From NCBI RefSeq assembly GCF_000421225.1, contig NZ_ATWL01000001.1, forward strand, positions 310,001 through 374,000: a stretch of 64,000 nt of DNA, given 5' to 3'. Position numbers and translations under genes: made by a program. Positions 1 through 64,000 of this stretch are shown one piece after another. The notes below the pieces were generated by a model. It was not told the DNA's origin. It did not search any database and saw only the letters and a program-made list of their open reading frames with translations. This DNA comes from Ruania albidiflava DSM 18029 (lineage in GTDB: Bacteria > Actinomycetota > Actinomycetes > Actinomycetales > Beutenbergiaceae). Position 1 is the stretch's first letter; each line of letters opens with the position of its first letter.

Positions 1-49
1 CGGTCTCACCGGGGTGCTCGTCCACAGGGTGCCCCGTCGTCTGGCTCAT
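1..49 (-). CDS. N-terminal fragment of a gene running off the left edge
   Basis: An ATG at 49 opens a frame that stays open to the window edge (16 codons, beginning MSQTTGHPVDEHPGE). A GGAGGG Shine-Dalgarno-like sequence lies about 10 nt upstream. The fragment is too short to identify. In many actinobacteria the gene after secG and rbpA in this direction is pgl (6-phosphogluconolactonase), but nothing in these 16 residues tests that, so it stays a synteny guess. Confidence 0.45.
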   Translation of the reverse strand, partial: MSQTTGHPVDEHPGET

Positions 50-151
50 GGTGCCTTCTCCCTCCACCTGCTCGAACGGTAGTTCCAGGCTAGAGCGAGG
101 GTCTGACATCACGACCGCGCGAGCTCCCCGAGATGCTCCCGCGGGAGCACC

Positions 152-508
152 TCACCTCACGCCACACACCCCGATCGCCCCGCGCGTCCCGACGGTTGCC
201 ACCGCCACCGGGTCGTCCGGCTGCACGAGATCCGCCAAGGCGAGCCGGTTCGGCCGCCGTGCGCCGCAGCTCGTGCACTCGTGCACCACCACCCAGCCTT
301 TGCCCCGGCGCTGCTCCACCGCGACCGGGCGCATCACCGCACCACAGCCTGCCGCCCGGTCCCCCGGCTGCACGTCCAGGTGCACCGAGCACAGGCAGGC
401 CGGGCAGTGGTTACGGAAACGTCCCCCTGTGCACGGACGGACCGCCGTCGCGCAGCACACACACCGGAACGCGACGTTCTCCACGATCCGGACCGAAGTT
501 CTGGTCAT
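152..508 (-). CDS. RNHCP domain-containing protein
   Basis: 118-residue protein with the signature that names the RNHCP family: an FRNHCPACL stretch around residues 31-39, followed by a PGDRAAGCGAVMRPV block and a C-terminal ECTSCGARRPNRLA segment. Paired cysteines (an N-terminal FRCVCC, then HCPAC and CTSC) suggest a zinc-ribbon-like fold; the molecular function of the family is not established. The ATG at 508 was chosen because a GGAGCAGG Shine-Dalgarno sequence precedes it and the family similarity begins just after. The frame can be extended to 682, but that extra part is arginine/proline-rich and unlike the family. It sits between rbpA and the truncated edge gene, 342 nt from rbpA, so it probably has its own promoter. 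Confidence 0.85.
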   Translation of the reverse strand: MTRTSVRIVENVAFRCVCCATAVRPCTGGRFRNHCPACLCSVHLDVQPGDRAAGCGAVMRPVAVEQRRGKGWVVVHECTSCGARRPNRLALADLVQPDDPVAVATVGTRGAIGVCGVR

Positions 509-850
509 GACCTGCTCCACGTCGTCGCGACAACGAGTGGTGCAGGGTTCCGTTGGTTCTCCCCCGGGCTTGCGGGGTCTCGGGCTGGCGGAGCGAGGGA
601 CGCGATTCACCGCAGGTGCGATTACTTCCGGTTCCTGCTTCACCGCACGGCGAGCGGGTGCTCGGGTGCGGCTCCGGACCACGACCGGGTTCCCCGGCCA
701 CTGTCACCAGCCGGCGCTGCGCAGGTGCGCTCACGCGGCGGGTGCCACCGGTAGGTGTCAGCTCCGCGCCACCGACGTCGGCGCCGTCCCCTGACGGTCA
801 GGCCATGACGATGGCAACAGGTGCCATGTGCTCTCCTCTTCCAGAGGTTC
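509..850. other. intergenic region between rbpA and the RNHCP gene, no gene seen
   Basis: About 340 bases with no reading frame resembling a protein family on either strand; the long plus-strand frames here are GC-driven and have no coding-like composition. A short inverted repeat (ATGGCA and TGCCAT, 5-nt loop) near 811-827 lies just after the rbpA stop and might help end rbpA transcription, but it is weak and lacks a T-run. Confidence 0.4.
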
Positions 851-1198
851 TCAGCCGCCGCGGCGGGCGCGCAGCGCCTCCAGCGCCTCGTCCAGCAGGG
901 CGGCGCCCTCGGCGTCGCTGCGGCGCTCCTTCACGTACGCCAGGTGGGTCTTGTACGGCTCGTTCCTCGGCGCCGAGGGCGGGTTCTCCCGGTCCTGCCC
1001 GGCGGGCAGCCCACAGCGTGGGCAGTCCCAGGTCTCCGGGATCGCCAGACCGGGCTCCTCGGCGAAGCTGGGCTTGGTCTCGTGCCCACCGGCGCACCAG
1101 TAGGACACCCACACCCGCGGCGCGGCCTCCCCGCGCTCCGCCTCTCCCATCGGGCCCGCTCCGACGCGGGACCCTCGGATCGCACTACCGCCTGCCAT
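851..1198 (-). CDS. rbpA: RNA polymerase-binding protein RbpA
   Basis: 115 residues, the usual length of actinobacterial RbpA, which binds RNA polymerase and group 1/2 sigma factors and stabilises the open complex. The N-terminal AIRGSRVGAGPMGEAERGE segment (residues 6-24), the central zinc-type core with C-x2-C (WDCPRCG) and an upstream SYWCAGGH, and the C-terminal sigma-interaction helix (KTHLAYVKERRS onward) are all present. It starts 8 nt after secG on the same strand and is probably co-transcribed with it. Strongly diagnostic of Actinobacteria. Confidence 0.97.
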   Translation of the reverse strand: MAGGSAIRGSRVGAGPMGEAERGEAAPRVWVSYWCAGGHETKPSFAEEPGLAIPETWDCPRCGLPAGQDRENPPSAPRNEPYKTHLAYVKERRSDAEGAALLDEALEALRARRGG

Positions 1199-1206
1199 GC
1201 TGCTCC

Positions 1207-1452
1207 TCAGATCGCGAACCGCTGCACGAGACCGAGCAGCACGATGACGACGCCCCAGACGATGGCCGAGCCGACCGTGATCCGGTTCAGGTTGCGCTCG
1301 GCGACCCCGGAGGAGCCGAGGCTGGAGGACAACCCGCCGCCGAACATGTCGGACAGACCGCCCCCCTTCCCCTTGTGCATGAGGATGGTCAGCACCAGCA
1401 TCGCACTGGTGAGCACCAGCAGGACCTGAAGGACGATGGTCAGAATGGTCAC
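1207..1452 (-). CDS. secG: preprotein translocase subunit SecG
   Basis: 81-residue integral membrane protein with two hydrophobic segments (about residues 3-24 and 58-78) separated by the conserved cytoplasmic loop HKGKGGGLSDMFGGG. SecG assists SecYE in translocating unfolded proteins across the cytoplasmic membrane. It follows tpiA by 89 nt and precedes rbpA, the arrangement common in actinobacteria. Confidence 0.96.
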   Translation of the reverse strand: MTILTIVLQVLLVLTSAMLVLTILMHKGKGGGLSDMFGGGLSSSLGSSGVAERNLNRITVGSAIVWGVVIVLLGLVQRFAI

Positions 1453-1541
1453 GGCCTGGCGTACTTCCTCAACTGGACGGCTCGCGCGCGACGTCGGCGC
1501 GCCTGGGACTCACGTGATTCTACGCGATGTGCGCAGCGGGT

Positions 1542-2339
1542 CTACAGACCCACCTGGTGGGACTGGTAGCGGGCGATGGCGGCGAACTCCTCCGCCTGCA
1601 GGCTCGCACCACCCACCAGTGCGCCGTCCACATCCGTCTGCGCCATGATCGAGGCGACGTTGCTGGACTTCACCGAGCCGCCGTAGAGCACGCGCACCGC
1701 CTCTGCCACCTCCGTGGAGTACAGCTCGGCGATCCGGGCGCGGATCGCCGCGCACACCTCCTGGGCGTCCTCCGGGGTGGCGACCTCGCCGGTACCGATG
1801 GCCCAGACCGGCTCGTAGGCCACGACGGTGCGGGCGGCGTCCTCGGCGGAGATACCGGTATAGGCGCCGTCCACCTGGGCGATGGTGTGCGGCACCTGCT
1901 CACCGGCCTGGCGGACCTCGAGCCCCTCACCCACGCAGATGATGGGTGTGATGTCGGCACCCAGTGCCGCCTTCGCCTTGGCCCCGACCAGCGCGTCGTC
2001 CTCACTGTGGTACTGGCGTCGCTCGGAGTGGCCCACGACGGCGTAGCTCACCCCGAGCTTGGCCAGCATCGTGGCGGACACCTCACCGGTGTAGGCGCCC
2101 TTCTCGTGGGCGGAGATGTCCTGCGCGCCGTAGCCGATCTCCAGCTTGTCGGCGTCCACGAGGGTCTGCACCGAGCGCAGGTCGGTGAACGGTGGGCACA
2201 CCACCACCTCCACGGCGTCGTAGTCGTGCTTGGCGTCCTTGAGGGTCCAGGCGAGCTTCTGCACCAGGTGGGTGGCCTCGTGGTGGTCGAGGTTCATCTT
2301 CCAGTTGCCCGCCATCAGCGGGGTACGGCTGGTAGCCAT
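1542..2339 (-). CDS. tpiA: triose-phosphate isomerase
   Basis: 265-residue TIM barrel interconverting dihydroxyacetone phosphate and glyceraldehyde 3-phosphate. Substrate residues N12 and K14 (GNWKMN), the electrophilic H104 (VVGHSERR) and the catalytic base E176 in [11 protein letters not shown] are all in place, followed by the phosphate-binding [10 protein letters not shown]. An AAAGG ribosome-binding sequence precedes the ATG at 2339. It lies 45 nt downstream of pgk in the gapA-pgk-tpiA-secG cluster. Confidence 0.98.
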
Positions 2340-2384
2340 CGGTCGTTACCTTTCGCGGGAGCAGATCAGTTCGGGACGTCGGTC

Positions 2385-3581
2385 TCAGTTCAGCACGTCG
2401 ATACCGGGCAGGGTCTTGCCCTCGAGGAACTCTAGGGAGGCACCACCGCCGGTGGAGATGTGGCTGAAGCCGTCCTCGTCGAAGCCGAGGGTGCGCACGG
2501 CCGCGGCGGAGTCACCACCGCCGACGATGGTGAACGCGCCCCGGGAGGTGGCATCGACCAGCGCCTGGGCGACAGCCTTCGTGCCGCCGGCGAACGCGTC
2601 GAACTCGAAGACGCCCATCGGGCCGTTCCACACGACGGTCTTGGCATCGAGGATCGCGGCGCGGAACTGGTCACCGGCCTTCGGACCGATGTCCAGGCCG
2701 ATCTGGTCGGCGGGCATGTCATCGGCGGCGACGACCGTGGCAGGCGAGTTCGCCTTGAACTCCGGCGCTACGACGATGTCGGTGGGCAGCACGATCTGCA
2801 CACCGCGGTCGGCGGCGGTGGCCAGGTAGCCCTTGACCGTGTCGATCTGGTCTTCCTCCAGCAGGGAGTTGCCCACCCGGTACCCCTGGGCGGCGAGGAA
2901 GGTGAACACCATGCCACCGCCGATGAGCAGCCGGTCGGCCTTGGTGAGCAGGTTGGCGATCACGCCCAGCTTGTCGGAGACCTTCGACCCGCCGAGGACC
3001 ACGACGTAGGGCCGCTCGGGCTCCACGGTCGCCCGCCGCAGCGCTTCGACCTCGGTCTGCACCAGGGAGCCGACCGCGCTGGGCAGCACCTTGGCGACGT
3101 CGTAGACGCTGGCCTGCTTGCGGTGCACCACACCGAACCCGTCGGAGACGAAGACATCCGCGAGCCCGGCGAGCTCGCGGGCCAGCCCGTCACGCTCGGC
3201 GTCGTCCTTGGACGTCTCCCGGGCATCGAAGCGGATGTTCTCCAGCAGCAGCACCTGCCCGTCGCCCAGCTCACCGGCGGCCGCCTTGGCGCCGTCCCCG
3301 ATGGTGTCCGGGGCGAGGGTCACCGGGGCACCGAGGAGCTCACCCAGCCGCTCGGCCACCGGTGCCAGGGAGAAGGCCGGGTCCACCGTGCCCTTCGGCC
3401 GGCCCAGGTGCGCGGTGACGATCACCTTCGCACCGGCCTCGACCAGGCGCTTGAGCGTGGGCAGCGCGGCCCGGATACGACCGTCGTCGGTGATGGTGGT
3501 GCCGTCCAGCGGCACGTTGAAGTCGGAGCGGACCAGGACACGCTTGCCGCGCAGGTCGCCGAGGTCGTCGATGGTCTTCAT
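2385..3581 (-). CDS. pgk: phosphoglycerate kinase
   Basis: 398 residues, standard length. It transfers phosphate between 1,3-bisphosphoglycerate and ADP. The N-terminal substrate site [13 protein letters not shown] (about residues 15-27), the TAHLGRPKG segment, and the C-terminal nucleotide-binding [12 protein letters not shown] followed by [14 protein letters not shown] are intact. The ATG at 3581 is preceded by a GGGAAGG ribosome-binding site. A 20-bp perfect hairpin lies between it and gapA, so its expression may be set partly by readthrough or processing of the gapA transcript. Confidence 0.98.
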
Positions 3582-3624
3582 GGTGAGCCTTCCCTTGTTC
3601 TGCTGGTCGAGGAGGTGCGGCGGA

Positions 3625-3670
3625 CATGACTCGCGCCCGCGTGCGCACTGGCACGCGGGCGCGAGTCATG
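3625..3670 (-). terminator. 20-bp perfect stem-loop between gapA and pgk
   Basis: The left arm at 3625-3644 (CATGACTCGCGCCCGCGTGC) and the right arm at 3651-3670 are exact reverse complements, with a 6-nt loop (3645-3650). It begins 13 nt after the gapA stop codon on the transcribed strand and ends 43 nt before the pgk start. There is no T-run, which is common for actinobacterial terminators. It could be a partial terminator that lowers pgk relative to gapA, or a 3' mRNA stabiliser; the sequence alone does not separate these. Confidence 0.75.
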
Positions 3671-3682
3671 CGGCGGCGATGC

Positions 3683-4732
<1,050 letters not shown>

Positions 4733-4883
4733 TCACAGGTTGCGCCGCTGGCGCGGGTCCCGAGGGGAGCTCGGTGCGGAGTGCTTCCGACCAGGATGGC
4801 CGGAGTGGGCGATCACCGCAGGCTCTACGGTACACCCGGCGGAGACCAAGTTCCGTTCTGGTCCCGGTCAAGGGTGACCGCGA

Positions 4884-5885
4884 TCACATATCCAGCATGT
4901 CCTGGGTGAGGTTGCTCTCCGTGTCCGGTACGCCGAGCTCGTGCGCGCGCTTGTCCGCCATGGCCAGCAGCCGCCGGATCCGGCCGGCGATCGCGTCCTT
5001 GGTCAGCGGGGGGTCGGACAGCTGGCCGAGCTCCTCCAGGCTCGCCTGCTTGTTCTCCAGGCGGAGCCGGCCGGCCTGCTGCAGGTGCTCGGGCACGTCG
5101 TCGCCGAGCAGCTCGAAGGCCCGCTCCACCCGTGACCCCGCAGCCACGGCGGCCTGTGCGGAACGGCGCAGGTTGGCATCGTCGAAGTTGGCCAGCCGGT
5201 TCGCCGTACCACGCACCTCCCGGCGGATGCGCCGCTCCTCCCAGGCGATCACCGCGTCGTGGGCGCCCATCCGGGTGAGCAGCGCGCTGATCGCGTCCCC
5301 GTCGCGGATCACTACGCGGTCCACACCGCGCACCTCTCGGGCCTTGGCGGGCACCCCCAGCCGGCGGGCCGCCCCGACCAGGGCCAGCGCGGCCTCCGGA
5401 CCTGGGCAGGTCACCTCGAGCGCAGAGGACCGGCCCGGCTCGGTCAGCGAGCCGTGCGCCAAGAACGCCCCCCGCCAGGCGGCGACGGCGTCGCCGACGC
5501 TGGCGTTCACCACGTGCGGGGGCAGCCCGCGCACCGGGCGGCCGCGGGAGTCGAGCAGACCGGTCTGCCGGGCGAGTGCCTCGCCCCCGGTCACCACCCG
5601 TACCACGTACCGGTTCCCGCGGCGCAGCGCACCACCGGAGACGACGATCACCTCGCTGGCGTGCCCGTACACCTCGTGGATCGTCTGCCGCAGCCGACGG
5701 GCGGCCACCCCGGTGTCCAGCTCGGCCTCCACGACGATCCGCCCAGAGATGATGTGCAGCCCCCCGGCGAACCGCAGCGTGGCTGCGACCTCTGCCTTCC
5801 GGGCGGACATCTTGTCCACCCGCAGCCGGGCCAGTTCGTCCTTCACGTCGGCGGTCAATGACATGAGCGCCATCCTGCCATTCAT
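4884..5885 (-). CDS. whiA: DNA-binding protein WhiA (sporulation/cell division regulator)
   Basis: 333 residues. WhiA is an actinobacterial and firmicute transcription factor with an N-terminal fold related to LAGLIDADG homing endonucleases, without nuclease activity, and a C-terminal helix-turn-helix. Here the N-terminal [13 protein letters not shown] and C-terminal [19 protein letters not shown]-type HTH region are clear. Its ATG at 5885 overlaps the yvcK stop (ATGA); in-frame ATGs at 5873 and 5864 fit the usual WhiA N-terminus equally well, so the exact start is uncertain. Last gene of the rapZ-yvcK-whiA unit. Confidence 0.95.
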
Positions 5886-6889
5886 CCTGACCTCTCTCCG
5901 ACGTCGCCGAGGAACCGTTCGAAGGCGTCCGAGTACGCCGCAGCCAGCCGGAGCGTATCGTGCCGCGGGGTGCCGTCGCCCTCACTGACCTGACGCAAGA
6001 GTAGCCGTGCACCGACCGCCTGTGCGCTGCGGGTGAGGTCGTCGAGGTCCTGCACCGAGGAGGGGTCGGCGAGCACCACGTCCAGACGCAGGTCCGGGGC
6101 ATAGTCCACCAGGGAGCGCACATGGTCGGCGGCGCTGTACCCGGTGGTCTCTCCGTCTTGCGCGGACAGGTTGAGGGTGAGCACGCGCCGCGCCTCGGTC
6201 TCCTGCAGGGCGGTGGCGATCTCCGGGACGAGCAGGTGCGGCATCACCGAGGTGAACCAGGAACCGGGGCCGAGGATCACCCAGTCGGCGGTGCGGATCG
6301 CGGCAACCGCCTCGGCGCAGGCCGGCGGCTCGGCGGGGATCAGCCGCACCCGCTCCACCTTGCCGGCGGTGACCGCCAGCCGGGACTGGCCGCGGACCAG
6401 GGAGTGCGGTGCGTTCGGTCCCGGCCCGAGCAGCACATCGGCCTCGATGTCCAGCGGGACGGAGGCCATCGGCAGCACTCGGCCCTTGGCGCCGAGCAGC
6501 TCGCCGATCAGGTCCAGCCCGGCGACCGGGTCCTCGAGCAGCTCCCAGACGGTGGCGATGAGCAGGTTCCCCACCGCGTGCCCGTCCAACGGTCCGGGCG
6601 AGACGAACCGGTGCTGCAGCACGTCCCGCCACACGTGCCCCCAGTCGGAGGTGTCGCACAGCGCGGACAGGGCCATCCGCAGGTCACCGGGCGGCAGCAC
6701 ACCGAGCTCCTGGCGCAGCCGTCCGGAGGATCCGCCGTCGTCGGCGACGGTGACCACAGCGGTCACCTCGGTGGTGACGTGCCGCAGCGCACCCAGGGTG
6801 GCAGCCAGGCCGTGGCCGCCGCCCAGGGCGACGACCCGGGGCTGGTGGTCGCGCCGATAAGCCCGCACCGGCGGCATGCCGATCCTCAT
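5882..6889 (-). CDS. yvcK: YvcK/GlmR-family uridine diphosphate-sugar-binding protein
   Basis: 335 residues. Family members (gluconeogenesis factor YvcK, GlmR, CuvA) bind UDP-GlcNAc-type ligands and link carbon metabolism to cell-wall synthesis. Visible features are the N-terminal [14 protein letters not shown] glycine-rich loop, [13 protein letters not shown], and [17 protein letters not shown]. The start at 6889 was chosen because its ATG overlaps the rapZ stop as ATGA; the frame extends further upstream only as a shadow inside rapZ. The stop overlaps whiA in the same way, so the three genes are translationally coupled. Confidence 0.95.
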
Positions 6890-7836
6890 TCTCGCCCCAG
6901 GTCCCGGTGGACGGTGCGCACTGTGCGGCCTTCGGCCCGCAGCCGGGTGGCGATCGCCTCGGAGATCGCCACCGAACGGTGCTTGCCACCGGTGCAACCG
7001 ACCGCGAGGGTCACATACGGCTTCTGCTCCGCCAGGTAGCCGTCCAGGACCGGGTTGATCGCGGCCACGTACGCGTCGACGAAGTCCTCGGCGCCCTGCA
7101 GGTTGAGCACGTAGTCGCGCACCGGTTCGTCCTTGCCGGTCAGGTGCCGCAGCTCGGTCACCCAGTACGGGTTCTTCAGGAACCGCACGTCCACCACGTG
7201 GTCGGCATCCAACGGCAGCCCGTACTTGAAGCCGAAGGAGACGGTCGTGATCCGTAGCGGCGCCGCCTCGGCCTCGGTGGCCACCGTGTCACGCACCGCC
7301 CGGGCGAGGTCGTGCACGGACAGCTCACTGGTGTCCAGGGTGACGTCTGCCCGGGACCGCAGGTGGGCGAGCAGGCGGCGCTCCTCGGCGATGCCGTCCA
7401 GCATGCGACCATCACCCTGCAGCGGGTGCGGGCGGCGCACCTGCTCGAACCGGCGCACCAGCGCCTCGTCGGAGGCGTCCAGGAACACGATCCGGTAGTC
7501 CAGGCGGGCGCTGCGCAGGTCGTCGAGCACCTGCACCAGGTCGGCGAAGAACTCCCGGGAGCGCACGTCCACCACCGCGGCCAGCCGGCGCACACCGCCG
7601 TCGGTCTGCGTCATCATCCCGGCCAACGCGAGCAGCATCCGCGGCGGCAGGTTGTCCACCACGTACCAGTCGAGGTCCTCGAGCACCGCCGCGGTGCGGG
7701 ACCGGCCCGCCCCGGACATCCCGGTGATGATGATCACCTCGGGGCGGTCGTCGCTGGGCGGCGGTGCGGTCTCGTCGAGCAGCGGGATGCCTTGGGGGAC
7801 GGTCGGGGGCGGCTCGGGCCGAGTCTCCTCGCTCAT
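6886..7836 (-). CDS. rapZ: RNase adapter / nucleotide-binding protein RapZ
   Basis: 316 residues with an N-terminal P-loop (IIITGMSGAGRSRTA, about residues 36-50) and the conserved C-terminal domain ending in VGCTGGKHRSVAISEAIA. In E. coli RapZ controls glmS through small RNAs; in actinobacteria the role is unproven, but its fixed linkage with yvcK and whiA suggests amino-sugar or cell-wall control. It starts 4 nt after uvrC ends. The first ~30 residues are proline- and acid-rich and probably unstructured. Confidence 0.95.
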   Translation of the reverse strand: MSEETRPEPPPTVPQGIPLLDETAPPPSDDRPEVIIITGMSGAGRSRTAAVLEDLDWYVVDNLPPRMLLALAGMMTQTDGGVRRLAAVVDVRSREFFADLVQVLDDLRSARLDYRIVFLDASDEALVRRFEQVRRPHPLQGDGRMLDGIAEERRLLAHLRSRADVTLDTSELSVHDLARAVRDTVATEAEAAPLRITTVSFGFKYGLPLDADHVVDVRFLKNPYWVTELRHLTGKDEPVRDYVLNLQGAEDFVDAYVAAINPVLDGYLAEQKPYVTLAVGCTGGKHRSVAISEAIATRLRAEGRTVRTVHRDLGRE

Positions 7837-7840
7837 GGAC

Positions 7841-9832
7841 TCAGGATGGCACGTCCTGCGCCGGCGTGTCGGCAGCTGTGGGAGTGCGCAGCGCAGCAGA
7901 GATCGTCGCCGCCAGCGCCGGCCCGATCCCGGGCACCTGCGCGATCTCGGTCACGTCCGCCTGGGTGAGCGCCCGGACCGAGCCGAACTGCCGCAGCAGC
8001 GCCGCCTGCCGTTTCGGCCCCAGTCCGGGGACGGCGTCCAGCGCCGACCGGGTCATCCCCTTCCCGCGTCGCTTGCGGTGGTGGGTGATCGCGAACCGGT
8101 GCGCCTCGTCCCGCAACCGCTGCAGCAGGAACAGCCCGTCGCTGCTGCGCGGCAGCACCACCGGGAACTCCTCCCCCGGCAACCAGACCTCCTCGAGCCG
8201 CTTGGCCAGGCCGACCACGGACACATCCGTGATGCCCAGCTCCCCCAGCGCAAGGTGAGCCGCGGCGACCTGGGGGGCTCCGCCGTCGACCACCACCAGC
8301 TGCGGCGGGTAGGCGAACCGGCGCTTCTCCGCCACTGCCGTGGGGACAGCGCTACCGCTCACCCGCTCTCCGTCCTCCGCAGCGTCGATGTCGGCACTGG
8401 CAGCCCCGGCCCGCTCGGCGAGATAGCGGCGGAACCGGCGGGTGAGCACCTCGTTCATCGCCTCGGTGTCGTCCCGGGCGCCCTCACCGTCCTCGCCACG
8501 GACCACGAAGTGCCGGTACTCGCTCTTGCGGGGCAGCCCGTCCTCGAACACCACCATGGACCCGACCTGCTCGGTGCCCTGCGTGTGGGAGATGTCGTAG
8601 CACTCGATGCGCAGCGGCGACTCCGGCAGCCCGAGGTACTCGGTCAGCTCAGCCAGGGCCTGGGACCGGGCGGTGAGGTCACCGGCGCGGCGGGTCTTGT
8701 GCAGCGCGAGCGCGTGCTCGGCGTTCTGCGCCACCGTCTGCGCCAGGGCGCGCTTGTCCCCACGCTGAGCCACGTGGATGCGCACCTTCGCGCCCCGGAT
8801 GCCGCGCAGCCAGGCGCTGATCTGCTCCAGGTTCTCCGGCAGCACCGGCACGATGATCTCCCGGGGCACTGTGTGCGCACTGTCGGCACCTTCGGCGAGA
8901 TCGCCGTAGACCTGCTCCAGCAGGCGTTCCACCAGCTCTGCCTCGGTGACCGCCTCGACGCGTTCGGTGACCCAGCCGCGCTGGCCGCGGATCCGGCCGT
9001 CGCGCACGTGGAACACCTGCATCGAGGCCTCCAGCTCGTCGGCGGCCATCGCGAACACATCGGCGTTCGTACCGTCGGGGAGCACCACAGCGTTCTTCTC
9101 CACGACCTTGGTCAGCGCGGCCAGGTCGTCGCGCAACCGGGCGGCACGCTCGAAGTCCAGCTCGGCCGAGGCCTGCTTCATCTCCCGCTCCAGGCGGCGC
9201 ACGTAGGGTCCGGTCTGCCCGGCCATGAAGTCGCAGAGCTCCTCGGCCATCGCCCGGTGGTCCGCCACGGAGATCCGGTCCACGCACGGGGCGGCACACT
9301 TGTCGATGTAGCCGAGCAGGCAGGGGCGGCCGGACTGCTGGGCCCGGTTGTACACCCCCTTGGAGCAGGACCGGATCGGGAACACCCGGAGCAGCAGGTC
9401 GACGGTCTCCCGGATCGCCCAGGCGTGGGAGTAGGGGCCGAAGTAGCGGTTGCCCTTGCGCTTGGCGCCGCGGGTGACCAGCACCCGGGGGACCTCCTCG
9501 CTCATCGTGACGGCCAGGTACGGGTAAGACTTGTCGTCGCGGTACTTCACGTTGAACCGCGGGTCGTAGGTCTTGATCCAGGAATACTCCAGCGCCAGGG
9601 ACTCCACCTCGGTGGCGACCACGGTCCACTCCACGCTCGCTGCTGTGGTGACCATCTGCTGGGTGCGCGGGTGCAGGCCAGCCACGTTCTGGAAGTAGCT
9701 GGACAACCGGGCGCGCAGGTTCTTCGCCTTGCCGACGTAGATGACCCGGCCGTGGGCGTCCCGGAACCGGTAGACCCCCGGGTCGGTGGGGATCTCGCCC
9801 GGCTTGGGGCGGTAGGTGCTCGGGTCGGCCAT
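7841..9832 (-). CDS. uvrC: excinuclease ABC subunit UvrC
   Basis: 663 residues. It makes both incisions in nucleotide excision repair. Domains in order: GIY-YIG nuclease ([20 protein letters not shown], about residues 16-35), a cysteine cluster region (CSKG...[13 protein letters not shown]), UVR motif ([17 protein letters not shown]), RNase H-like endonuclease ([19 protein letters not shown]), and tandem helix-hairpin-helix at the C-terminus ([18 protein letters not shown]). The frame can be read back to 9880, but the ATG at 9832 sits 7 nt after a TACCCT -10 box, so a leaderless start there is preferred. Confidence 0.97.
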
Positions 9833-9839
9833 GCCTTCC

Positions 9840-9859
9840 AGGGTAGTTCGCGCTAGCGT
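9840..9859. promoter_or_regulatory. back-to-back leaderless promoters of uvrC and osmC
   Basis: Only 33 nt separate the uvrC ATG (9832, minus) from the osmC ATG (9866, plus). A minus-strand TACCCT at 9840-9845 lies 7 nt before uvrC, and a plus-strand TAGCGT at 9854-9859 lies 6 nt before osmC. Both match TANNNT at the distance expected if transcription begins on the start codon. Each promoter's -35 region must overlap the other gene's 5' end. Confidence 0.6.
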
Positions 9860-9865
9860 GTGGGG

Positions 9866-10348
9866 ATGGGACCCCTTCACTCGTATTCAGTCGTCGTGGA
9901 CTGGACCGGCGCCGGGGATCGCGGCACGGAGTCCTACACCTCCTACGGGCGGGACCACGTGGTCCGCATCGAGGGCAAGCCGCCACTACCGGGCTCGGCC
10001 GACGTGGCGTTCCGGGGCGATGTGGACCGGTATTCCCCCGAGGACCTGTTCGTGGCGGCGCTGGCGCAGTGCCACCTGCTCTGGTTCCTGCACAAGGCAG
10101 CGATGGCGGGGGTGGTGGTGACGGGGTACACCGACCGGGCCACCGGCACGATGCGGGTAGAGGTCGCCGGTGCGGGCCAGTTCACCGAGGTGGTGCTGCA
10201 CCCGAAGGTGCAGGTCGCCGAACCGGTGGCCGAGGACGTGATCGCCGACCTGCACCAGCAGGCGCACGACCACTGTTTCATCGCCCGGTCGGTGAACTTC
10301 CCGGTGCGGCACGCCCCGCTGACCACGCAGGTAGCGGCGCGGGCGTAG
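9866..10348 (+). CDS. OsmC family peroxiredoxin-like protein
   Basis: 160-residue OsmC/Ohr-fold protein. The two redox cysteines of the family are visible, in [11 protein letters not shown] and [14 protein letters not shown], with the [10 protein letters not shown] helix before the first. Members reduce organic peroxides, though several subfamilies have no known substrate. The ATG at 9866 is preferred over the GTG at 9860 because a TAGCGT -10 box at 9854-9859 predicts a leaderless mRNA starting there. It ends 3 nt from the convergent uvrA stop, without any visible terminator. Confidence 0.9.
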
Positions 10349-10351
10349 CAC

Positions 10352-13330
<2,979 letters not shown>

Positions 13331-13350
13331 GGTAGAACGACCGACCGACA

Positions 13351-13366
13351 TAGTACAAGCGTTCGA
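13351..13366 (-). promoter_or_regulatory. probable LexA (SOS) box over the uvrA promoter
   Basis: On the minus strand the site reads TCGAACGCTTGTACTA. The first half (TCGAAC) is the exact actinobacterial/Gram-positive LexA half-site and the second (GTACTA) matches GTTCGA at four of six positions. It overlaps a TACTAT -10 hexamer (13350-13355) 19 nt before the uvrA ATG, where repressor binding would block transcription. uvrA is LexA-regulated in many bacteria. Confidence 0.55.
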
Positions 13367-13434
13367 GGTGCGTGCTCGGTCACAGCGCATCGTCAGGAGG
13401 TGAGCTCGACGCGAATCGGTGAGAGCCTGCTGCC

Positions 13435-14133
13435 ATGACCACGAACCGTCCTGACAGCACTGGCACCCCCTTCGTTCCCGGGCACGTGGAGCGCGGCGGC
13501 CCGGCGATCGTCTGGCGCAGCGCCGACGCGGAGGTGCACAAGGCGAGCCTCTCCGCCATGGACAACAACGCATACCTGATCGTCGACCCTGCCACCGGTG
13601 ACCACCTGCTCGTGGATGCCGCCGACGACCCAGCGCGGTTGCAGGAGCTGCTCGCGACCGAGGCCGCCACCGGCACGCTGGTCGGCATCCTCACCACCCA
13701 CCGGCACCCCGACCACACCCATGCGCTGGCCGCGCTCACCAGCGCCACCGGTGCGCCCGTCCTGGCCGGCGCACCGGATGCCGACCACCTGCCCGTGCCG
13801 GCCGACCGCCGGCTCTCGCACGGGGACACGATCATGGTCGGCGAGCTGTCGTTGGACGTGGTCGGCCTGCGTGGGCACACACCTGGGTCCGTGGCGCTCG
13901 CTCTCGTCGTCGACGGCGTCCCTCCCCTGCTGTTCACCGGCGACAGCCTGTTCCCAGGGGGCGTGGGCAAGACCGGGTCGGCCGCCGACTTCCAGCAGCT
14001 GCTGGCGGACGTGACCGAGCGGATCTTCAACAGCTACTCCGACGACGCGGTGGTGCTGCCGGGCCACGGGGACAACACCACGCTCGGCACCGAACGGCCG
14101 GCGCTGTCCGACTGGCGAGCCCGCGGCTGGTGA
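13435..14133 (+). CDS. metallo-beta-lactamase fold hydrolase (glyoxalase II-like)
   Basis: 232 residues. The metal-binding [11 protein letters not shown] motif (HxHxDH, about residues 83-93) is followed by GLRGHTPGS, the aspartate-bearing [15 protein letters not shown] and [11 protein letters not shown], giving a complete dinuclear zinc/iron site of the glyoxalase II type. A natural substrate cannot be read from sequence. It is divergent from uvrA (104 nt between starts), a pairing seen in other actinobacteria, and sits 29 nt before the YciI-like gene. Confidence 0.88.
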
Positions 14134-14148
14134 CCACGAGGGCGGGAG

Positions 14149-14154
14149 TACCCT
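14149..14154 (+). promoter_or_regulatory. -10 box for the YciI-like gene
   Basis: TACCCT lies 8 nt before the ATG at 14163 with no Shine-Dalgarno sequence between, matching the leaderless pattern seen at several genes in this window. Confidence 0.5.
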
Positions 14155-14162
14155 GCCTGACC

Positions 14163-14459
14163 ATGAGCACCTTCGCCGTCGAGTACACCTACGATGCCGA
14201 CCGCAGCGAGGAGGCCGACCAGGTCCGGCCGGAGCACCGCGCGTTCCTGCGCGACCTGCTCGACCAGGGCCGGCTGCTCGCCTCCGGCCCGTGGGTCGGT
14301 GCGGCGCCCGGTGCGCTGCTGCTGGTCGTGGCCGACGACACCGCGGCCGTCGAGAGCCTGCTCGACGCCGACCCGTTCCACCGCGAGGGGCTGATCACCC
14401 GCCGCACCGTCCGCCGGTGGAACCCGGTGATCGGGCCGTTCACGGCCGACGCCGGCTAG
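14163..14459 (+). CDS. YciI family protein
   Basis: 98-residue single-domain protein with the YCII fold pattern: an N-terminal strand FAVEYTYD, RPEHRAFLRDLLDQGRLLASGP (His24 region) and DPFHREGLITRRTVRRW near the C-terminus. The conserved His and Asp form a proposed active site, but the reaction is unknown for most members. The start follows a TACCCT -10 box. Its TAG stop and that of the convergent terC gene share the tetranucleotide CTAG (14456-14459), so the two genes overlap tail to tail by 4 nt. Confidence 0.82.
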   Translation: MSTFAVEYTYDADRSEEADQVRPEHRAFLRDLLDQGRLLASGPWVGAAPGALLLVVADDTAAVESLLDADPFHREGLITRRTVRRWNPVIGPFTADAG

Positions 14460-15424
14460 TCCCGCGAACGCCGGCCCACGGTCAGCGACAGGACCGTGGT
14501 GATCGCCAGCACGCCGATGATCACGCCGAGGGACATCAGCGTCCCCGGTTCCGGGATGGCCTCCCAGGGCTCGCCGCCGTTGATGAACGGGAGCTCGTTG
14601 GTGTGCAGCGCATGGATCACCAGCTTGGCACCGATGAACGCCAGGATCGCGGCCAGCCCGTAGTGCAGGTAGACCAACCGGTCCAGCAGCCCGTCGATGA
14701 GGAAGTACAGCTGCAGCAGCCCGAGCAGGGAGAACGCGTTCGCTGCGAACACCAGGAACGGATCCTGGGTGAGCCCGAAGATCGCTGGGATCGAGTCCAC
14801 GGCGAAGAGCACGTCGGCGCTGCCGATCGCGATGATCACCACCATCATCGGGGTCACGTGCCACCGGCCGGCCTGCTTGTGCAGCAACCGGTCGCCGACG
14901 AAGTCCTCGGTGGTCGGGAACAGCCGCCGCGCGACCCGGACCGCCACGTTCTCCTCGGCGCCCTCGTCGTCCTTCGTCCGTAGCTGGCTGGCCGCCGTGT
15001 ACAGCAGGAACGCGCCGAACAGGTAGAACACTGCGCTGAACTGGTTGATCGCCGCCGCGCCGACGGCGATGAACGCTGCCCGCAGCACCAACGCGATGAC
15101 GATGCCGATCAGCAGCACCTTCTGCTGGTACTCCCGCGGCACGCGGAAGCTGCTGAAGATGAGCACGAACACGAACAGGTTGTCCACGGACAGGGACTTC
15201 TCGGTGATGTACCCGGCGAAGTACTGCACGCCGAGGTCCTGACCGCCGGTCACCCAGACGGCCACGCCGAACAGCAGAGCGACCACGACGTAGGCCAGCG
15301 ACCACAGCCCGGCCTCGCGCAGCGAGGGGGCGTGCGCCTTGCGCGCGTGGCCGAAGAAGTCGATCGCGAGCAGCACCACGATCACGCCGATCGTGGCGGC
15401 CCAGGCCCAGGCGGGAACATCCAT
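14456..15424 (-). CDS. TerC family membrane protein (Alx/MntX-like), copy 1
   Basis: 322-residue polytopic membrane protein with about nine hydrophobic segments. TerC-family landmarks are the acidic helix motifs DFFGHARKAH (residue 24 onward), SLSVDNLFVFVLIF and the repeat AIGSADVLFAVDSIPAIFGLTQDP. Several members are manganese exporters, and here the gene lies behind a yybP-ykoY manganese riboswitch, which supports Mn2+ efflux or supply to exported metalloproteins. ATG at 15424, GGAGGT ribosome-binding site with 7-nt spacing, sequestered in the riboswitch expression platform. About 65% similar by eye to copy 2 directly upstream. Confidence 0.93.
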   Translation of the reverse strand: MDVPAWAWAATIGVIVVLLAIDFFGHARKAHAPSLREAGLWSLAYVVVALLFGVAVWVTGGQDLGVQYFAGYITEKSLSVDNLFVFVLIFSSFRVPREYQQKVLLIGIVIALVLRAAFIAVGAAAINQFSAVFYLFGAFLLYTAASQLRTKDDEGAEENVAVRVARRLFPTTEDFVGDRLLHKQAGRWHVTPMMVVIIAIGSADVLFAVDSIPAIFGLTQDPFLVFAANAFSLLGLLQLYFLIDGLLDRLVYLHYGLAAILAFIGAKLVIHALHTNELPFINGGEPWEAIPEPGTLMSLGVIIGVLAITTVLSLTVGRRSRD

Positions 15425-15426
15425 CA

Positions 15427-15553
15427 GGAGACCTCCGGTGAGAGCAGATGACACCGGAGGTCTCCCCCGCCCGGGAACCGGGCCGCAGGCGCCGAGCCCG
15501 CACCGTACCGGGCTGAGATGACGGCGTCCGCGTCGATGGGGTACTCCCCTCCA
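15427..15553 (-). ncRNA. yybP-ykoY (Mn2+) riboswitch of terC copy 1
   Basis: Reading on the minus strand, a 5' GGAGG (15552-15548) is followed directly by GGAGTA (15547-15542), and at the 3' end GAGA (15464-15461) is followed by CCTCC (15460-15456). GGAGG and CCTCC form P1, as in the yybP-ykoY aptamer consensus. The same CCTCC is also part of a perfect 14-bp inverted repeat (15427-15440 and 15452-15465) whose other arm holds the ribosome-binding GGAGG, so aptamer folding and ribosome-site masking exclude each other. A TAGACT -10 box lies at 15561-15566, overlapping the stop codon of terC copy 2. Confidence 0.85.
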
Positions 15554-15563
15554 GGCGATGAGT

Positions 15564-16580
15564 CTAGCGGTGCAGGCTCCGTTCCGGGGCCTCGGCGGAG
15601 GCGGCAGCACCGGCAGCCCGCTTCTTGCCGAAGGTCAGCGAGGTGACCGTGGTGACCAGGAGGATGCCGACGATCGCGACCAGGGACACGACCGTCGTCG
15701 GCTCCGGGATGACCTCCCACGGCTGGCCGCCGTTGATGAAGCCCAGCTCGTTCTCGTGCAGCGCGTGCAGCACGAGCTTGCTGCCGATGAACGCCAGGAT
15801 CCCGGCCAGTCCGTAGTTCAGGTAGACCAGCTTGTCCAGCAGCCCGTCGATGACGAAGAACATCTGCCGCAGCCCCATCAGGGAGAAGGCGTTGGCGGCG
15901 AAGATGAGGAAGACCTCTTGGGTGAGTCCGAAGATCGCCGGGATGGAGTCCACGGCGAACAGCAGGTCCGCGCTGCCGATGGCGATCATCACGATCAGCA
16001 TCGGGGTCACGTGCCGCCGCCCGTCCACCCGCGTGGTGAGGTGGTCGTCGACGTACCCCTCCGTGGTCGGGAACACCTTTCGGGTGAGCCGCACCGCCAG
16101 GTTGTCGCCGGAGCCTTCCTCGTCGTCGTTGCTCTTCAGCTGGGTGATGGCGGTGTAGATCAGGAATGCGCCGAAGATGTAGAACACGAAGGAGAAGTGG
16201 TTCACCACCGTGGCGCCGGCCAGGATGAACACCGTGCGCAGCGCCAAGGCGATGATGATGCCGACCAGCAGCACCTTCTGCTGGTACTTCCGGGGCACCC
16301 GGAAGCTGGTCATGATCAGCACGAACACGAACAGGTTGTCCACGGAGAGGGAGAGCTCCGTGATGTACCCGGAGTAGTACTGGACGGCGAAGTCCCCGCC
16401 CCACTCCCAGAGCACGACCAGCCCGAACAGCAACGCCACGCTGACGTAGGAGACCGACCAGAGGGAGGCTTCTTTCAGCCCCGGTTCATGGGCCTTGCGG
16501 ATGTGGCCGAAGAAGTCGATCGACAACATCGTGACGATGAGTGCGACCAGCAGGATCCATGCCCAGGGTTCGACGTGCAA
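15564..16580 (-). CDS. TerC family membrane protein (Alx/MntX-like), copy 2
   Basis: 338 residues, close paralogue of the neighbouring copy: DFFGHIRKAHEPG, SLSVDNLFVFVLIM, and AIGSADLLFAVDSIPAIFGL are all kept. The start is a TTG at 16580 (MHVEPWAWIL), fixed by a GGAGG ribosome-binding site exactly 7 nt upstream, the same geometry as copy 1; no ATG gives a full-length protein. The weak start codon may lower its output relative to copy 1. The C-terminus carries an extra alanine-rich tail. Control is by its own manganese riboswitch. Confidence 0.92.
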   Translation of the reverse strand: MHVEPWAWILLVALIVTMLSIDFFGHIRKAHEPGLKEASLWSVSYVSVALLFGLVVLWEWGGDFAVQYYSGYITELSLSVDNLFVFVLIMTSFRVPRKYQQKVLLVGIIIALALRTVFILAGATVVNHFSFVFYIFGAFLIYTAITQLKSNDDEEGSGDNLAVRLTRKVFPTTEGYVDDHLTTRVDGRRHVTPMLIVMIAIGSADLLFAVDSIPAIFGLTQEVFLIFAANAFSLMGLRQMFFVIDGLLDKLVYLNYGLAGILAFIGSKLVLHALHENELGFINGGQPWEVIPEPTTVVSLVAIVGILLVTTVTSLTFGKKRAAGAAASAEAPERSLHR

Positions 16581-16585
16581 CTACT

Positions 16586-16711
16586 GACCTCCGGTGAGTA
16601 CGACGGACACCGGAGGTCTCCCCCACCCGGGCACCGGGCCGATGGCACCGAGCCTGCTGCTGGGCAGACTGTGGTGACGACACCATCGCTTGTGGGGTAC
16701 TCCCCTCCACT
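16586..16711 (-). ncRNA. yybP-ykoY (Mn2+) riboswitch of terC copy 2
   Basis: Same architecture as the downstream copy: 5' GGAGG (16708-16704) plus GGAGTA (16703-16698), and 3' GAGA plus CCTCC (16616-16612) completing P1. An 11-bp inverted repeat (16586-16596 and 16608-16618, 11-nt loop) pairs that CCTCC segment with the ribosome-binding GGAGG, predicting translation on when manganese stabilises P1. A TAGACT -10 box at 16719-16724 begins 7 nt from the expected transcript start. Confidence 0.85.
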
Positions 16712-16763
16712 GCGGGCGAGTCTAGCCCTGATCCGCACCTGTCGCGGGTCGGGCTGGTCACAC

Positions 16764-18362
16764 TCAGCGTGTCGGTTCGTGGTCTGCCCCCGCCTCCGTG
16801 CTCGGAGCGGGGAACGCTGCAGCCGCAGCGGCGCTCAGCGTGGTGGCGGCGCGAGCAGCCAGCCGAGTGCCTGCCCGACTGAGCAGCCCGGGGCGGGGCA
16901 GCCGGTCGGTCATCTCCGCGAACTCGGTAGCCACCTGGTCACCGGCGCCCTGGGTGAGGCGGCTGACCAGCACGACGATCAGGAGCGTGAGGGCGAATGC
17001 GGGCACCAGCTCGTGCAGCGCCTGGTCGATCCCGGTGCGAACCCACAGCAGGATGCTCACGACGCCGCTGGCCAGTCCGGCCAGCGCACCCCAGCTGGTG
17101 GTTCCCCGCCAGAACAGGGTGAGCAGCACGATGGGTGCGAACGCCACGGCGAACCCGGCCCAAGCGAGGGTCACCAGGTCGAGCGCCGGGAGCAGGCCGC
17201 GGTGCGCGAGCCACGTGGCGCTGGCGGCCACGACCAGCACCGCGAGCCGGCTCAGCGCTACGTGCCGGCGGTGCGGAACCTGGCTGCGGGTGGCGAGCCG
17301 ATACAGGTCCTCCACCAGCGCGGAGGAGCACAGCAGCAGCTGGCTGGCCACAGTGCCCATGATGGCGGCCAGCACACCTGTGGTCAGCACCGCCCCGAAG
17401 AACGGTGAGAACAGCAGCTCGGCGAGCCGGGCGACACCGTCCTCCGGGCGGTTCAGCGGTCGCCAGCTCTGCTCGAAGTAGGCGAGCGTGGTCAGGCCGA
17501 CGAGGACCGCACCGGCGAACGCGACCACCATCCAGAGGAGCACGGTGCGGCGCGCCGCACGGGCGGCCCGTGGTGAGCGCAGCGCCATCATCCGTACCAG
17601 CAGGTGCGGTTGACCGACGTACCCTAGCGCCCAGGCGAGCGCGGTGAGCAGACCGGCGCCTACCCCGCCTGCGGCGAGCGACATTGCGCCGGGGTGCACG
17701 CTGGTCACCAGCTGGGTGGTCGTATCCCAGCCACCGAGCTCGTCCACCGCCCGGGTTCCGACGAGGACCAGCGCACCGGCGACCAGCAGTGCCAGCAGCA
17801 CGTGCAGGTTCGCCACCCCGCGGAAGCCACCGAAGAGCACGGCGACGGTAATGACGGCCGCTACTGCCAGCAGCCCGAGCAGGTCGCCGGTACCGAAGGA
17901 AGCGGCGAAGAAGGCGCCACCGATCTGCAGTCCGGCGGCGAGATAGACGGTGAGGAGGACGAGGATGAGCAGCGCCGCGACGGCCCGCAGCAGGTGCGAG
18001 CGGTCGTGGGTGCGCCGGCCGATGAAGGTCGGCAGGGTGATCGCCTCCCCGGCGACCGGGGCATAGCTGCGCAGCCGAGGCGCCACGTAGGTCCAGGCGA
18101 ACCAGGCGCCCAGGAGCAGCCCGATCGGGATCCAGGCGGCCTGCAGCCCGGAGGCATAGGCGGCGGCCGGCAGCAGCAGCACCAGCCACCAGGAGGCATC
18201 TGAGCCACCTGCGCTCAGACCAGCCACGCTGCCGGCCAGCCTCCGGTTCGCGAGCTGGTAGCCGGGCAGGGTGCGGGTGCTGCTGACCCCGGAATAGCCG
18301 AGGGCGAGGACCGCGATGAGGAAGAGGGCGATGGCCATCCAGACAGTGGTCTCGTCGCTCAT
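16764..18362 (-). CDS. sodium:solute symporter (SSS family, PutP-like)
   Basis: 532 residues with about 13 transmembrane helices. It has the family features of an N-terminal GGSDASWWLVLLLPAAAY segment, GLLTALAWALGYVGQPHLLVR (the SSS signature around residues 240-260) and IMGTVASQLLLCSSALVEDLY. Similarity in arrangement is to the proline symporter branch, but the substrate (proline, another amino acid, or a sugar) is not determined here. The C-terminal ~60 residues are cytoplasmic and low-complexity. It ends the amino-sugar locus but is separated from the permease by 78 nt and may be unrelated to it. Confidence 0.88.
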   Translation of the reverse strand: MSDETTVWMAIALFLIAVLALGYSGVSSTRTLPGYQLANRRLAGSVAGLSAGGSDASWWLVLLLPAAAYASGLQAAWIPIGLLLGAWFAWTYVAPRLRSYAPVAGEAITLPTFIGRRTHDRSHLLRAVAALLILVLLTVYLAAGLQIGGAFFAASFGTGDLLGLLAVAAVITVAVLFGGFRGVANLHVLLALLVAGALVLVGTRAVDELGGWDTTTQLVTSVHPGAMSLAAGGVGAGLLTALAWALGYVGQPHLLVRMMALRSPRAARAARRTVLLWMVVAFAGAVLVGLTTLAYFEQSWRPLNRPEDGVARLAELLFSPFFGAVLTTGVLAAIMGTVASQLLLCSSALVEDLYRLATRSQVPHRRHVALSRLAVLVVAASATWLAHRGLLPALDLVTLAWAGFAVAFAPIVLLTLFWRGTTSWGALAGLASGVVSILLWVRTGIDQALHELVPAFALTLLIVVLVSRLTQGAGDQVATEFAEMTDRLPRPGLLSRAGTRLAARAATTLSAAAAAAFPAPSTEAGADHEPTR

Positions 18363-18440
18363 CCGGACATCATGCCGTGCCCGGGCGGCCCGTGTCTGCT
18401 CGGTCCACCCGGGCGCGGCGGGACTGCTCCTGCCACCCTG

Positions 18441-19328
18441 CTACTTCATCGTGCCCTGGCTCACCGATCCCTGAAGCTGGCGCTGGAACAGGATGTAGGC
18501 GATCAGCACCGGGATGATGGTGATCACCACAGCGGCGAACAGCTGCCCCTGCCTGCTCTGGTAACCCGCCTGCGACACGAACGAGGCCACCGCCTGGGAC
18601 AGCACCCAGTTCTCTCGGCTGGTGTTCAGCGCCACCGGCAGCAGGTACTGGTTCCACAGTCCGAGGAAGTTGAAGATCGCGACCGACGCCATCCCGCTGG
18701 TGGCCATCGGCAGCATCACCGAGAAGAACGTCCGCCACCTGCCGGCACCGTCGATCGCGGCGGCCTCGGAGATCTCCCCGGGCAGCCCCTGGAAGAACGA
18801 GTACAGGAAGAACACGGTGAACGGCAGCGCGAACGCGACGTAGGTGAGGGTCAGCCCCGGCAACGTGTTCAGCACGCCCAGGTTCTGCAGCACGAAGAAC
18901 AGCGGCACGATCGCCAGGAACACCGGGAACGTCAGCCCGGCGAGCATCAGGTAGTAGATCGCCCGGCGGCCGAAGAACTCGAACCGGGCGAGCACGTAGG
19001 CGCACATCGCACCGAGCAGCATCACCAGCACCAGCGCAGCACCGACCACGAGGACTGTGTTGATCATCGCTCGGCCGAGCTGTCCCTCGGTGAGGGCTTT
19101 GATGAAGTTGTCGAGGTTCCACTGCTGCGGCAGCGCCAGCGGGTCGCCGGAGACGATCTCCCGATCGGTCTTGAACGAGGAGATGAAGACCCAGACCAGC
19201 GGCCCGATGACCACCAGCGACCAGATGATCAGCACCACGTGAGACCCCACTGCGACGGGCGTGTCGGCCCGCTTCGGGCGCCGCTGCGGTGGTGCTGTCT
19301 CGGAGACAGTCTCGGACAGTGTGGCCAT
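18441..19328 (-). CDS. carbohydrate ABC transporter permease (MalG/NgcG type)
   Basis: 295-residue inner-membrane permease with six hydrophobic segments. The EAA-loop region that docks the ATPase is at SEAAAIDGAGRWRTFFSVMLP. Its ATG overlaps the upstream permease stop by one base (TGATG), so the pair is translationally coupled. No ATPase gene is in the cluster; in streptomycetes such CUT1 systems share the ATPase MsiK encoded elsewhere, and the same is likely here. Confidence 0.92.
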   Translation of the reverse strand: MATLSETVSETAPPQRRPKRADTPVAVGSHVVLIIWSLVVIGPLVWVFISSFKTDREIVSGDPLALPQQWNLDNFIKALTEGQLGRAMINTVLVVGAALVLVMLLGAMCAYVLARFEFFGRRAIYYLMLAGLTFPVFLAIVPLFFVLQNLGVLNTLPGLTLTYVAFALPFTVFFLYSFFQGLPGEISEAAAIDGAGRWRTFFSVMLPMATSGMASVAIFNFLGLWNQYLLPVALNTSRENWVLSQAVASFVSQAGYQSRQGQLFAAVVITIIPVLIAYILFQRQLQGSVSQGTMK

Positions 19329-20305
19329 CAGCTACTCCTCGTCGATCCACCGCTGAGCCGGTTGATGGTGAACACCAGCGCAGCGAACACCAGGGTCACC
19401 ACGGCCATCGCCACACCGACCGCACTGGCATAGCCGAACTGGTTCTGGCTGAACGCCAACCGGAACAGGTACTGCGGCATGACCAGGGTGGAGTTGTCCG
19501 GTCCGCCGCTGTTGTTCAGGATGTGCATGAACACGAACGCGTCCAGGGCCGCGATGCCGATGTAGATCCACGCGGTCTGCACCGTTTCGCGGATGCTCGG
19601 TAGGGTGACCGACCACAGCGTGCGCAGGCGGCCCGCACCGTCCAGACGTGCCGCTTCGTAGACCTCTGCCGGTATCGACTTGATCGCGGCGATGAACAGC
19701 AGCATGTAGAAGCCCACACCGGCCCAGACGATGACGACCATCGAGGCGGGCATGGCGGTGCTGACACTACCGAGCCAGTTCTGTTCGAACGCGGCCGGCA
19801 GCAGCCTGTTCAGCAGCCCGTCAGACGGGTCGAACACCTTCATGAAGATCACGGCAGTGACCACTGCAGGGATCACATAGGGGAAGAAGGACACCACCCG
19901 GTAGAAGCCAGAGTTCTTCACCCCGACGGTCTGTCCTATACCGCGTCCTCCAACTGTGACCAACGTGGCGAAGATCAGTGCGATCACCAAGGTGACGAGC
20001 GGGATCACGATGGCGAGCTTGACGTTGTTGACCAGCGCAGTGAGAAACGTCCCGTCCTGGACCAGTCGGACGTAGTTGTCGAAGCCGACGATGTCGAACT
20101 CCTGGGAGAACCCGCCCCAGTTGGTGAAGGAGTAGAACGCGGCCTGCAGGAACGGCCAGATCACCAAGGTCAGGAACAGCGCCAACGGTAGTCCGAGGAA
20201 CACCAGGAAGAAGCTGATGCTGTCGAACGACCACACTCTCCTCCGACGCGCCCGGCCGCCTGACCGGGGACCGGGCGCGCCGGCGCCAACAACTGGAGCT
20301 GTCAC
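19328..20305 (-). CDS. carbohydrate ABC transporter permease (MalF/NgcF type)
   Basis: 325-residue CUT1 permease with six hydrophobic segments and an EAA loop at EVYEAARLDGAGRLRTLWSVTLP. The GTG start at 20305 overlaps the stop of the binding-protein gene (GTGA), giving a coupled order of binding protein, this permease, partner permease. The first ~25 residues are basic and cytoplasmic. Confidence 0.92.
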   Translation of the reverse strand: MTAPVVGAGAPGPRSGGRARRRRVWSFDSISFFLVFLGLPLALFLTLVIWPFLQAAFYSFTNWGGFSQEFDIVGFDNYVRLVQDGTFLTALVNNVKLAIVIPLVTLVIALIFATLVTVGGRGIGQTVGVKNSGFYRVVSFFPYVIPAVVTAVIFMKVFDPSDGLLNRLLPAAFEQNWLGSVSTAMPASMVVIVWAGVGFYMLLFIAAIKSIPAEVYEAARLDGAGRLRTLWSVTLPSIRETVQTAWIYIGIAALDAFVFMHILNNSGGPDNSTLVMPQYLFRLAFSQNQFGYASAVGVAMAVVTLVFAALVFTINRLSGGSTRSS

Positions 20306-21732
20306 GAGACTGGGATGACTTCCTGGGTCTCGCGAGCCTCGTCGGTGATGGCTTGCAGATCACTGGTCAGCTCCTCCACGCTCTTGGAGCCGTCGAGGAA
20401 GCTGTTCCACACCGTGAGCTGCGCCTGGTTGAGGCCATAGAGGTTCACGAACTTGTGGGTGAAGGTGTCGGTGCCGGCAGCGGCCAGCATCTCGCTCTGC
20501 GACACCAGCGCGGTGGAACCGAAGCCGTCCTCCGGGACGGTGTCCGCGATGACGGTCGGGGCCAGCTTCTCCTTGGCGAAGTTGGCTGCCGCCTCCTGGG
20601 AGAGCATGATCCGCAGCATCTCCTTGCCACCGGCGCCGTTCTGCGCCTCGGTGGGCACGATGAACGGCTCACCGGCTTCCGAGTGCAGGGCGGTCACTGG
20701 CATCGCGGAGGAGTCGTCGACGACGAAAGACGGCACACCTGTCATCTGGAAGTCGTCCGCAGTGTTCGACTTCATCTCGTTCTCGATCCAGGATCCGGAG
20801 GGGTACAGCAGCGCCTCCTGCTCCAGGGACCACTGCGCCTGGGCCGTCTTGAACTCGGTCCCCGAGCCTCCGGGCTTGAAGTAGCCCGCGTCCACGATCT
20901 CCTTCATCGCGGTGAAGACAGCCTGGATTGCCTCGTGCGACCAGCAGTCCTCTTCGAGGTTCTCCAGGGTGAGCCTGACCTCGTCGCCCCCCTGCTTGAT
21001 CGCCGAGTCGATCGCGAGGGTCTGGTAGTAGGTGGCTGCCTCCTTGCCCCAGACGAAGAGGTACAGGCCCTCGTCCTTGGCGGCGGCGCCGAGCTGCTTG
21101 GCTTCCTCCCAGGTGGTGGGCGGGGTCCAGCCGTGCTCGTCGAACAGGCTGGCGGAGTACCAGATCCCGTACAGGGAGAGGACGTAGTTGATCGCAGCCA
21201 GCTTGCCGTCGTAGACCCCAGAGTCGAGGACGTTCTCGCTGACCAGCGTGTCCCGGATGGTGGTGCCCTCCAGGTTCGGTGCATCGATGACGTCGGTGAG
21301 GTCCTCGATCTGGTCCATGATGGCGTTGAAACCCATCGACTGTGCGCCTGAGTTGTCGATCAGGTCCGGGGGGTTGCCGGCGACGAACCGCGGCTGCATG
21401 GTCGCCGTGATCTCCGTCTGCGGCTCCACGGTCGCCTCGCCGCCGTGCAGGTCGGCGAAGATGTCGGCGGCGAACTCGACGTAGTCCACGCCGTAGCCGC
21501 CGTTGAAGATCACGGTCTCGACCGTCGAGTCCGGCTCCACCCCGAATGGGTTGTCCGGGTCGACATCACCAGCGGGCTCGTCGCCGCCGTCATCGGTCTC
21601 GTCCTCACCGCCACCACCGCCGCCGGTGGCGCAGGAAGCGAGGGTGACACCGAGCGGAAGTGCCGCGGCGGTGTACAGGGCACCGCGAAGCACGGTGCGT
21701 CGGTCGGGAGCGGAGATGCGTGAGTCAGTCAT
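20302..21732 (-). CDS. sugar ABC transporter substrate-binding lipoprotein, NgcE-like
   Basis: 476-residue extracellular solute-binding protein. The N-terminus joins a twin-arginine motif (DRRTVLRGAL, residues 10-19) to a lipobox (TLASC, Cys34), suggesting Tat export and lipid anchoring, as in NgcE, the N-acetylglucosamine/chitobiose receptor of Streptomyces. After the signal comes a Gly/Asp/Glu-rich linker, then the type 1 sugar-binding fold. A receptor for GlcNAc or a related amino sugar is inferred from this and from the RpiR, SIS and kinase genes beside it. It probably has a promoter of its own after two hairpins downstream of the SIS gene. Confidence 0.82.
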   Translation of the reverse strand: MTDSRISAPDRRTVLRGALYTAAALPLGVTLASCATGGGGGGEDETDDGGDEPAGDVDPDNPFGVEPDSTVETVIFNGGYGVDYVEFAADIFADLHGGEATVEPQTEITATMQPRFVAGNPPDLIDNSGAQSMGFNAIMDQIEDLTDVIDAPNLEGTTIRDTLVSENVLDSGVYDGKLAAINYVLSLYGIWYSASLFDEHGWTPPTTWEEAKQLGAAAKDEGLYLFVWGKEAATYYQTLAIDSAIKQGGDEVRLTLENLEEDCWSHEAIQAVFTAMKEIVDAGYFKPGGSGTEFKTAQAQWSLEQEALLYPSGSWIENEMKSNTADDFQMTGVPSFVVDDSSAMPVTALHSEAGEPFIVPTEAQNGAGGKEMLRIMLSQEAAANFAKEKLAPTVIADTVPEDGFGSTALVSQSEMLAAAGTDTFTHKFVNLYGLNQAQLTVWNSFLDGSKSVEELTSDLQAITDEARETQEVIPVS

Positions 21733-21805
21733 CGTCCTTGATGCCCTTTCTGTGCTGGCATTCTGTGTGAAGGTGTGTTCACCGCCCGGGTGGGCCGGTG
21801 AGAGT

Positions 21806-21839
21806 GGGGCGCTGGCCCCGGTCGTCCCCGCTGACGGGG
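21806..21839 (-). terminator. tandem small hairpins between SIS gene and binding-protein gene
   Basis: Two GC stems lie right after the SIS gene stop: CCCCG/CGGGG at 21826-21839 and GGGGC/GCCCC at 21806-21819, each a 5-bp stem with a 4-nt loop. They may terminate part of the RpiR-SIS transcript or protect the binding-protein mRNA, which is usually made in excess over its permeases. Confidence 0.4.
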
Positions 21840-21840
21840 G

Positions 21841-22596
21841 TCACGCCAGACGGCGAAGGCGGCCTTCGTAGGCGTCCTCTAGTACACGGTTGTGCTCATC
21901 ACCTCCTGGCCGGTTCGCCGAGATGTACAGCGGTGGTTCCTTGTCCGCGGCGAGCAGCCGTTCCACCACGCCCAGGGTGAGCACCTGGGCGATGTAGGCC
22001 GCGGTCAGTGACGACACCGCACCGGCGCCGTAGTCGTCGCCGAGCGTCAGCGTGGTGTCACCGTAGGGGGCGAGGTTGTCGATCACCACGTCGGCCACGT
22101 CTGCCAGCCGCTTGCCGCTGGGGTGCTTCGCGCTGACCGCTCGGGTGTGCTCCAGGCTGGTGACTGCGATGATCTTGTGCCCGCGCTCCGCCACTGCCAG
22201 GGCCAGGCCCACGACCGAGCCGTTCACCCCGGAGTTGGACGCGATAACGAACACGTCCTCCGGTGCGATCTGGGCTGTGGCGAGCAGCTCGTCGACCACA
22301 CCGGGGTCCCGCTCCAGCTCCGACCCGCGCAGGTCGGCCACGTCCCGGTCGCCGAGCAGCGCCAGGTCGGACAGGGCGAGCTTGCTGGTCGGGATCAGCC
22401 CGCCGGCGCGGCCGGCCACCTCCATCGCGAACGCCTGGGAGTGCCCGGTGCCAAACGCCTGGATCACGCCGCCTGCCTCGATGGCGGTGGTGAGCAGGTC
22501 CACCGCCTCGTCGTACTCCCCCGCGGCGGCACGCTGAGCGAGCGTGCCCAGCCGGCGGGTGGTCTCGGTGAGGAACTCGGGGGCCGAGGTGATCAT
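21841..22596 (-). CDS. SIS domain (phospho)sugar isomerase-like protein
   Basis: 251 residues, one sugar-isomerase domain of the SIS_2 type, with the phosphosugar loop FGTGHSQAFAMEVAGRAGG (about residues 46-64) and SNSGVNGSVVGLALAVAERG. It resembles the UPF0309 subgroup rather than the longer MurQ etherase. A role as an isomerase, deaminase or etherase on a phosphorylated amino sugar is possible. ATG at 22596, 16 nt after the RpiR stop, so the two are probably co-transcribed. Confidence 0.82.
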   Translation of the reverse strand: MITSAPEFLTETTRRLGTLAQRAAAGEYDEAVDLLTTAIEAGGVIQAFGTGHSQAFAMEVAGRAGGLIPTSKLALSDLALLGDRDVADLRGSELERDPGVVDELLATAQIAPEDVFVIASNSGVNGSVVGLALAVAERGHKIIAVTSLEHTRAVSAKHPSGKRLADVADVVIDNLAPYGDTTLTLGDDYGAGAVSSLTAAYIAQVLTLGVVERLLAADKEPPLYISANRPGGDEHNRVLEDAYEGRLRRLA

Positions 22597-22612
22597 GGGG
22601 GTGTCTGTCCTT

Positions 22613-23512
22613 TCAGTCGGCGCGGCGGTGGCCGGCGACAGCGTCCGCGGACGCCGCGATCCGGGCGACCGTGTCGGCGTAGTCGTGCTGGGCGACGAGC
22701 AGGTAGAGGAGGTCGAGGACGAACAGCTGGGCGTGCTTGGCGGACAGGTCCGCCGGGTGCAGGTACCGGTCCGGGACGGAGGCGAGCAGGTAGGCGTCCG
22801 CGAGCTGGGCCAAGGGTGCGGTGGCCAAGCTGGTGATGGCGACCGTATAAGCACCGGAGGCCTTCGCCTTGGCCAGCATCTCGATGGTCTCCTTGGTGCG
22901 GCCGCTGTGCGAGATGCCGATCGCGACCGACCGCTCCGGGAGGATCGAGGCGCTCGCCAGACCTGCGTGCACATCTCCCCAGGCGTGCGCGTTCACCCCG
23001 ATCCGGTACAGCCGGCTCATCATCTCCTCGGCCATCGCCGCACTCCCACCGGTGCCGTAGATGTCCAGGTGCGTGCCGGTCGCCATCTGTTCGGCGACCT
23101 GCGCGCAGACAGCCAGGTCCAGCACGCTCGCGGTCGCACGCAGCGAGCGGATGTGGGCGTTCAGCAGGGTGCGGGAGACGTCCTCGGGGCTGTCCTTCGG
23201 GTCGAGGGTGCGGCTCATCTCCGCCCGCCACCGGTCGTCCTCGGCGGCTCCTCTGCCGGAGTCGGTGGCCACGCCGACACGGAACTGCACGTATCCGGGG
23301 TAGCCCAGCTGGCGGCAGAACCGGGTGACGGTGGCCGCGGACGTGCCAGCACGGTCGGCGAGCTCGGTGATGGACAGCTCCAGCGGCGCCGACGGGTCAT
23401 CGAGCAGCACCTCGGCGATCTTCACCATCGCCGAGGACATCAGCGGGAGGTTGGCATGGATGCGCTCGGTCACCCGCAGAGCCCCTTCTGAGGCCGGAGG
23501 CGCACCCACCAT
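22613..23512 (-). CDS. MurR/RpiR family transcriptional regulator
   Basis: 299 residues: N-terminal RpiR helix-turn-helix (SITELADRAGTSAATVTRFC, about residues 45-64) and a C-terminal SIS ligand-binding domain (DIYGTGGSAAMAEEMMSRL, GISHSGRTKETIEML). Such proteins sense phosphosugars such as MurNAc-6-P or GlcN-6-P. The ATG at 23512 has an AGAGGG ribosome-binding site; a GTG further up at 23563 is less likely because it would place the operator inside the gene. It probably regulates its own operon and the divergent kinase. Confidence 0.9.
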   Translation of the reverse strand: MVGAPPASEGALRVTERIHANLPLMSSAMVKIAEVLLDDPSAPLELSITELADRAGTSAATVTRFCRQLGYPGYVQFRVGVATDSGRGAAEDDRWRAEMSRTLDPKDSPEDVSRTLLNAHIRSLRATASVLDLAVCAQVAEQMATGTHLDIYGTGGSAAMAEEMMSRLYRIGVNAHAWGDVHAGLASASILPERSVAIGISHSGRTKETIEMLAKAKASGAYTVAITSLATAPLAQLADAYLLASVPDRYLHPADLSAKHAQLFVLDLLYLLVAQHDYADTVARIAASADAVAGHRRAD

Positions 23513-23544
23513 GGTGAAAATCCCTCTCACGTCTTTGTCGATCT

Positions 23545-23559
23545 GAATGAAAGGTATTC
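23545..23559. promoter_or_regulatory. candidate RpiR operator between rpiR and kinase genes
   Basis: A GAAT-N7-ATTC inverted repeat (GAATGAAAGGTATTC) sits in the 86-nt divergent intergenic region, which is clearly richer in A and T than its surroundings. GAA/TTC-type half-sites fit the palindromes described for several MurR/RpiR proteins. Binding here could control both directions. Confidence 0.4.
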
Positions 23560-23598
23560 TCACGGTAGGTTCTCGTCAACCGATCGAGGGAAATCGTG

Positions 23599-24582
23599 AT
23601 GTTGCGTTATCTAGGCGTGGATGCCGGGGGCACCTCCACCCGCGCCGTGCTGGTCGGTGCGGACGGGACCTGCCTGGGTCTGGGGCGCGCTGGGAGCGGA
23701 AACCCGGTCTCCTCCGGGCCCGATCTCGCCGCCGCCCAGGTGCTCGCTGCCTCGCTCCAGGCAGTCGCGGCTGCCGGCGTACGGCCGACCGAGGTGACGG
23801 GGGCGGTCGCGGCGATGGCCGGCGCGCGAGTGCTGGCAGAACCGGGGTGGCTGAACGAGGCCTGCCACGCCGGGGGGCTGCCGGTGACGTTCCAGCTGGA
23901 GTCGGACCTGCACGCGGCGTTCTGCTCCGCTTCCCCGGCACCGGCGGGCTACGCGCTGGTCGCCGGCACCGGGGCGATCGCGCTGCGCGTAGCAGCCAAC
24001 GAGGTGGACCTGGTCAGTGACGGCATCGGCTGGCTGCTCGGCGACGCCGGATCGGGGTTCTGGATCGGGCGGGAGGTGGCCCGGGCCGGCCTGGCCGCCC
24101 TGGATGGTCGCACACCGCCCACAGCGCTCAGTCGCTTGCTGCTCACGCATCTCGGTCTGGATCCGGACCCGGTCGGACTGATCGAGGGCCGGTCCCGCAG
24201 CGTGCAGGACGCTGTGGACGTGCTGTACCGGTGGCGGCCGGTAGAGCTGGCCGCTCTGGCCCCGCTGGCGTTCGCCGCGACTGGGGATCCGGCGGCCGAC
24301 CGGATCCTTGCCGAGGCGGCAGATGCGTTGGCCACGACGCTCGGTGCGGTGCGCACCCCGCAGTTGACCGGTCCGTTGGTGCTCGCCGGTAGCGTGCTCA
24401 CCCGGCAACCAACGATGGCCGAACGGGTGCACGCACTGGCCGGCGGCTTCGACGACCCCGTGTTCACCGATGACGGTCTCGTCGGTGCCGCGAGCCTCGC
24501 TCTGCGCAGGCACGGGGTGGACGTGGACCGCCCGGTCTTCGACCGGCTGACCGCCACGATCGGCGCCGCCCGCACCAGCTGA
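23599..24582 (+). CDS. BadF/BadG/BcrA/BcrD-type ATPase, probable N-acetylglucosamine kinase
   Basis: 327 residues of the ASKHA superfamily: phosphate-1 motif YLGVDAGGTSTRAVLVG (residues 4-20), phosphate-2 VAGTGAIALRV and SDGIGWLLGDAGSGFWIGR, and adenosine motif PLVLAGSVLT. The order matches N-acetylglucosamine kinase (NAGK) rather than benzoyl-CoA reductase activators, which need iron-sulfur cysteines absent here. With an amino-sugar importer and SIS protein next door, phosphorylation of imported GlcNAc or MurNAc is the likely job. GAGGG precedes the GTG-ATG pair at 23596/23599. Confidence 0.85.
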   Translation: MLRYLGVDAGGTSTRAVLVGADGTCLGLGRAGSGNPVSSGPDLAAAQVLAASLQAVAAAGVRPTEVTGAVAAMAGARVLAEPGWLNEACHAGGLPVTFQLESDLHAAFCSASPAPAGYALVAGTGAIALRVAANEVDLVSDGIGWLLGDAGSGFWIGREVARAGLAALDGRTPPTALSRLLLTHLGLDPDPVGLIEGRSRSVQDAVDVLYRWRPVELAALAPLAFAATGDPAADRILAEAADALATTLGAVRTPQLTGPLVLAGSVLTRQPTMAERVHALAGGFDDPVFTDDGLVGAASLALRRHGVDVDRPVFDRLTATIGAARTS

Positions 24583-24595
24583 CCGCGGCAGAGCG

Positions 24596-26680
24596 TCAGG
24601 CGGTGGCCTCGGTCATCTGCCGCAGCTCCTTCTTCAGGTCGGCGATCTCGTCCCGCAGCCGGGCCGCGAGCTCGAACTGCAGCTCCTCGGCGGCGACGTG
24701 CATCTGGTCGGACAGCTCCTGGATGAGCTCGGCGAGGTCGCTGGCCGCTGCGCCGGCCAGCTTCTCCCGGGTGGAGGTCGGCGTGGGCGCCGCGCCCTTC
24801 TTGCCGGGCTGGCGGTACCCACCGGCGAGCAGCTCCTTGGTGTCCACGTCCTCCCGGCTGAGCATGTCGGTGATGTCCCCGATCCGCTTGCGCAACGGGG
24901 TGGGGTCGATGCCGTGCTCGGCGTTGTAGGCGAGCTGCTTCTCCCGGCGCCGGTTCGTCTCCTCGATCGCCTGCTGCATGGCTGCGGTGACCGAGTCGGC
25001 ATACATGTGCACCTGACCAGAGACGTTCCGCGCAGCACGGCCGATCGTCTGGATGAGCGAGGTGCCCGAACGCAGGAAGCCCTCCTTGTCCGCGTCCAGG
25101 ATGCTCACCAGGGATACTTCCGGCAGGTCCAGACCCTCACGCAGCAGGTTGATCCCGACCAGGACGTCGAAGGCGCCGGTACGCAGCTCCCGGAGCAGCT
25201 CTACCCGCCGCAGCGTGTCCACCTCGGAGTGCAGGTAGCGCACCTGCACCCCGCGCTCCAGCAGGTAGTCGGTGAGGTCCTCGGCCATCTTCTTCGTCAG
25301 GGTGGTGACCAGCACCCGTTCGCTCTTGCTGGTGCGCTCGGTGATCTCGGCGAGCAGGTCGTCGATCTGTCCTTGGGTCGGCTTGACGACGACCTCGGGA
25401 TCGACCAGGCCGGTGGGGCGGATGATCTGCTCCACCACCCCGTCGGACTGGGAGAGCTCGTAGTCGCCGGGGGTGGCGGACAGGTACACGGTCTGGCCGA
25501 TGCGCTCGAGGAACTCCTCCCAGCGCAACGGCCGGTTGTCCATCGCGCTGGGTAGCCGGAAGCCGTGCTCCACCAGGGTGCGCTTGCGGGACATGTCCCC
25601 CTCGTACATCGCGCCGATCTGCGGCACGGTCACGTGCGACTCGTCGATCACCAGCAGGAAGTCCTCGGGGAAGAAGTCCAGCAGGGTGTTCGGTGCCGAA
25701 CCCGGGTCACGGCCGTCGATGTGCCGGGAGTAGTTCTCGATCCCGGAGCAGGAACCGATCTCGCGCATCATCTCGATGTCGTAGGTGGTGCGCATCCGCA
25801 GCCGCTGCGCCTCGAGCAGCTTGTTGCCCCGCTCCAGCTCCGCCAGTCGCTCACCGAGCTCGTCCTCGATGGTGCCGATCGCCCGTTCCATGCGTTCCGG
25901 GCCGGCCACGTAGTGCGTGGCGGGGAAGAGGAAGATCTCCTCCTCCGAGCGCAGCACCTCTCCGGTGATCGGGTGCAACGTGGCCAGGCTCTCGATCTCG
26001 TCGCCGAACATCTCGATCCGCACCGCGAGCTCCTCGTACACCGGGATGATCTCCACCGTGTCCCCGCGCACGCGGAACGTGCCGCGGGTGAAGGCCATGT
26101 CGTTGCGGGTGTACTGCATGGTGACGAACTGGCGGAGCAGGTCGTCCCGGTCGATCTGGTCACCGACGCGCAGCGGCACCATCCGGTCGACGTACTCCTG
26201 GGGGGTGCCCAGACCGTAGATGCAGGACACCGAGGCGACCACGACCACGTCCCGCCGGGTGAGCAGGCTGTTCGTGGCGGAGTGCCGCAGCCGCTCCACC
26301 TCGTCGTTGATCGAGGAGTCCTTCTCGATGTAGGTGTCCGTCTGCGGGACGTAGGCCTCAGGCTGGTAGTAGTCGTAGTAGGAGACGAAGTACTCGACCG
26401 CATTGTTCGGCAGCAGCTCGCGGAACTCGTTGGCGAGCTGGGCGGCGAGGGTCTTGTTCGGGGCCATCACGAGCGTGGGCCGCTGCACCTGCTCGATCAA
26501 CCACGCCGTGGTGGCGGACTTCCCGGTACCGGTCGCACCGAGCAGCACGATGTCCTTCTCCCCCGCCTGCAGCCGCGCGGTGAGCTCGGCGATGGCGGTG
26601 GGCTGGTCGCCGGCCGGCTGGTACTCGGAGACCACCTCGAGCGGTGCGACGGTCCGCTGCAGGTCTGTCACTGGGCGCAT
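24596..26680 (-). CDS. uvrB: excinuclease ABC subunit UvrB
   Basis: 694 residues. DNA-damage verification helicase-like subunit of nucleotide excision repair. Walker [15 protein letters not shown], the beta-hairpin region ([20 protein letters not shown]), Walker B-type [15 protein letters not shown], helicase motifs ([31 protein letters not shown]-type region) and the C-terminal UVR motif ([21 protein letters not shown]) are complete. The ATG at 26680 lies 7 nt after a TACCGT -10 box, so a leaderless start there is preferred to the ORF start at 26704. Confidence 0.97.
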
Positions 26681-26687
26681 AGGTTCT

Positions 26688-26693
26688 ACGGTA
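26688..26693 (-). promoter_or_regulatory. -10 box of uvrB
   Basis: TACCGT on the minus strand ends 7 nt before the uvrB ATG, with no ribosome-binding sequence between, consistent with a leaderless transcript. No LexA-like palindrome is evident here, unlike uvrA. Confidence 0.5.
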
Positions 26694-26780
26694 CGCGCCG
26701 GCACCGACAGCGAAGGAGTGAGCGAAGCGAGCCCGGCACGCTGGCGGCAACCACCCCCTCGTCCCCTTCCGGTGATGCAG

Positions 26781-26809
26781 CACTACTTGACGATGATCGT
26801 CAAGTAGTG
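26781..26809. promoter_or_regulatory. 29-bp perfect palindrome in the promoter of the HTH/hydrolase cassette
   Basis: Arms CACTACTTGACGAT and ATCGTCAAGTAGTG flank a single central G; all 14 pairs match. The arm contains TTGACG (26787-26792), a consensus -35 hexamer, and the palindrome fills the 17-nt spacer exactly up to a GATGGT -10-like hexamer (26810-26815), which ends 6 nt before the ATG at 26822. A dimeric repressor bound here would cover the core promoter. The product of the next gene, an HTH protein, is the obvious candidate. Confidence 0.75.
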
Positions 26810-26821
26810 GATGGTGGCCGG

Positions 26822-27289
26822 ATGAGTGATGACCGGACCGGCCTGGCGGACGAGCTCTGCACCCTCGTCGACCGTCGGTTGGTGGACCCCTTGGAGATCC
26901 TGCTCGATTCGCCGGAGCTCCTGACCCTCCTTCGCGAACACGTGGCCGCGCAGGTCGGAGAATGGGCCCACGATCTCCTGGGTCACGATCCCGCCGCGGC
27001 GATGAGCACTGCCAGCCGGCTGCTCGCCGCGCTCTTCGACGGTGACGACTTCTCGCCACCGACCGCGTGGTGGCAGAGCGCCTTCGGCCAGATCGTGGCA
27101 CGGCGAATCGGTTACCCGGGACGCTCGGCGCTGTCCGGTGTCCAGGCTGCAGCGATGCTCGGCATCAGTCGCCAGGGAGTGCACGACCTGGTCCGGCGGG
27201 GAAAGCTCGGGACCGACGAGGATGGTCGGATCCTGACCGCCTCCGTACAGGAGCGTCTGGCACCGAGCGGGCACGAGGTGGCCGGCTGA
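26822..27289 (+). CDS. HTH domain protein, probable autoregulator
   Basis: 155 residues. The N-terminal ~110 residues are helical with no family I recognise; the C-terminal part (LSGVQAAAMLGISRQGVHDLVRRGKLGTDEDGRILTAS in outline) is an excisionase/MerR-like helix-turn-helix with a short wing. The ATG at 26822 has no Shine-Dalgarno sequence and lies 6 nt after a -10-like hexamer, suggesting a leaderless mRNA. It is coupled (TGATG) to an alpha/beta hydrolase. Possible roles are a repressor responding to the hydrolase substrate, or an antitoxin-like DNA-binding partner; there is no direct evidence for either. Confidence 0.75.
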   Translation: MSDDRTGLADELCTLVDRRLVDPLEILLDSPELLTLLREHVAAQVGEWAHDLLGHDPAAAMSTASRLLAALFDGDDFSPPTAWWQSAFGQIVARRIGYPGRSALSGVQAAAMLGISRQGVHDLVRRGKLGTDEDGRILTASVQERLAPSGHEVAG

Positions 27290-28011
27290 TGCTCGCACTC
27301 CACGACTTCGGCGGCAGTGGGCGAGAGCTCCTGCTGCTGCACGGGACCGGCGGCGCGAGCGGCGATTGGGCGGGCGTCGCCGAGCATCTCGTCCACGACT
27401 TCCACGTCGTCGCCGTGGACCTACCCGGCCATGGCGGATCGCCAGCGCCTGCGCAGTGGAGCTTCGCTGAGGCCCTCGCCGAACTCGCAGAGATCGGCCT
27501 CGACCGACCGGTGGTGGCGGGCATGTCGCTCGGTGGGATGCTGGCGGTGCACTGGGGAGTGCGCCATCAGGACTGCCCCGCCGTCGTGAGCTTCGACGGC
27601 CACCGGTCCCCGGTGACGGCGCTGGCCAACTACCGGGGCCTGACCGCGGACCACGCCGCGATCCGGCGGGCCGAGCTGAAGGCGTCGTTCGATGCCATGC
27701 TGTCGATGTTCCCCGCGCAGCGCACGATGTTCGAGCAGATCGGTGCGGCGATGGCCGCGGACGACGTGGTCCCGGCATTGGCAGAGCTGAGGGTGCCGAC
27801 CACGATGGTCGTCTCTACCCTCGACCTTCCGGGTACCGGGATGCACCGCGAACTCATGGCCGCGTTCCGGGCTGGTCTGGACGCGGACCTGCGACGGGCC
27901 GCGAACTCGAACGACCGTCTGCAGATCGCCGCACTCCCGACGACTCATGCCATGCACCTCGAAGCGCCGCAGGAGATGGCCGGTATCATCCGCGCTGCAG
28001 CTGGCGGATGA
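27289..28011 (+). CDS. alpha/beta fold hydrolase
   Basis: 240 residues. The oxyanion strand LLLLHGTGGASGDW (about residues 14-27), nucleophile elbow VVAGMSLGGML (Ser about 84), and C-terminal TTHAMHLEAP (catalytic His) give a full Ser-Asp-His hydrolase. The substrate is unknown. Its ATG overlaps the stop of the HTH gene by one base, so stoichiometric coupled expression is likely. Confidence 0.87.
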   Translation: MLALHDFGGSGRELLLLHGTGGASGDWAGVAEHLVHDFHVVAVDLPGHGGSPAPAQWSFAEALAELAEIGLDRPVVAGMSLGGMLAVHWGVRHQDCPAVVSFDGHRSPVTALANYRGLTADHAAIRRAELKASFDAMLSMFPAQRTMFEQIGAAMAADDVVPALAELRVPTTMVVSTLDLPGTGMHRELMAAFRAGLDADLRRAANSNDRLQIAALPTTHAMHLEAPQEMAGIIRAAAGG

Positions 28012-28084
28012 GCGAGGGGTGCACAGCCGACCACCGGCTGATCCCCCGCAACAGCGCACCGGTCGATGCGGTACAACTCCTGTC

Positions 28085-28771
28085 ATGTCCACTGTGCACC
28101 CGCCCGAGCTTCCCATCGACCCTGCTGCCGTCATCTGGTCCGTGCCCACCTCGGAGCTGCCCGGGGCGCTCACCGGGCGGCCGTTGCTGGTGCTGCTGCA
28201 CGGCTACGGTTCGCACGAGCGGGACCTGATGGCGCTGGCCGAGCACCTGCCCACCGGTCCGGTCGTCGCCAGCCTGCGCGCACCGCTGCCGGCCGGGCCG
28301 GGGTACGCGTGGTTCCCGATCACCGATCCGGCCCGTGCCGGCGACCCGGACCTGGACCTGGCGAACGCGGCCACCACCGGCGTGATGCACTGGCTGGAGG
28401 AGACCCAGGCGCTGACCCGGACCTCCGGGCCGGTGGGGCTGCTCGGCTTCTCCCAGGGTGGGGCGATGGTCACCCATCTGCTGCGGCACCACCCGGAGCT
28501 GTTCGCCTGCGGGGTGGTGCTGTCCGGGTTCACCGTGCCGGGCCTGGTCGGCGGGGACGAGGCGCTCGCGCAGATCGCCCCACCGGTGTACTGGGGCCGC
28601 GGGCTGGCGGACCCGCTGATCGGTCCGGGCGCCATCGAGCGCACCGAGCGGTTCCTGGACCGGCACACCACGCTCACGGCCAGGTCGTTCGCCGGGCTGG
28701 GCCACGGTGTGGCCGCCGAGGAGCTGATCGAGGTGGCCACGTTCCTGCGCACCCACCTGATCCCCTCCTGA
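28085..28771 (+). CDS. carboxylesterase/phospholipase-type alpha/beta hydrolase
   Basis: 228 residues, the short esterase family (abhydrolase_2). LLVLLHGYGSHERDLMALAEHL supplies the oxyanion region, GLLGFSQGGAMVTHLLR the nucleophile elbow (Ser about 120), the Asp is probably in WGRGLADPLI, and the His in FAGLGHGVAAEEL. Family members hydrolyse short-chain esters or lysophospholipids. It is preceded by GTACAAC 7 nt before the ATG and no Shine-Dalgarno, so probably transcribed separately from the hydrolase 73 nt upstream. Confidence 0.88.
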   Translation: MSTVHPPELPIDPAAVIWSVPTSELPGALTGRPLLVLLHGYGSHERDLMALAEHLPTGPVVASLRAPLPAGPGYAWFPITDPARAGDPDLDLANAATTGVMHWLEETQALTRTSGPVGLLGFSQGGAMVTHLLRHHPELFACGVVLSGFTVPGLVGGDEALAQIAPPVYWGRGLADPLIGPGAIERTERFLDRHTTLTARSFAGLGHGVAAEELIEVATFLRTHLIPS

Positions 28772-28779
28772 GGCGCGGC

Positions 28780-28801
28780 GCGCTGCCCGGCCGGGCAGCG
28801 C
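28780..28801 (+). terminator. 22-nt GC palindrome after the esterase gene
   Basis: GCGCTGCCCGG is followed directly by its reverse complement, ending 30 nt after the esterase stop. With no spare loop bases a hairpin would have to open its central pairs, but a stem of 8-9 GC pairs remains. It is placed as a terminator would be; a protein-binding palindrome for the next gene is the alternative. Confidence 0.5.
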
Positions 28802-28895
28802 CGTCGACCATCGCCAGGGCACCGACGATGCACCGGCGCCCGGCAGCAGGCAGGATAGGACAGGTACACGATTCCCGACACAGTTGGAGACCGCT

Positions 28896-29330
28896 ATGCC
28901 TACTCCCGTCACCAGCAGCGCCAACGGCACCTGGTCCGGAGACCTCACCTCCGGTTCCGGCCAGACCACCCTGTCCACCTCCGGCCTCGGCACGTTCGAC
29001 GTGAACTGGAAGGCCCGGACGGAGCCGGGTGCGGGCACCACGAACCCGGAGGAGCTGATCGCCGCCGCGCACGCCGCCTGCTACTCGATGGCGCTGTCCA
29101 ACGAGCTCGCCTCGAACGGCACCACGCCGGAGTCGGTGCACACCACGGCGGACGTGACGTTCGTGGCCGGCACCGGCATCACCGGCATCCACCTGACCAC
29201 CGTCGCCTCGGTGCCAGGCATCTTGGCAGAGGACTTCGCCCGGATCGCCGAGGGCGCCAAGGACGGGTGCCCGGTGTCGGCGGCGCTGAAGGCCACCCCG
29301 ATCACGCTGGACGCCACGCTGCAGGGCTAG
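28896..29330 (+). CDS. OsmC family peroxiredoxin
   Basis: 144 residues, typical OsmC size. Redox cysteines sit in AAAHAACYSMALS (about residue 63) and EGAKDGCPVSAALKA (about residue 128), with TNPEELIAAAHA before the first. OsmC proteins reduce organic and inorganic peroxides. ATG at 28896 with GGAG 6 nt upstream of the start context (an ATG is absent earlier; a frame opening at 28884 is discounted). It is distinct from the OsmC-like gene at 9866, which is longer and differently spaced, so the two are not recent duplicates. Confidence 0.92.
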   Translation: MPTPVTSSANGTWSGDLTSGSGQTTLSTSGLGTFDVNWKARTEPGAGTTNPEELIAAAHAACYSMALSNELASNGTTPESVHTTADVTFVAGTGITGIHLTTVASVPGILAEDFARIAEGAKDGCPVSAALKATPITLDATLQG

Positions 29331-29355
29331 CCCAGTCTGCGGACGGCCGGGCCGC

Positions 29356-30564
29356 TCAGGGCTGCGGTGGGGCCCAGCCGGTGCGTTCGGCCCAGGCCTG
29401 GATCTGCGGCCACACCTGGTCGAACCAGGGTTCCTTGGCAGCGGCGTAGTCCCGGGTGCTGCCGGTGGTGGCAACCAGGTGCTCCTTGACCTGCTGATAG
29501 GCCGCCCGGGCCCCGGCGTCGTTGCGCAGCCAGTCCCGGCAGAGCAGGGCGTAGCGCCAACCGGGGCCGCCGGCCACCCGCACGTGCAGGTTCACCGCAC
29601 GGCCGGGGTCGGCGTTGGCGTGGAACCGCTTGTCCCAGCGGGTACCAGGCTCGGCGAGCCCCGCCTTCGGGCTGTCGTACCAGTGCCCCTCCACCTGCGG
29701 GAAACCTGCAGCCGCGAGAGCGGGAGCGAGACGGTCGGCAGCGGTCAGGTCGGCCACGCCCAGCTGCAGGTCGAGCACGTCCTTGGCCAGCAGACCGGGC
29801 ACGGAGGTGGAGCCGATGTGGTCGGCGGTGAGCACCAGGTCTCCCCCGGCGCGGCGCAGCCGGTCCAGGATCGCCTCCGCCTGCACTGCCCAGCTGCGCG
29901 GACCCTGCGGCGGGCTGGTCAGCTCGGGCCGCTCCGGGCGCGGGGCGCGGCGACCAGCGGCCAGGTTGGCGGCATAGGGGGCGATCCGCTCTCGCCAGAG
30001 CTGGCGCACCTGATCGGTCGCGGCGTCCGGGTCACCGTCGTTGTCGATCCACTCATCGGCCACCTGGGCGCGCTGGGTGTCGTCGGCCTGGGCCGCCATC
30101 CGGGCCTCGATCTGCTCGGCGGTCATCCCCCGGTCCCGTTGCAGCCGCTGTGTGCGGGTGGTCGCGTCCGCCCCGACGACGAGCACCAGGTGGTACTCGG
30201 CCGCCAGGTGGTTCTCCACGATCAGGGGCACGTCGTGCACCACCACGGCGTCATCGGGCAGGTCCGCGAGTCGCGCCCGGGTCTCGGCGCGCACCAACGG
30301 ATGCACGACGGCGTTCAGTCGCCGCAGGGCGTCCTCGTCACCGAACACTCTGCGCGCCAGGGCGGGCCGGTCGAGCCGACTGTCCTTGGTGAGGATGTCG
30401 GGGCCGAACTCAGCCACCACTGCGGCCAGGCCCTCGGTGCCGGGGTCGAGCACGTCCCGGGCGACCTGGTCGGCGTCGATGAGGTGCCCACCGCACTCGG
30501 CGAGGGTCGCGGCGACCGTGGACTTGCCGGCTCCGATGCCACCGGTGAGGCCGAGGTGCAGCAC
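29356..30564 (-). CDS. coaE: dephospho-CoA kinase fused to a GrpB/UPF0157 domain
   Basis: 402 residues. Residues 1-200 are CoaE, the last step of coenzyme A synthesis: P-loop GLTGGIGAGKSTVA (5-18), HLIDADQVARDVL and VHDVPLIVE. Residues about 225-400 are a GrpB/UPF0157 domain, a nucleotidyltransferase-like fold (HIGSTSVPGLLAKDVLDLQ, WDKRFHANADPGRAVNLHV). This fusion is typical of actinobacteria, where the second domain helps fold or regulate CoaE in mycobacteria. GTG start at 30564, 8 nt after a TAGGCT -10 box, so leaderless. Confidence 0.95.
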   Translation of the reverse strand: MLHLGLTGGIGAGKSTVAATLAECGGHLIDADQVARDVLDPGTEGLAAVVAEFGPDILTKDSRLDRPALARRVFGDEDALRRLNAVVHPLVRAETRARLADLPDDAVVVHDVPLIVENHLAAEYHLVLVVGADATTRTQRLQRDRGMTAEQIEARMAAQADDTQRAQVADEWIDNDGDPDAATDQVRQLWRERIAPYAANLAAGRRAPRPERPELTSPPQGPRSWAVQAEAILDRLRRAGGDLVLTADHIGSTSVPGLLAKDVLDLQLGVADLTAADRLAPALAAAGFPQVEGHWYDSPKAGLAEPGTRWDKRFHANADPGRAVNLHVRVAGGPGWRYALLCRDWLRNDAGARAAYQQVKEHLVATTGSTRDYAAAKEPWFDQVWPQIQAWAERTGWAPPQP

Positions 30565-30572
30565 AGTGGCCT

Positions 30573-30578
30573 AGCCTA
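30573..30578 (-). promoter_or_regulatory. -10 box of coaE
   Basis: TAGGCT on the minus strand, 8 nt before the GTG start and without a ribosome-binding site in between. Confidence 0.5.
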
Positions 30579-30636
30579 GCGGCCCCTGGTGCATCCGCTT
30601 GACCGGTCGCAGAGGTTCACCCTGGCCGGCAACGAT

Positions 30637-30684
30637 GGTGCACCTATGGTCGCGATCGGACCAGATCACAACCATAGGTGCACC
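30637..30684 (-). terminator. 14-bp inverted repeat downstream of rpsA
   Basis: GGTGCACCTATGGT (30637-30650) and its exact reverse complement (30671-30684) enclose 20 nt that contain a second small GATC/GATC pairing. It starts 29 nt after the rpsA stop and ends 58 nt before the coaE promoter. A bipartite terminator for the highly expressed rpsA mRNA is likely, although there is no T-run; an operator for coaE cannot be ruled out. Confidence 0.6.
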
Positions 30685-30713
30685 CGCGCGGTGTGCCCGG
30701 GGACTGATCGGGA

Positions 30714-32180
30714 TCAGTTACCGGTGAGCTTCTCCCGCAGTGCGGCGAGCGCCTCGTCCGAGGCGAGCGTGCCACCGGCGTCGGTGGGAGCCGAGGAGTA
30801 GGAGGAGTCGGCGACCTCGCCCACCGGTGCACCGGTGGTCTCGGCGTCCGCCTCCAGCGCCTTGGCGACCTGCGCCTTGTGCGCCTCCCAGCGGGCGTGC
30901 GCCTGGGCGTACTGCGCCTCCCAGGCCTCGCGCTGGGCCTCGTAGCCCTCGAGCCACTCGTTGGTCTCCGGGTCGAAGCCCTCGGGGTACTTGTAGTTGC
31001 CCTGCTCGTCGTACTCGGCAGCCATCCCGTACAGCGACGGGTCGAAGTCGTCCCCGTTCGGGTCGACGCCCTCGTTGGCCTGCTTCAGCGACAGCGAGAT
31101 CCGGCGACGCTCCAGGTCGATGTCGATGACCTTGACGAAGACCTCGTCGTCGACCTTCGCGACCTGCTCGGGCACATCCACGTGGCGCTGGGCCAGCTCG
31201 GAGATGTGCACCAGGCCCTCGATACCGTCCTCGACGCGCACGAACGCACCGAACGGCACCAGCTTGGTGACCTTGCCCGGCACGACCTGGCCGATCGCGT
31301 GGGTGCGGGCGAACGCCTGCCACGGGTCTTCCTGGGTGGCCTTCAGCGAGAGGGAGACCCGCTCGCGGTCGAAGTCGACGTCGAGCACCTCGACGGTGAC
31401 CTCCTGGCCGACCTCCACGATCTCGTTCGGGTGGTCGATGTGCTTCCAGGACAGCTCGGAGACGTGCACCAGACCGTCGACACCGCCGAGGTCCACGAAC
31501 GCACCGAAGTTGACGATGGAGGACACCACACCGGGGCGCACCTGGCCCTTCTGCAGGGTCTGCAGGAAGGTGGAGCGCACCTCGGACTGGGTCTGCTCCA
31601 GCCAGGCGCGGCGGGACAGCACCACGTTGTTGCGGTTCTTGTCCAGCTCGATGATCTTCGCCTCGAGCTCCTGGCCGATGTAGGGCTGCAGGTCGCGGAC
31701 GCGACGCATCTCCACCAGGGAGGCGGGCAGGAAGCCACGGAGGCCGATGTCCAGGATGAGCCCACCCTTGACCACCTCGATGACGGTGCCGGTGACGACG
31801 CCGTCCTCCTCCTTGATCTTCTCGATGGTGCCCCAGGCGCGCTCGTACTGGGCGCGCTTCTTCGACAGGAGCAGACGGCCCTCCTTGTCCTCCTTCTGCA
31901 GGACGAGGGCCTCGACGCGGTCTCCGACGGCGACGACCTCGTCGGGGTCGACGTCGTGCTTGATGGAGAGCTCGCGAGAAAGGATGACGCCTTCGGTCTT
32001 GTAACCGATGTCGAGGAGAACCTCGTCACGGTCGACCTTGACGACCGTACCCTCGACGATGTCACCGTCATTGAAGTACTTGATGGTCGCGTCGACGGCT
32101 GCGAGGAACTCTTCTTCCGAGCCGATGTCGTTGACCGCGACCTGCGGGACATTCGTCGGGGCCGGGCTGGTGATAGTCAT
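30714..32180 (-). CDS. rpsA: 30S ribosomal protein S1
   Basis: 488 residues with four S1 RNA-binding domains at roughly 35-105, 120-190, 205-275 and 290-360 (e.g. GDIVEGTVVKVDRDEVLLDIG, FGAFVDLGGVDGLVHVSELSW, FGAFVRVEDGIEGLVHISELA). The C-terminal ~120 residues are acidic and Ala/Glu-rich, as in other actinobacterial S1. It delivers structured mRNAs to the ribosome, but leaderless messages, which look common in this genome, do not need it. ATG at 32180 (MTITSPAPTNVPQ) with GGAG 10 nt upstream and a TACTAT promoter box. Confidence 0.97.
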   Translation of the reverse strand: MTITSPAPTNVPQVAVNDIGSEEEFLAAVDATIKYFNDGDIVEGTVVKVDRDEVLLDIGYKTEGVILSRELSIKHDVDPDEVVAVGDRVEALVLQKEDKEGRLLLSKKRAQYERAWGTIEKIKEEDGVVTGTVIEVVKGGLILDIGLRGFLPASLVEMRRVRDLQPYIGQELEAKIIELDKNRNNVVLSRRAWLEQTQSEVRSTFLQTLQKGQVRPGVVSSIVNFGAFVDLGGVDGLVHVSELSWKHIDHPNEIVEVGQEVTVEVLDVDFDRERVSLSLKATQEDPWQAFARTHAIGQVVPGKVTKLVPFGAFVRVEDGIEGLVHISELAQRHVDVPEQVAKVDDEVFVKVIDIDLERRRISLSLKQANEGVDPNGDDFDPSLYGMAAEYDEQGNYKYPEGFDPETNEWLEGYEAQREAWEAQYAQAHARWEAHKAQVAKALEADAETTGAPVGEVADSSYSSAPTDAGGTLASDEALAALREKLTGN

Positions 32181-32208
32181 ACGGTGGTGAACTCCGTTGC
32201 GGACAGGG

Positions 32209-32214
32209 ATAGTA
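32209..32214 (-). promoter_or_regulatory. -10 box of rpsA
   Basis: TACTAT on the minus strand, 28 nt upstream of the ATG; the predicted ~20-nt leader carries the GGAG ribosome-binding sequence, so this message is leadered. A second hexamer, TAGGGT, in the 278-nt rpsA/methyltransferase intergenic region (near 32357-32362) might be an additional start. Confidence 0.5.
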
Positions 32215-32458
32215 GGTGGACTTGCGGACACGGCACACGCGTGACCCCGCGGACCGCAGCAGCCGCAAGCACCCGGTCCGACGGCCGCAGCCGCAGTGGA
32301 CCAGTCGCCTTGCCGCCGCCAGGTGGGCACAGGAGCGCACGAGTAACCTGGACTACCCTACCGCGCGCGTCGGGCAGTTCACAATGCGAGCGACCAGCCA
32401 GGACACCTAGGCCGTGTGGGATCGGTCACGTACCGGTGGTGCAGGTGATACTGGCCGG

Positions 32459-33316
32459 ATGCACGACCCAGCAGACGACCCGACCACCCGGAAGCACACC
32501 GATGAGCCGGGCAGGCTTGCCGAGGCCGGCTACCAGCACGTCGACGGTGGGCAGGCGGCTGCGGCGACGATCGACTGGTGGAGCCGCAGCGCTGCAGAGT
32601 ATCTGGCCGACCACGGTGAGCAGCTCGGCGCGGCAGACTTCCGCTGGTGCCCGGAGGGGTTGCGAGAGGCAGACGCGCACCTGCTCGGCGACCTGGCACA
32701 GCTGCGCCGGGCACAGGTGCTGGAGGTGGGTGCCGGGGCAGCGCAGTGCTCCCGCTGGCTGCGGGCCCAGGGAGTGGCAGCGCTGGCCAGCGAGCCGGCG
32801 GCCGGGATGGTGGCGGCCGCCGCTCAGCTGGATGCCGCTACCGGTATCGAGGTGCCGATGGTGCAGGCGGACGCGCGGTCGCTGCCGCTGGCCACCGGCA
32901 GCATGGACGTGGTGTTCACCGCCTTCGGCGCGCTGTCCTTCGTCCCGGACCCGCAGCAGGTGCATGCCGAGGTGGCGCGGGTGCTGCGCCCCGGGGGCCG
33001 GTGGGTGTTCTCGGTGACCCACCCGCTGCGCTGGGCGTTCCCGGACGATCCGACGAGTGCGGGCCTGACCGCGCACCGCTCCTACTTCGACCGGCGACCG
33101 TACGCCGAGACCGACACCGAGGGCCGGGTGCTGTACGCCGAGTTCCACCGCACGCTCGCCGACCACGTGCGGGACGTCGTCGGGGCCGGGCTGACGATCA
33201 CCGGCATGGTGGAGCCGGAGTGGCCGGCGGAGAACACCACCGTGTGGGGCGGCTGGGGCCCGGAACGGGGCGCCCTGCTGCCGGGCACGCTGATCGTCAC
33301 CACCGAGCTCCGCTGA
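32459..33316 (+). CDS. class I SAM-dependent methyltransferase
   Basis: 285 residues. Motif I is VLEVGAGAAQCSRWL (about residues 82-96), the acidic loop follows at ALASEP, and motif post-I/II at DARSLPLATGSMDVVFTAFGALSF, then LRPGGRWVFSV. The target is unknown; similar actinobacterial proteins sit near rpsA and polA but no substrate is established. Divergent from rpsA. GATACT 6 nt before the ATG suggests a leaderless start. Confidence 0.88.
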   Translation: MHDPADDPTTRKHTDEPGRLAEAGYQHVDGGQAAAATIDWWSRSAAEYLADHGEQLGAADFRWCPEGLREADAHLLGDLAQLRRAQVLEVGAGAAQCSRWLRAQGVAALASEPAAGMVAAAAQLDAATGIEVPMVQADARSLPLATGSMDVVFTAFGALSFVPDPQQVHAEVARVLRPGGRWVFSVTHPLRWAFPDDPTSAGLTAHRSYFDRRPYAETDTEGRVLYAEFHRTLADHVRDVVGAGLTITGMVEPEWPAENTTVWGGWGPERGALLPGTLIVTTELR

Positions 33317-33334
33317 ACGTACCCGGCGGCTGGA

Positions 33335-36010
33335 TCAGTGGCCGGCGTCGCGCCAGTTGTCCCCGGAGCCGACGGACACGTCCAACGGCACCGCCAGCTC
33401 CGCAGCGGAGCCCATCTGCTCCCGCAACAGATCCTCGACCGCCTCTGCTTCCCCGGCGGCAACCTCGATCACCAGCTCGTCGTGCACCTGCAGCAGCATC
33501 CGGGACCTCAGTCCCTGCTCGGTGAGGGCTCCGTCCACACCGATCATGGCGAGCTTGATGATGTCCGCAGCGCTGCCCTGGATCGGAGCGTTCAGCGCCA
33601 TCCGTTCGGCCATGTCCCGGCGCTGCCGGTTGTCGCTGTTCAGGTCCGGCAGGTACCTGCGGCGGCCGAGGATCGTCTCGGTGTAACCGACCTTCCGGGC
33701 CTGCTCCACCACAGAGTGCAGGTAGTCGCGCACCCCGCCGAACCGCTGGAAGTACTCCTCCATCAGGGACCGGGCCTCAGCCGTCTCGATCTTCAGCTGC
33801 CGGGACAGGCCGAACGCGCTCAGGCCGTAGGCCAGCCCGTAGCTCATCGCCTTGATCTTCGAACGCATCGGCGCGGTGACCTCCTCCGGTGCCACCCCGA
33901 ACACCCGGGACCCGACGAACGAGTGCAGATCCTCACCGCTGCGGAACGCCTCGATCAGCCCCTCGTCGGCAGACAGGTGCGCCATGATCCGCATCTCGAT
34001 CTGGGAGTAGTCGGCGGTCAGCAGCCGCTCGTACCCTTCCCCGACGACGAAGGCAGCCCGGATCCGCATGCCCTCCTCGGTGCGGATCGGGATGTTCTGC
34101 AGGTTCGGGTCCGCCGAGGACAGCCGCCCGGTGGCGGCGATCGTCTGAGAGTAGGTGGTGTGGATCCGACCGTCCGGGGCGACCGTGCGCAGCAGCCCCT
34201 CGACGGTCTGCCGGAGCCGGATGTGGTCCCGGTGCGCCAGCAGGTGTGCCAGGAACGGGTGCTCGGTCTTGACGTACAGGTCCGCCAGCGCCTCCGCGTC
34301 GGTGGTGTACCCGGTCTTCGTCTTCCTGGTCTTCGGCATCTCCAGGTCGGTGAACAGCACCTCCTGCAGCTGCTTCGGGGAGGACAGGTTCACCTCCCGG
34401 CCGATCACCTCGTACGCCTGCTCCGCTGCGGACCGGACCTGGGCGTCGAAGTGCTGCTCCAGCTCACGGAGGTAGCCGACATCGGCGGCGATCCCGGCCT
34501 GCTCCATCCGCGCCAGCACTGCGGCCACCGGGAGCTCCAGGTCGGCGAGCAGGTCGGTGGCGTGCCGCTCCGCGAGCTGCTCCCGCAGCGCCCCGTCCAG
34601 CTCCAGAACGGCAGCAGCACGGATCGCACCGAGCTCGGCCTCCCCCGGTCCGTCCAGCACGAGCATCTGCTGGGCGCCGCTGTCCGCCTCGGTGCGCAGC
34701 TCCCGGCCGATGAAACGCACCGACAGGTCCGCGAGGTTGTAGGAGCGTTGGTCCGGATGGCACAGGTAGGCGGCCACCGCCGTGTCGAAGACGACGCCGT
34801 CCAGCACCAGCCCGCGCCCGTCCAGGGCGTGCCAGGCGTTCTTCGCCTCGTGCAGCACCTTCGGGGCCTGCGGGTCGGCGAGCCAGGCGGCCAGAGCGGC
34901 CTCGTCCTCCGGGGTGATCTCAGCCAGGTCGACGCTGAGCACCGCCCCACCCTCGGCAGCCAGCGCCAGCGCCCACGCGTCCCCGCTGCCCTGGGCGGCG
35001 GTGCCGGCCACGTCCAGCCCGATCTCGGCGGAGGCGTGCGCATCCAGCCAGGCCTGCGCCTGCCCAGCGGTCAGTGCGGTGATGTCCAGGTCGAAGGCGG
35101 CGGCGTCAGCAGCCTCGGTGTCCTGCGGGTCCATCGCGAACAGCCGCTCACGCAGCACCCGGAACTCCAGGGCGTCGAACACCTCGTGCACCCGCTCCCG
35201 CTCGTACGGGCGGCGGGCCAGGTCCTCCAGGGTGACGGGCAGCTCCATGTCGGTGACCAGCTCGTTCAGCTGCCGGTTGAGCAGCACCTGGTCGAGGTGC
35301 TCCCGCAGCGAGGCACCCGCCTTGCCGGTGATCGAGGGGGCATCGGCGACGATGCCCTCCAGCCCGCCGTACGCGTGGATCCACTTGGCAGCGGTCTTCG
35401 GGCCGACTCCGGGCACCCCGGGCAGGTTGTCGCTGCTCTCCCCCACCAGTGCGGCCAGGTCGCTGTACTGCTGCGGACCCACGCCGTACTTGTCCGTGAC
35501 CGCCTGCGGGGTCATCCGGCTCAGCTCGGAGACCCCCTTGCGCGGGTAGAGCACGGTGACGACGTCGTCGACGAGCTGGAAGGTGTCCCGGTCCCCGGAG
35601 CAGACGAGCACATCGAACCCGTCCCGGCGACCGGTGGCGGCCAAGGTGGCGAGGATGTCGTCGGCCTCGAAGCCTTCTTTGCCCAGTGTGGTGATGCCCA
35701 GGGCTGCGAGCACCTCTTCGATCAGCGGGATCTGGCCACGGAACTCCTGCGGAGTCTCGTCGCGGGTGCCCTTGTAGTCGGCATAGGTCTCCTTCCGGAA
35801 CGTCTCGCTGGAGACGTCGAAGGCGACCGCCACGTGCGTGGGGTCCTCGTCCCGCAGCAGGTTGATCAGCATCGAGGTGAACCCGTAGACCGCGTTCGTG
35901 GTCTGCCCGGTGGTGGTGGAGAAGTTCTCTGCCGGAAGCGCGAAGAACGCACGGTAGGCCATCGAGTGGCCGTCGATGATCAGGAGCCGGGGTCGCGCAG
36001 TGTCGGTCAC
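33335..36010 (-). CDS. polA: DNA polymerase I
   Basis: 891 residues. The N-terminal 5'-3' exonuclease domain (LLIIDGHSMAYRAFFALPAE, SGDRDTFQLVDD, GPKTAAKWI) and C-terminal polymerase domain (TADYSQIEMRIMAHLS motif A, KAMSYGLAYGLSAFGLS motif B, LQVHDELVIEV motif C) are intact. The central 3'-5' exonuclease domain has IGLDVAGT where active enzymes have DxE, so proofreading is probably lost, as in Taq and mycobacterial PolA. Start at GTG 36010 is chosen because TAGGCT lies 7 nt upstream; ATG 36031 (MAPRLSPV) would lie inside the promoter. Confidence 0.95.
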   Translation of the reverse strand: MTDTARPRLLIIDGHSMAYRAFFALPAENFSTTTGQTTNAVYGFTSMLINLLRDEDPTHVAVAFDVSSETFRKETYADYKGTRDETPQEFRGQIPLIEEVLAALGITTLGKEGFEADDILATLAATGRRDGFDVLVCSGDRDTFQLVDDVVTVLYPRKGVSELSRMTPQAVTDKYGVGPQQYSDLAALVGESSDNLPGVPGVGPKTAAKWIHAYGGLEGIVADAPSITGKAGASLREHLDQVLLNRQLNELVTDMELPVTLEDLARRPYERERVHEVFDALEFRVLRERLFAMDPQDTEAADAAAFDLDITALTAGQAQAWLDAHASAEIGLDVAGTAAQGSGDAWALALAAEGGAVLSVDLAEITPEDEAALAAWLADPQAPKVLHEAKNAWHALDGRGLVLDGVVFDTAVAAYLCHPDQRSYNLADLSVRFIGRELRTEADSGAQQMLVLDGPGEAELGAIRAAAVLELDGALREQLAERHATDLLADLELPVAAVLARMEQAGIAADVGYLRELEQHFDAQVRSAAEQAYEVIGREVNLSSPKQLQEVLFTDLEMPKTRKTKTGYTTDAEALADLYVKTEHPFLAHLLAHRDHIRLRQTVEGLLRTVAPDGRIHTTYSQTIAATGRLSSADPNLQNIPIRTEEGMRIRAAFVVGEGYERLLTADYSQIEMRIMAHLSADEGLIEAFRSGEDLHSFVGSRVFGVAPEEVTAPMRSKIKAMSYGLAYGLSAFGLSRQLKIETAEARSLMEEYFQRFGGVRDYLHSVVEQARKVGYTETILGRRRYLPDLNSDNRQRRDMAERMALNAPIQGSAADIIKLAMIGVDGALTEQGLRSRMLLQVHDELVIEVAAGEAEAVEDLLREQMGSAAELAVPLDVSVGSGDNWRDAGH

Positions 36011-36017
36011 AGGTGAC

Positions 36018-36023
36018 AGCCTA
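36018..36023 (-). promoter_or_regulatory. -10 box of polA, overlapping the divergent thioesterase start
   Basis: TAGGCT (minus) lies 7 nt before the polA GTG. The divergent thioesterase ATG at 36030 is only 7 nt beyond it, so the promoters and 5' ends of the two genes overlap within 20 nt. Confidence 0.5.
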
Positions 36024-36029
36024 GGCGCC

Positions 36030-36452
36030 ATGACCGACACTCCTGCGCCAGACGCGTCGTTCCCGTTCCCGCTCGAGCCCCTCCGCGGAACCCTGATCGA
36101 GCGGATGGGCATCGAGATCACCGAGGTGGCACCAGCCCGCGCCGTGGGTCGCATGCCGGTCACGGGCAACACCCAGCCGGCCGGCCTGCTGCACGGTGGT
36201 GCCTCGGCGGTGCTGGCCGAGACGCTCGCTTCGCTAGCCGCCACTGCGCACGCCGGTCCGGGCCGGCTCGCTGTGGGGATGGACCTGAATGCCACGCACC
36301 ACCGGTCGATGCGCTCCGGTTGGGTCACCGGTACCGCGGTGGCGCTGCACCTCGGCTCGCGGGTGGCCGCCTACGAGATCGTGCTGGAGGACGAGTCCCA
36401 GCGCCGCGTGTGCACGTCGCGGTTGACGTGCATGCTGGTCGACTCGCGCTGA
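36030..36452 (+). CDS. hotdog-fold acyl-CoA thioesterase (PaaI/YdiI type)
   Basis: 140 residues with the hotdog core: GRMPVTGNTQPAGLLHGGASAVLAETLASLAA, where LLHGGASAVLAE holds the conserved His-Gly-Gly and catalytic Glu. Relatives hydrolyse hydroxybenzoyl-, phenylacetyl- or dihydroxynaphthoyl-CoA. ATG at 36030. Its last 82 nt overlap the 3' end of the convergent acetyltransferase gene; both proteins look intact, so the overlap seems real. Confidence 0.88.
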   Translation: MTDTPAPDASFPFPLEPLRGTLIERMGIEITEVAPARAVGRMPVTGNTQPAGLLHGGASAVLAETLASLAATAHAGPGRLAVGMDLNATHHRSMRSGWVTGTAVALHLGSRVAAYEIVLEDESQRRVCTSRLTCMLVDSR

Positions 36453-37078
36453 CTGACCCGGTCGGCGAGCCGGCTCAGGTCCACTCCCCCGGGCGGTGTC
36501 TCCGGCAGTCCACGGCTGCGCCGCCGCCGAGCGATCAGCTCGTCCAACGCACGCGGACGACGCTCGCGCACCCTGCCGGGCGGATCGAGGCGGCGCAGCA
36601 GCGAGGCGGTCTCGGCGACGCGACGGGAGCCCGCTGGTGAGAACCCGAGACCGGAGAGGAACCGCTGCTCGCTGCGGGCTCCGGTGAGCGGCATCGTGAC
36701 CACCCACTCCGCCCCGGCTCGCGCGGCCGCGAGGGCCACCTGGTGCACCATCATGCGGCCGGCACCACGGCGCCGTCCGCCCTGGGCCACGTACAGCGCC
36801 TCGAGCTGCACATGGCTGATGTCGGAGAACAGGTTCGGCGGTACCACCCGGGCGAGCGCGAACCCGGTCACCGTCTTGTCCTGCTCGGCGATCGCCAAGG
36901 TGCTGCCGGACATGCCGTACCAGGTGCGCAGCTGTGCGCTCAGCGTGCTGCTCGCCGGGGCGATGAACTGCGGCCCGAGCGGGGAGTCCGCCCGGGCGGC
37001 CTGGATCACCGGTACCACGGCCTCCAGGTCGTCCTCGGTGGCCAGGCGCGCCGACGCCGCACTACGCACAGCCGGCAC
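36371..37078 (-). CDS. GNAT family N-acetyltransferase
   Basis: 235 residues. The GNAT fold is seen in residues about 10-150: the CoA-binding motif is LEALYVAQGGRRRGAGRMMVHQVALAA (R/Q-x2-G-x-G/A), preceded by AIAEQDKTVTGFALARV. The arginine-rich C-terminal ~70 residues are unlike the family and run antisense to the thioesterase end. GTG at 37078 is selected for its GGAGG ribosome-binding site with 6-nt spacing over the longer frame at 37093. Substrate unknown. Confidence 0.8.
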   Translation of the reverse strand: MPAVRSAASARLATEDDLEAVVPVIQAARADSPLGPQFIAPASSTLSAQLRTWYGMSGSTLAIAEQDKTVTGFALARVVPPNLFSDISHVQLEALYVAQGGRRRGAGRMMVHQVALAAARAGAEWVVTMPLTGARSEQRFLSGLGFSPAGSRRVAETASLLRRLDPPGRVRERRPRALDELIARRRRSRGLPETPPGGVDLSRLADRVSQRESTSMHVNRDVHTRRWDSSSSTIS

Positions 37079-37150
37079 GACACACCTCCTCACCTGTCAC
37101 GGTGCTGCCCACCATACGCCTGCTGTCCAGGCCCGGGGCGAGCTCGTGTG

Positions 37151-37837
37151 CTACTTGGAGCCGACCTGGTCGATGACGGCGTCGGCCACCTCCCGCATGG
37201 TCAGCCGCCGGTCCATCGACGTCTTCTGGATCCACCGGAAGGCTTCCGGCTCGGTCAGCCCCATCTTGGTCATCAGCAGGCCCTTGGCCCGGTCCACCCG
37301 CTTGCGGGTCTCGAACCGGTCGGCCAGGTCGGCAACCTCGGACTCCAGCGCAGCGATCTCGTGGTGCCGGGAGAGGGCGATCTCCAACGCGGGCAGCAGA
37401 TCGGCAGGGGTGAACGGCTTGACGACGTAGGCCATCGCGCCGGCATCCCGCGCCCGTTCCACCAGCTCGGTCTGGGAGAACGCGGTGAGCAGCACGACCG
37501 CGGCGATCCGGTCCTTGGTGATCCGTTCGGCTGCGGAGATGCCGTCCAGCACCGGCATCTTCACGTCCATCACCACGATGTCCGGCTCCAGCTCCGTCGC
37601 CAGCTTGATCGCAGTCTCACCGTCGCCGGCCTCACCGACGACCTCGTAACCGGCCTCCTGGAGAGTCTCGACCACGTCCAGGCGGATCAGGGCCTCGTCT
37701 TCGGCCACCACCACTCGTCGGGTGCGGCCGGGCTTCGACTTGGCCGGGGCCTGGGCCGTGGGCATCTGCAGGTCCAGCAGGCTCGCGTCAGTGCTGTTCG
37801 TCTCCGGCACCTCGCCGGTCGGTTCGTCCGTGGTCAC
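37151..37837 (-). CDS. pdtaR: ANTAR-domain response regulator (PdtaR-like)
   Basis: 228 residues: ~40-residue unstructured N-terminus, receiver domain (VVVAEDEALIRLD; phosphoacceptor Asp91 in VVMDVKMPVLDG; LLTAFSQ; VVKPFTP) and C-terminal ANTAR RNA-binding domain (RFETRKRVDRAKGLLMTKMGLTEPEAFRWIQ). The architecture matches Rv1626 PdtaR, which prevents terminator formation in target mRNAs when phosphorylated by PdtaS. GTG start at 37837, 8 nt after TAGGAT. No sensor kinase is adjacent. Confidence 0.9.
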   Translation of the reverse strand: MTTDEPTGEVPETNSTDASLLDLQMPTAQAPAKSKPGRTRRVVVAEDEALIRLDVVETLQEAGYEVVGEAGDGETAIKLATELEPDIVVMDVKMPVLDGISAAERITKDRIAAVVLLTAFSQTELVERARDAGAMAYVVKPFTPADLLPALEIALSRHHEIAALESEVADLADRFETRKRVDRAKGLLMTKMGLTEPEAFRWIQKTSMDRRLTMREVADAVIDQVGSK

Positions 37838-37845
37838 GGTGACTG

Positions 37846-37851
37846 ATCCTA
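37846..37851 (-). promoter_or_regulatory. -10 box of the ANTAR regulator gene
   Basis: TAGGAT on the minus strand, 8 nt before the GTG start codon, no Shine-Dalgarno sequence: leaderless pattern. Confidence 0.5.
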
Positions 37852-37936
37852 ATGCTCTTCGCGCTGTTGTGGGGAGCGACCGACGGCGAAAGCCCACGAA
37901 TGTGCCCAGAGTCACCACTCGGCTACGCTGGCCGAG

Positions 37937-38236
37937 GTGCCGCGCGGGCGCCGAACGCCGAGCTGGTCTTCTTCAGCCGGCTCGGTGCCGGTCTCGGGCC
38001 GGACGGGGTGTACGAGGCGGTCAGCAGCCGCCAGCTGGTGGACGTCCGCGGGTTCCTGCGCCCAGCCGAGGACGTCGCCCTGGACGCCGCGGAGATGGCC
38101 GCCCGCCCGGTGGTTGGAGCACACCAGGTTCGCCCGCGAACAGGTGCTGGACCAGGTCCGCTCGGACGGGCCGCTGCCGGCACGAGAGCGACCGCCGGCG
38201 TCAGCAGCCTCGGGATCGCCCGGACGAAGGGGTCGG
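37937..38236 (+). pseudogene. probable frameshifted gene of unknown family
   Basis: A TACGCT -10 box (37924-37929) lies 7 nt before a GTG at 37937, but coding-like sequence changes frame twice. Frame 1 gives NAELVFFSRLGAGLGPDG and, further on, QLVDVRGFLRPAEDVALDAAE (37961-38107); it then continues in frame 2 as WLEHTRFAREQVLDQVRSDG. All pieces have the high third-position GC of neighbouring genes. Restoring one G in the GGG run near 37946 and removing one C from the CCC run near 38105 would join them. I do not recognise the product, and no clear stop precedes the tRNA. Either a decaying gene or homopolymer sequencing errors. Confidence 0.4.
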
Positions 38237-38320
38237 TGCCCCGCCCCGGACTCGAACCGGGACGCCCGCGAGGGCAGCCGGGTTTGAGCCGACCGCGTCT
38301 GCCTATTCCGCCAGCGGGGC
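38237..38320 (-). tRNA. tRNA-Leu (anticodon CAA)
   Basis: 84 nt on the minus strand. Acceptor strands GCCCCGC (38320-38314) and GCGGGGC (38244-38238) pair fully; the anticodon stem GTCGG/CCGGC encloses the loop CTCAAAC with anticodon CAA; the variable arm is long, as in class II tRNAs; the T arm reads CGGTTCGAGTCCG. After the discriminator A the genome reads CC then G, so the full CCA is not encoded. It decodes UUG. Confidence 0.95.
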
Positions 38321-38398
38321 GTGGACCGCTGCGCGCCCTTGGACGCTGCAGCGGGTTCATCCTAACGTGACCGCCGCACCGAGGCGGTCACCGCGGCC

Positions 38399-39022
38399 TC
38401 ACTCCCAGGTCACCGGTGCCTGCAGGTACTCGTTGCCGTCGGTGCCGACCATCGCGGTGTAGTCTTCCGCGAGATACTGCGCAGACGTCACCTCCGCGTC
38501 GGTGCTGCTCAGCGCGACGAAGCACTGCAGCAGGGTGCGAGTCTCCTCGTCGTAGTCCGGCAGGCTCAGACCGCACTCGTCGCCAGGGCCGGCGAGCGTC
38601 ACGTACCCGCTGGTCAGCCACTCGGCGTCGGTACCGTCGGCGAGCATCGGGAACAGGTCCACCGTGTCCGGATCCACCTCGGCCGGCAGGTCCTCGGCGA
38701 ACTGGTGCTGGGTGACCACCAGGTAGGGGGTGTACTCGGCGAACTCCTCGGCGTTGCTGTACTCCTCGAACAGGGACGCATCAGCGGCGGCGATGTCCCG
38801 CACGGTCACTCCCTGCAGCCCGGTGTAGTCACCGCTGTCGGTGCTGAAGGTGTGTTCCAGCCAGGCGGTCTCCCCGAAGGCCAGGGTGGTCCCGGGTGCG
38901 GTCACCTCGCCCGGGGCGCCGAGGTCGACCGGCTCGTAGTCGTAGCTCTGCTGTCCGCAGCCGCTGAGCAGCACCCCGGCGGCCACTGCCAGCACAGCCG
39001 CTACCCGCACACGTCCAGTCAT
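38399..39022 (-). CDS. lipoprotein of unknown function
   Basis: 207 residues with a short signal peptide and lipobox LLSGC (Cys22); a mature domain of about 185 residues, acidic and tyrosine-rich, with two later cysteines (DECGLSLP and LLQCFVALS) that could form a disulfide. No family recognised. ATG at 39022 (MTGRVRVAAVLAVAAG) is chosen for the signal peptide and GGGAG upstream; the frame extends to 39142 without similarity. It lies after arcA in the same direction but shares no motif with the three lipoproteins upstream of arcA. Confidence 0.78.
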   Translation of the reverse strand: MTGRVRVAAVLAVAAGVLLSGCGQQSYDYEPVDLGAPGEVTAPGTTLAFGETAWLEHTFSTDSGDYTGLQGVTVRDIAAADASLFEEYSNAEEFAEYTPYLVVTQHQFAEDLPAEVDPDTVDLFPMLADGTDAEWLTSGYVTLAGPGDECGLSLPDYDEETRTLLQCFVALSSTDAEVTSAQYLAEDYTAMVGTDGNEYLQAPVTWE

Positions 39023-39183
39023 CGTCTCCCGGTCTCCTCGTCTGCCACCGGCGCGGCACCAGCACGATCGAGGAGGACGCGGGTCGCGCTCGGCGAGGGG
39101 CTGCTGCGCGCCATCACGTCGGTGCCGGCTGACGACGCTCACGAGCCGGACTGCTGCATCCTACCGCCCCGAGTGCCGGCTGC

Positions 39184-40416
39184 TCAGTACTCGACCGGGT
39201 CCCGGGCGATCGGGCAGGTCATGCAGTGCCCGCCGCCGCGGCCACGGCTGAGCTCACCGCCGCGGATCTCCAGGACCTCGATGCCTGCGGCCCGCAGCGC
39301 CGCGTTGGTGGCGGTGTTCCGGTCGTAGGTCATCACGACCCCGGGTTCCAGCGCGATCGCGTTGTTGCCGCTGTCCCACTGCTGACGTTCGGAGTCGTAG
39401 TCGTCCCCGCCGGTGGTAATCACCCGCAGCTCGCTCAGCCCCAGCGCCTTGGCGGCCTCCTGCACGAAGGTGCCTCGCCCGCCGTCCCGGACCTCCAGAC
39501 CCGGCGCCTTGTCGCTCGGGTGCACGGTGATGGTGTGGATGTCGTCCACGATGGCCGGGTACAGGGTGACAGCGTCCCGGTCGGCGAACGTGAACACCGT
39601 GTCCAGGTGCATCGCTGCACGTAGCTGCGGCATCCCGGCGACCACGACCTGCTCGGCGGCACCGGCCTCGAACAGCGCCTTCGCCACCTGGGTGATCGCT
39701 TGGCGAGAGGTGCGCTCCCCCATGCCCATCAGCACCACCCCGTTGCCCACCGGCATCACATCCCCGCCTTCGAGGGTGGCCTGTCCCCAGTCCTGCTCGG
39801 GATCCCCCCACCAGATCCGGGCGTCGGCGAACCGCGGGTGGAAGGTGTAGATGGCCTTCATCAGCAGGGTCTCGTCGCGGCGTGCGGGCCAGTACAGCGG
39901 GTTCAGGGTGAGGCCCCCGTACAACCAGCTGGTGGTGTCGCGGGTGTACAACATGTTCGGCAATGGCGGCAGCAGGTACTCGCGCGCGCCGGCGGACTCC
40001 CGGGCGAGTGCCACATAGGGGGGTCGGTACTCGGCGGGCAGGTCGAAGGTGGCCAGCCCGCCGATCAGCACCTCCGCCAGCCGTGCCGGGTCGAGGGACT
40101 CCAGGAACGCCGTGGTCGCCTCGACCATGCCCAGCCCGACCTTGTTCGCCGTCACCTTCCGGGACAGCACCCACGCCCGAGCGGCCGGTAGGGCCATGGT
40201 CTCGGTGAGCAGGTCGGCCAGCTCGAGCACCTCGATGCCGCGGGAACGCATCGTGGCCACGAAGTCGGCGTGGTCGCGCTGGGCGGTCTCCACCCAGAGC
40301 ACCTCGTCGAAGAGCAGGTCGTGGGCGGTGGACGGGGTCAGTCGCCGGTGCGCCAGCCCCGGCGCGCAGACGATGACGCTGCGCAGGCGCCCGACCTCCG
40401 AGTGCACACCCAGCAC
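39184..40416 (-). CDS. arcA: arginine deiminase
   Basis: 410 residues. It converts arginine to citrulline and ammonia. Motifs of the guanidino-group-modifying family are complete: FDEVLWVE near residue 35, [48 protein letters not shown] and the nucleophile Cys398 in the C-terminal [17 protein letters not shown]. The GTG start is 3 nt after the last tandem lipoprotein gene, so it is probably co-transcribed with it. There is no arcB, arcC or arcD nearby, so it may serve acid resistance or arginine breakdown without an operon-encoded ATP-yielding pathway. Confidence 0.96.
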
Positions 40417-40419
40417 GGC

Positions 40420-41139
40420 TCAGCCCACCGTCACGCTCTCCACCAACGGGGTGCATGCGGGCTCGATGACCTCGCGGGCTGCCTCGTCGGTCCACTGGCA
40501 GTACACGTGCAGCAGCTGGGTCTCGGAGAACAGCCAGTAGCCCACGTAGTCGTAGCTGGCCAGGCCGATGTGCTGGGTGACGGCGGGCATCCCGGCGACC
40601 TCGGTCATCTCCGCCTCGCTCAACGGCTCCGCGTCGATGTGCTCCCGGTACCGGGCGAGCTGCTCCTCGACCGCCTCCAGCGGCACCCGCCCGCAGGCGT
40701 CCGCCAGGTCGCCCCAGTCCAGACCGGTGTAGAGCACCACGTTGAGCACGTTCAGCGTGGGCAGCTCCGGGTCGGTGGGGACGGCGTACCAGGTGGTGGC
40801 CACGTCCTCCACCGGGTTGTCCTCCACGTACAGGAAGCTCTCCTCGAAACCGTCTGGCATCGACCACGTGGCCGTGGTGAGGTCCACGTCGGCCAGCTGC
40901 AGCTCGTCCGGGTCGGCTTCCTTCTCCCCGCACTCCAGCAGCTGCGGCGGGATGGTGGGGTGGTCGTCGCTGCCACTGTGCCCGCCAGCAGCCTCGCTGC
41001 CGCCCGGTGTGGGCTCCGGTTCCGCGTGCTCCTCCCCGATCAGGTCGCAGCCGGAGACGGCCAGCAGCCCGCTCAGCGTCACCGCCAGCAGCGCACCCCC
41101 GACGCGCCGGTGCCGCCCGCCCCCCGCCCGCGTGCTCAT
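40420..41139 (-). CDS. lipoprotein of the tandem triplet, copy 1
   Basis: 239 residues: signal peptide with lipobox LLAVSGC (Cys31), a Pro/Glu/Gly linker, then a globular domain opening with HPTIPPQLLECG and ending in YVGYWLFSETQLL and CQWTDEAAREVIEPAC. Four cysteines (ECG, ACG, CQWT, PAC) are shared with the two genes upstream, suggesting two disulfides outside the membrane. No family recognised. ATG at 41139 with AGGAGG 8 nt upstream. It is the last gene before arcA, 3 nt away. Confidence 0.85.
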   Translation of the reverse strand: MSTRAGGGRHRRVGGALLAVTLSGLLAVSGCDLIGEEHAEPEPTPGGSEAAGGHSGSDDHPTIPPQLLECGEKEADPDELQLADVDLTTATWSMPDGFEESFLYVEDNPVEDVATTWYAVPTDPELPTLNVLNVVLYTGLDWGDLADACGRVPLEAVEEQLARYREHIDAEPLSEAEMTEVAGMPAVTQHIGLASYDYVGYWLFSETQLLHVYCQWTDEAAREVIEPACTPLVESVTVG

Positions 41140-41236
41140 CTGCCGGTCCTCCTCATCGCCTGCTCAGCCCGCCGTCGCAGCGCTGACTGAGTCATGGTAG
41201 GTCATCACCCCGCCGCACCCGGCCGGCAGCGGCAGC

Positions 41237-41950
41237 TCACCCGACCTGGACGGTGCTGACCAGGTCGGCGCAGGAGGCCTCGACCTCCGCCCGAGCGCTC
41301 TCGCTGGTCCACTGGCAGCCGATGAACAACAGCTCGGTCTGGGAGAACAGCCAGTATCCGCGGAAGTCGTAGCTGGGGATACGCATCGTCTGCGTCACCG
41401 CCGGCAGACCGCCGACCTCGGTCAGCTCCGCCTCGTCCAACGGTTCCGAGTCAAGCAGCTCCTGGTACTCGGCGACTCGTTCCAGCATCGCGTCCAGCGG
41501 CACCTGTCCGCACTCCTGGGCGAGCTGGCCCCAGTCCAGGCCGTCGTATCCGAGCACACCGACCAGGTCGAGCGTGTGATAGCCGGGGGCGGAGGGCACA
41601 TAGGTGTGCATGAACATCCGCTGCTCGTAGTCCAGGTCGTCGTAGTACCCGCTCGCGGACTCGTAGCCGGCAGGCACGTCCCAGCTGGCGCCTGAGGCCA
41701 CGTGAGCGTCGGTGAGCTCGACCGGGTCGTCCCCGTCGGTGCCCCCGTCGGCGCCAGACTTGCCGGCGGGATCACCACACTCGAGCAGCTGCGGCGGGAT
41801 CGTCGGGCGTCCGCTCGGCTGCTCACTGCTCGTAGGTCCGGCGGTGGTCGGTTCGGGTGGGGTCTCGTCCGGGCCGAGCAGCGAGCAGCCGGTGACTCCG
41901 GCCAGCACCACTGCTGCCGCACCCCACACCGGGAGACGTCCGCCTCGCAC
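41237..41950 (-). CDS. lipoprotein of the tandem triplet, copy 2
   Basis: 237 residues. GTG start with GGAGGAG upstream, lipobox VLAGVTGC (Cys22), Pro/Thr/Ser linker, and the shared domain: RPTIPPQLLECG, GLDWGQLAQECGQVPLD, LTEVGGLPAVTQ, FRGYWLFSQTELL and CQWTSESARAEVEASC. It is the closest relative of copy 1, including the WLFSxTxLL block. Function unknown; surface-anchored, lipid-linked and probably disulfide-stabilised. Confidence 0.85.
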   Translation of the reverse strand: MRGGRLPVWGAAAVVLAGVTGCSLLGPDETPPEPTTAGPTSSEQPSGRPTIPPQLLECGDPAGKSGADGGTDGDDPVELTDAHVASGASWDVPAGYESASGYYDDLDYEQRMFMHTYVPSAPGYHTLDLVGVLGYDGLDWGQLAQECGQVPLDAMLERVAEYQELLDSEPLDEAELTEVGGLPAVTQTMRIPSYDFRGYWLFSQTELLFIGCQWTSESARAEVEASCADLVSTVQVG

Positions 41951-42053
41951 CGCTGCTCCTCCTCTGCTACCGGTGATGATCGCCTGGTCGCAACCTACCT
42001 CCCGGGCCGCTCCTCTGGCTGCCCCGGCCGCGGGGAGAAGTCCCCGCCGCCGG

Positions 42054-42740
42054 TCAGCGGGCCGTCATCGAGCCGAGCAGCTCAGCGCACCCCGCCCGGA
42101 TCACGTCCTCCTGGTCCGTCCACTGGCAGGAGACCATCAGCAGCTCACCCCGGCCGACGACGATCGTGGAGTCCACGGTGAAGCTGCGCCCGGTGTAGTG
42201 CTCCACCTCGTGCACGGCCGGCAGGCCGGCGACCTCGGTCCAGTCCGAGGCAGACGTGGTGATACCGGCGCTCTCGTGCCAGTCGGACAGGTAGGCGTCC
42301 ACCCGCTTGCGGTCCACCTGACCGCACTCGTCGGTCAACGGGTCGGGTACGTTCGGGTAGTGCACGACGACGAGCACCTCCACTCCTGCCCCGGCGCTCT
42401 CCGGGGTGAGATAGGTGGCGGTGTACTCCTCCTCCAAGGGTGCGATCTGGGTGAAGCCGCCAGCGGTGGCGAACCCGTCGGGCGCGCTCCAGGACAGCTG
42501 GTCCAGCGGCGGCGGCGCCGGCTGTCTGCCGCACTCGCGCAGCTGCGGCGGGACTGTGGGCCGACCGGTCGTGGTCGGTGCGGCGGCGGGGCTGGCGGCA
42601 GGGCCGTCGGTACCGTGCTGCCCCGGCGGGCCGGCAGCGTCCCCGGAGCTGCTGCAGGCGACGCAGAGCAGCGCAGCCGCCACGGCGACTGCGCTGCGCC
42701 TGCTGTGCTGCGCCGTCGAACGACGCCAGCTGGACCTCAC
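42054..42740 (-). CDS. lipoprotein of the tandem triplet, copy 3
   Basis: 228 residues. Signal peptide ending in LLCVAC (Cys29), Gly/Ala/Pro/Thr linker, then RPTVPPQLRECG, LTDECGQVDRKRVDAYL, WTEVAGLPAVHE and CQWTDQEDVIRAGC: the same four cysteines and anchor motifs as copies 1 and 2, but the most diverged in between. Its GTG start overlaps the pyk stop codon (GTGA), so it is translationally coupled to pyruvate kinase. Confidence 0.82.
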   Translation of the reverse strand: MRSSWRRSTAQHSRRSAVAVAAALLCVACSSSGDAAGPPGQHGTDGPAASPAAAPTTTGRPTVPPQLRECGRQPAPPPLDQLSWSAPDGFATAGGFTQIAPLEEEYTATYLTPESAGAGVEVLVVVHYPNVPDPLTDECGQVDRKRVDAYLSDWHESAGITTSASDWTEVAGLPAVHEVEHYTGRSFTVDSTIVVGRGELLMVSCQWTDQEDVIRAGCAELLGSMTAR

Positions 42741-44167
42741 CGACCGGGGTAGCCGAGCTTCTCTCCGACTGTGTGCACCCGGATGGAGTTGGTGGAGCCG
42801 GACACGCCCGGTGGCATCCCTGCGACGACGACGACCATGTCGCCCTCCTCACCGTGCCCGGAGCCCTTGAGCACCACGTCCACCTGGTTGATCATGTCGT
42901 CGGTGTGCTCCACCTGCGGCACGGTGAACGTCTGCACCCCCCAGCTGAGCGCGAGCTGGTTGCGCACCACCGGCACCGGGGTGAAGGCCAGCAGCGGGAT
43001 CGCCGAACGCAGCCGGGACATCCGCCGGGCGGAGTCGCCGGACTGGGTGAAGCAGGTCAGGTACTTCACCCCGAGGGTCTCACCGATCTGGGCAGCGGCC
43101 TTGGTGATCACGCCGCCGCGGGTGTGCGGGGTGGCGCGCAGCTTGGCGATCCGCTCCAGACCGTGCTCCTCGGTGTTCTCGATGATGCGGGCCATCGTGC
43201 GCACGCACTCGATCGGGTACTGGCCCACGCTGGTCTCCCCGGAGAGCATCACCGCGTCGGCACCGTCCAGCACAGCGTTGGCGCAGTCGGAGGCCTCCGC
43301 GCGGGTCGGCCGTGGGGCGCTGATCATCGACTCCAGCACCTGGGTGGCCACGATCACGGGTTTGGCGTTGCGCAGGCACATCTCGGTGGCGCGCTTCTGC
43401 ACCAGCGGCACCTGCTCCAGCGGCAGCTCCACGCCCAGGTCCCCGCGGGCGACCATGATGCCGTCGAACGCGTCCACGATCTCGGCAAGGTTCTCCACCG
43501 CCTGCGGCTTCTCCACCTTGGCGATCACCGGGACCGTGCGCCCCTCCTCGGCCATGATCGCGGCGACGTCCTCGTAGTCGGCCGCGGAGCGCACGAAGGA
43601 CAGCGCGATGAAGTCGGCCCCCTGGGCCAGGCCCCAGCGCAGGTCCTCGGCGTCCTTGTCGGTGAGCGCCGGGATGTTCACCGCCACGCCGGGCAGGTTC
43701 AGCCCCTTGTTGTTCGAGACCGGGCCGGGCACCTCCACCCGGGTGGTCACCCGGGGGCCGGTGACGTCGGTGACGCGCACCGCCACCCGACCGTCGTCGA
43801 TGAGGATCGCGTCACCGGGCTTGACGTCCTGCGGCAGTCCCTTGAACGTGGTGGAGACCAGCTCCTTGGTGCCGGGCACGTCCTCGGTGGTGATGGTGAA
43901 GGTGTCGCCCTCGGCGAGCTCGTGCTGGCCCTCGACGAACCGACCGAGCCGGATCTTCGGCCCCTGCAGGTCCACCAGCACCGCCACCGCGCGCCCCGAG
44001 GCCTCCGCGGCCTCCCGGACCCGCTTGATCACCGCGGCGTGGGCATCGGCGTCCCCGTGGCTGCGGTTGATCCGGGCTACGTCCATACCGGCGTCGACCA
44101 GCGCCTGGACCATCTCTGGGGACTCGGTCGCCGGTCCCAACGTGCACACAATCTTCGCTCTACGCAT
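42737..44167 (-). CDS. pyk: pyruvate kinase
   Basis: 476 residues. Converts phosphoenolpyruvate and ADP to pyruvate and ATP. N-terminal AKIVCTLGPATESPEM (residues 4-19), the active-site segment VPVIAKVEKPQAVENL with catalytic Lys, and MVARGDLGVELPLEQVP are intact, followed by the C-terminal regulatory domain. The ATG at 44167 (MRRAKIV) lies 7 nt after a TAGGGT -10 box, so a leaderless start there is preferred to the in-frame upstream ATG at 44215. It leads the transcription unit that continues into the lipoprotein triplet and arcA. Confidence 0.97.
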   Translation of the reverse strand: MRRAKIVCTLGPATESPEMVQALVDAGMDVARINRSHGDADAHAAVIKRVREAAEASGRAVAVLVDLQGPKIRLGRFVEGQHELAEGDTFTITTEDVPGTKELVSTTFKGLPQDVKPGDAILIDDGRVAVRVTDVTGPRVTTRVEVPGPVSNNKGLNLPGVAVNIPALTDKDAEDLRWGLAQGADFIALSFVRSAADYEDVAAIMAEEGRTVPVIAKVEKPQAVENLAEIVDAFDGIMVARGDLGVELPLEQVPLVQKRATEMCLRNAKPVIVATQVLESMISAPRPTRAEASDCANAVLDGADAVMLSGETSVGQYPIECVRTMARIIENTEEHGLERIAKLRATPHTRGGVITKAAAQIGETLGVKYLTCFTQSGDSARRMSRLRSAIPLLAFTPVPVVRNQLALSWGVQTFTVPQVEHTDDMINQVDVVLKGSGHGEEGDMVVVVAGMPPGVSGSTNSIRVHTVGEKLGYPGR

Positions 44168-44174
44168 ACCGCAA

Positions 44175-44180
44175 ACCCTA
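44175..44180 (-). promoter_or_regulatory. -10 box of pyk
   Basis: TAGGGT on the minus strand ends 7 nt before the pyk ATG, with no ribosome-binding sequence between. Confidence 0.55.
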
Positions 44181-44230
44181 TGCCCTCGACGTGCCTGCCC
44201 GAACCGCACGACCACCAGGTGACCCGGTGC

Positions 44231-45694
44231 TCAGACGGTGAGCGAGACGGTGTCCGGGGTGATCGGTGCTGGCAGGTCGGTACGTCCACGCAGGTAGGCG
44301 TCCACACCAGCGGCGGCGGCCCGGCCCTCGGCGATCGCCCAGACGATCAGCGACTGCCCACGCCCAGCGTCCCCGGCGACGAACACCGGTTCCTGGGCGG
44401 TGCCGAAGCGTTCGTCGCGCACGATCCGCCCGCGCGGGTCGACCTCCAGGCCGAGCTGGCCGACCAGCCCGTCGGTGGGCACTCCGGTGAAACCCATCGC
44501 GAGCAGCACCAGCTGGGCCGGGATGAGCTGCTCCGTGCCGGGCACCTGCTCCAGCCGACCCTCGGTGAAGGTCACCTCCACCACCCGCAGGTGACTGACC
44601 CGGCCACGTTCGTCGCCCACGAGCTCGACCGTGGAGGTGGCATACACCCGCCGGCCGCCCTCCTCGTGGGCGGAGGAGACGCGGTAGAGCGTCGGGTAGG
44701 TGGGCCACGGCTGACCGGGCGGGCGTTCCTCGGGGGGCCGGGGCATGATCTCCAGCTGGACCACGTTCGTCGCACCCTGCCGCAGCGCGGTGCCCAGGCA
44801 GTCCGCACCGGTGTCGCCGCCGCCGATGATCACCACGTCCTTGCCGGCGGCGGTGATCTGGTCGGGCACGTACTCGCCGTGGCTGGACCGGTTGGCCTGC
44901 GGCAGGTAGTCCATCGCCTGGTGGACGCCGGCCAGGTCCCGCCCGGGCACCGGCAGCTCGCGGCGCACCGTGGCGCCGATCGCCAGCACCACGGCGTCGT
45001 ACCGTTCCAGCAGCTCGGTGCCGGTCAGGTCCGAACCGACCGCCACACCCGGGCGGAACCGGGTGCCCTCCGCCGCCATCTGCTCCAGCCGGCGGTCCAG
45101 GTGCCGCTTCTCCATCTTGAACTCAGGGATGCCGTAGCGCAGCAGGCCACCGATCGCATCGTCCCGTTCGTAGACGGCCACAGTGTGCCCGGTTCGGGTG
45201 AGCTGCTGGGCTGCTGCCAGCCCGGCCGGGCCGGAACCGATCACCGCGACAGTGGACCCGGTCAGCCGGTCCGGGACCTGCGGGGTGACCAGGCCACGCT
45301 CGAACGCCTCGTCGATGATGGACTGCTCGATGTTCTTGATCGTCACTGCCGGCTGGTTGATGCCGAGCACGCAGGCGCTCTCGCACGGTGCGGGACACAG
45401 CCGTCCGGTGAAGTCCGGGAAGTTGTTCGTGGCGTGCAGCGCTTCGATCGCCTCGGCCCACCGGCCGGTGCGGGTCAGGTCGTTCCACTCCGGGATCAGG
45501 TTGCCCAGCGGGCAGCCGTTGTGGCAGAACGGGATGCCGCAGTCCATGCACCGGCCGGCCTGCCGGGTCAGCGCCGCCGAGTCCTCCTCGCGGCGGGCGT
45601 AGACCTCACCCCAGTCCATCAGCCGCACCGGCACCGGGCGCCGGGCGGGCAGCTCGCGGTCACGGACCTTGAGGAATCCGCGCGGGTCAGCCAT
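44231..45694 (-). CDS. gltD: glutamate synthase small subunit
   Basis: 487 residues, beta subunit of NADPH-dependent GOGAT. N-terminal iron-sulfur cysteines ([17 protein letters not shown] and [13 protein letters not shown]), FAD-binding [16 protein letters not shown] and NADPH-binding [15 protein letters not shown] are present. It feeds electrons to the large subunit. Its ATG lies inside the last codons of gltB (8-nt overlap), fixing the start and implying coupled translation. Confidence 0.98.
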
Positions 45695-48600
45695 GGGTCG
45701 CCTCCAGTACTCGGTTCCAGACCTCGGGTTCGGCCGCGCCGGCTCCTTCCGCGCGGGCAGCGGCCAGCACGGCGTTCACCCGCGCGTAGGCCGGTGGCAG
45801 CACGCGGGTGAACCGGCGGGCCACCATCTCCGGCGAACCGGCCAGCTCGGCCGCCAGTGGTGCGCCGGTGTGCTCGGCGTGCCGGGTGAGCAGGTCGACC
45901 ACGATCACGACGTCCTCGGGGTCCAGCTCGTCCAGGGAGAGGTCCCCGGCGGCCAGGGCCGGACCGTTCACCCGGCTCGGGACCAGGTCCAGCACGTAGG
46001 CGGTGCCGCCGGACATGCCGGCGCCGAAGTTGCGTCCGGTGGGGCCGATCACCACCACGGTGCCACCGGTCATGTACTCGCAGCCGTGGTCGCCCACACC
46101 TTCCACCACGGCGGTGGCACCGGAGTTGCGCACCGCGAACCGTTCCCCCACCACACCGCGCAGGAACAGCTCGCCGCTGGTGGCGCCGTAGCCGATGACG
46201 TTGCCGGCGATCACGTTCTCGCTCGCGTCGAACCTGGCCGCTTCGTCCGGGTGGACGATGATGGTCCCCCCGGACAGGCCCTTGCCGACGTAGTCGTTCG
46301 CGTCCCCGTACAGGCGCAGGGTGATCCCGGCCGGCAGGAACGCGCCGAGGGACTGCCCGGCGGAACCACGCAGGGTCACCTCGATGGTCCCTGGTGGCAG
46401 ACCGCTCGCCCCGTACCTGCGGGTGACGGCGTTGCCCAGCATGGTCCCCACGGTGCGGTTCACGTTCCGCACCGGACGCTCGATGCGGACCGCTTCGCCA
46501 CGCTCGAGAGCGGGTGCGGCAGCGGTGATGAGGTCGTTGTCCAGCGCGCGCTCCAGGCCGTGGTCCTGGGCCCGCACCTGGTGCGGGGCGGAGCCTTCGG
46601 GCGGCGTGGGGCGGGCCAGGATCGGGGTCAGGTCCAGCCCGCCGGCCTTCCAGTGCTCGACGGCGTCGGTCACGTCGAGCAGGTCGACCGCACCGATCGC
46701 TTCGTCCAGGCTGCGCAGGCCCAGCTCGGCGAGCAGCGCGCGCACCTCCTCGGCGATGTATTCGAAGAAGGTGACGACGAACTCCGGTTTGCCGCTGAAC
46801 CTCGCCCGCAGCTCGGGATTCTGCGTGGCCACCCCGACCGGGCAGGTGTCCAGGTGGCACACCCGCATCATCACGCACCCGGAGACCACCAGCGGTGCGG
46901 TGGCGAAACCGTACTCCTCGGCACCGAGCAGCGCCGCGATCAGCACGTCCCGTCCGGTCTTGAGCTGGCCGTCGGTCTGCACCACGACCCGGTCCCGGAG
47001 GTTGTTGGCCACCAGGGTCTGCTGGGTCTCGGCCAGGCCGAGCTCCCAGGGCAGCCCGGCGTGCTTGAGCGAGGTCAGCGGGGATGCGCCGGTGCCGCCG
47101 TCGTGCCCGGAGACCAGCACCACGTCGGCGTGCGCCTTGGCCACCCCGGCGGCGACCGTGCCCACCCCGACCTCGGCGACCAGCTTCACGTGCACCCGGG
47201 CGGCCGGGTTGGCGTTCTTCAGGTCGTGGATGAGCTGGGCGATGTCCTCGATGGAGTAGATGTCGTGGTGCGGCGGCGGGGAGATGAGCCCGACGCCGGG
47301 GGTGGCGTGCCGGGTGCCGGCCACCCACGGGTACACCTTGGCGCCAGGTAGCTGGCCGCCCTCCCCGGGCTTGGCGCCCTGGGCCATCTTGATCTGCAGG
47401 TCGTCAGCGTTGGTGAGGTAGTCGGAGGTGACTCCGAACCGGCCTGAGGCGACCTGCTTGATCGCGCTGCGGCGCCGGGGGTCGTGCAGCCGGTCGGTGT
47501 CCTCCCCGCCCTCACCGGTGTTGGACTTCCCGCCGAGCGTGTTCATCGCGATCGCGAGGGTCTCGTGCGCCTCCGCGGAGATCGACCCGTAGCTCATCGC
47601 CCCGGTGGAGAACCGCTGGACGATCTCGCTGACGGGTTCCACCTCCTCGATCGGTATGGGGTCGCATCGGCCGGTGCGCAGCGTCAACAGCCCGCGCAGG
47701 GTCATCAGCCGGCGGGCCTGGTCGTCCACGCGTCGGGTGTAGTCGCGGAACACCTGGTAGTTGCGGGTGCGGGTGGAGTGCTGCAGCCGGAACACGGTCT
47801 CCGGGTCGAACAGGTGCGGTTCGCCCTCGCGGCGCCACTGGTACTCCCCGCCGACCGGCAGGTTGCGGTGCGCCGGGGCGATGCCGCTGGGCGGGTAGGC
47901 CCTCGCGTGCCGGGCGGCCACCTCGGCGGCGACCACGTCCAGGTCCACGCCACCGAGCGGGGTCGGGGTGGCGGTGAAGTAGGTGTCCACCAGCTGCTGG
48001 GACAGGCCGAGCGCCTGGAACACCTGGGCGCCGCGGTAGGAGCCCGCGGTGGAGATGCCCATCTTGCTCATCACCTTCAGCACGCCCTTGCCCAGGCCGC
48101 GGATCAGGTTCTGCACCGCACGTTCCGGGGTGACGCCCTCGACCACACCGGAGCGGGTCAGCTCCTCGACGCTCTCCATCGCCAGGTAGGGGTTGACGGC
48201 GGCGGCGCCGTAGCCCACCAGGAGGGCCACGTGGTGCACCTCGCGCACGTCCCCGGCCTCCACGAGCAGGGAGATCCGGGTCCGGGTCTGGGCACGGATG
48301 GTGTGGTGGTGCACGGCGGCGGTGAGCAGCAGGGAGGGGATCGGCGCCAGCTCGGCGTCCGACTCCCGGTCCGACAGCACGATGAAGCTCACCCCACGCT
48401 CGATCGCCTCGTCCACCTCTCGGTAGATCTCCGCCAGCCGCTGCTCGAGCGCGTGGTGCCCGCCGCGCACCGGGTACAGACCGGAGACGGTGATGGCTGA
48501 GAAGCCGCGGCCGGCCTCGGGGGTGCGGTGGATGTGCTTGATCTTGGCGAGCTCGTCGTTGTCGATCACCGGGAAGCCGATGGCGAGCTTGCGGGCATGT

Positions 48601-50270
48601 TCGGGGGTGTCCTCGAGCAGGTTCGGTTCCGGCCCGATCGCGCCCGCCAGGGAGGTGACCAGCTCCTCCCGGATCGCGTCCAGCGGCGGGTTCGTCACCT
48701 GGGCGAACACCTGGCTGAAGTAGTCGAACAGCAGCCGGGGCCGGGAGGACAGCACCGCCACCGGGCTGTCCGTGCCCATCGATCCGAGCGCCTCGGTGCC
48801 GGTCGCTGCCAGCGGCCGGAGCAGGATGCGCAGCTCCTCCTCGGTGTAGCCGAAGGTCTGCTGGCGGCGCAGCACCGAGGACCGGGAGTGGGCCACGTGC
48901 TCGCGCTCGGGCAGGTCTTCCAGGCGGACCAGGTGCTGCTCCAGCCACTGGTCGTAGGGGTGGGCAGCGGCCAGGGAGTCCTTGATCTCCTCGTCGGCGA
49001 CCAGGCGTCCTTCGGCGGTGTCCACCAGGAACATCCGTCCAGGTGCCAGGCGCCCCTTCTGCACCACGCTGGCCGGGTCCGCCTGGAGCACACCGGATTC
49101 GCTGGCCAGCACCACCAGGCCGTCCTCGGTGACCCAGTAGCGACCGGGGCGCAGCCCGTTGCGGTCCAGCACCGCGCCGACGTAGCGGCCGTCGGTGAAG
49201 CACATCGCTGCCGGACCGTCCCACGGTTCCATGATGGTGGCGTTGTAGGAGTAGAACGCCTTGCGCGCCGGGTCCATGGTGGCGTGGTTCTCCCAGGCCT
49301 CCGGGATCATCATCAGCACCGCGTGCGGCAGCGACCGGCCGCCCAGGTGCAGGAGCTCGAGCACCTCGTCGAAGCTGGCGGAGTCGCTCTGCGTCTCGTC
49401 GCAGATGGGCAGCAGGTCCGCCACGTCTCCGAGCAGCCCGGAGGCCAGTGTGCCCTGCCGGGCGGCCATCCAGTTGCGGTTCCCGCGGACGGTGTTGATC
49501 TCGCCGTTGTGCGCAACGAGGTGGAACGGGTGCGCGAGCGGCCAGGAGGGAAAGGTGTTCGTGGAGAACCGGGAGTGCACCAGGGCCAGCTCGGTGGCCA
49601 GCGCCGGGTGGGACAGGTCGGTGAAGAACGGTTCCAGCTGTCCGGTGGTGAGCATGCCCTTGTACACCAGGGTGCGCGCGGACAGCGACGCAGCGTAGAC
49701 GCCCAGGGCGTGCTCAGCGCGCTTGCGCACCCGGTAGCAGCGCCGGTCCAGGTCGATGCCGGCCAGCGCGCGGTCGGGGGCGGCGAGCACCACCTGCCGG
49801 AAGGTGGGCATGCAGGACCGGGCGGCGGGGCCGACCAGGCCGGCGTCGGTGGGCACGTCCCGCCAGGTGAGCACCTGCAGGTCCTCCTCGGCGGCGATCT
49901 CCTCGATCCGGCTCGCGGCGCGGCCGGCCTCGTCGGGTGCGGCGGGGAGGAAGAAGGTGCCGACGGCGTAGTGGCCCGGTGCGGGTAGGTCCACCTCGAG
50001 CACCTCACGGAAGAAGGCGTCCGGCACCTGCAGCAGGATGCCGGCACCGTCCCCGGAGCTTGCCTCGGCGCCGACGGCGCCGCGGTGGTCCAGGTTCGCC
50101 AGTGCGGCCAGCGCCGCGTCCACGATGTCTCGACCGGGCCTCCTGCGGAGCGTCGCGACGAAGGCCACGCCGCAGGCGTCATGGTCCCGGACCGGGTCGT
50201 ACAGCCCCTGCTTCCGGGGCGCTGCCCTGAAGGCGGTGTAGGTCGTGCGCACCTGGGCGGGTTGGTTCAT
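45687..50270 (-). CDS. gltB: glutamate synthase large subunit
   Basis: 1527 residues, alpha subunit of GOGAT, making two glutamates from glutamine and 2-oxoglutarate. N-terminal glutamine amidotransferase with nucleophile Cys33 ([12 protein letters not shown]) after a 32-residue propeptide; central domain; FMN/synthase domain with [12 protein letters not shown] and the 3Fe-4S cysteines in [19 protein letters not shown]-terminal GXGXG beta-helix (GTMLGNAV..., [34 protein letters not shown]). ATG at 50270 follows GAGGATGA. A 182-nt region separates it from lgt and contains its likely promoter and a 16-nt palindrome (50290-50305). Confidence 0.98.
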
Positions 50271-50452
50271 CCGATCATCCTCACGGGCGCGAGGAGTTCT
50301 CCTCGGCACCACATCCATCGACTCGCTTGGGACGTCTTCGACCCTCTGGTGCGGGAGAATTTACTCTTTCATGGGGCCGCATGTACAGACTGCGGCTGTC
50401 GATCGTGACGATCATCTGGGCGTGCGACGGCCGCGCACCCCGGTGGCGTCGC

Positions 50453-51502
50453 TCAGCGTCCGGTGGTGGAGTCTGCTTCCGGGTCTGTCGTTGCGGGGCG
50501 AGCGTCCTCAGCCCCGAGATCATCCTCTGCGGCGGGAGAGCCCGCGCTGTCAGCCCCGCTGCGACCGCTCGTGGCGCTCTCCGAGTCCTGCTTGCTCGGG
50601 GCGTCGTCGGCGCTGGCCTCGTCCTCTGGTTCCCGCCCTGGCAGCCAGGGGGAGGGCTCCCGCTCCGGGTACCGCTTGGAGAGCACGATGAAGATCGCCA
50701 GCGAGACCACGCAGACCAGGATCGAGGTCCACACGTTCAGCCGCAGCCCGAGCACGTGCTCGGCCTCGTCGATGCGCAGCGTCTCGATCCAGCCACGCCC
50801 CACGGTGTAGCAGAACACGTACAGCCAGAACACCCGGCCGTGGCCGAGGCGGAGCTTGCGGTCGATGAGCACGATCAGCGCGGCCATCGCCAGGTTCCAG
50901 AGCAGCTCGTACAAGAAGGTGGGGTGGAACAGGGTGCCGGCCGGGTAGTCCATCCCCTGCGCGGCGAGCACGCCCGCGTCGATCTGCAGCCCCCAGGGCA
51001 ACGTCGTCGGGGCGCCGAACAGCTCCTGGTTGAAGTAGTTGCCGAGCCGACCGATCGCCTGGGCGACCAGCAGCGCCGGCGCCATCGCGTCGGCCACGGT
51101 CGCCAGCCGCAGACCGCGGCGACGTAGGTAGATCCACACCCCGAGCGCGCCGGCAGGGATCGCACCCCAGATGCCGAGGCCGCCGCGCCAGATGGCGAAC
51201 GCGTTCCAGGGGTTGCCGTCCGGACCGAAGTAGGCATCCGGGGAGGAGAACACGTGGTAGAGCCGGGCGCCGATGATGCCCAGCGGTACCGCCCAGAAGA
51301 TCGCGTCCAGGATGGCGCCTTCCGGTCCGCCCCGGGCGCGGTAGCGACGCACCGAGATCCAGGTGGCCACCACGATGCCGGCGAGGATCGCGAACGCGTA
51401 CGCGCGCAGCGGGATGGGTCCCAGGTGCCACACCCCCTCCGACGGGCTGGGGATGCCGTCTGCGACCACCGACATCGCCAGGTGCCCACCGGGGCCGGTC
51501 AT
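50453..51502 (-). CDS. lgt: prolipoprotein diacylglyceryl transferase
   Basis: 349 residues. Transfers diacylglycerol to the lipobox cysteine of prelipoproteins, so it acts on the lipoproteins of this window. Seven-helix membrane enzyme with the Lgt signature AIGRLGNYFNQELFG, the earlier GARLYHVFSSPDAY, and C-terminal RIDEAEHVLGLRLN. The last ~70 residues are an acidic, Ser/Ala/Asp-rich cytoplasmic tail, longer than in E. coli Lgt but common in actinobacteria. ATG at 51502 overlaps the trpA stop (ATGA). Confidence 0.96.
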   Translation of the reverse strand: MTGPGGHLAMSVVADGIPSPSEGVWHLGPIPLRAYAFAILAGIVVATWISVRRYRARGGPEGAILDAIFWAVPLGIIGARLYHVFSSPDAYFGPDGNPWNAFAIWRGGLGIWGAIPAGALGVWIYLRRRGLRLATVADAMAPALLVAQAIGRLGNYFNQELFGAPTTLPWGLQIDAGVLAAQGMDYPAGTLFHPTFLYELLWNLAMAALIVLIDRKLRLGHGRVFWLYVFCYTVGRGWIETLRIDEAEHVLGLRLNVWTSILVCVVSLAIFIVLSKRYPEREPSPWLPGREPEDEASADDAPSKQDSESATSGRSGADSAGSPAAEDDLGAEDARPATTDPEADSTTGR

Positions 51503-52329
51503 CGCGCTCCCCCGGCGCGCACCCCGGCAGCGAGGTCACGGACCAGCTCACCAAGGTCGGTCAGCGCAGCAGCGCGGTCGGAGTCCGGGCGGATCAGGGT
51601 GCGCACCAGTGCGGAGCCGACGATCACGCCGTCGGCATAGCCTGCGACCTCCGCGGCCTGGTCGGCGGTGGAGACGCCCAGCCCCACGCAGACCCGCTGC
51701 GCCCCGGCGGCGCGGGTGTCCTGGACCAGCTGCTGTGCCTTCTCCCCGACCGTGGCGCGGGTGCCGGTGACGCCCATGGTGGAGGCGGCGTAGACGAACC
51801 CGCGGGAGGCGGCGGCGGTCAGGTGCAGGCGTTCGGTGGTGGAGCTCGGTGCCACCAGGAAGACCTTGTCCAGCCCGTGCGCATCGGCAGCGGCGATCCA
51901 CTCCCCGGCCTCGTCCGGGATCAGGTCCGGGGTGATCAGACCCGCTCCCCCGGCCTCGGCCAGGGCCGCGGCGAACGCGTCCACGCCGTAGCGCAGCACG
52001 GGGTTGTAGTAGGTCATCACCAGCGTGGGGGCGCCGGTGGCGGCAACCTCCCGGACCGCACGGAGCACGTCCCGGATGCGGGTGCCGCCGTCCAACGCGG
52101 CTTGCACGGCCTGCTGGATGACCACTCCGTCCATACCCGGGTCGGAGTAGGGCAGGCCGAGCTCGACGATGTCCGCACCGGCAGCGACCGCTGTCCGGGC
52201 CGCCTCGATCGATCCGTCCACGTCCGGGTAGCCGACCGGCAGGTACACGATCAGCGCGGCCCGCCCCTCGGAGCGGGCGGCTTCCAGAGCACCTGCAGTG
52301 CCACGCAGGGTGGGCCTGCTGGCGGTCAT
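51499..52329 (-). CDS. trpA: tryptophan synthase alpha subunit
   Basis: 276 residues. Splits indole-3-glycerol phosphate to indole. TIM-barrel acid-base residues are in [17 protein letters not shown] (Glu) and YYNPVLRYG region / [15 protein letters not shown]; the phosphate loop is [32 protein letters not shown] at 52329 overlaps the trpB stop; its own stop overlaps lgt, so trpB-trpA-lgt are coupled. Confidence 0.97.
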
Positions 52330-53579
52330 TCCGACACCTCCGCGTCCGGGTCCAGCAGGTCGAACCAGGCAGCTGCGGTGGCCACGTCCTTGTCGCCCCG
52401 GCCGGACAGGCACACCAGCAGCACAGTCTCGGCCGGGTCGGCACCGCCCGCGACCAGCCCGGTACCCAGCCGGAGCGCTCCGGCCAGTGCGTGGGCGGAC
52501 TCGATCGCGGGGATGATGCCCTCGGTCCGGCAGAGCAGCTCGAACGCGCTCATCGCCTCGGCGTCGGTCACCGGTACGTACTCGGCGCGGCCGATCGAGG
52601 CGAGCCAGGAGTGCTCCGGGCCCACGCCCGGGTAGTCCAGGCCGGCGGAGATGGAGTGCGACTCCACGGTCTGTCCGTCCTCGTCCTGGAGCACCATGGT
52701 GCGTGCACCGTGCAGCACCCCGGGGTCGCCGGCGGTGATGGTCGCGGCGTGCCGGCCGCTGGCGACCCCGTCACCGGCGGCCTCGCAGCCGACCAGGCGC
52801 ACGTCGGTGTCGTCGAGGAAGGCGTGGAACAGGCCCATGGCGTTCGAGCCGCCACCCACGCACGCCACAGCAGCGTCCGGTAGCCGGTCGATCCGCTGCA
52901 GCAGCTGGCTGCGTGCCTCCTCGCCGATGATCTTCTGCAGGTCGCGGACCATCGAGGGGAACGGGTGCGGGCCGGCCACCGTGCCGAAGATGTAGTTCGT
53001 GGTCTCCACGTTCGCGACCCAGTCGCGGAACGCCTCGTTGATCGCGTCCTTCAGGGTGCGCGAACCGGTGCGCACCGGCACCACCTCAGCGCCGAGCAGC
53101 CGCATCCGGGCGACGTTCAGCGCCTGCCGACGGGTGTCCTCTTCGCCCATGTAGATCGTGCAGTCCAGACCGAACAGGGCCGCAGCCGTGGCGGTGGCCA
53201 CCCCGTGCTGGCCGGCACCGGTCTCCGCGATCACCCGGGTCTTGCCGACCAGCTGGGTGAGCAGCGCCTGGCCGAGCACGTTGTTGATCTTGTGCGACCC
53301 GGTGTGGTTCAGGTCCTCGCGCTTGAGGAAGATCCGGACCCCGCCGGCGTGCGCGGCGAACTGCGGCACCTCGGTGATCGGGCTGGGCCGGCCGGTGTAG
53401 TCCCGGTGCAGCACCGCGAGCCGGTCGGTGAACTCCGGGTCGCCCTTGGCCTTCTCCCACGCGGCGGTCAGGTCGTCCAGCGCGGCGATGAGGGCCTCGG
53501 GCACGAACCTGCCGCCGAAGTCACCGAAGTACGGTCCGACCACCTCGCGCAACGTCCGCGCGGCCTGGGAGCCGCTCAT
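52326..53579 (-). CDS. trpB: tryptophan synthase beta subunit
   Basis: 417 residues. PLP enzyme condensing indole and serine. The Schiff-base lysine is in [15 protein letters not shown], the PLP phosphate loop is [15 protein letters not shown] and the N-terminal [15 protein letters not shown] is typical. The start overlaps the trpC stop by ATGA and the stop overlaps trpA by ATGA. Confidence 0.98.
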
Positions 53580-54391
53580 CGGGCCCGCACCGCACGCAGC
53601 GCAGGATGTGCACCAGCGGCGACCATGTCCGCCACCGCGGTGCGTGGCTGCCCCTGGGTGACCAGTGCCTCCCCGACGAGCACCACGTCGGCACCGGCGC
53701 GGGCGTACTCGAGCACGTCGTGCGGGCCACGCACACCGGACTCGGCAACCCGCACCACACCGCCGGGCACCCGCGGGGCGAGGTCGGCGAAGACCCCACG
53801 GTGCACCTGCAGCGTGTGCAGGTCGCGTGCGTTGATGCCGAGCAGCCGGGCACCGGCGTCCACGGCCCGGTCCACCTCCTCGGCAGTGTGCGCCTCCACC
53901 AGTGCGGTCATGCCCAGGGAGTGCACACGCTCCACCAGTGAGGTGAGCACGGTCTGCTCCAGGGCGGCCACGATCAGCAGCACCAGGTCAGCGCCGTGCG
54001 CCCGGGCCTCCCACACCTGGTAGGGGCTGACGATGAAGTCCTTGCGCAGCACCGGCACGTCCACCCGGGCGCGCACGTCAGCCAGGTCGGCCAGGGAACC
54101 GCCGAACCTGCGAGGCTCGGTGAGCACGCTGATCGCGCTGGCGCCACCGGCCTCGTAGTCGGCGGCCAGACCCGCAGGGTCCGCGATCTCAGCGAGGGCT
54201 CCCTTAGAAGGGCTGGACCGCTTCACCTCGGCGATCACGGTGACCGCGTCCTCCTGGCGGAGCGCGTCGACGGCGTTCTTCGCCGAAGGCATCGCCTCAG
54301 CGCGGCGCTTGAGCTCCTCCAGTGGTACGGACGCTTCCCGCGTGGCCAGGTCTTCCCGGACCCCACGGACGATCTCTTCCAGTACGGTCAC
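53576..54391 (-). CDS. trpC: indole-3-glycerol phosphate synthase
   Basis: 271 residues. Closes the indole ring from CdRP. Catalytic residues are visible in [64 protein letters not shown] and [33 protein letters not shown] start at 54391 ([11 protein letters not shown]), chosen because family similarity starts there and GGAGAGG precedes it; no ATG exists at the right point. It leads the trpC-trpB-trpA-lgt unit. Confidence 0.97.
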
Positions 54392-54478
54392 GATCCGCCT
54401 CTCCGCTTCGGTTGGCCTCCATCGTAGGCCGTGCCAGGCACCACCTGAGCACACCGGGGCCCGCTAGCCGAGGGTCGG

Positions 54479-55027
54479 TCAGTACACGGATCGCCACATC
54501 GCGGTCCACCAGCCGGCCCACCCGACCACCAGGGCGATACCGAGCACGAGGGCGACCGCGCTGAGCACGATGCCGGTGGTCGCCATGCCACGGTTGTCCG
54601 CACGACCCTCGCTGGCTGCCTTGACGCCCATCACTCCGGTGACGATCCCGGCCACTGCGACCAGCTGGCTGAGCACCGGCACCAGGCACATCAGCAGCGA
54701 GGCGATGCCGAGCCCGAGGGCCCAGCCGCCGGCGCTGTTCTGCTTGTTCTGCAGCGGCGGGTAGCCGCCGTAGCCGGCCCCGTACGGCCCGTGGGAGCCG
54801 TAGGCACCCGGTCGCAGGTAGGTCTGGTCTGCACTGCTCGGCGTGCTGTAGGAGCCCGACGGCGCAGCACCCGGGGCAGGGTGGGTGTAGGGGCCCTGGT
54901 CGGTGCTGGAGGGCGGTGTGCCGCCAGCGCCACGGTAGGGATCGGCTGGCTGCGGTCCGCCGCTGCCGTGAGGTTCGTTCGGCTGCCCGCTGCCGTACGG
55001 GTTCGGGGCGCCACCGAAGGTGCTCAC
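54479..55027 (-). CDS. DUF4190 domain membrane protein with proline/glycine-rich N-terminus
   Basis: 182 residues: about 95 residues rich in Gly, Pro, Ser, Tyr and Gln (several GPYGAGYGGYPP-like pieces), then DUF4190 with two transmembrane helices (GWALGLGIASLLMCLVPVLS and GMATTGIVLSAVALVLGIALVV). Function unknown; such proteins often bind cell-envelope partners. GTG at 55027 is preferred over GTG 55036 because of a GAGGTG sequence 6 nt upstream. It lies between trpC and the membrane genes of the trp block. Confidence 0.8.
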   Translation of the reverse strand: MSTFGGAPNPYGSGQPNEPHGSGGPQPADPYRGAGGTPPSSTDQGPYTHPAPGAAPSGSYSTPSSADQTYLRPGAYGSHGPYGAGYGGYPPLQNKQNSAGGWALGLGIASLLMCLVPVLSQLVAVAGIVTGVMGVKAASEGRADNRGMATTGIVLSAVALVLGIALVVGWAGWWTAMWRSVY

Positions 55028-55092
55028 TCCACCCACCTCACCACGAGCTGTGCCACAGTTCGCCTACCCATCGTCTCCGCCCCTTGGTTCTC

Positions 55093-55506
55093 TCATGCCG
55101 GCCCCAGAAAGCCGTGCAGTACTGGAATGTTACGTGCCACGGCGAACACCACCATCGCCGCACCGATCGTCAGGAACAGCCAGGCAGGTGGGTCCCGAGG
55201 GGGCAGGTTCCGCCAGGACCGCCACAGCCATCGCGCCCACAGCAGACCGAGCACCGGCAGCCCGATGGTGAGCATCGGGTTCATCGCCCAGGCGCCGGCG
55301 AGGTCACCGGTGGCCAGGTCGTGCACCGTGCGCAGCCCCCCGCAGGTCGGGCAGTACCAACCGGTCAGCGCGAGCAGCGGGCAGAGAACCGGCCCACCCT
55401 GGTGCGGATCCCACCAGGCCACGAGTACGGTGCTGGCAGCGAGAACCCCTCCGAGGAGGAGCGGACCGGTACGGTTCCGGCGCACCGCAGCCGGCCGAGA
55501 CGTCAC
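55093..55506 (-). CDS. DUF2752 membrane protein
   Basis: 137 residues with three hydrophobic segments and the DUF2752 signature CPLLALTGWYCPTCGGLRTVHDL-type region (CPxC plus GGLR), a His-Asp pair and a LTGDLAGAWAMNPM-like loop, here LATGDLAGAWAMNPM. Function unknown, possibly metal or heme related through the Cys/His motif. GTG at 55506 overlaps the stop of the upstream small membrane protein (GTGA). Confidence 0.85.
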   Translation of the reverse strand: MTSRPAAVRRNRTGPLLLGGVLAASTVLVAWWDPHQGGPVLCPLLALTGWYCPTCGGLRTVHDLATGDLAGAWAMNPMLTIGLPVLGLLWARWLWRSWRNLPPRDPPAWLFLTIGAAMVVFAVARNIPVLHGFLGPA

Positions 55507-55790
55507 TCGCGAGCCCGCACCCGCTCCACCTGTCCGTAACCAGCGGCGCGCAGCACGATGCTCGCGACGATGCCGACCACGGCCACCGCGATACCGGTGT
55601 AGACCAAGGTCATCGACGGCACGATCATCCCGGCACCCACGAGCAGAGCCGCGATCGCCCCACCGACGAACAGCGTCCACCCCGCCCCGGTGCGGCCATG
55701 GTTGGCCGGCGGCGGCCCCACGGGCAGCGTCTCGGCCACATCCGGCCTGGCGGCCACGGAGCCCTCGTCGTGGGTGTTCACATCGGTCAT
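55503..55790 (-). CDS. HGxxPAAW-like small membrane protein
   Basis: 95 residues, two transmembrane helices (TLFVGGAIAALLVGAGMIV and TLVYTGIAVAVVGIVASIVL) preceded by NHGRTGAGW, a variant of the HGKTPAAW motif of an actinobacterial family found in trp clusters. ATG at 55790 with GGAGGG about 10 nt upstream; TAGTCT at 55830-55835 is a probable -10 box, so this gene may start its own transcript within the trp block. Function unknown. Confidence 0.8.
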   Translation of the reverse strand: MTDVNTHDEGSVAARPDVAETLPVGPPPANHGRTGAGWTLFVGGAIAALLVGAGMIVPSMTLVYTGIAVAVVGIVASIVLRAAGYGQVERVRARE

Positions 55791-55832
55791 CGAGATCTTG
55801 CCCTCCACCAGCTGTTTCGACCTGGTCACAGA

Positions 55833-56435
55833 CTACCGGTCCTCGGGATCGCTCGGGTCTTCACCACGGCTCAGCGCGTCCCAGTCGGAGATGCGTTGCC
55901 GGGTGCTCCCGGCTGCTGGGGCGGAGGCCTGGTCGCGTTCGTACCGCTGCCCTACCCGGTCCCAGGCGCCCATCCGGAACGGCAGCACCACCCCGACCAG
56001 GAGCAGCAGCACGGCCAGCACCAGTGCCACCACCGGCCAGGCGGTCACCTCGGCGGCACCCGCCAGCTCCGTCATACCGGTGTCCTGCCCGACCGCAGCA
56101 CGCACCGCCGGCTCGGGGTCACCGAGCAGCTCGATCACCCCGACGCCAGCGAGCCCGCCGCCCAGGGCCACGGCGAGGGCCGCCACCACCCGTGCGACCC
56201 GCCCGGCCAGCGCCATTGCGAGCCCGGCGGCGAGCACCACCAGCGCGGCACTGGGCACCAGGGCGGCGCCGGTGCTGCCGGTCACGCTCACGGTGCTGGT
56301 CGCCATCGCCGACCGGGCCGGGGCGGTCGCCCAGGGGAGTGCCGTGCTGGCCAGCAGCAGCGCGCCACCACCGAGCACGACGAGCACGGCGGACCGACGA
56401 CTGAGCCTCCGCCGACCCGGCTGAGGCTCGCTCAC
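55833..56435 (-). CDS. Trp biosynthesis-associated membrane protein
   Basis: 200 residues of the Trp_oprn_chp family: about four hydrophobic segments, with SRRSAVLVVLGGGALLLAST and the LPWATA motif after helix 1, and a basic C-terminal tail ending RISDWDALSRGEDPSDPEDR. The family occurs almost only next to actinobacterial trp genes and has no known activity; a role in transport or regulation of tryptophan is a guess. GTG start overlaps the trpE stop (GTGA). Confidence 0.9.
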   Translation of the reverse strand: MSEPQPGRRRLSRRSAVLVVLGGGALLLASTALPWATAPARSAMATSTVSVTGSTGAALVPSAALVVLAAGLAMALAGRVARVVAALAVALGGGLAGVGVIELLGDPEPAVRAAVGQDTGMTELAGAAEVTAWPVVALVLAVLLLLVGVVLPFRMGAWDRVGQRYERDQASAPAAGSTRQRISDWDALSRGEDPSDPEDR

Positions 56436-58000
56436 CGGACCTCCTCGACGGTGGCCGCCCGCTGGATGGCGCGCACAGCGGCGGCCGCCTTGTTCCTGCT
56501 CTCCCAGTACTCCGACTCCGGGTCGGAGTCGGCCACCAGCCCGCCGCCTGCCTGCACGCTGGCGCGACCACCGGTGATCACCGCGGTGCGGATCGCGATC
56601 GCCATGTCCAGGTCGCCGTCGAGGTCGAAGTAGCCGACGGTACCGCCGTAGATGCCCCGGCGCGCGGGCTCCAGCTCGTCGATGAGCTCGATCGCCCGAG
56701 ACTTCGGTGCCCCGGACAACGTACCGGCCGGGAACGTGGCGGTGAGCACGTCCACCGCCGAGGCGTCGGCGCGCACCGTACCGGTGACCGTGGAGGACAT
56801 GTGCATGATGTGGCTGAAGCGTTTGATCTCCATGAACTCCGCCACCGCCACGGTGCCCGGCTCGCACACCCGGCCCAGGTCGTTGCGGGCCAGGTCCACC
56901 AGCATCAGGTGCTCGGCCCGCTCCTTCGGGTCGGCGAGCAGCTCCGCAGCCGCGGCGGTGTCCTCGGCAGGGGTAGCCCCCCGCGGGCGGGAGCCTGCGA
57001 TCGGATAGGACTGCGCCGCATCCCCGGTGACCTTCACCAGCGTCTCCGGGGAGGAGCCGACCACGTGGAAGTCACCGCCGTCGGCGTCGGCCAGGTGCAG
57101 GAAGTACATGTACGGGCTGGGGTTGATGGTGCGCAGCACCCGGTACACCTCCAGCGGGTCGGCCGGGCAGTCCAGGTCCAGGCGCTGGGAGAGGACCACC
57201 TGGAACACCTCGCCGTCGACGATCGCCTGCTTGGCGGCGAGCACACCGGCGGTGAACTCGTCGTGGCTGCTGCGGAACCTCAGCTCCGGTTCGGTGCCCT
57301 CCGCCTGGGCCAGCGGGCGCGAGCGCGTCGGTGCGGTCAGGTCGGCCTGCATCGCATCGAGCCGGGCCACGGCGTCGGCGTGGGCCTCGTCCACCCGCTC
57401 GTCGGTGTCGTCGGTGTTGATGGCGTTCGCGATCAGCCAGACGTCACCGGTGTGGTGGTCGATCGCGGCCAGGTCACCGACCAGGCACAGGCTCACTGTG
57501 GGCACGTCGGACTCGCTCGCCGCGCGCTGCGGGAGGGTCGGTTCCCAGTGCCGGGTGATGTCCCAGCCGAGGGAGCCGACCAGGCCGCCGGTGAGCGGCG
57601 GCACGTGGTCCAGGCCCGGGGTGTGCAGCGCCTCCAGTGTGCCGCGGAGCACCTCGAGCACGTCCCCCTCGGTGGGTACGGAGACGGGCACGTCCCCGCT
57701 CCAGACGGCCTGCCCGCCGGATTCGGTGAGGATCGCCCGTGCGGAGACGCCGACGAACGACCAGCGCGACCAGACGCCGTCGGTCGCGGACTCCAGGATG
57801 AACGTGCCGGGGCGACCGGAGGAGAGCTGGCGGTACAGACCAACTGGGGTGACGTCGTCGGCGAGGAGCCGGCGTACCACCGGGATGACGCGACGATCGT
57901 TGGCCATCTGCTGGAACTCCTCCAGGCTGGGCCAGGTCTGCCCCCAGGGCAGCCCGGTGGGCGCGTCGGGTGCGGGCCGCGCGCTGCCGGTGCTGGTCAT
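56432..58000 (-). CDS. trpE: anthranilate synthase component I
   Basis: 522 residues. Makes anthranilate from chorismate with ammonia from TrpG, which is not in this window. The feedback-site segment [19 protein letters not shown] is near residues 66-84; catalytic regions are [16 protein letters not shown]-type, [33 protein letters not shown] and [21 protein letters not shown] at 58000 overlaps the hisI stop (ATGA), so hisI-trpE are coupled. Confidence 0.97.
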
Positions 58001-58377
58001 CGTGGCACCTCCAGGTCGGTGCGTGCCGGCAGCGCACCGCCGGCCCGGAAGCAGCTGACCGCTCCGGTGTGGCAGGCCGGGCCGACCTGCTGCACCCGCA
58101 GCAGCAGCGCGTCACCGTCGCAGTCGATCGCGGCCGAGCGCAGGTACTGCACGTGCCCGGAGGTGTCCCCCTTGCGCCAGTACTCACCACGGGAGCGGGA
58201 CCAGTAGGTGACCCGGCCCTCGGTGAGGGTGCGGCGCAGGGCCTCGTCGTCCATCCAGGCGACCATCAGCACCTCGTCGGTGGTGTGGTCCTGGACGACG
58301 GCGCAGACCAGGCCGTCGTCGTTGCGGGTGAGCCGTTCGGCCACGGCGGGGTCGAGTACAGGGGTGGTGTCAGGCAC
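57997..58377 (-). CDS. hisI: phosphoribosyl-AMP cyclohydrolase
   Basis: 126 residues. Third step of histidine synthesis. Zinc-site and catalytic residues are in [29 protein letters not shown] (CDxDxLL and C-x6-C pattern), with the preceding [23 protein letters not shown] at 58377; a CAGGAT hexamer 6 nt before it could be a -10 box for a leaderless mRNA. It stands alone without hisE. Confidence 0.95.
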
Positions 58378-58419
58378 AGCACGATCCTGCCATGTCTGGT
58401 GAGCCTGCTGGTGCTCGCC

Positions 58420-60198
58420 TCAGCTGCTCGCGCTGACCCAGGAGGCATGCATCCGCCCGTAGACACCCCCGGCGGCGAGCAGCTCGTGGTGCGCCCCCGT
58501 CTGGACGATCTGCCCGTCGTCGACGACCACCACCAGGTCGGCCGCCTCTGCCGTGGACAGCCGGTGCGCGATCGCCACGCTGGTGCGTCCTGCGGTGAGG
58601 TGGGTCAGTGCGGTGGAGATCCGCTGCTCGGTTCCCGGGTCGACGGCGGAGGTCGCCTCGTCCAGGACCAGCACGTCCGCATCGGCCAGGTAGGCGCGGG
58701 CGATCGCCACCAGCTGGCGTTCCCCGGCGGAGAGTGCCTCACCGCGCTGGCCGACGTCGGTGCGCACCCCGTCCGGCATGGTCGCCAACCAGGGGCCGAG
58801 CCCCAGGTCGGTCAGTGCCTGCTCCACCTGCGCCTCGGTCATCCCCGGGCGGCCGTAGGCCACGTTGCTGGCGATGGTGCCGTTGAACAGGAAGCCCTCC
58901 TGCGGCACGATCACCACGCGTTCCCGCAGGTCCGCACGGGCCAGGTCGCGCAGGTCCACCCCGGACAACCGCACGGTGCCCGCATCCGGATCCATCAGCC
59001 GGGTGAGCAGCTTGGCGATCGTGGTCTTCCCGGACCCGGTCTCCCCCACGATCGCCACCCGGGCACCGGGCGGGATGGTCAGCGAGACGTCGCGCAGCAC
59101 CGGCGGACCGCCCGGGTAGGCGTAGTGCACACCGGCGAGCTCCAGCCCGGCGGGCCCACGTGGGCCGGGGTGGACCGGATCGGCCGGGTCGGCCACGTCC
59201 AGCGGGGTGTGCACCACGGAGATCACCCGCCGCCAGCCGGCCAGGGCGTTCTGCATCTCGTTGAGCACTTCGGTAGCGGACTGCACCGGGCCGGTGAACA
59301 GCTGCACCAGGAACAGGAACCCGAGCAGCTGGCCCACGGTCAGGGTGCCGCCGATACCGAGCATGGTGCCGATCAGCACCACAGCCCCGAGGGCCAGCCC
59401 GGAGAGCAGCACCCCGGAGGAGAACGCCAGGGACGCGAACGTCTGCGCCCGCACTGCAGCGTTGCGGTGCTCGCGGATCGCCTCGTCCAAGCGGTGCTGG
59501 GTGCGCTGCTCGGCACCGTAGGAGCGGATCGTCTGCGCCCCGACCACGGCCTCGGACACGCGGGCGAGCATGATGCCCACCCGGGTGCGCACCTGGGCGT
59601 AGGCCACGTTCAGCGCGCGTTGGGCGCGGGGTGCGAGCACGATCATCGGTGCATAGGCGAGCCACACGACGATGGTCAGCTGCCAGGAGTAGACCATCAT
59701 CGCGACCGTGGCAGCGGTGATCTGCAGGCTGGAGAGCACCAGCTGCATCCCGCCCCACTGCACGAACATGGAGATGGTGTCCACGTCGGAGGTGACGCGG
59801 GAGACCAGTGCGCCGCGCCGTTCGCTGTTCTGGGTGAGGGTGGACAGGGCGTGCACCCGGGCGAAGGCGCGCACCCGCAGCTGGGCCAGACCGGCCTCGG
59901 CAGCCTGGAACAGCCGTACGTTCACCCAGCTGGTGCAGGCAGCGGTGAGCAGCAGCCCGACAGCGCACAGCGCGGTGAGCCGCAGCACCAGCGGTACGTT
60001 CACCCCGGTCTCGGCGAGCAGCCCGCGGTCGGTGGTCACCTGCACCGCCAGCGGCACGATCAGCTTGCCGGTGGTGGCCAGCACGGCGAGCACCAGGGTG
60101 ACACCGAGGCCGCGGCGCATCGCCGGGGACAGCCGCATACCCTCCCGGAGCGTGCCCAGCACACCGAGGGTGGAGGTGCTGGCGATCTGTGTGCTCAC
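58420..60198 (-). CDS. ABC exporter half-transporter, subunit with catalytic glutamate
   Basis: 592 residues: six-helix transmembrane domain (1-320) and ATPase domain. Walker A VGETGSGKTTIAKLL, signature LSAGERQLVAIARA and Walker B VLVLDEATSAVD with the catalytic Glu, then H-loop IAHRLST. GTG at 60198 overlaps the stop of the partner gene (GTGA). With that partner it forms a heterodimeric exporter of the type of Rv1273c/Rv1272c or TM287/288; substrates (drugs, lipids, peptides) are unknown. Confidence 0.92.
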   Translation of the reverse strand: MSTQIASTSTLGVLGTLREGMRLSPAMRRGLGVTLVLAVLATTGKLIVPLAVQVTTDRGLLAETGVNVPLVLRLTALCAVGLLLTAACTSWVNVRLFQAAEAGLAQLRVRAFARVHALSTLTQNSERRGALVSRVTSDVDTISMFVQWGGMQLVLSSLQITAATVAMMVYSWQLTIVVWLAYAPMIVLAPRAQRALNVAYAQVRTRVGIMLARVSEAVVGAQTIRSYGAEQRTQHRLDEAIREHRNAAVRAQTFASLAFSSGVLLSGLALGAVVLIGTMLGIGGTLTVGQLLGFLFLVQLFTGPVQSATEVLNEMQNALAGWRRVISVVHTPLDVADPADPVHPGPRGPAGLELAGVHYAYPGGPPVLRDVSLTIPPGARVAIVGETGSGKTTIAKLLTRLMDPDAGTVRLSGVDLRDLARADLRERVVIVPQEGFLFNGTIASNVAYGRPGMTEAQVEQALTDLGLGPWLATMPDGVRTDVGQRGEALSAGERQLVAIARAYLADADVLVLDEATSAVDPGTEQRISTALTHLTAGRTSVAIAHRLSTAEAADLVVVVDDGQIVQTGAHHELLAAGGVYGRMHASWVSASS

Positions 60199-62048
60199 CG
60201 GACCTCCTGGCTGTCCCGGGCCTGCCGTTCCCGCTGGTAGGTGGTGACCAGGCGGCGGTACCCGGCGTCGCGGGCGAGCAGCTCGGTGTGGGTGCCGTGG
60301 TCCACCACGCGACCGCCGTCCAGGTGCAGCACAGTGTCGGCGAGCATGATGGTGGCGCTCCGGTAGGCGATGAGCACCACGGTCACCCCGCCGGCGTAGG
60401 AGCGCAGCCGGTGCAGGATGTCCTGCTCCACGACCGGATCCACTGCGGACGTGGCATCGTCCATGATCAGCAGCCGCGGTCGGCGGATCAGTGCCCGGGC
60501 GATCGCCAGGCGCTGCCGCTGCCCGCCGGACAGGGAGGCTCCGCGCTCTCCGACGACCGTGTCCAGCCCGTCCGGCATGGCGGTGACGAAGTCCTCGGCG
60601 CGAGCGGTGCGCAGCGCTTCCCACACCTGGTCGGCGTCGTACGGTGCCCCGGTGCTGGGATCCACCTGCCCGAGGGTGACGTTCTCGGCGATGGTGTCCT
60701 CGAAGACGAAGGCGTTCTGGGCGACGAGGGCGATCGCCGCGGTCCGGTCGGACGTGCGCACCGACGGCGCTGGCACCCCGTCGTAGCGCACCTGGCCACC
60801 GGCGGGGTCCTGCAGCCGGGCGAGCACGTCCACCAGCGTGGACTTGCCCGACCCGGTCGGGCCGACGACGGCGAGGGTGTGCCCGGCGGGCACGTCCAGG
60901 CTCACCTGGTGCAGCAGGTGCCGGTCGGGGCCCCCGGTGATACCGGGGACGGTGACGGTGACGTCTTCGGTGGACAGGTGCAGCCCGCCGCGGCCAGGCA
61001 GGTCCTGGTCACCCTCGCTGAGATAGCCGCGGGCGTCGATCACCCGGGAGATGCGTTCGTGGCCGACCAGGGATCGGGGCAGGTCGCCGAGCACGAACCC
61101 GATCGCCCGGACGGGGAAGGTCATCACGGTGAGCAGGTAGGCGGTGGTGACCACGGCCCCGGTGCCGGTCAGGCCGTCGGCCACCCGCACGGTGCCCGCG
61201 GCCAGCACCCCGAGGGTGGCCAGCGCCGGGAGCATGTCGATCACCGGGTCGAACACGCTGCGGATCTTGCCCACGGCCACGTTCGAGGCGCGCAGGTCCT
61301 GGGCGACCGCGTCGAACCGGGTCTCCTCGAGCTGCTCGGTGCCCAGCGCCTTGACCACAGCGGCGGCCTCGAAGCTCTCGTGCGCCACGTCCGAGGTGCG
61401 GGCCCGTTCGTGCTGCACCTTCGTGATCGCTGGGGACATGTACCGGCGGTAGACCGCGTTGACCACCAGCACCAGGGGCAGCACGCTCACCCCGATGAGC
61501 CCGAGCACCACGTCGGCGGCGAGCATCGCTCCCGAGGCCACCAGCAGCATCGCGAGCACACCGAGCGCGAACGGCAGCGGGGTGAACACGAAGCCGGCGG
61601 ACTCCGCGTCCGCGTTCGCGTTGGAGAGCAGCTGACCGGTGGGGTGGCGGCGGTGCCAGGACATCGGTAACCGCAGGTACTGGCGGGTCACCAGGCGGCG
61701 GTGCCCGGCCTGTACGTCGAAGGAGGCCATCCCGGCGAACACGCGCCGCCCGGCGACGCCGACGGCGGTGAGCAGACCGATGCCGAGCAGCGCGAGCCCG
61801 GCCCACCATATGGTCGAGCGGGGCACCCCTGGGCCCTCGATCGCCGGCACGACAACAGTGTCGGTGATCCGGCCGAGCACCCACCCCTGGGCGACCATGC
61901 CCAGGCCGTAGAGCACCGAGGCGCTGATCGCGATCGCGAACGTGCGCGGCTGGGAGCGCAGCCCCCGGCCGATGAGCAGCAGGGAGCGGCGGACCGCGCC
62001 GCCGGGCAGGGCGTATGGCGTCTCGGCGCGTGCGGACGCGGTGGGCAT
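60195..62048 (-). CDS. ABC exporter half-transporter, degenerate-site subunit
   Basis: 617 residues, six transmembrane helices followed by an ATPase domain: Walker [16 protein letters not shown], signature LSGGQRQRLAIARALI, and Walker B LLIMDDATSAVD, where the usual catalytic Glu is Asp. This marks the non-catalytic half of an asymmetric pair; the downstream gene has the Glu. The H-loop position reads IAYRSAT instead of IAHR, a second degenerate residue. ATG at 62048 with GGGAG upstream. Confidence 0.92.
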   Translation of the reverse strand: MPTASARAETPYALPGGAVRRSLLLIGRGLRSQPRTFAIAISASVLYGLGMVAQGWVLGRITDTVVVPAIEGPGVPRSTIWWAGLALLGIGLLTAVGVAGRRVFAGMASFDVQAGHRRLVTRQYLRLPMSWHRRHPTGQLLSNANADAESAGFVFTPLPFALGVLAMLLVASGAMLAADVVLGLIGVSVLPLVLVVNAVYRRYMSPAITKVQHERARTSDVAHESFEAAAVVKALGTEQLEETRFDAVAQDLRASNVAVGKIRSVFDPVIDMLPALATLGVLAAGTVRVADGLTGTGAVVTTAYLLTVMTFPVRAIGFVLGDLPRSLVGHERISRVIDARGYLSEGDQDLPGRGGLHLSTEDVTVTVPGITGGPDRHLLHQVSLDVPAGHTLAVVGPTGSGKSTLVDVLARLQDPAGGQVRYDGVPAPSVRTSDRTAAIALVAQNAFVFEDTIAENVTLGQVDPSTGAPYDADQVWEALRTARAEDFVTAMPDGLDTVVGERGASLSGGQRQRLAIARALIRRPRLLIMDDATSAVDPVVEQDILHRLRSYAGGVTVVLIAYRSATIMLADTVLHLDGGRVVDHGTHTELLARDAGYRRLVTTYQRERQARDSQEVR

Positions 62049-62179
62049 GACGACGTGGGCTCCCTGGCACCTCGTGGTGAAGCATTCCCGCGCCGGCGGG
62101 CCGGCAGATGGCGGGTGAAGAGGACTGTGCTCATCTTTGCACACCGAGCGACGGGCAGCAGTTGTGCCAGGCTGGGCAC

Positions 62180-62806
62180 ATGTGGGCGCAGGTGGAGATG
62201 CAGTCGCTGGCCGAGACGCTGCACGCAGCAGGTCCGGACCGGGACACGCTGTGTGCCGGGTGGCGCACCCGGCACCTGGCCGCGCACCTGTACCTGCGGG
62301 CGCACCAGCCCTGGCAGCTGCTCGGGCTGGTGAGCGGCGGTGGGGTGGCGGAGCTGGCGCAGCAGTGCCAGGACCCGGCTCGGTACCACGAGCTGGTCGA
62401 TGCGTTCACCGGGCCGGTACGGGGGCCGTGGCGGCTGTCTCGGTCCAGGGTGCTGGACGACCTGACGAACCTGGTGGAGTACGTGGTGCACCACGAGGAC
62501 GTGCGCCGCGCCGGACCGGATCCGGCACCGCCGCGATCTCTGCCACCGGAGCAGCGGGCACAGGTCTGGGCGAAGTTCGCACGCACCGCGCTCGGCTTCT
62601 ACCTGTCGGCGCCGGTCGGCGTGCTGCTGATGGTGCCCGGCGCGCCCACGTTCCGGGCCCGCCCTGGCGGCGATCCGGTCCGGGTGGTGGGCGAGCCGGT
62701 GGAGCAGGCGCTGTACGCGATGGGCCGCCGGCCGCAGGCCCAGGTGGAGCTTCGCGGCAGCACCACCCAGGTGGAGAAGCTCAGGCGGTGGGCAGCCGGA
62801 CGCTGA
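62180..62806 (+). CDS. TIGR03085 family metal-binding (DinB-like) protein
   Basis: 208 residues of the DinB/maleylpyruvate isomerase-like superfamily. [18 protein letters not shown] carries the N-terminal His, and [12 protein letters not shown] the second His pair (about residues 108-113), which with it form a metal site. Activity unknown; relatives are mycothiol-dependent, which fits actinobacteria. ATG at 62180 with a CAGGCT hexamer 6 nt upstream. The last 26 nt overlap the convergent hisF. Confidence 0.82.
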
Positions 62807-63563
62807 ACCCGGCCGCGGCGAGCGCGGCCTTGACCTGGCCGATGGTCAGCGTGCCGAAGTGGAACACGCTCGCCGCCAGCAACGCATCGGCACCGGCCTG
62901 GGCGGCCTGGACGAAGTGCTCCGCAGTACCCGCACCGCCGCTGGCGATCAGCGGCACCTGCACCTGCGCACGTACCGCCCGCAGCATCTCCAGGTCGAAC
63001 CCGTCGGTGGTGCCGTCGGCGTCGATCGAGTTCAGCAGGATCTCCCCTGCACCTAGGTCCTGGGCACGGCGGACCCACTCCAGCGCGTCGATACCGGTGC
63101 CCCGGCGACCCCCGTGGGTGGTGACCTCGTAACCGGACGGGGTGGCTGCGCCGTCCCGGGTCCTGCGGGAGTCCACGGACAGCACCAGCACCTGGGAGCC
63201 GAACTGGCCGGCGACCTCGGCAATGAGCTCCGGGCGCGCGATCGCTGCCGTGTTCATCCCCACCTTGTCCGCACCGGCGCGCAGCAGCCTGTCCACGTCG
63301 GCGACGCTGCGCACTCCCCCGCCCACGGTGAGCGGGACGAATACCTGCTCGGCGGTGGCGGAGACCACCTCCACTGTGGTGGCCCGGCCGTCGGAAGAGG
63401 CGCTCACGTCCAGGAAAGTCACCTCGTCGGCACCGTCGGTGTCGTACCGGCGGGCCAGCTCGACCGGGTCACCCGCGTCGCGGAGGTTCTCGAAGTTGAC
63501 CCCCTTGACCACGCGCCCGGCGTCCACGTCCAGGCAGGGGATGACCCGTAGCGCCACGCTCAT
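62781..63563 (-). CDS. hisF: imidazole glycerol phosphate synthase cyclase subunit
   Basis: 260 residues. Cyclises PRFAR with ammonia from HisH to ImGP and AICAR. Catalytic Asp12 lies in [14 protein letters not shown] and the second Asp in [11 protein letters not shown]; the [16 protein letters not shown] and [12 protein letters not shown] phosphate loops are complete. ATG at 63563 overlaps the stop of the upstream FKBP gene (ATGA). hisH is not in the window. Confidence 0.97.
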
Positions 63564-64000
63564 CGGCTGTCTCCTTCGGTGCCGTCCAGTGCGGAGACGG
63601 CGAGAACGTCGATCACGTACACGAGGGTATCGTCACCGAACGCCTGCTCGGGCGGCACCACCAGCATGATCTGTGAACCCACCCGGGCGTCCACCAGCCC
63701 GTTCTGCCACCCCTCGATCAGTCCGGTGAAGGCGATGGTCGTCGGGCCCTGCCCGGCGGACCAGGTGGACTCGACCACCTCACCGTCAGCCCAGGAGACG
63801 GCCACGTACCGCACGGTGACCGCCATCCCGGAACGGACCTGGGCGCCGTCTCCCCGACGCAGCGGCACGATCTCCAGGCTGGTGGGAGGCTCGTCGTCCG
63901 GGATGGTCACCGTGGGCTCGCCGTTGTCGGCCACCGCCACGTCCGGTGCACCCGCGGGCGGGTCCACCGGTTCACCCCACGCCCGGGTGTGCATCACGTC
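63560..64000 (-). CDS. FKBP-type peptidyl-prolyl isomerase, 5' end missing
   Basis: The frame is open to the right edge, so only the C-terminal ~146 residues are present. They hold one FKBP domain: [62 protein letters not shown] in outline, and [11 protein letters not shown] Pro/Glu/Thr-rich linker precedes it, as in the two-domain lipoprotein FKBPs of actinobacteria. Its stop overlaps the hisF start, so the two are coupled. Confidence 0.85.

Follow-up and report, generated by a model that had tools for sequence, protein, structure and literature searches.

The window, which is the whole 64-kb stretch of DNA analyzed, carries two TerC-family genes on its minus strand, arranged head to tail, each with its leader on the same strand. 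The upstream gene, terC copy 2 (15564..16580), encodes 338 amino acids and begins with TTG, and the downstream gene, terC copy 1 (14459..15424), encodes 322 amino acids, begins with ATG, and contains the SLSVDN and AVDSIPA motifs. Both products match Pfam TerC (PF03741; 172.7 bits for copy 1 and 168.8 bits for copy 2, with a cutoff of 27.8 bits), and with copy 1 as the query these two are the only TerC matches in the 4.17-Mb genome. An earlier note, made from the sequence, had described tandem TerC-family genes that each have their own yybP-ykoY-type leader, and the Pfam matches together with the covariance models R1 and R2 described below bear this out.

Leader 1 lies in the 139-nt intergenic region between terC copy 2 and terC copy 1 (15425..15563). 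The predicted Mn riboswitch aptamers, as delimited by R1 and R2, occupy positions 15456..15552 (aptamer 1, with P1, P1.1, P2, L3, P3, and P4) and 16612..16708 (aptamer 2), all on the minus strand. The order of elements is the same in both leaders: a -10-like box, TAGACT (15561..15566 in leader 1 and 16719..16724 in leader 2; recognized from the sequence and from the TANNNT count across leaders given below); the P1 5' strand GGAGG, as placed by the covariation alignment (15548..15552 and 16704..16708); L1 GGAGTA, as placed by motif conservation (15542..15547 and 16698..16703); CCCC; a branched region with the L3 motif CGTCA (15519..15523 and, by motif conservation, 16675..16679); GGGG; GAGA; the switch strand CCTCC, which can serve as the P1 3' strand or as an anti-Shine-Dalgarno strand (15456..15460 and 16612..16616); and the Shine-Dalgarno (SD) sequence GGAGG (15432..15436 and 16588..16592), 7 nt 5' of the ATG (15424) of copy 1 or the TTG (16580) of copy 2. 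The TAGACT of leader 1 overlaps the TAG stop codon of terC copy 2.

The distances from GGAGG to CCTCC (92 nt), from CCTCC to the SD (24 nt), and from the SD to the start codon (7 nt) are equal in the two copies. The earlier note had spoken of identical spacing and of the same TAGACT box; this is correct for the box itself and for the spacings from P1 to the start codon, but the stretch between the box and P1 measures 8 nt in copy 1, compared with 10 nt in copy 2. The observation that the aptamer cores and start codons have diverged also stands: the two 97-nt aptamers are identical at 72 of 97 positions, and one gene starts with ATG and the other with TTG. The sequence GGAGGGGAGTANNCC occurs at only two places in the 64-kb window, which are the two leaders (0.11 chance matches expected with ≤1 mismatch). 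Since 1,156 nt separate the starts of the two aptamers and each precedes a gene of its own, we rejected the description "tandem riboswitch" in the sense of two adjacent aptamers serving one gene. A review states, in the portion consulted, that tandem Mn2+ riboswitches are lacking (PMC9481103), and the present pair leaves that statement unchanged.

A search of the window against Rfam at the family cutoffs gave no match. At a loose threshold, the yybP-ykoY model RF00080 matched copy 2 at 10.1 bits (E = 4.3; the cutoff is 45 bits) and gave no match to copy 1. The same model at its cutoff found nothing in 20 related loci; a loose scan of 13 related loci gave matches in 2 (16.4 and 14.5 bits), and the terC leaders of two related genomes (G004 and G006) scored 29 bits. 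The two validated Escherichia coli leaders of the family served as positive controls. RF00080 of Rfam 15 gives no match to the alx leader (L137:1377-1499), even in a 321-base scan, and mntP scores 41.6 bits, which is below the cutoff. The model as displayed leaves P1 and P1.1 unpaired. The earlier note had held that the lack of a significant match to this model would count against its reading, and no match above the cutoff was found, but the model also misses alx and places mntP below the cutoff. Since alx goes unreported, mntP falls short, and P1 is unpaired in the model, the failure of RF00080 says little about the present leaders, and we ascribe the missing match to the model rather than to the absence of a riboswitch.

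We therefore turned to models built from the leaders themselves. We fetched 98 TerC loci, and a motif pattern requiring GRGGAGTA, CGTCA, and AGACC recognized 73 leaders in 70 of them (stricter earlier patterns had given 3 and then 33 leaders). The figure of 70 loci is a lower bound, because the pattern missed leaders at L048, L083, and L089 that model R2 finds; the R2 rescan covered 25 loci, 14 of them among the 28 loci with no pattern match. Model R1 was built from alignment A2, which holds 60 nonredundant leaders, all of them actinobacterial and all of them TerC leaders. Alignment A3, fitted to R1, holds 30 leaders that were not used for R1 (the 29 best-scoring R1 loci and alx), and model R2 was built from A3 without the window sequences; R2 is thus independent of the window sequences though not of the shape of R1, with which its 30 leaders were found. 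R1 scores 84.3 bits for aptamer 1 and 96.3 bits for aptamer 2, both of which are in its training set, and these are the only two places that it finds in this genome at an E value of ≤1. R2 scores 76.3 bits (E = 8.3e-19) for aptamer 1 and 82.8 bits (E = 1.2e-20) for aptamer 2. The next-best R2 match in the window, at 49872-49959 (E = 0.056), is antisense to a large gene, which from its appearance we take to be glutamate synthase, and we regard this match as chance rather than as a third leader. Two further R2 matches in the genome have E values of 1.09 and 1.42.

The structure shared by these leaders is supported by covariation in both alignments. Of its 32 pairs, 24 show changes on both sides in A2, with 90.7% of cells paired, and again 24 do so in A3, with 93.9% of cells paired. 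Not one of 500 shuffles of either alignment reached any of five covariation measures, and controls in which partners were slid out of register were paired at 39 to 53% (A2) and at most 51% (A3); the shuffles ignore the relatedness of the leaders, and the slid versions account for it. The clearest case is the outermost pair of P1.1, which is C-G in 29 leaders of A2 and U-A in 28. The covariation in A2 and A3 and the folds of the aptamers support a P1/P1.1 leg and a P2/P3 leg that meet at a junction from which another hairpin branches off. When the aptamers are folded by themselves, the result matches the consensus structure, with inner P2 paired differently in copy 2. Because the A2 leaders were chosen by the GRGGAGTA/CGTCA/AGACC pattern (GGAGTA is invariant there, at 60 of 60, through this selection), we quote motif conservation from A3, in which the L1 motif GGAGTA is present in 28 of 30 leaders, GGGGAGTA (also in L1) in 27 of 30, AGACC in 29 of 30, and the L3 motif CGTCA in all 30, alx included.

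R1, whose training leaders are all actinobacterial, aligns with the E. coli alx leader from the first to the last model position (57.9 bits; E = 8.8e-13), and it finds mntP at the position reported by RF00080 (18.9 bits; E = 0.006). Both are published Mn riboswitches (PMC9603457, as far as its consulted text goes). L1, L3, P1, P1.1, P2, P3, and P4 of alx all align with R1, and the gene downstream of alx is annotated as an Mn exporter and is a TerC homologue (PMC13274385, consulted in part); the alx leader differs in its GC content (46%, compared with 70 to 76% here) and in its longer P4 insert. The six RF00080 matches in Actinomycetota are the best-scoring places of R1 in those loci (32.2 down to 12.5 bits), of which three are significant for R1 (E = 2.7e-6, 1.4e-4, and 0.005) and three are not (E = 0.08, 0.19, and 0.27). 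RF00080 itself shares with the present pair the weak match to copy 2 and differs in that this match is below the cutoff and in that P1 and P1.1 are unpaired in the displayed model. Two further systems resemble the pair by description. The leader of Corynebacterium glutamicum terC (cg2157) is likewise upstream of terC in a member of the Actinomycetota and is listed, in the consulted part of PMC3890552, as an RF00080 prediction marked observed, with 49.13 bits in the Rfam of that time. Bacillus subtilis meeY (ykoY) is a TerC gene under an Mn riboswitch, and the consulted portion of its description mentions no duplicated unit (PMC10550928), unlike the arrangement found here.

A plain SD-sequestering hairpin, with no ligand-binding aptamer, might account for part of this pattern, since in each copy the SD hairpin runs for about 11 bp without a mismatch. 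Such a hairpin requires neither the helix-by-helix covariation of the 97 nt upstream nor their match to alx, and we consider this explanation extremely improbable. The homology with alx and the conserved structure indicate instead that both leaders belong to the yybP-ykoY family, the ligand of which is Mn (PMC6754395, in the part consulted). The same portion of that report describes an invariable Mn-contacting adenosine in L3 (A41 in Lactococcus lactis and A48 in Xanthomonas oryzae). In our own reading of the register, the counterpart of this adenosine would be the final A of CGTCA (in aptamer 1, the CGTCA at 15519..15523), and that of the L1 adenosine would be the A of GGGGAGTA. Both copies have the L1 sequence GGGGAGUA, which includes the conserved cross-helix adenosine. 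Both aptamers are predicted to bind Mn.

The genes behind the leaders point in the same direction. Among the 29 best-scoring R1 loci outside this genome (from the best 30 per search), the gene downstream is TerC at 18 (193 nt behind the leader at L128), a P-type cation ATPase at 8, an Na/Ca exchanger at 1, and an M50 peptidase at 1; the remaining leader is at a contig end. TerC, a P-type cation ATPase, or an exchanger is therefore found at 27 of these 29 loci, which is a statement of gene family and does not imply the metal carried. Six of the ATPases were assigned by Pfam (L111, L114, L115, L119, L131, and L133) and two by eye (L130 and L132). Since R1 was trained on TerC leaders only, the ATPase and exchanger targets point independently to metal homeostasis. 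TerC proteins of other bacteria are reported to act in Mn export or in the Mn loading of exoenzymes (PMC13274385 and PMC10550928, both in part), and a similar role for the two TerC proteins here seems likely to us. The M50 metalloprotease, which has a CBS domain, stands behind an R1-type leader of 59 bits (L135:1628-2824) and would be an unexpected target for an Mn switch.

The alx and mntP switches answer to pH as well as to Mn, according to the consulted part of PMC9603457, and of the two validated leaders compared, alx is closer to R1 than mntP is. The present leaders could thus be alx-like elements whose main signal is alkaline pH and for which Mn2+ is a cosignal. The conservation of the Mn-contact loop argues against this, as does the presence of P-type cation ATPases and an exchanger behind sister leaders, and we regard a mainly pH-responsive element as unlikely compared with an Mn riboswitch.

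The leaders also share an arrangement that would allow an Mn riboswitch to control translation. By a scripted count, all 5 pairs of P1 can form in 69 of 73 leaders, and the remaining 4 leaders lack one pair each. In 64 of the 73, the 3' strand of P1 also fits a site downstream, to which it is complementary at 8 or 9 of 9 positions (compared with 17% in shuffled downstream sequence), and this site usually contains GGAGG. Two combinations of the three strands are the commonest, GGAGG/CCTCC/GGAGG (34) and GAAGG/CCTTC/GGAGG (19), which indicates that the last strand is in most cases still a good SD, with a G-U pair tolerated. In further loci, the match is found in 18 of 28 (compared with 14% in shuffled sequence); since the other 10 lack a good SD-hairpin match, this platform is not universal, and other expression platforms probably exist in this leader class. 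At the present locus, the claim that CCTCC can pair either with the 5' GGAGG of the aptamer or with the GGAGG located 7 nt before the start codon, and that these pairings are mutually exclusive, is confirmed for both copies, and the exclusive P1 and SD pairings predict a translational ON switch, as the earlier note had proposed.

Neither leader has a T run after the SD hairpin, and we conclude from this that the hairpin is not an intrinsic terminator. The same riboswitch might nevertheless act mainly on transcription, through Rho or through attenuation inside terC, because this class acts at either level depending on the bacterium (PMC6754395, in its consulted part) and because the SD hairpin is very stable in ViennaRNA calculations. 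We think that transcription is improbable as the main output, given the lack of a T run behind the hairpin and the fit of the switch strand to a downstream site, usually with GGAGG, in 64 of 73 leaders. Under the translational reading, the energies call for care. ViennaRNA favors the SD-closed state over the P1 state: the difference is 4.1 and 6.0 kcal/mol for transcripts ending at the SD and 9.4 to 20 kcal/mol for longer transcripts. With P1 enforced, the SD is on average 23 to 58% unpaired; it is only partly free because it finds other partners. The pairing logic is clear, and the energy model taken by itself does not predict a balanced equilibrium switch; it is likely, we infer, that the order of folding during transcription decides the outcome.

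Based on the covariation, the kinship with alx, the gene context, and the exclusive pairings, we put at about 0.88 the probability that each leader is an Mn2+-sensing yybP-ykoY riboswitch that controls how the following TerC gene is translated. Of the 73 leaders, near-identical ones included, 61 have a TANNNT box at 12 to 19 nt before P1 (the mean in shuffled sequence is 1.9 and the maximum is 5), and the position of the box predicts a transcription start just before P1. In the mechanism that we propose, transcription would begin there, as the -10 box suggests. Without Mn2+, a hairpin of about 11 bp would hold CCTCC paired with the SD GGAGG, and translation would be low. Mn2+ would dock L1 (GGGGAGUA) on L3 (CGUCA) and so stabilize P1 (GGAGG/CCUCC), and the stabilized P1 would release the SD and allow TerC, presumably an Mn exporter or an Mn-loading membrane protein, to be made.

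The yybP-ykoY family is widespread and is linked to transporters of the tellurium resistance type (PMC3766115, in part), and its occurrence in Actinobacteria, before terC in C. glutamicum, has been published (PMC3890552 and PMC8164766, in the parts consulted). Among the matches listed from a literature library with few subscription papers, we found none on the GC-rich leader form or on the duplicated unit. At an E value of ≤0.001, R1 finds leaders in 49 of 59 near genomes (this genome included) and RF00080 in 3, one of which is a partial match of 35 nt; TerC is present in 58 of the 59. In the wider survey of Actinomycetota at the same threshold, R1 finds leaders in 44 of 196 genomes and RF00080 in 6 of 198, and the 6 genomes are not among the 44. 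The two genome sets being disjoint, the models see different branches of the class, and neither covers it alone. Above its cutoff, RF00080 finds 1 of 198 genomes of the phylum and none of the 59 near genomes. Control of Mn by riboswitch thus looks commoner in Actinomycetota than the Rfam model shows, and a better covariance model would correct the annotation of GC-rich genomes. The riboswitch family has long been known, and we consider this gap in the Rfam model to be a more useful result than the new pair. Three related genomes (G054, G039, and G055) have three or four leaders of the R1 type each. In Demequina, the TerC genes at L060-L066, L068, L071, L072, L075, and L091 have no leader by the pattern, and L060, L062, and L091 have none by model R2 either; leader control may have been lost or replaced there.

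In order to place the duplication, we made a quick tree (SH-aLRT support) from 124 of 149 TerC rows, with short rows and near-duplicates dropped; several long branches lie outside the genus. The two copies group, copy by copy, with both copies of G003 and G007, the two other members of the genus that have the pair (support of 99 and 99, joined at 89). Four other members are single copy in the tree, and a fifth, G006, is also single copy. This grouping places the duplication within the genus. Both leaders are kept in all three genomes with the pair. The leaders of G003 and G007 follow copy membership, with identities of 92 and 86% within copies and 77 to 80% between them. In this genome, leader 2 stands at the same distance from both copy types (84 to 85%), and leader 1 is an outlier (72 to 75% to the other five leaders). 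From the TerC tree and the paired leaders, we conclude that the sequences of both units derive from one duplication of leader and gene inside the genus, in agreement with the duplication suggested in the earlier note.

The further suggestion, that the copies were then tuned to different output or metal thresholds, is not supported. The L3 of leader 1 reads CGTCATCTC, which is absent from G003 and G007, and where copy 2 has its TTG start the aligned orthologues of both genomes have ATG. Since these differences are not found in G003 and G007, we rejected a duplication with conserved tuning, and any tuning of the two copies here is a guess from their sequences. Leader 1 also carries a single A-C mismatch in P2 and, in P3, a single unpaired G-G; its other changes in P2 and P3 are compensated. 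The CGTCATCTC letters occur in L3 of 1 of 30 other leaders (L131), which indicates that the change is tolerated in this riboswitch family.

A bolder reading, which we think unlikely, is that the GC-rich actinobacterial leaders form a distinct and largely uncatalogued branch of the Mn riboswitch and that the duplicated units in this genus act as a two-step Mn dosage circuit. If so, copy 2 would be a consensus sensor behind a weak TTG start, and copy 1, with its altered L3 and its P2 and P3 mismatches, would answer at a different Mn level. The duplicated unit offers a natural pair for asking whether copies of a riboswitch diverge in threshold.

Other TerC pairs were seen in the collection. In many relatives a second TerC paralogue, leaderless by the pattern, lies directly downstream of the first, as at L033 (3604 onward), L034-L046, L049, L055, and L087; these paralogues fall in a separate part of the tree and are perhaps read from the switched gene. 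Blastococcus has a separate tandem TerC pair with a leader for each gene (L052:2360-2465 and 3750-3849; also L054), which arose by a duplication of its own.
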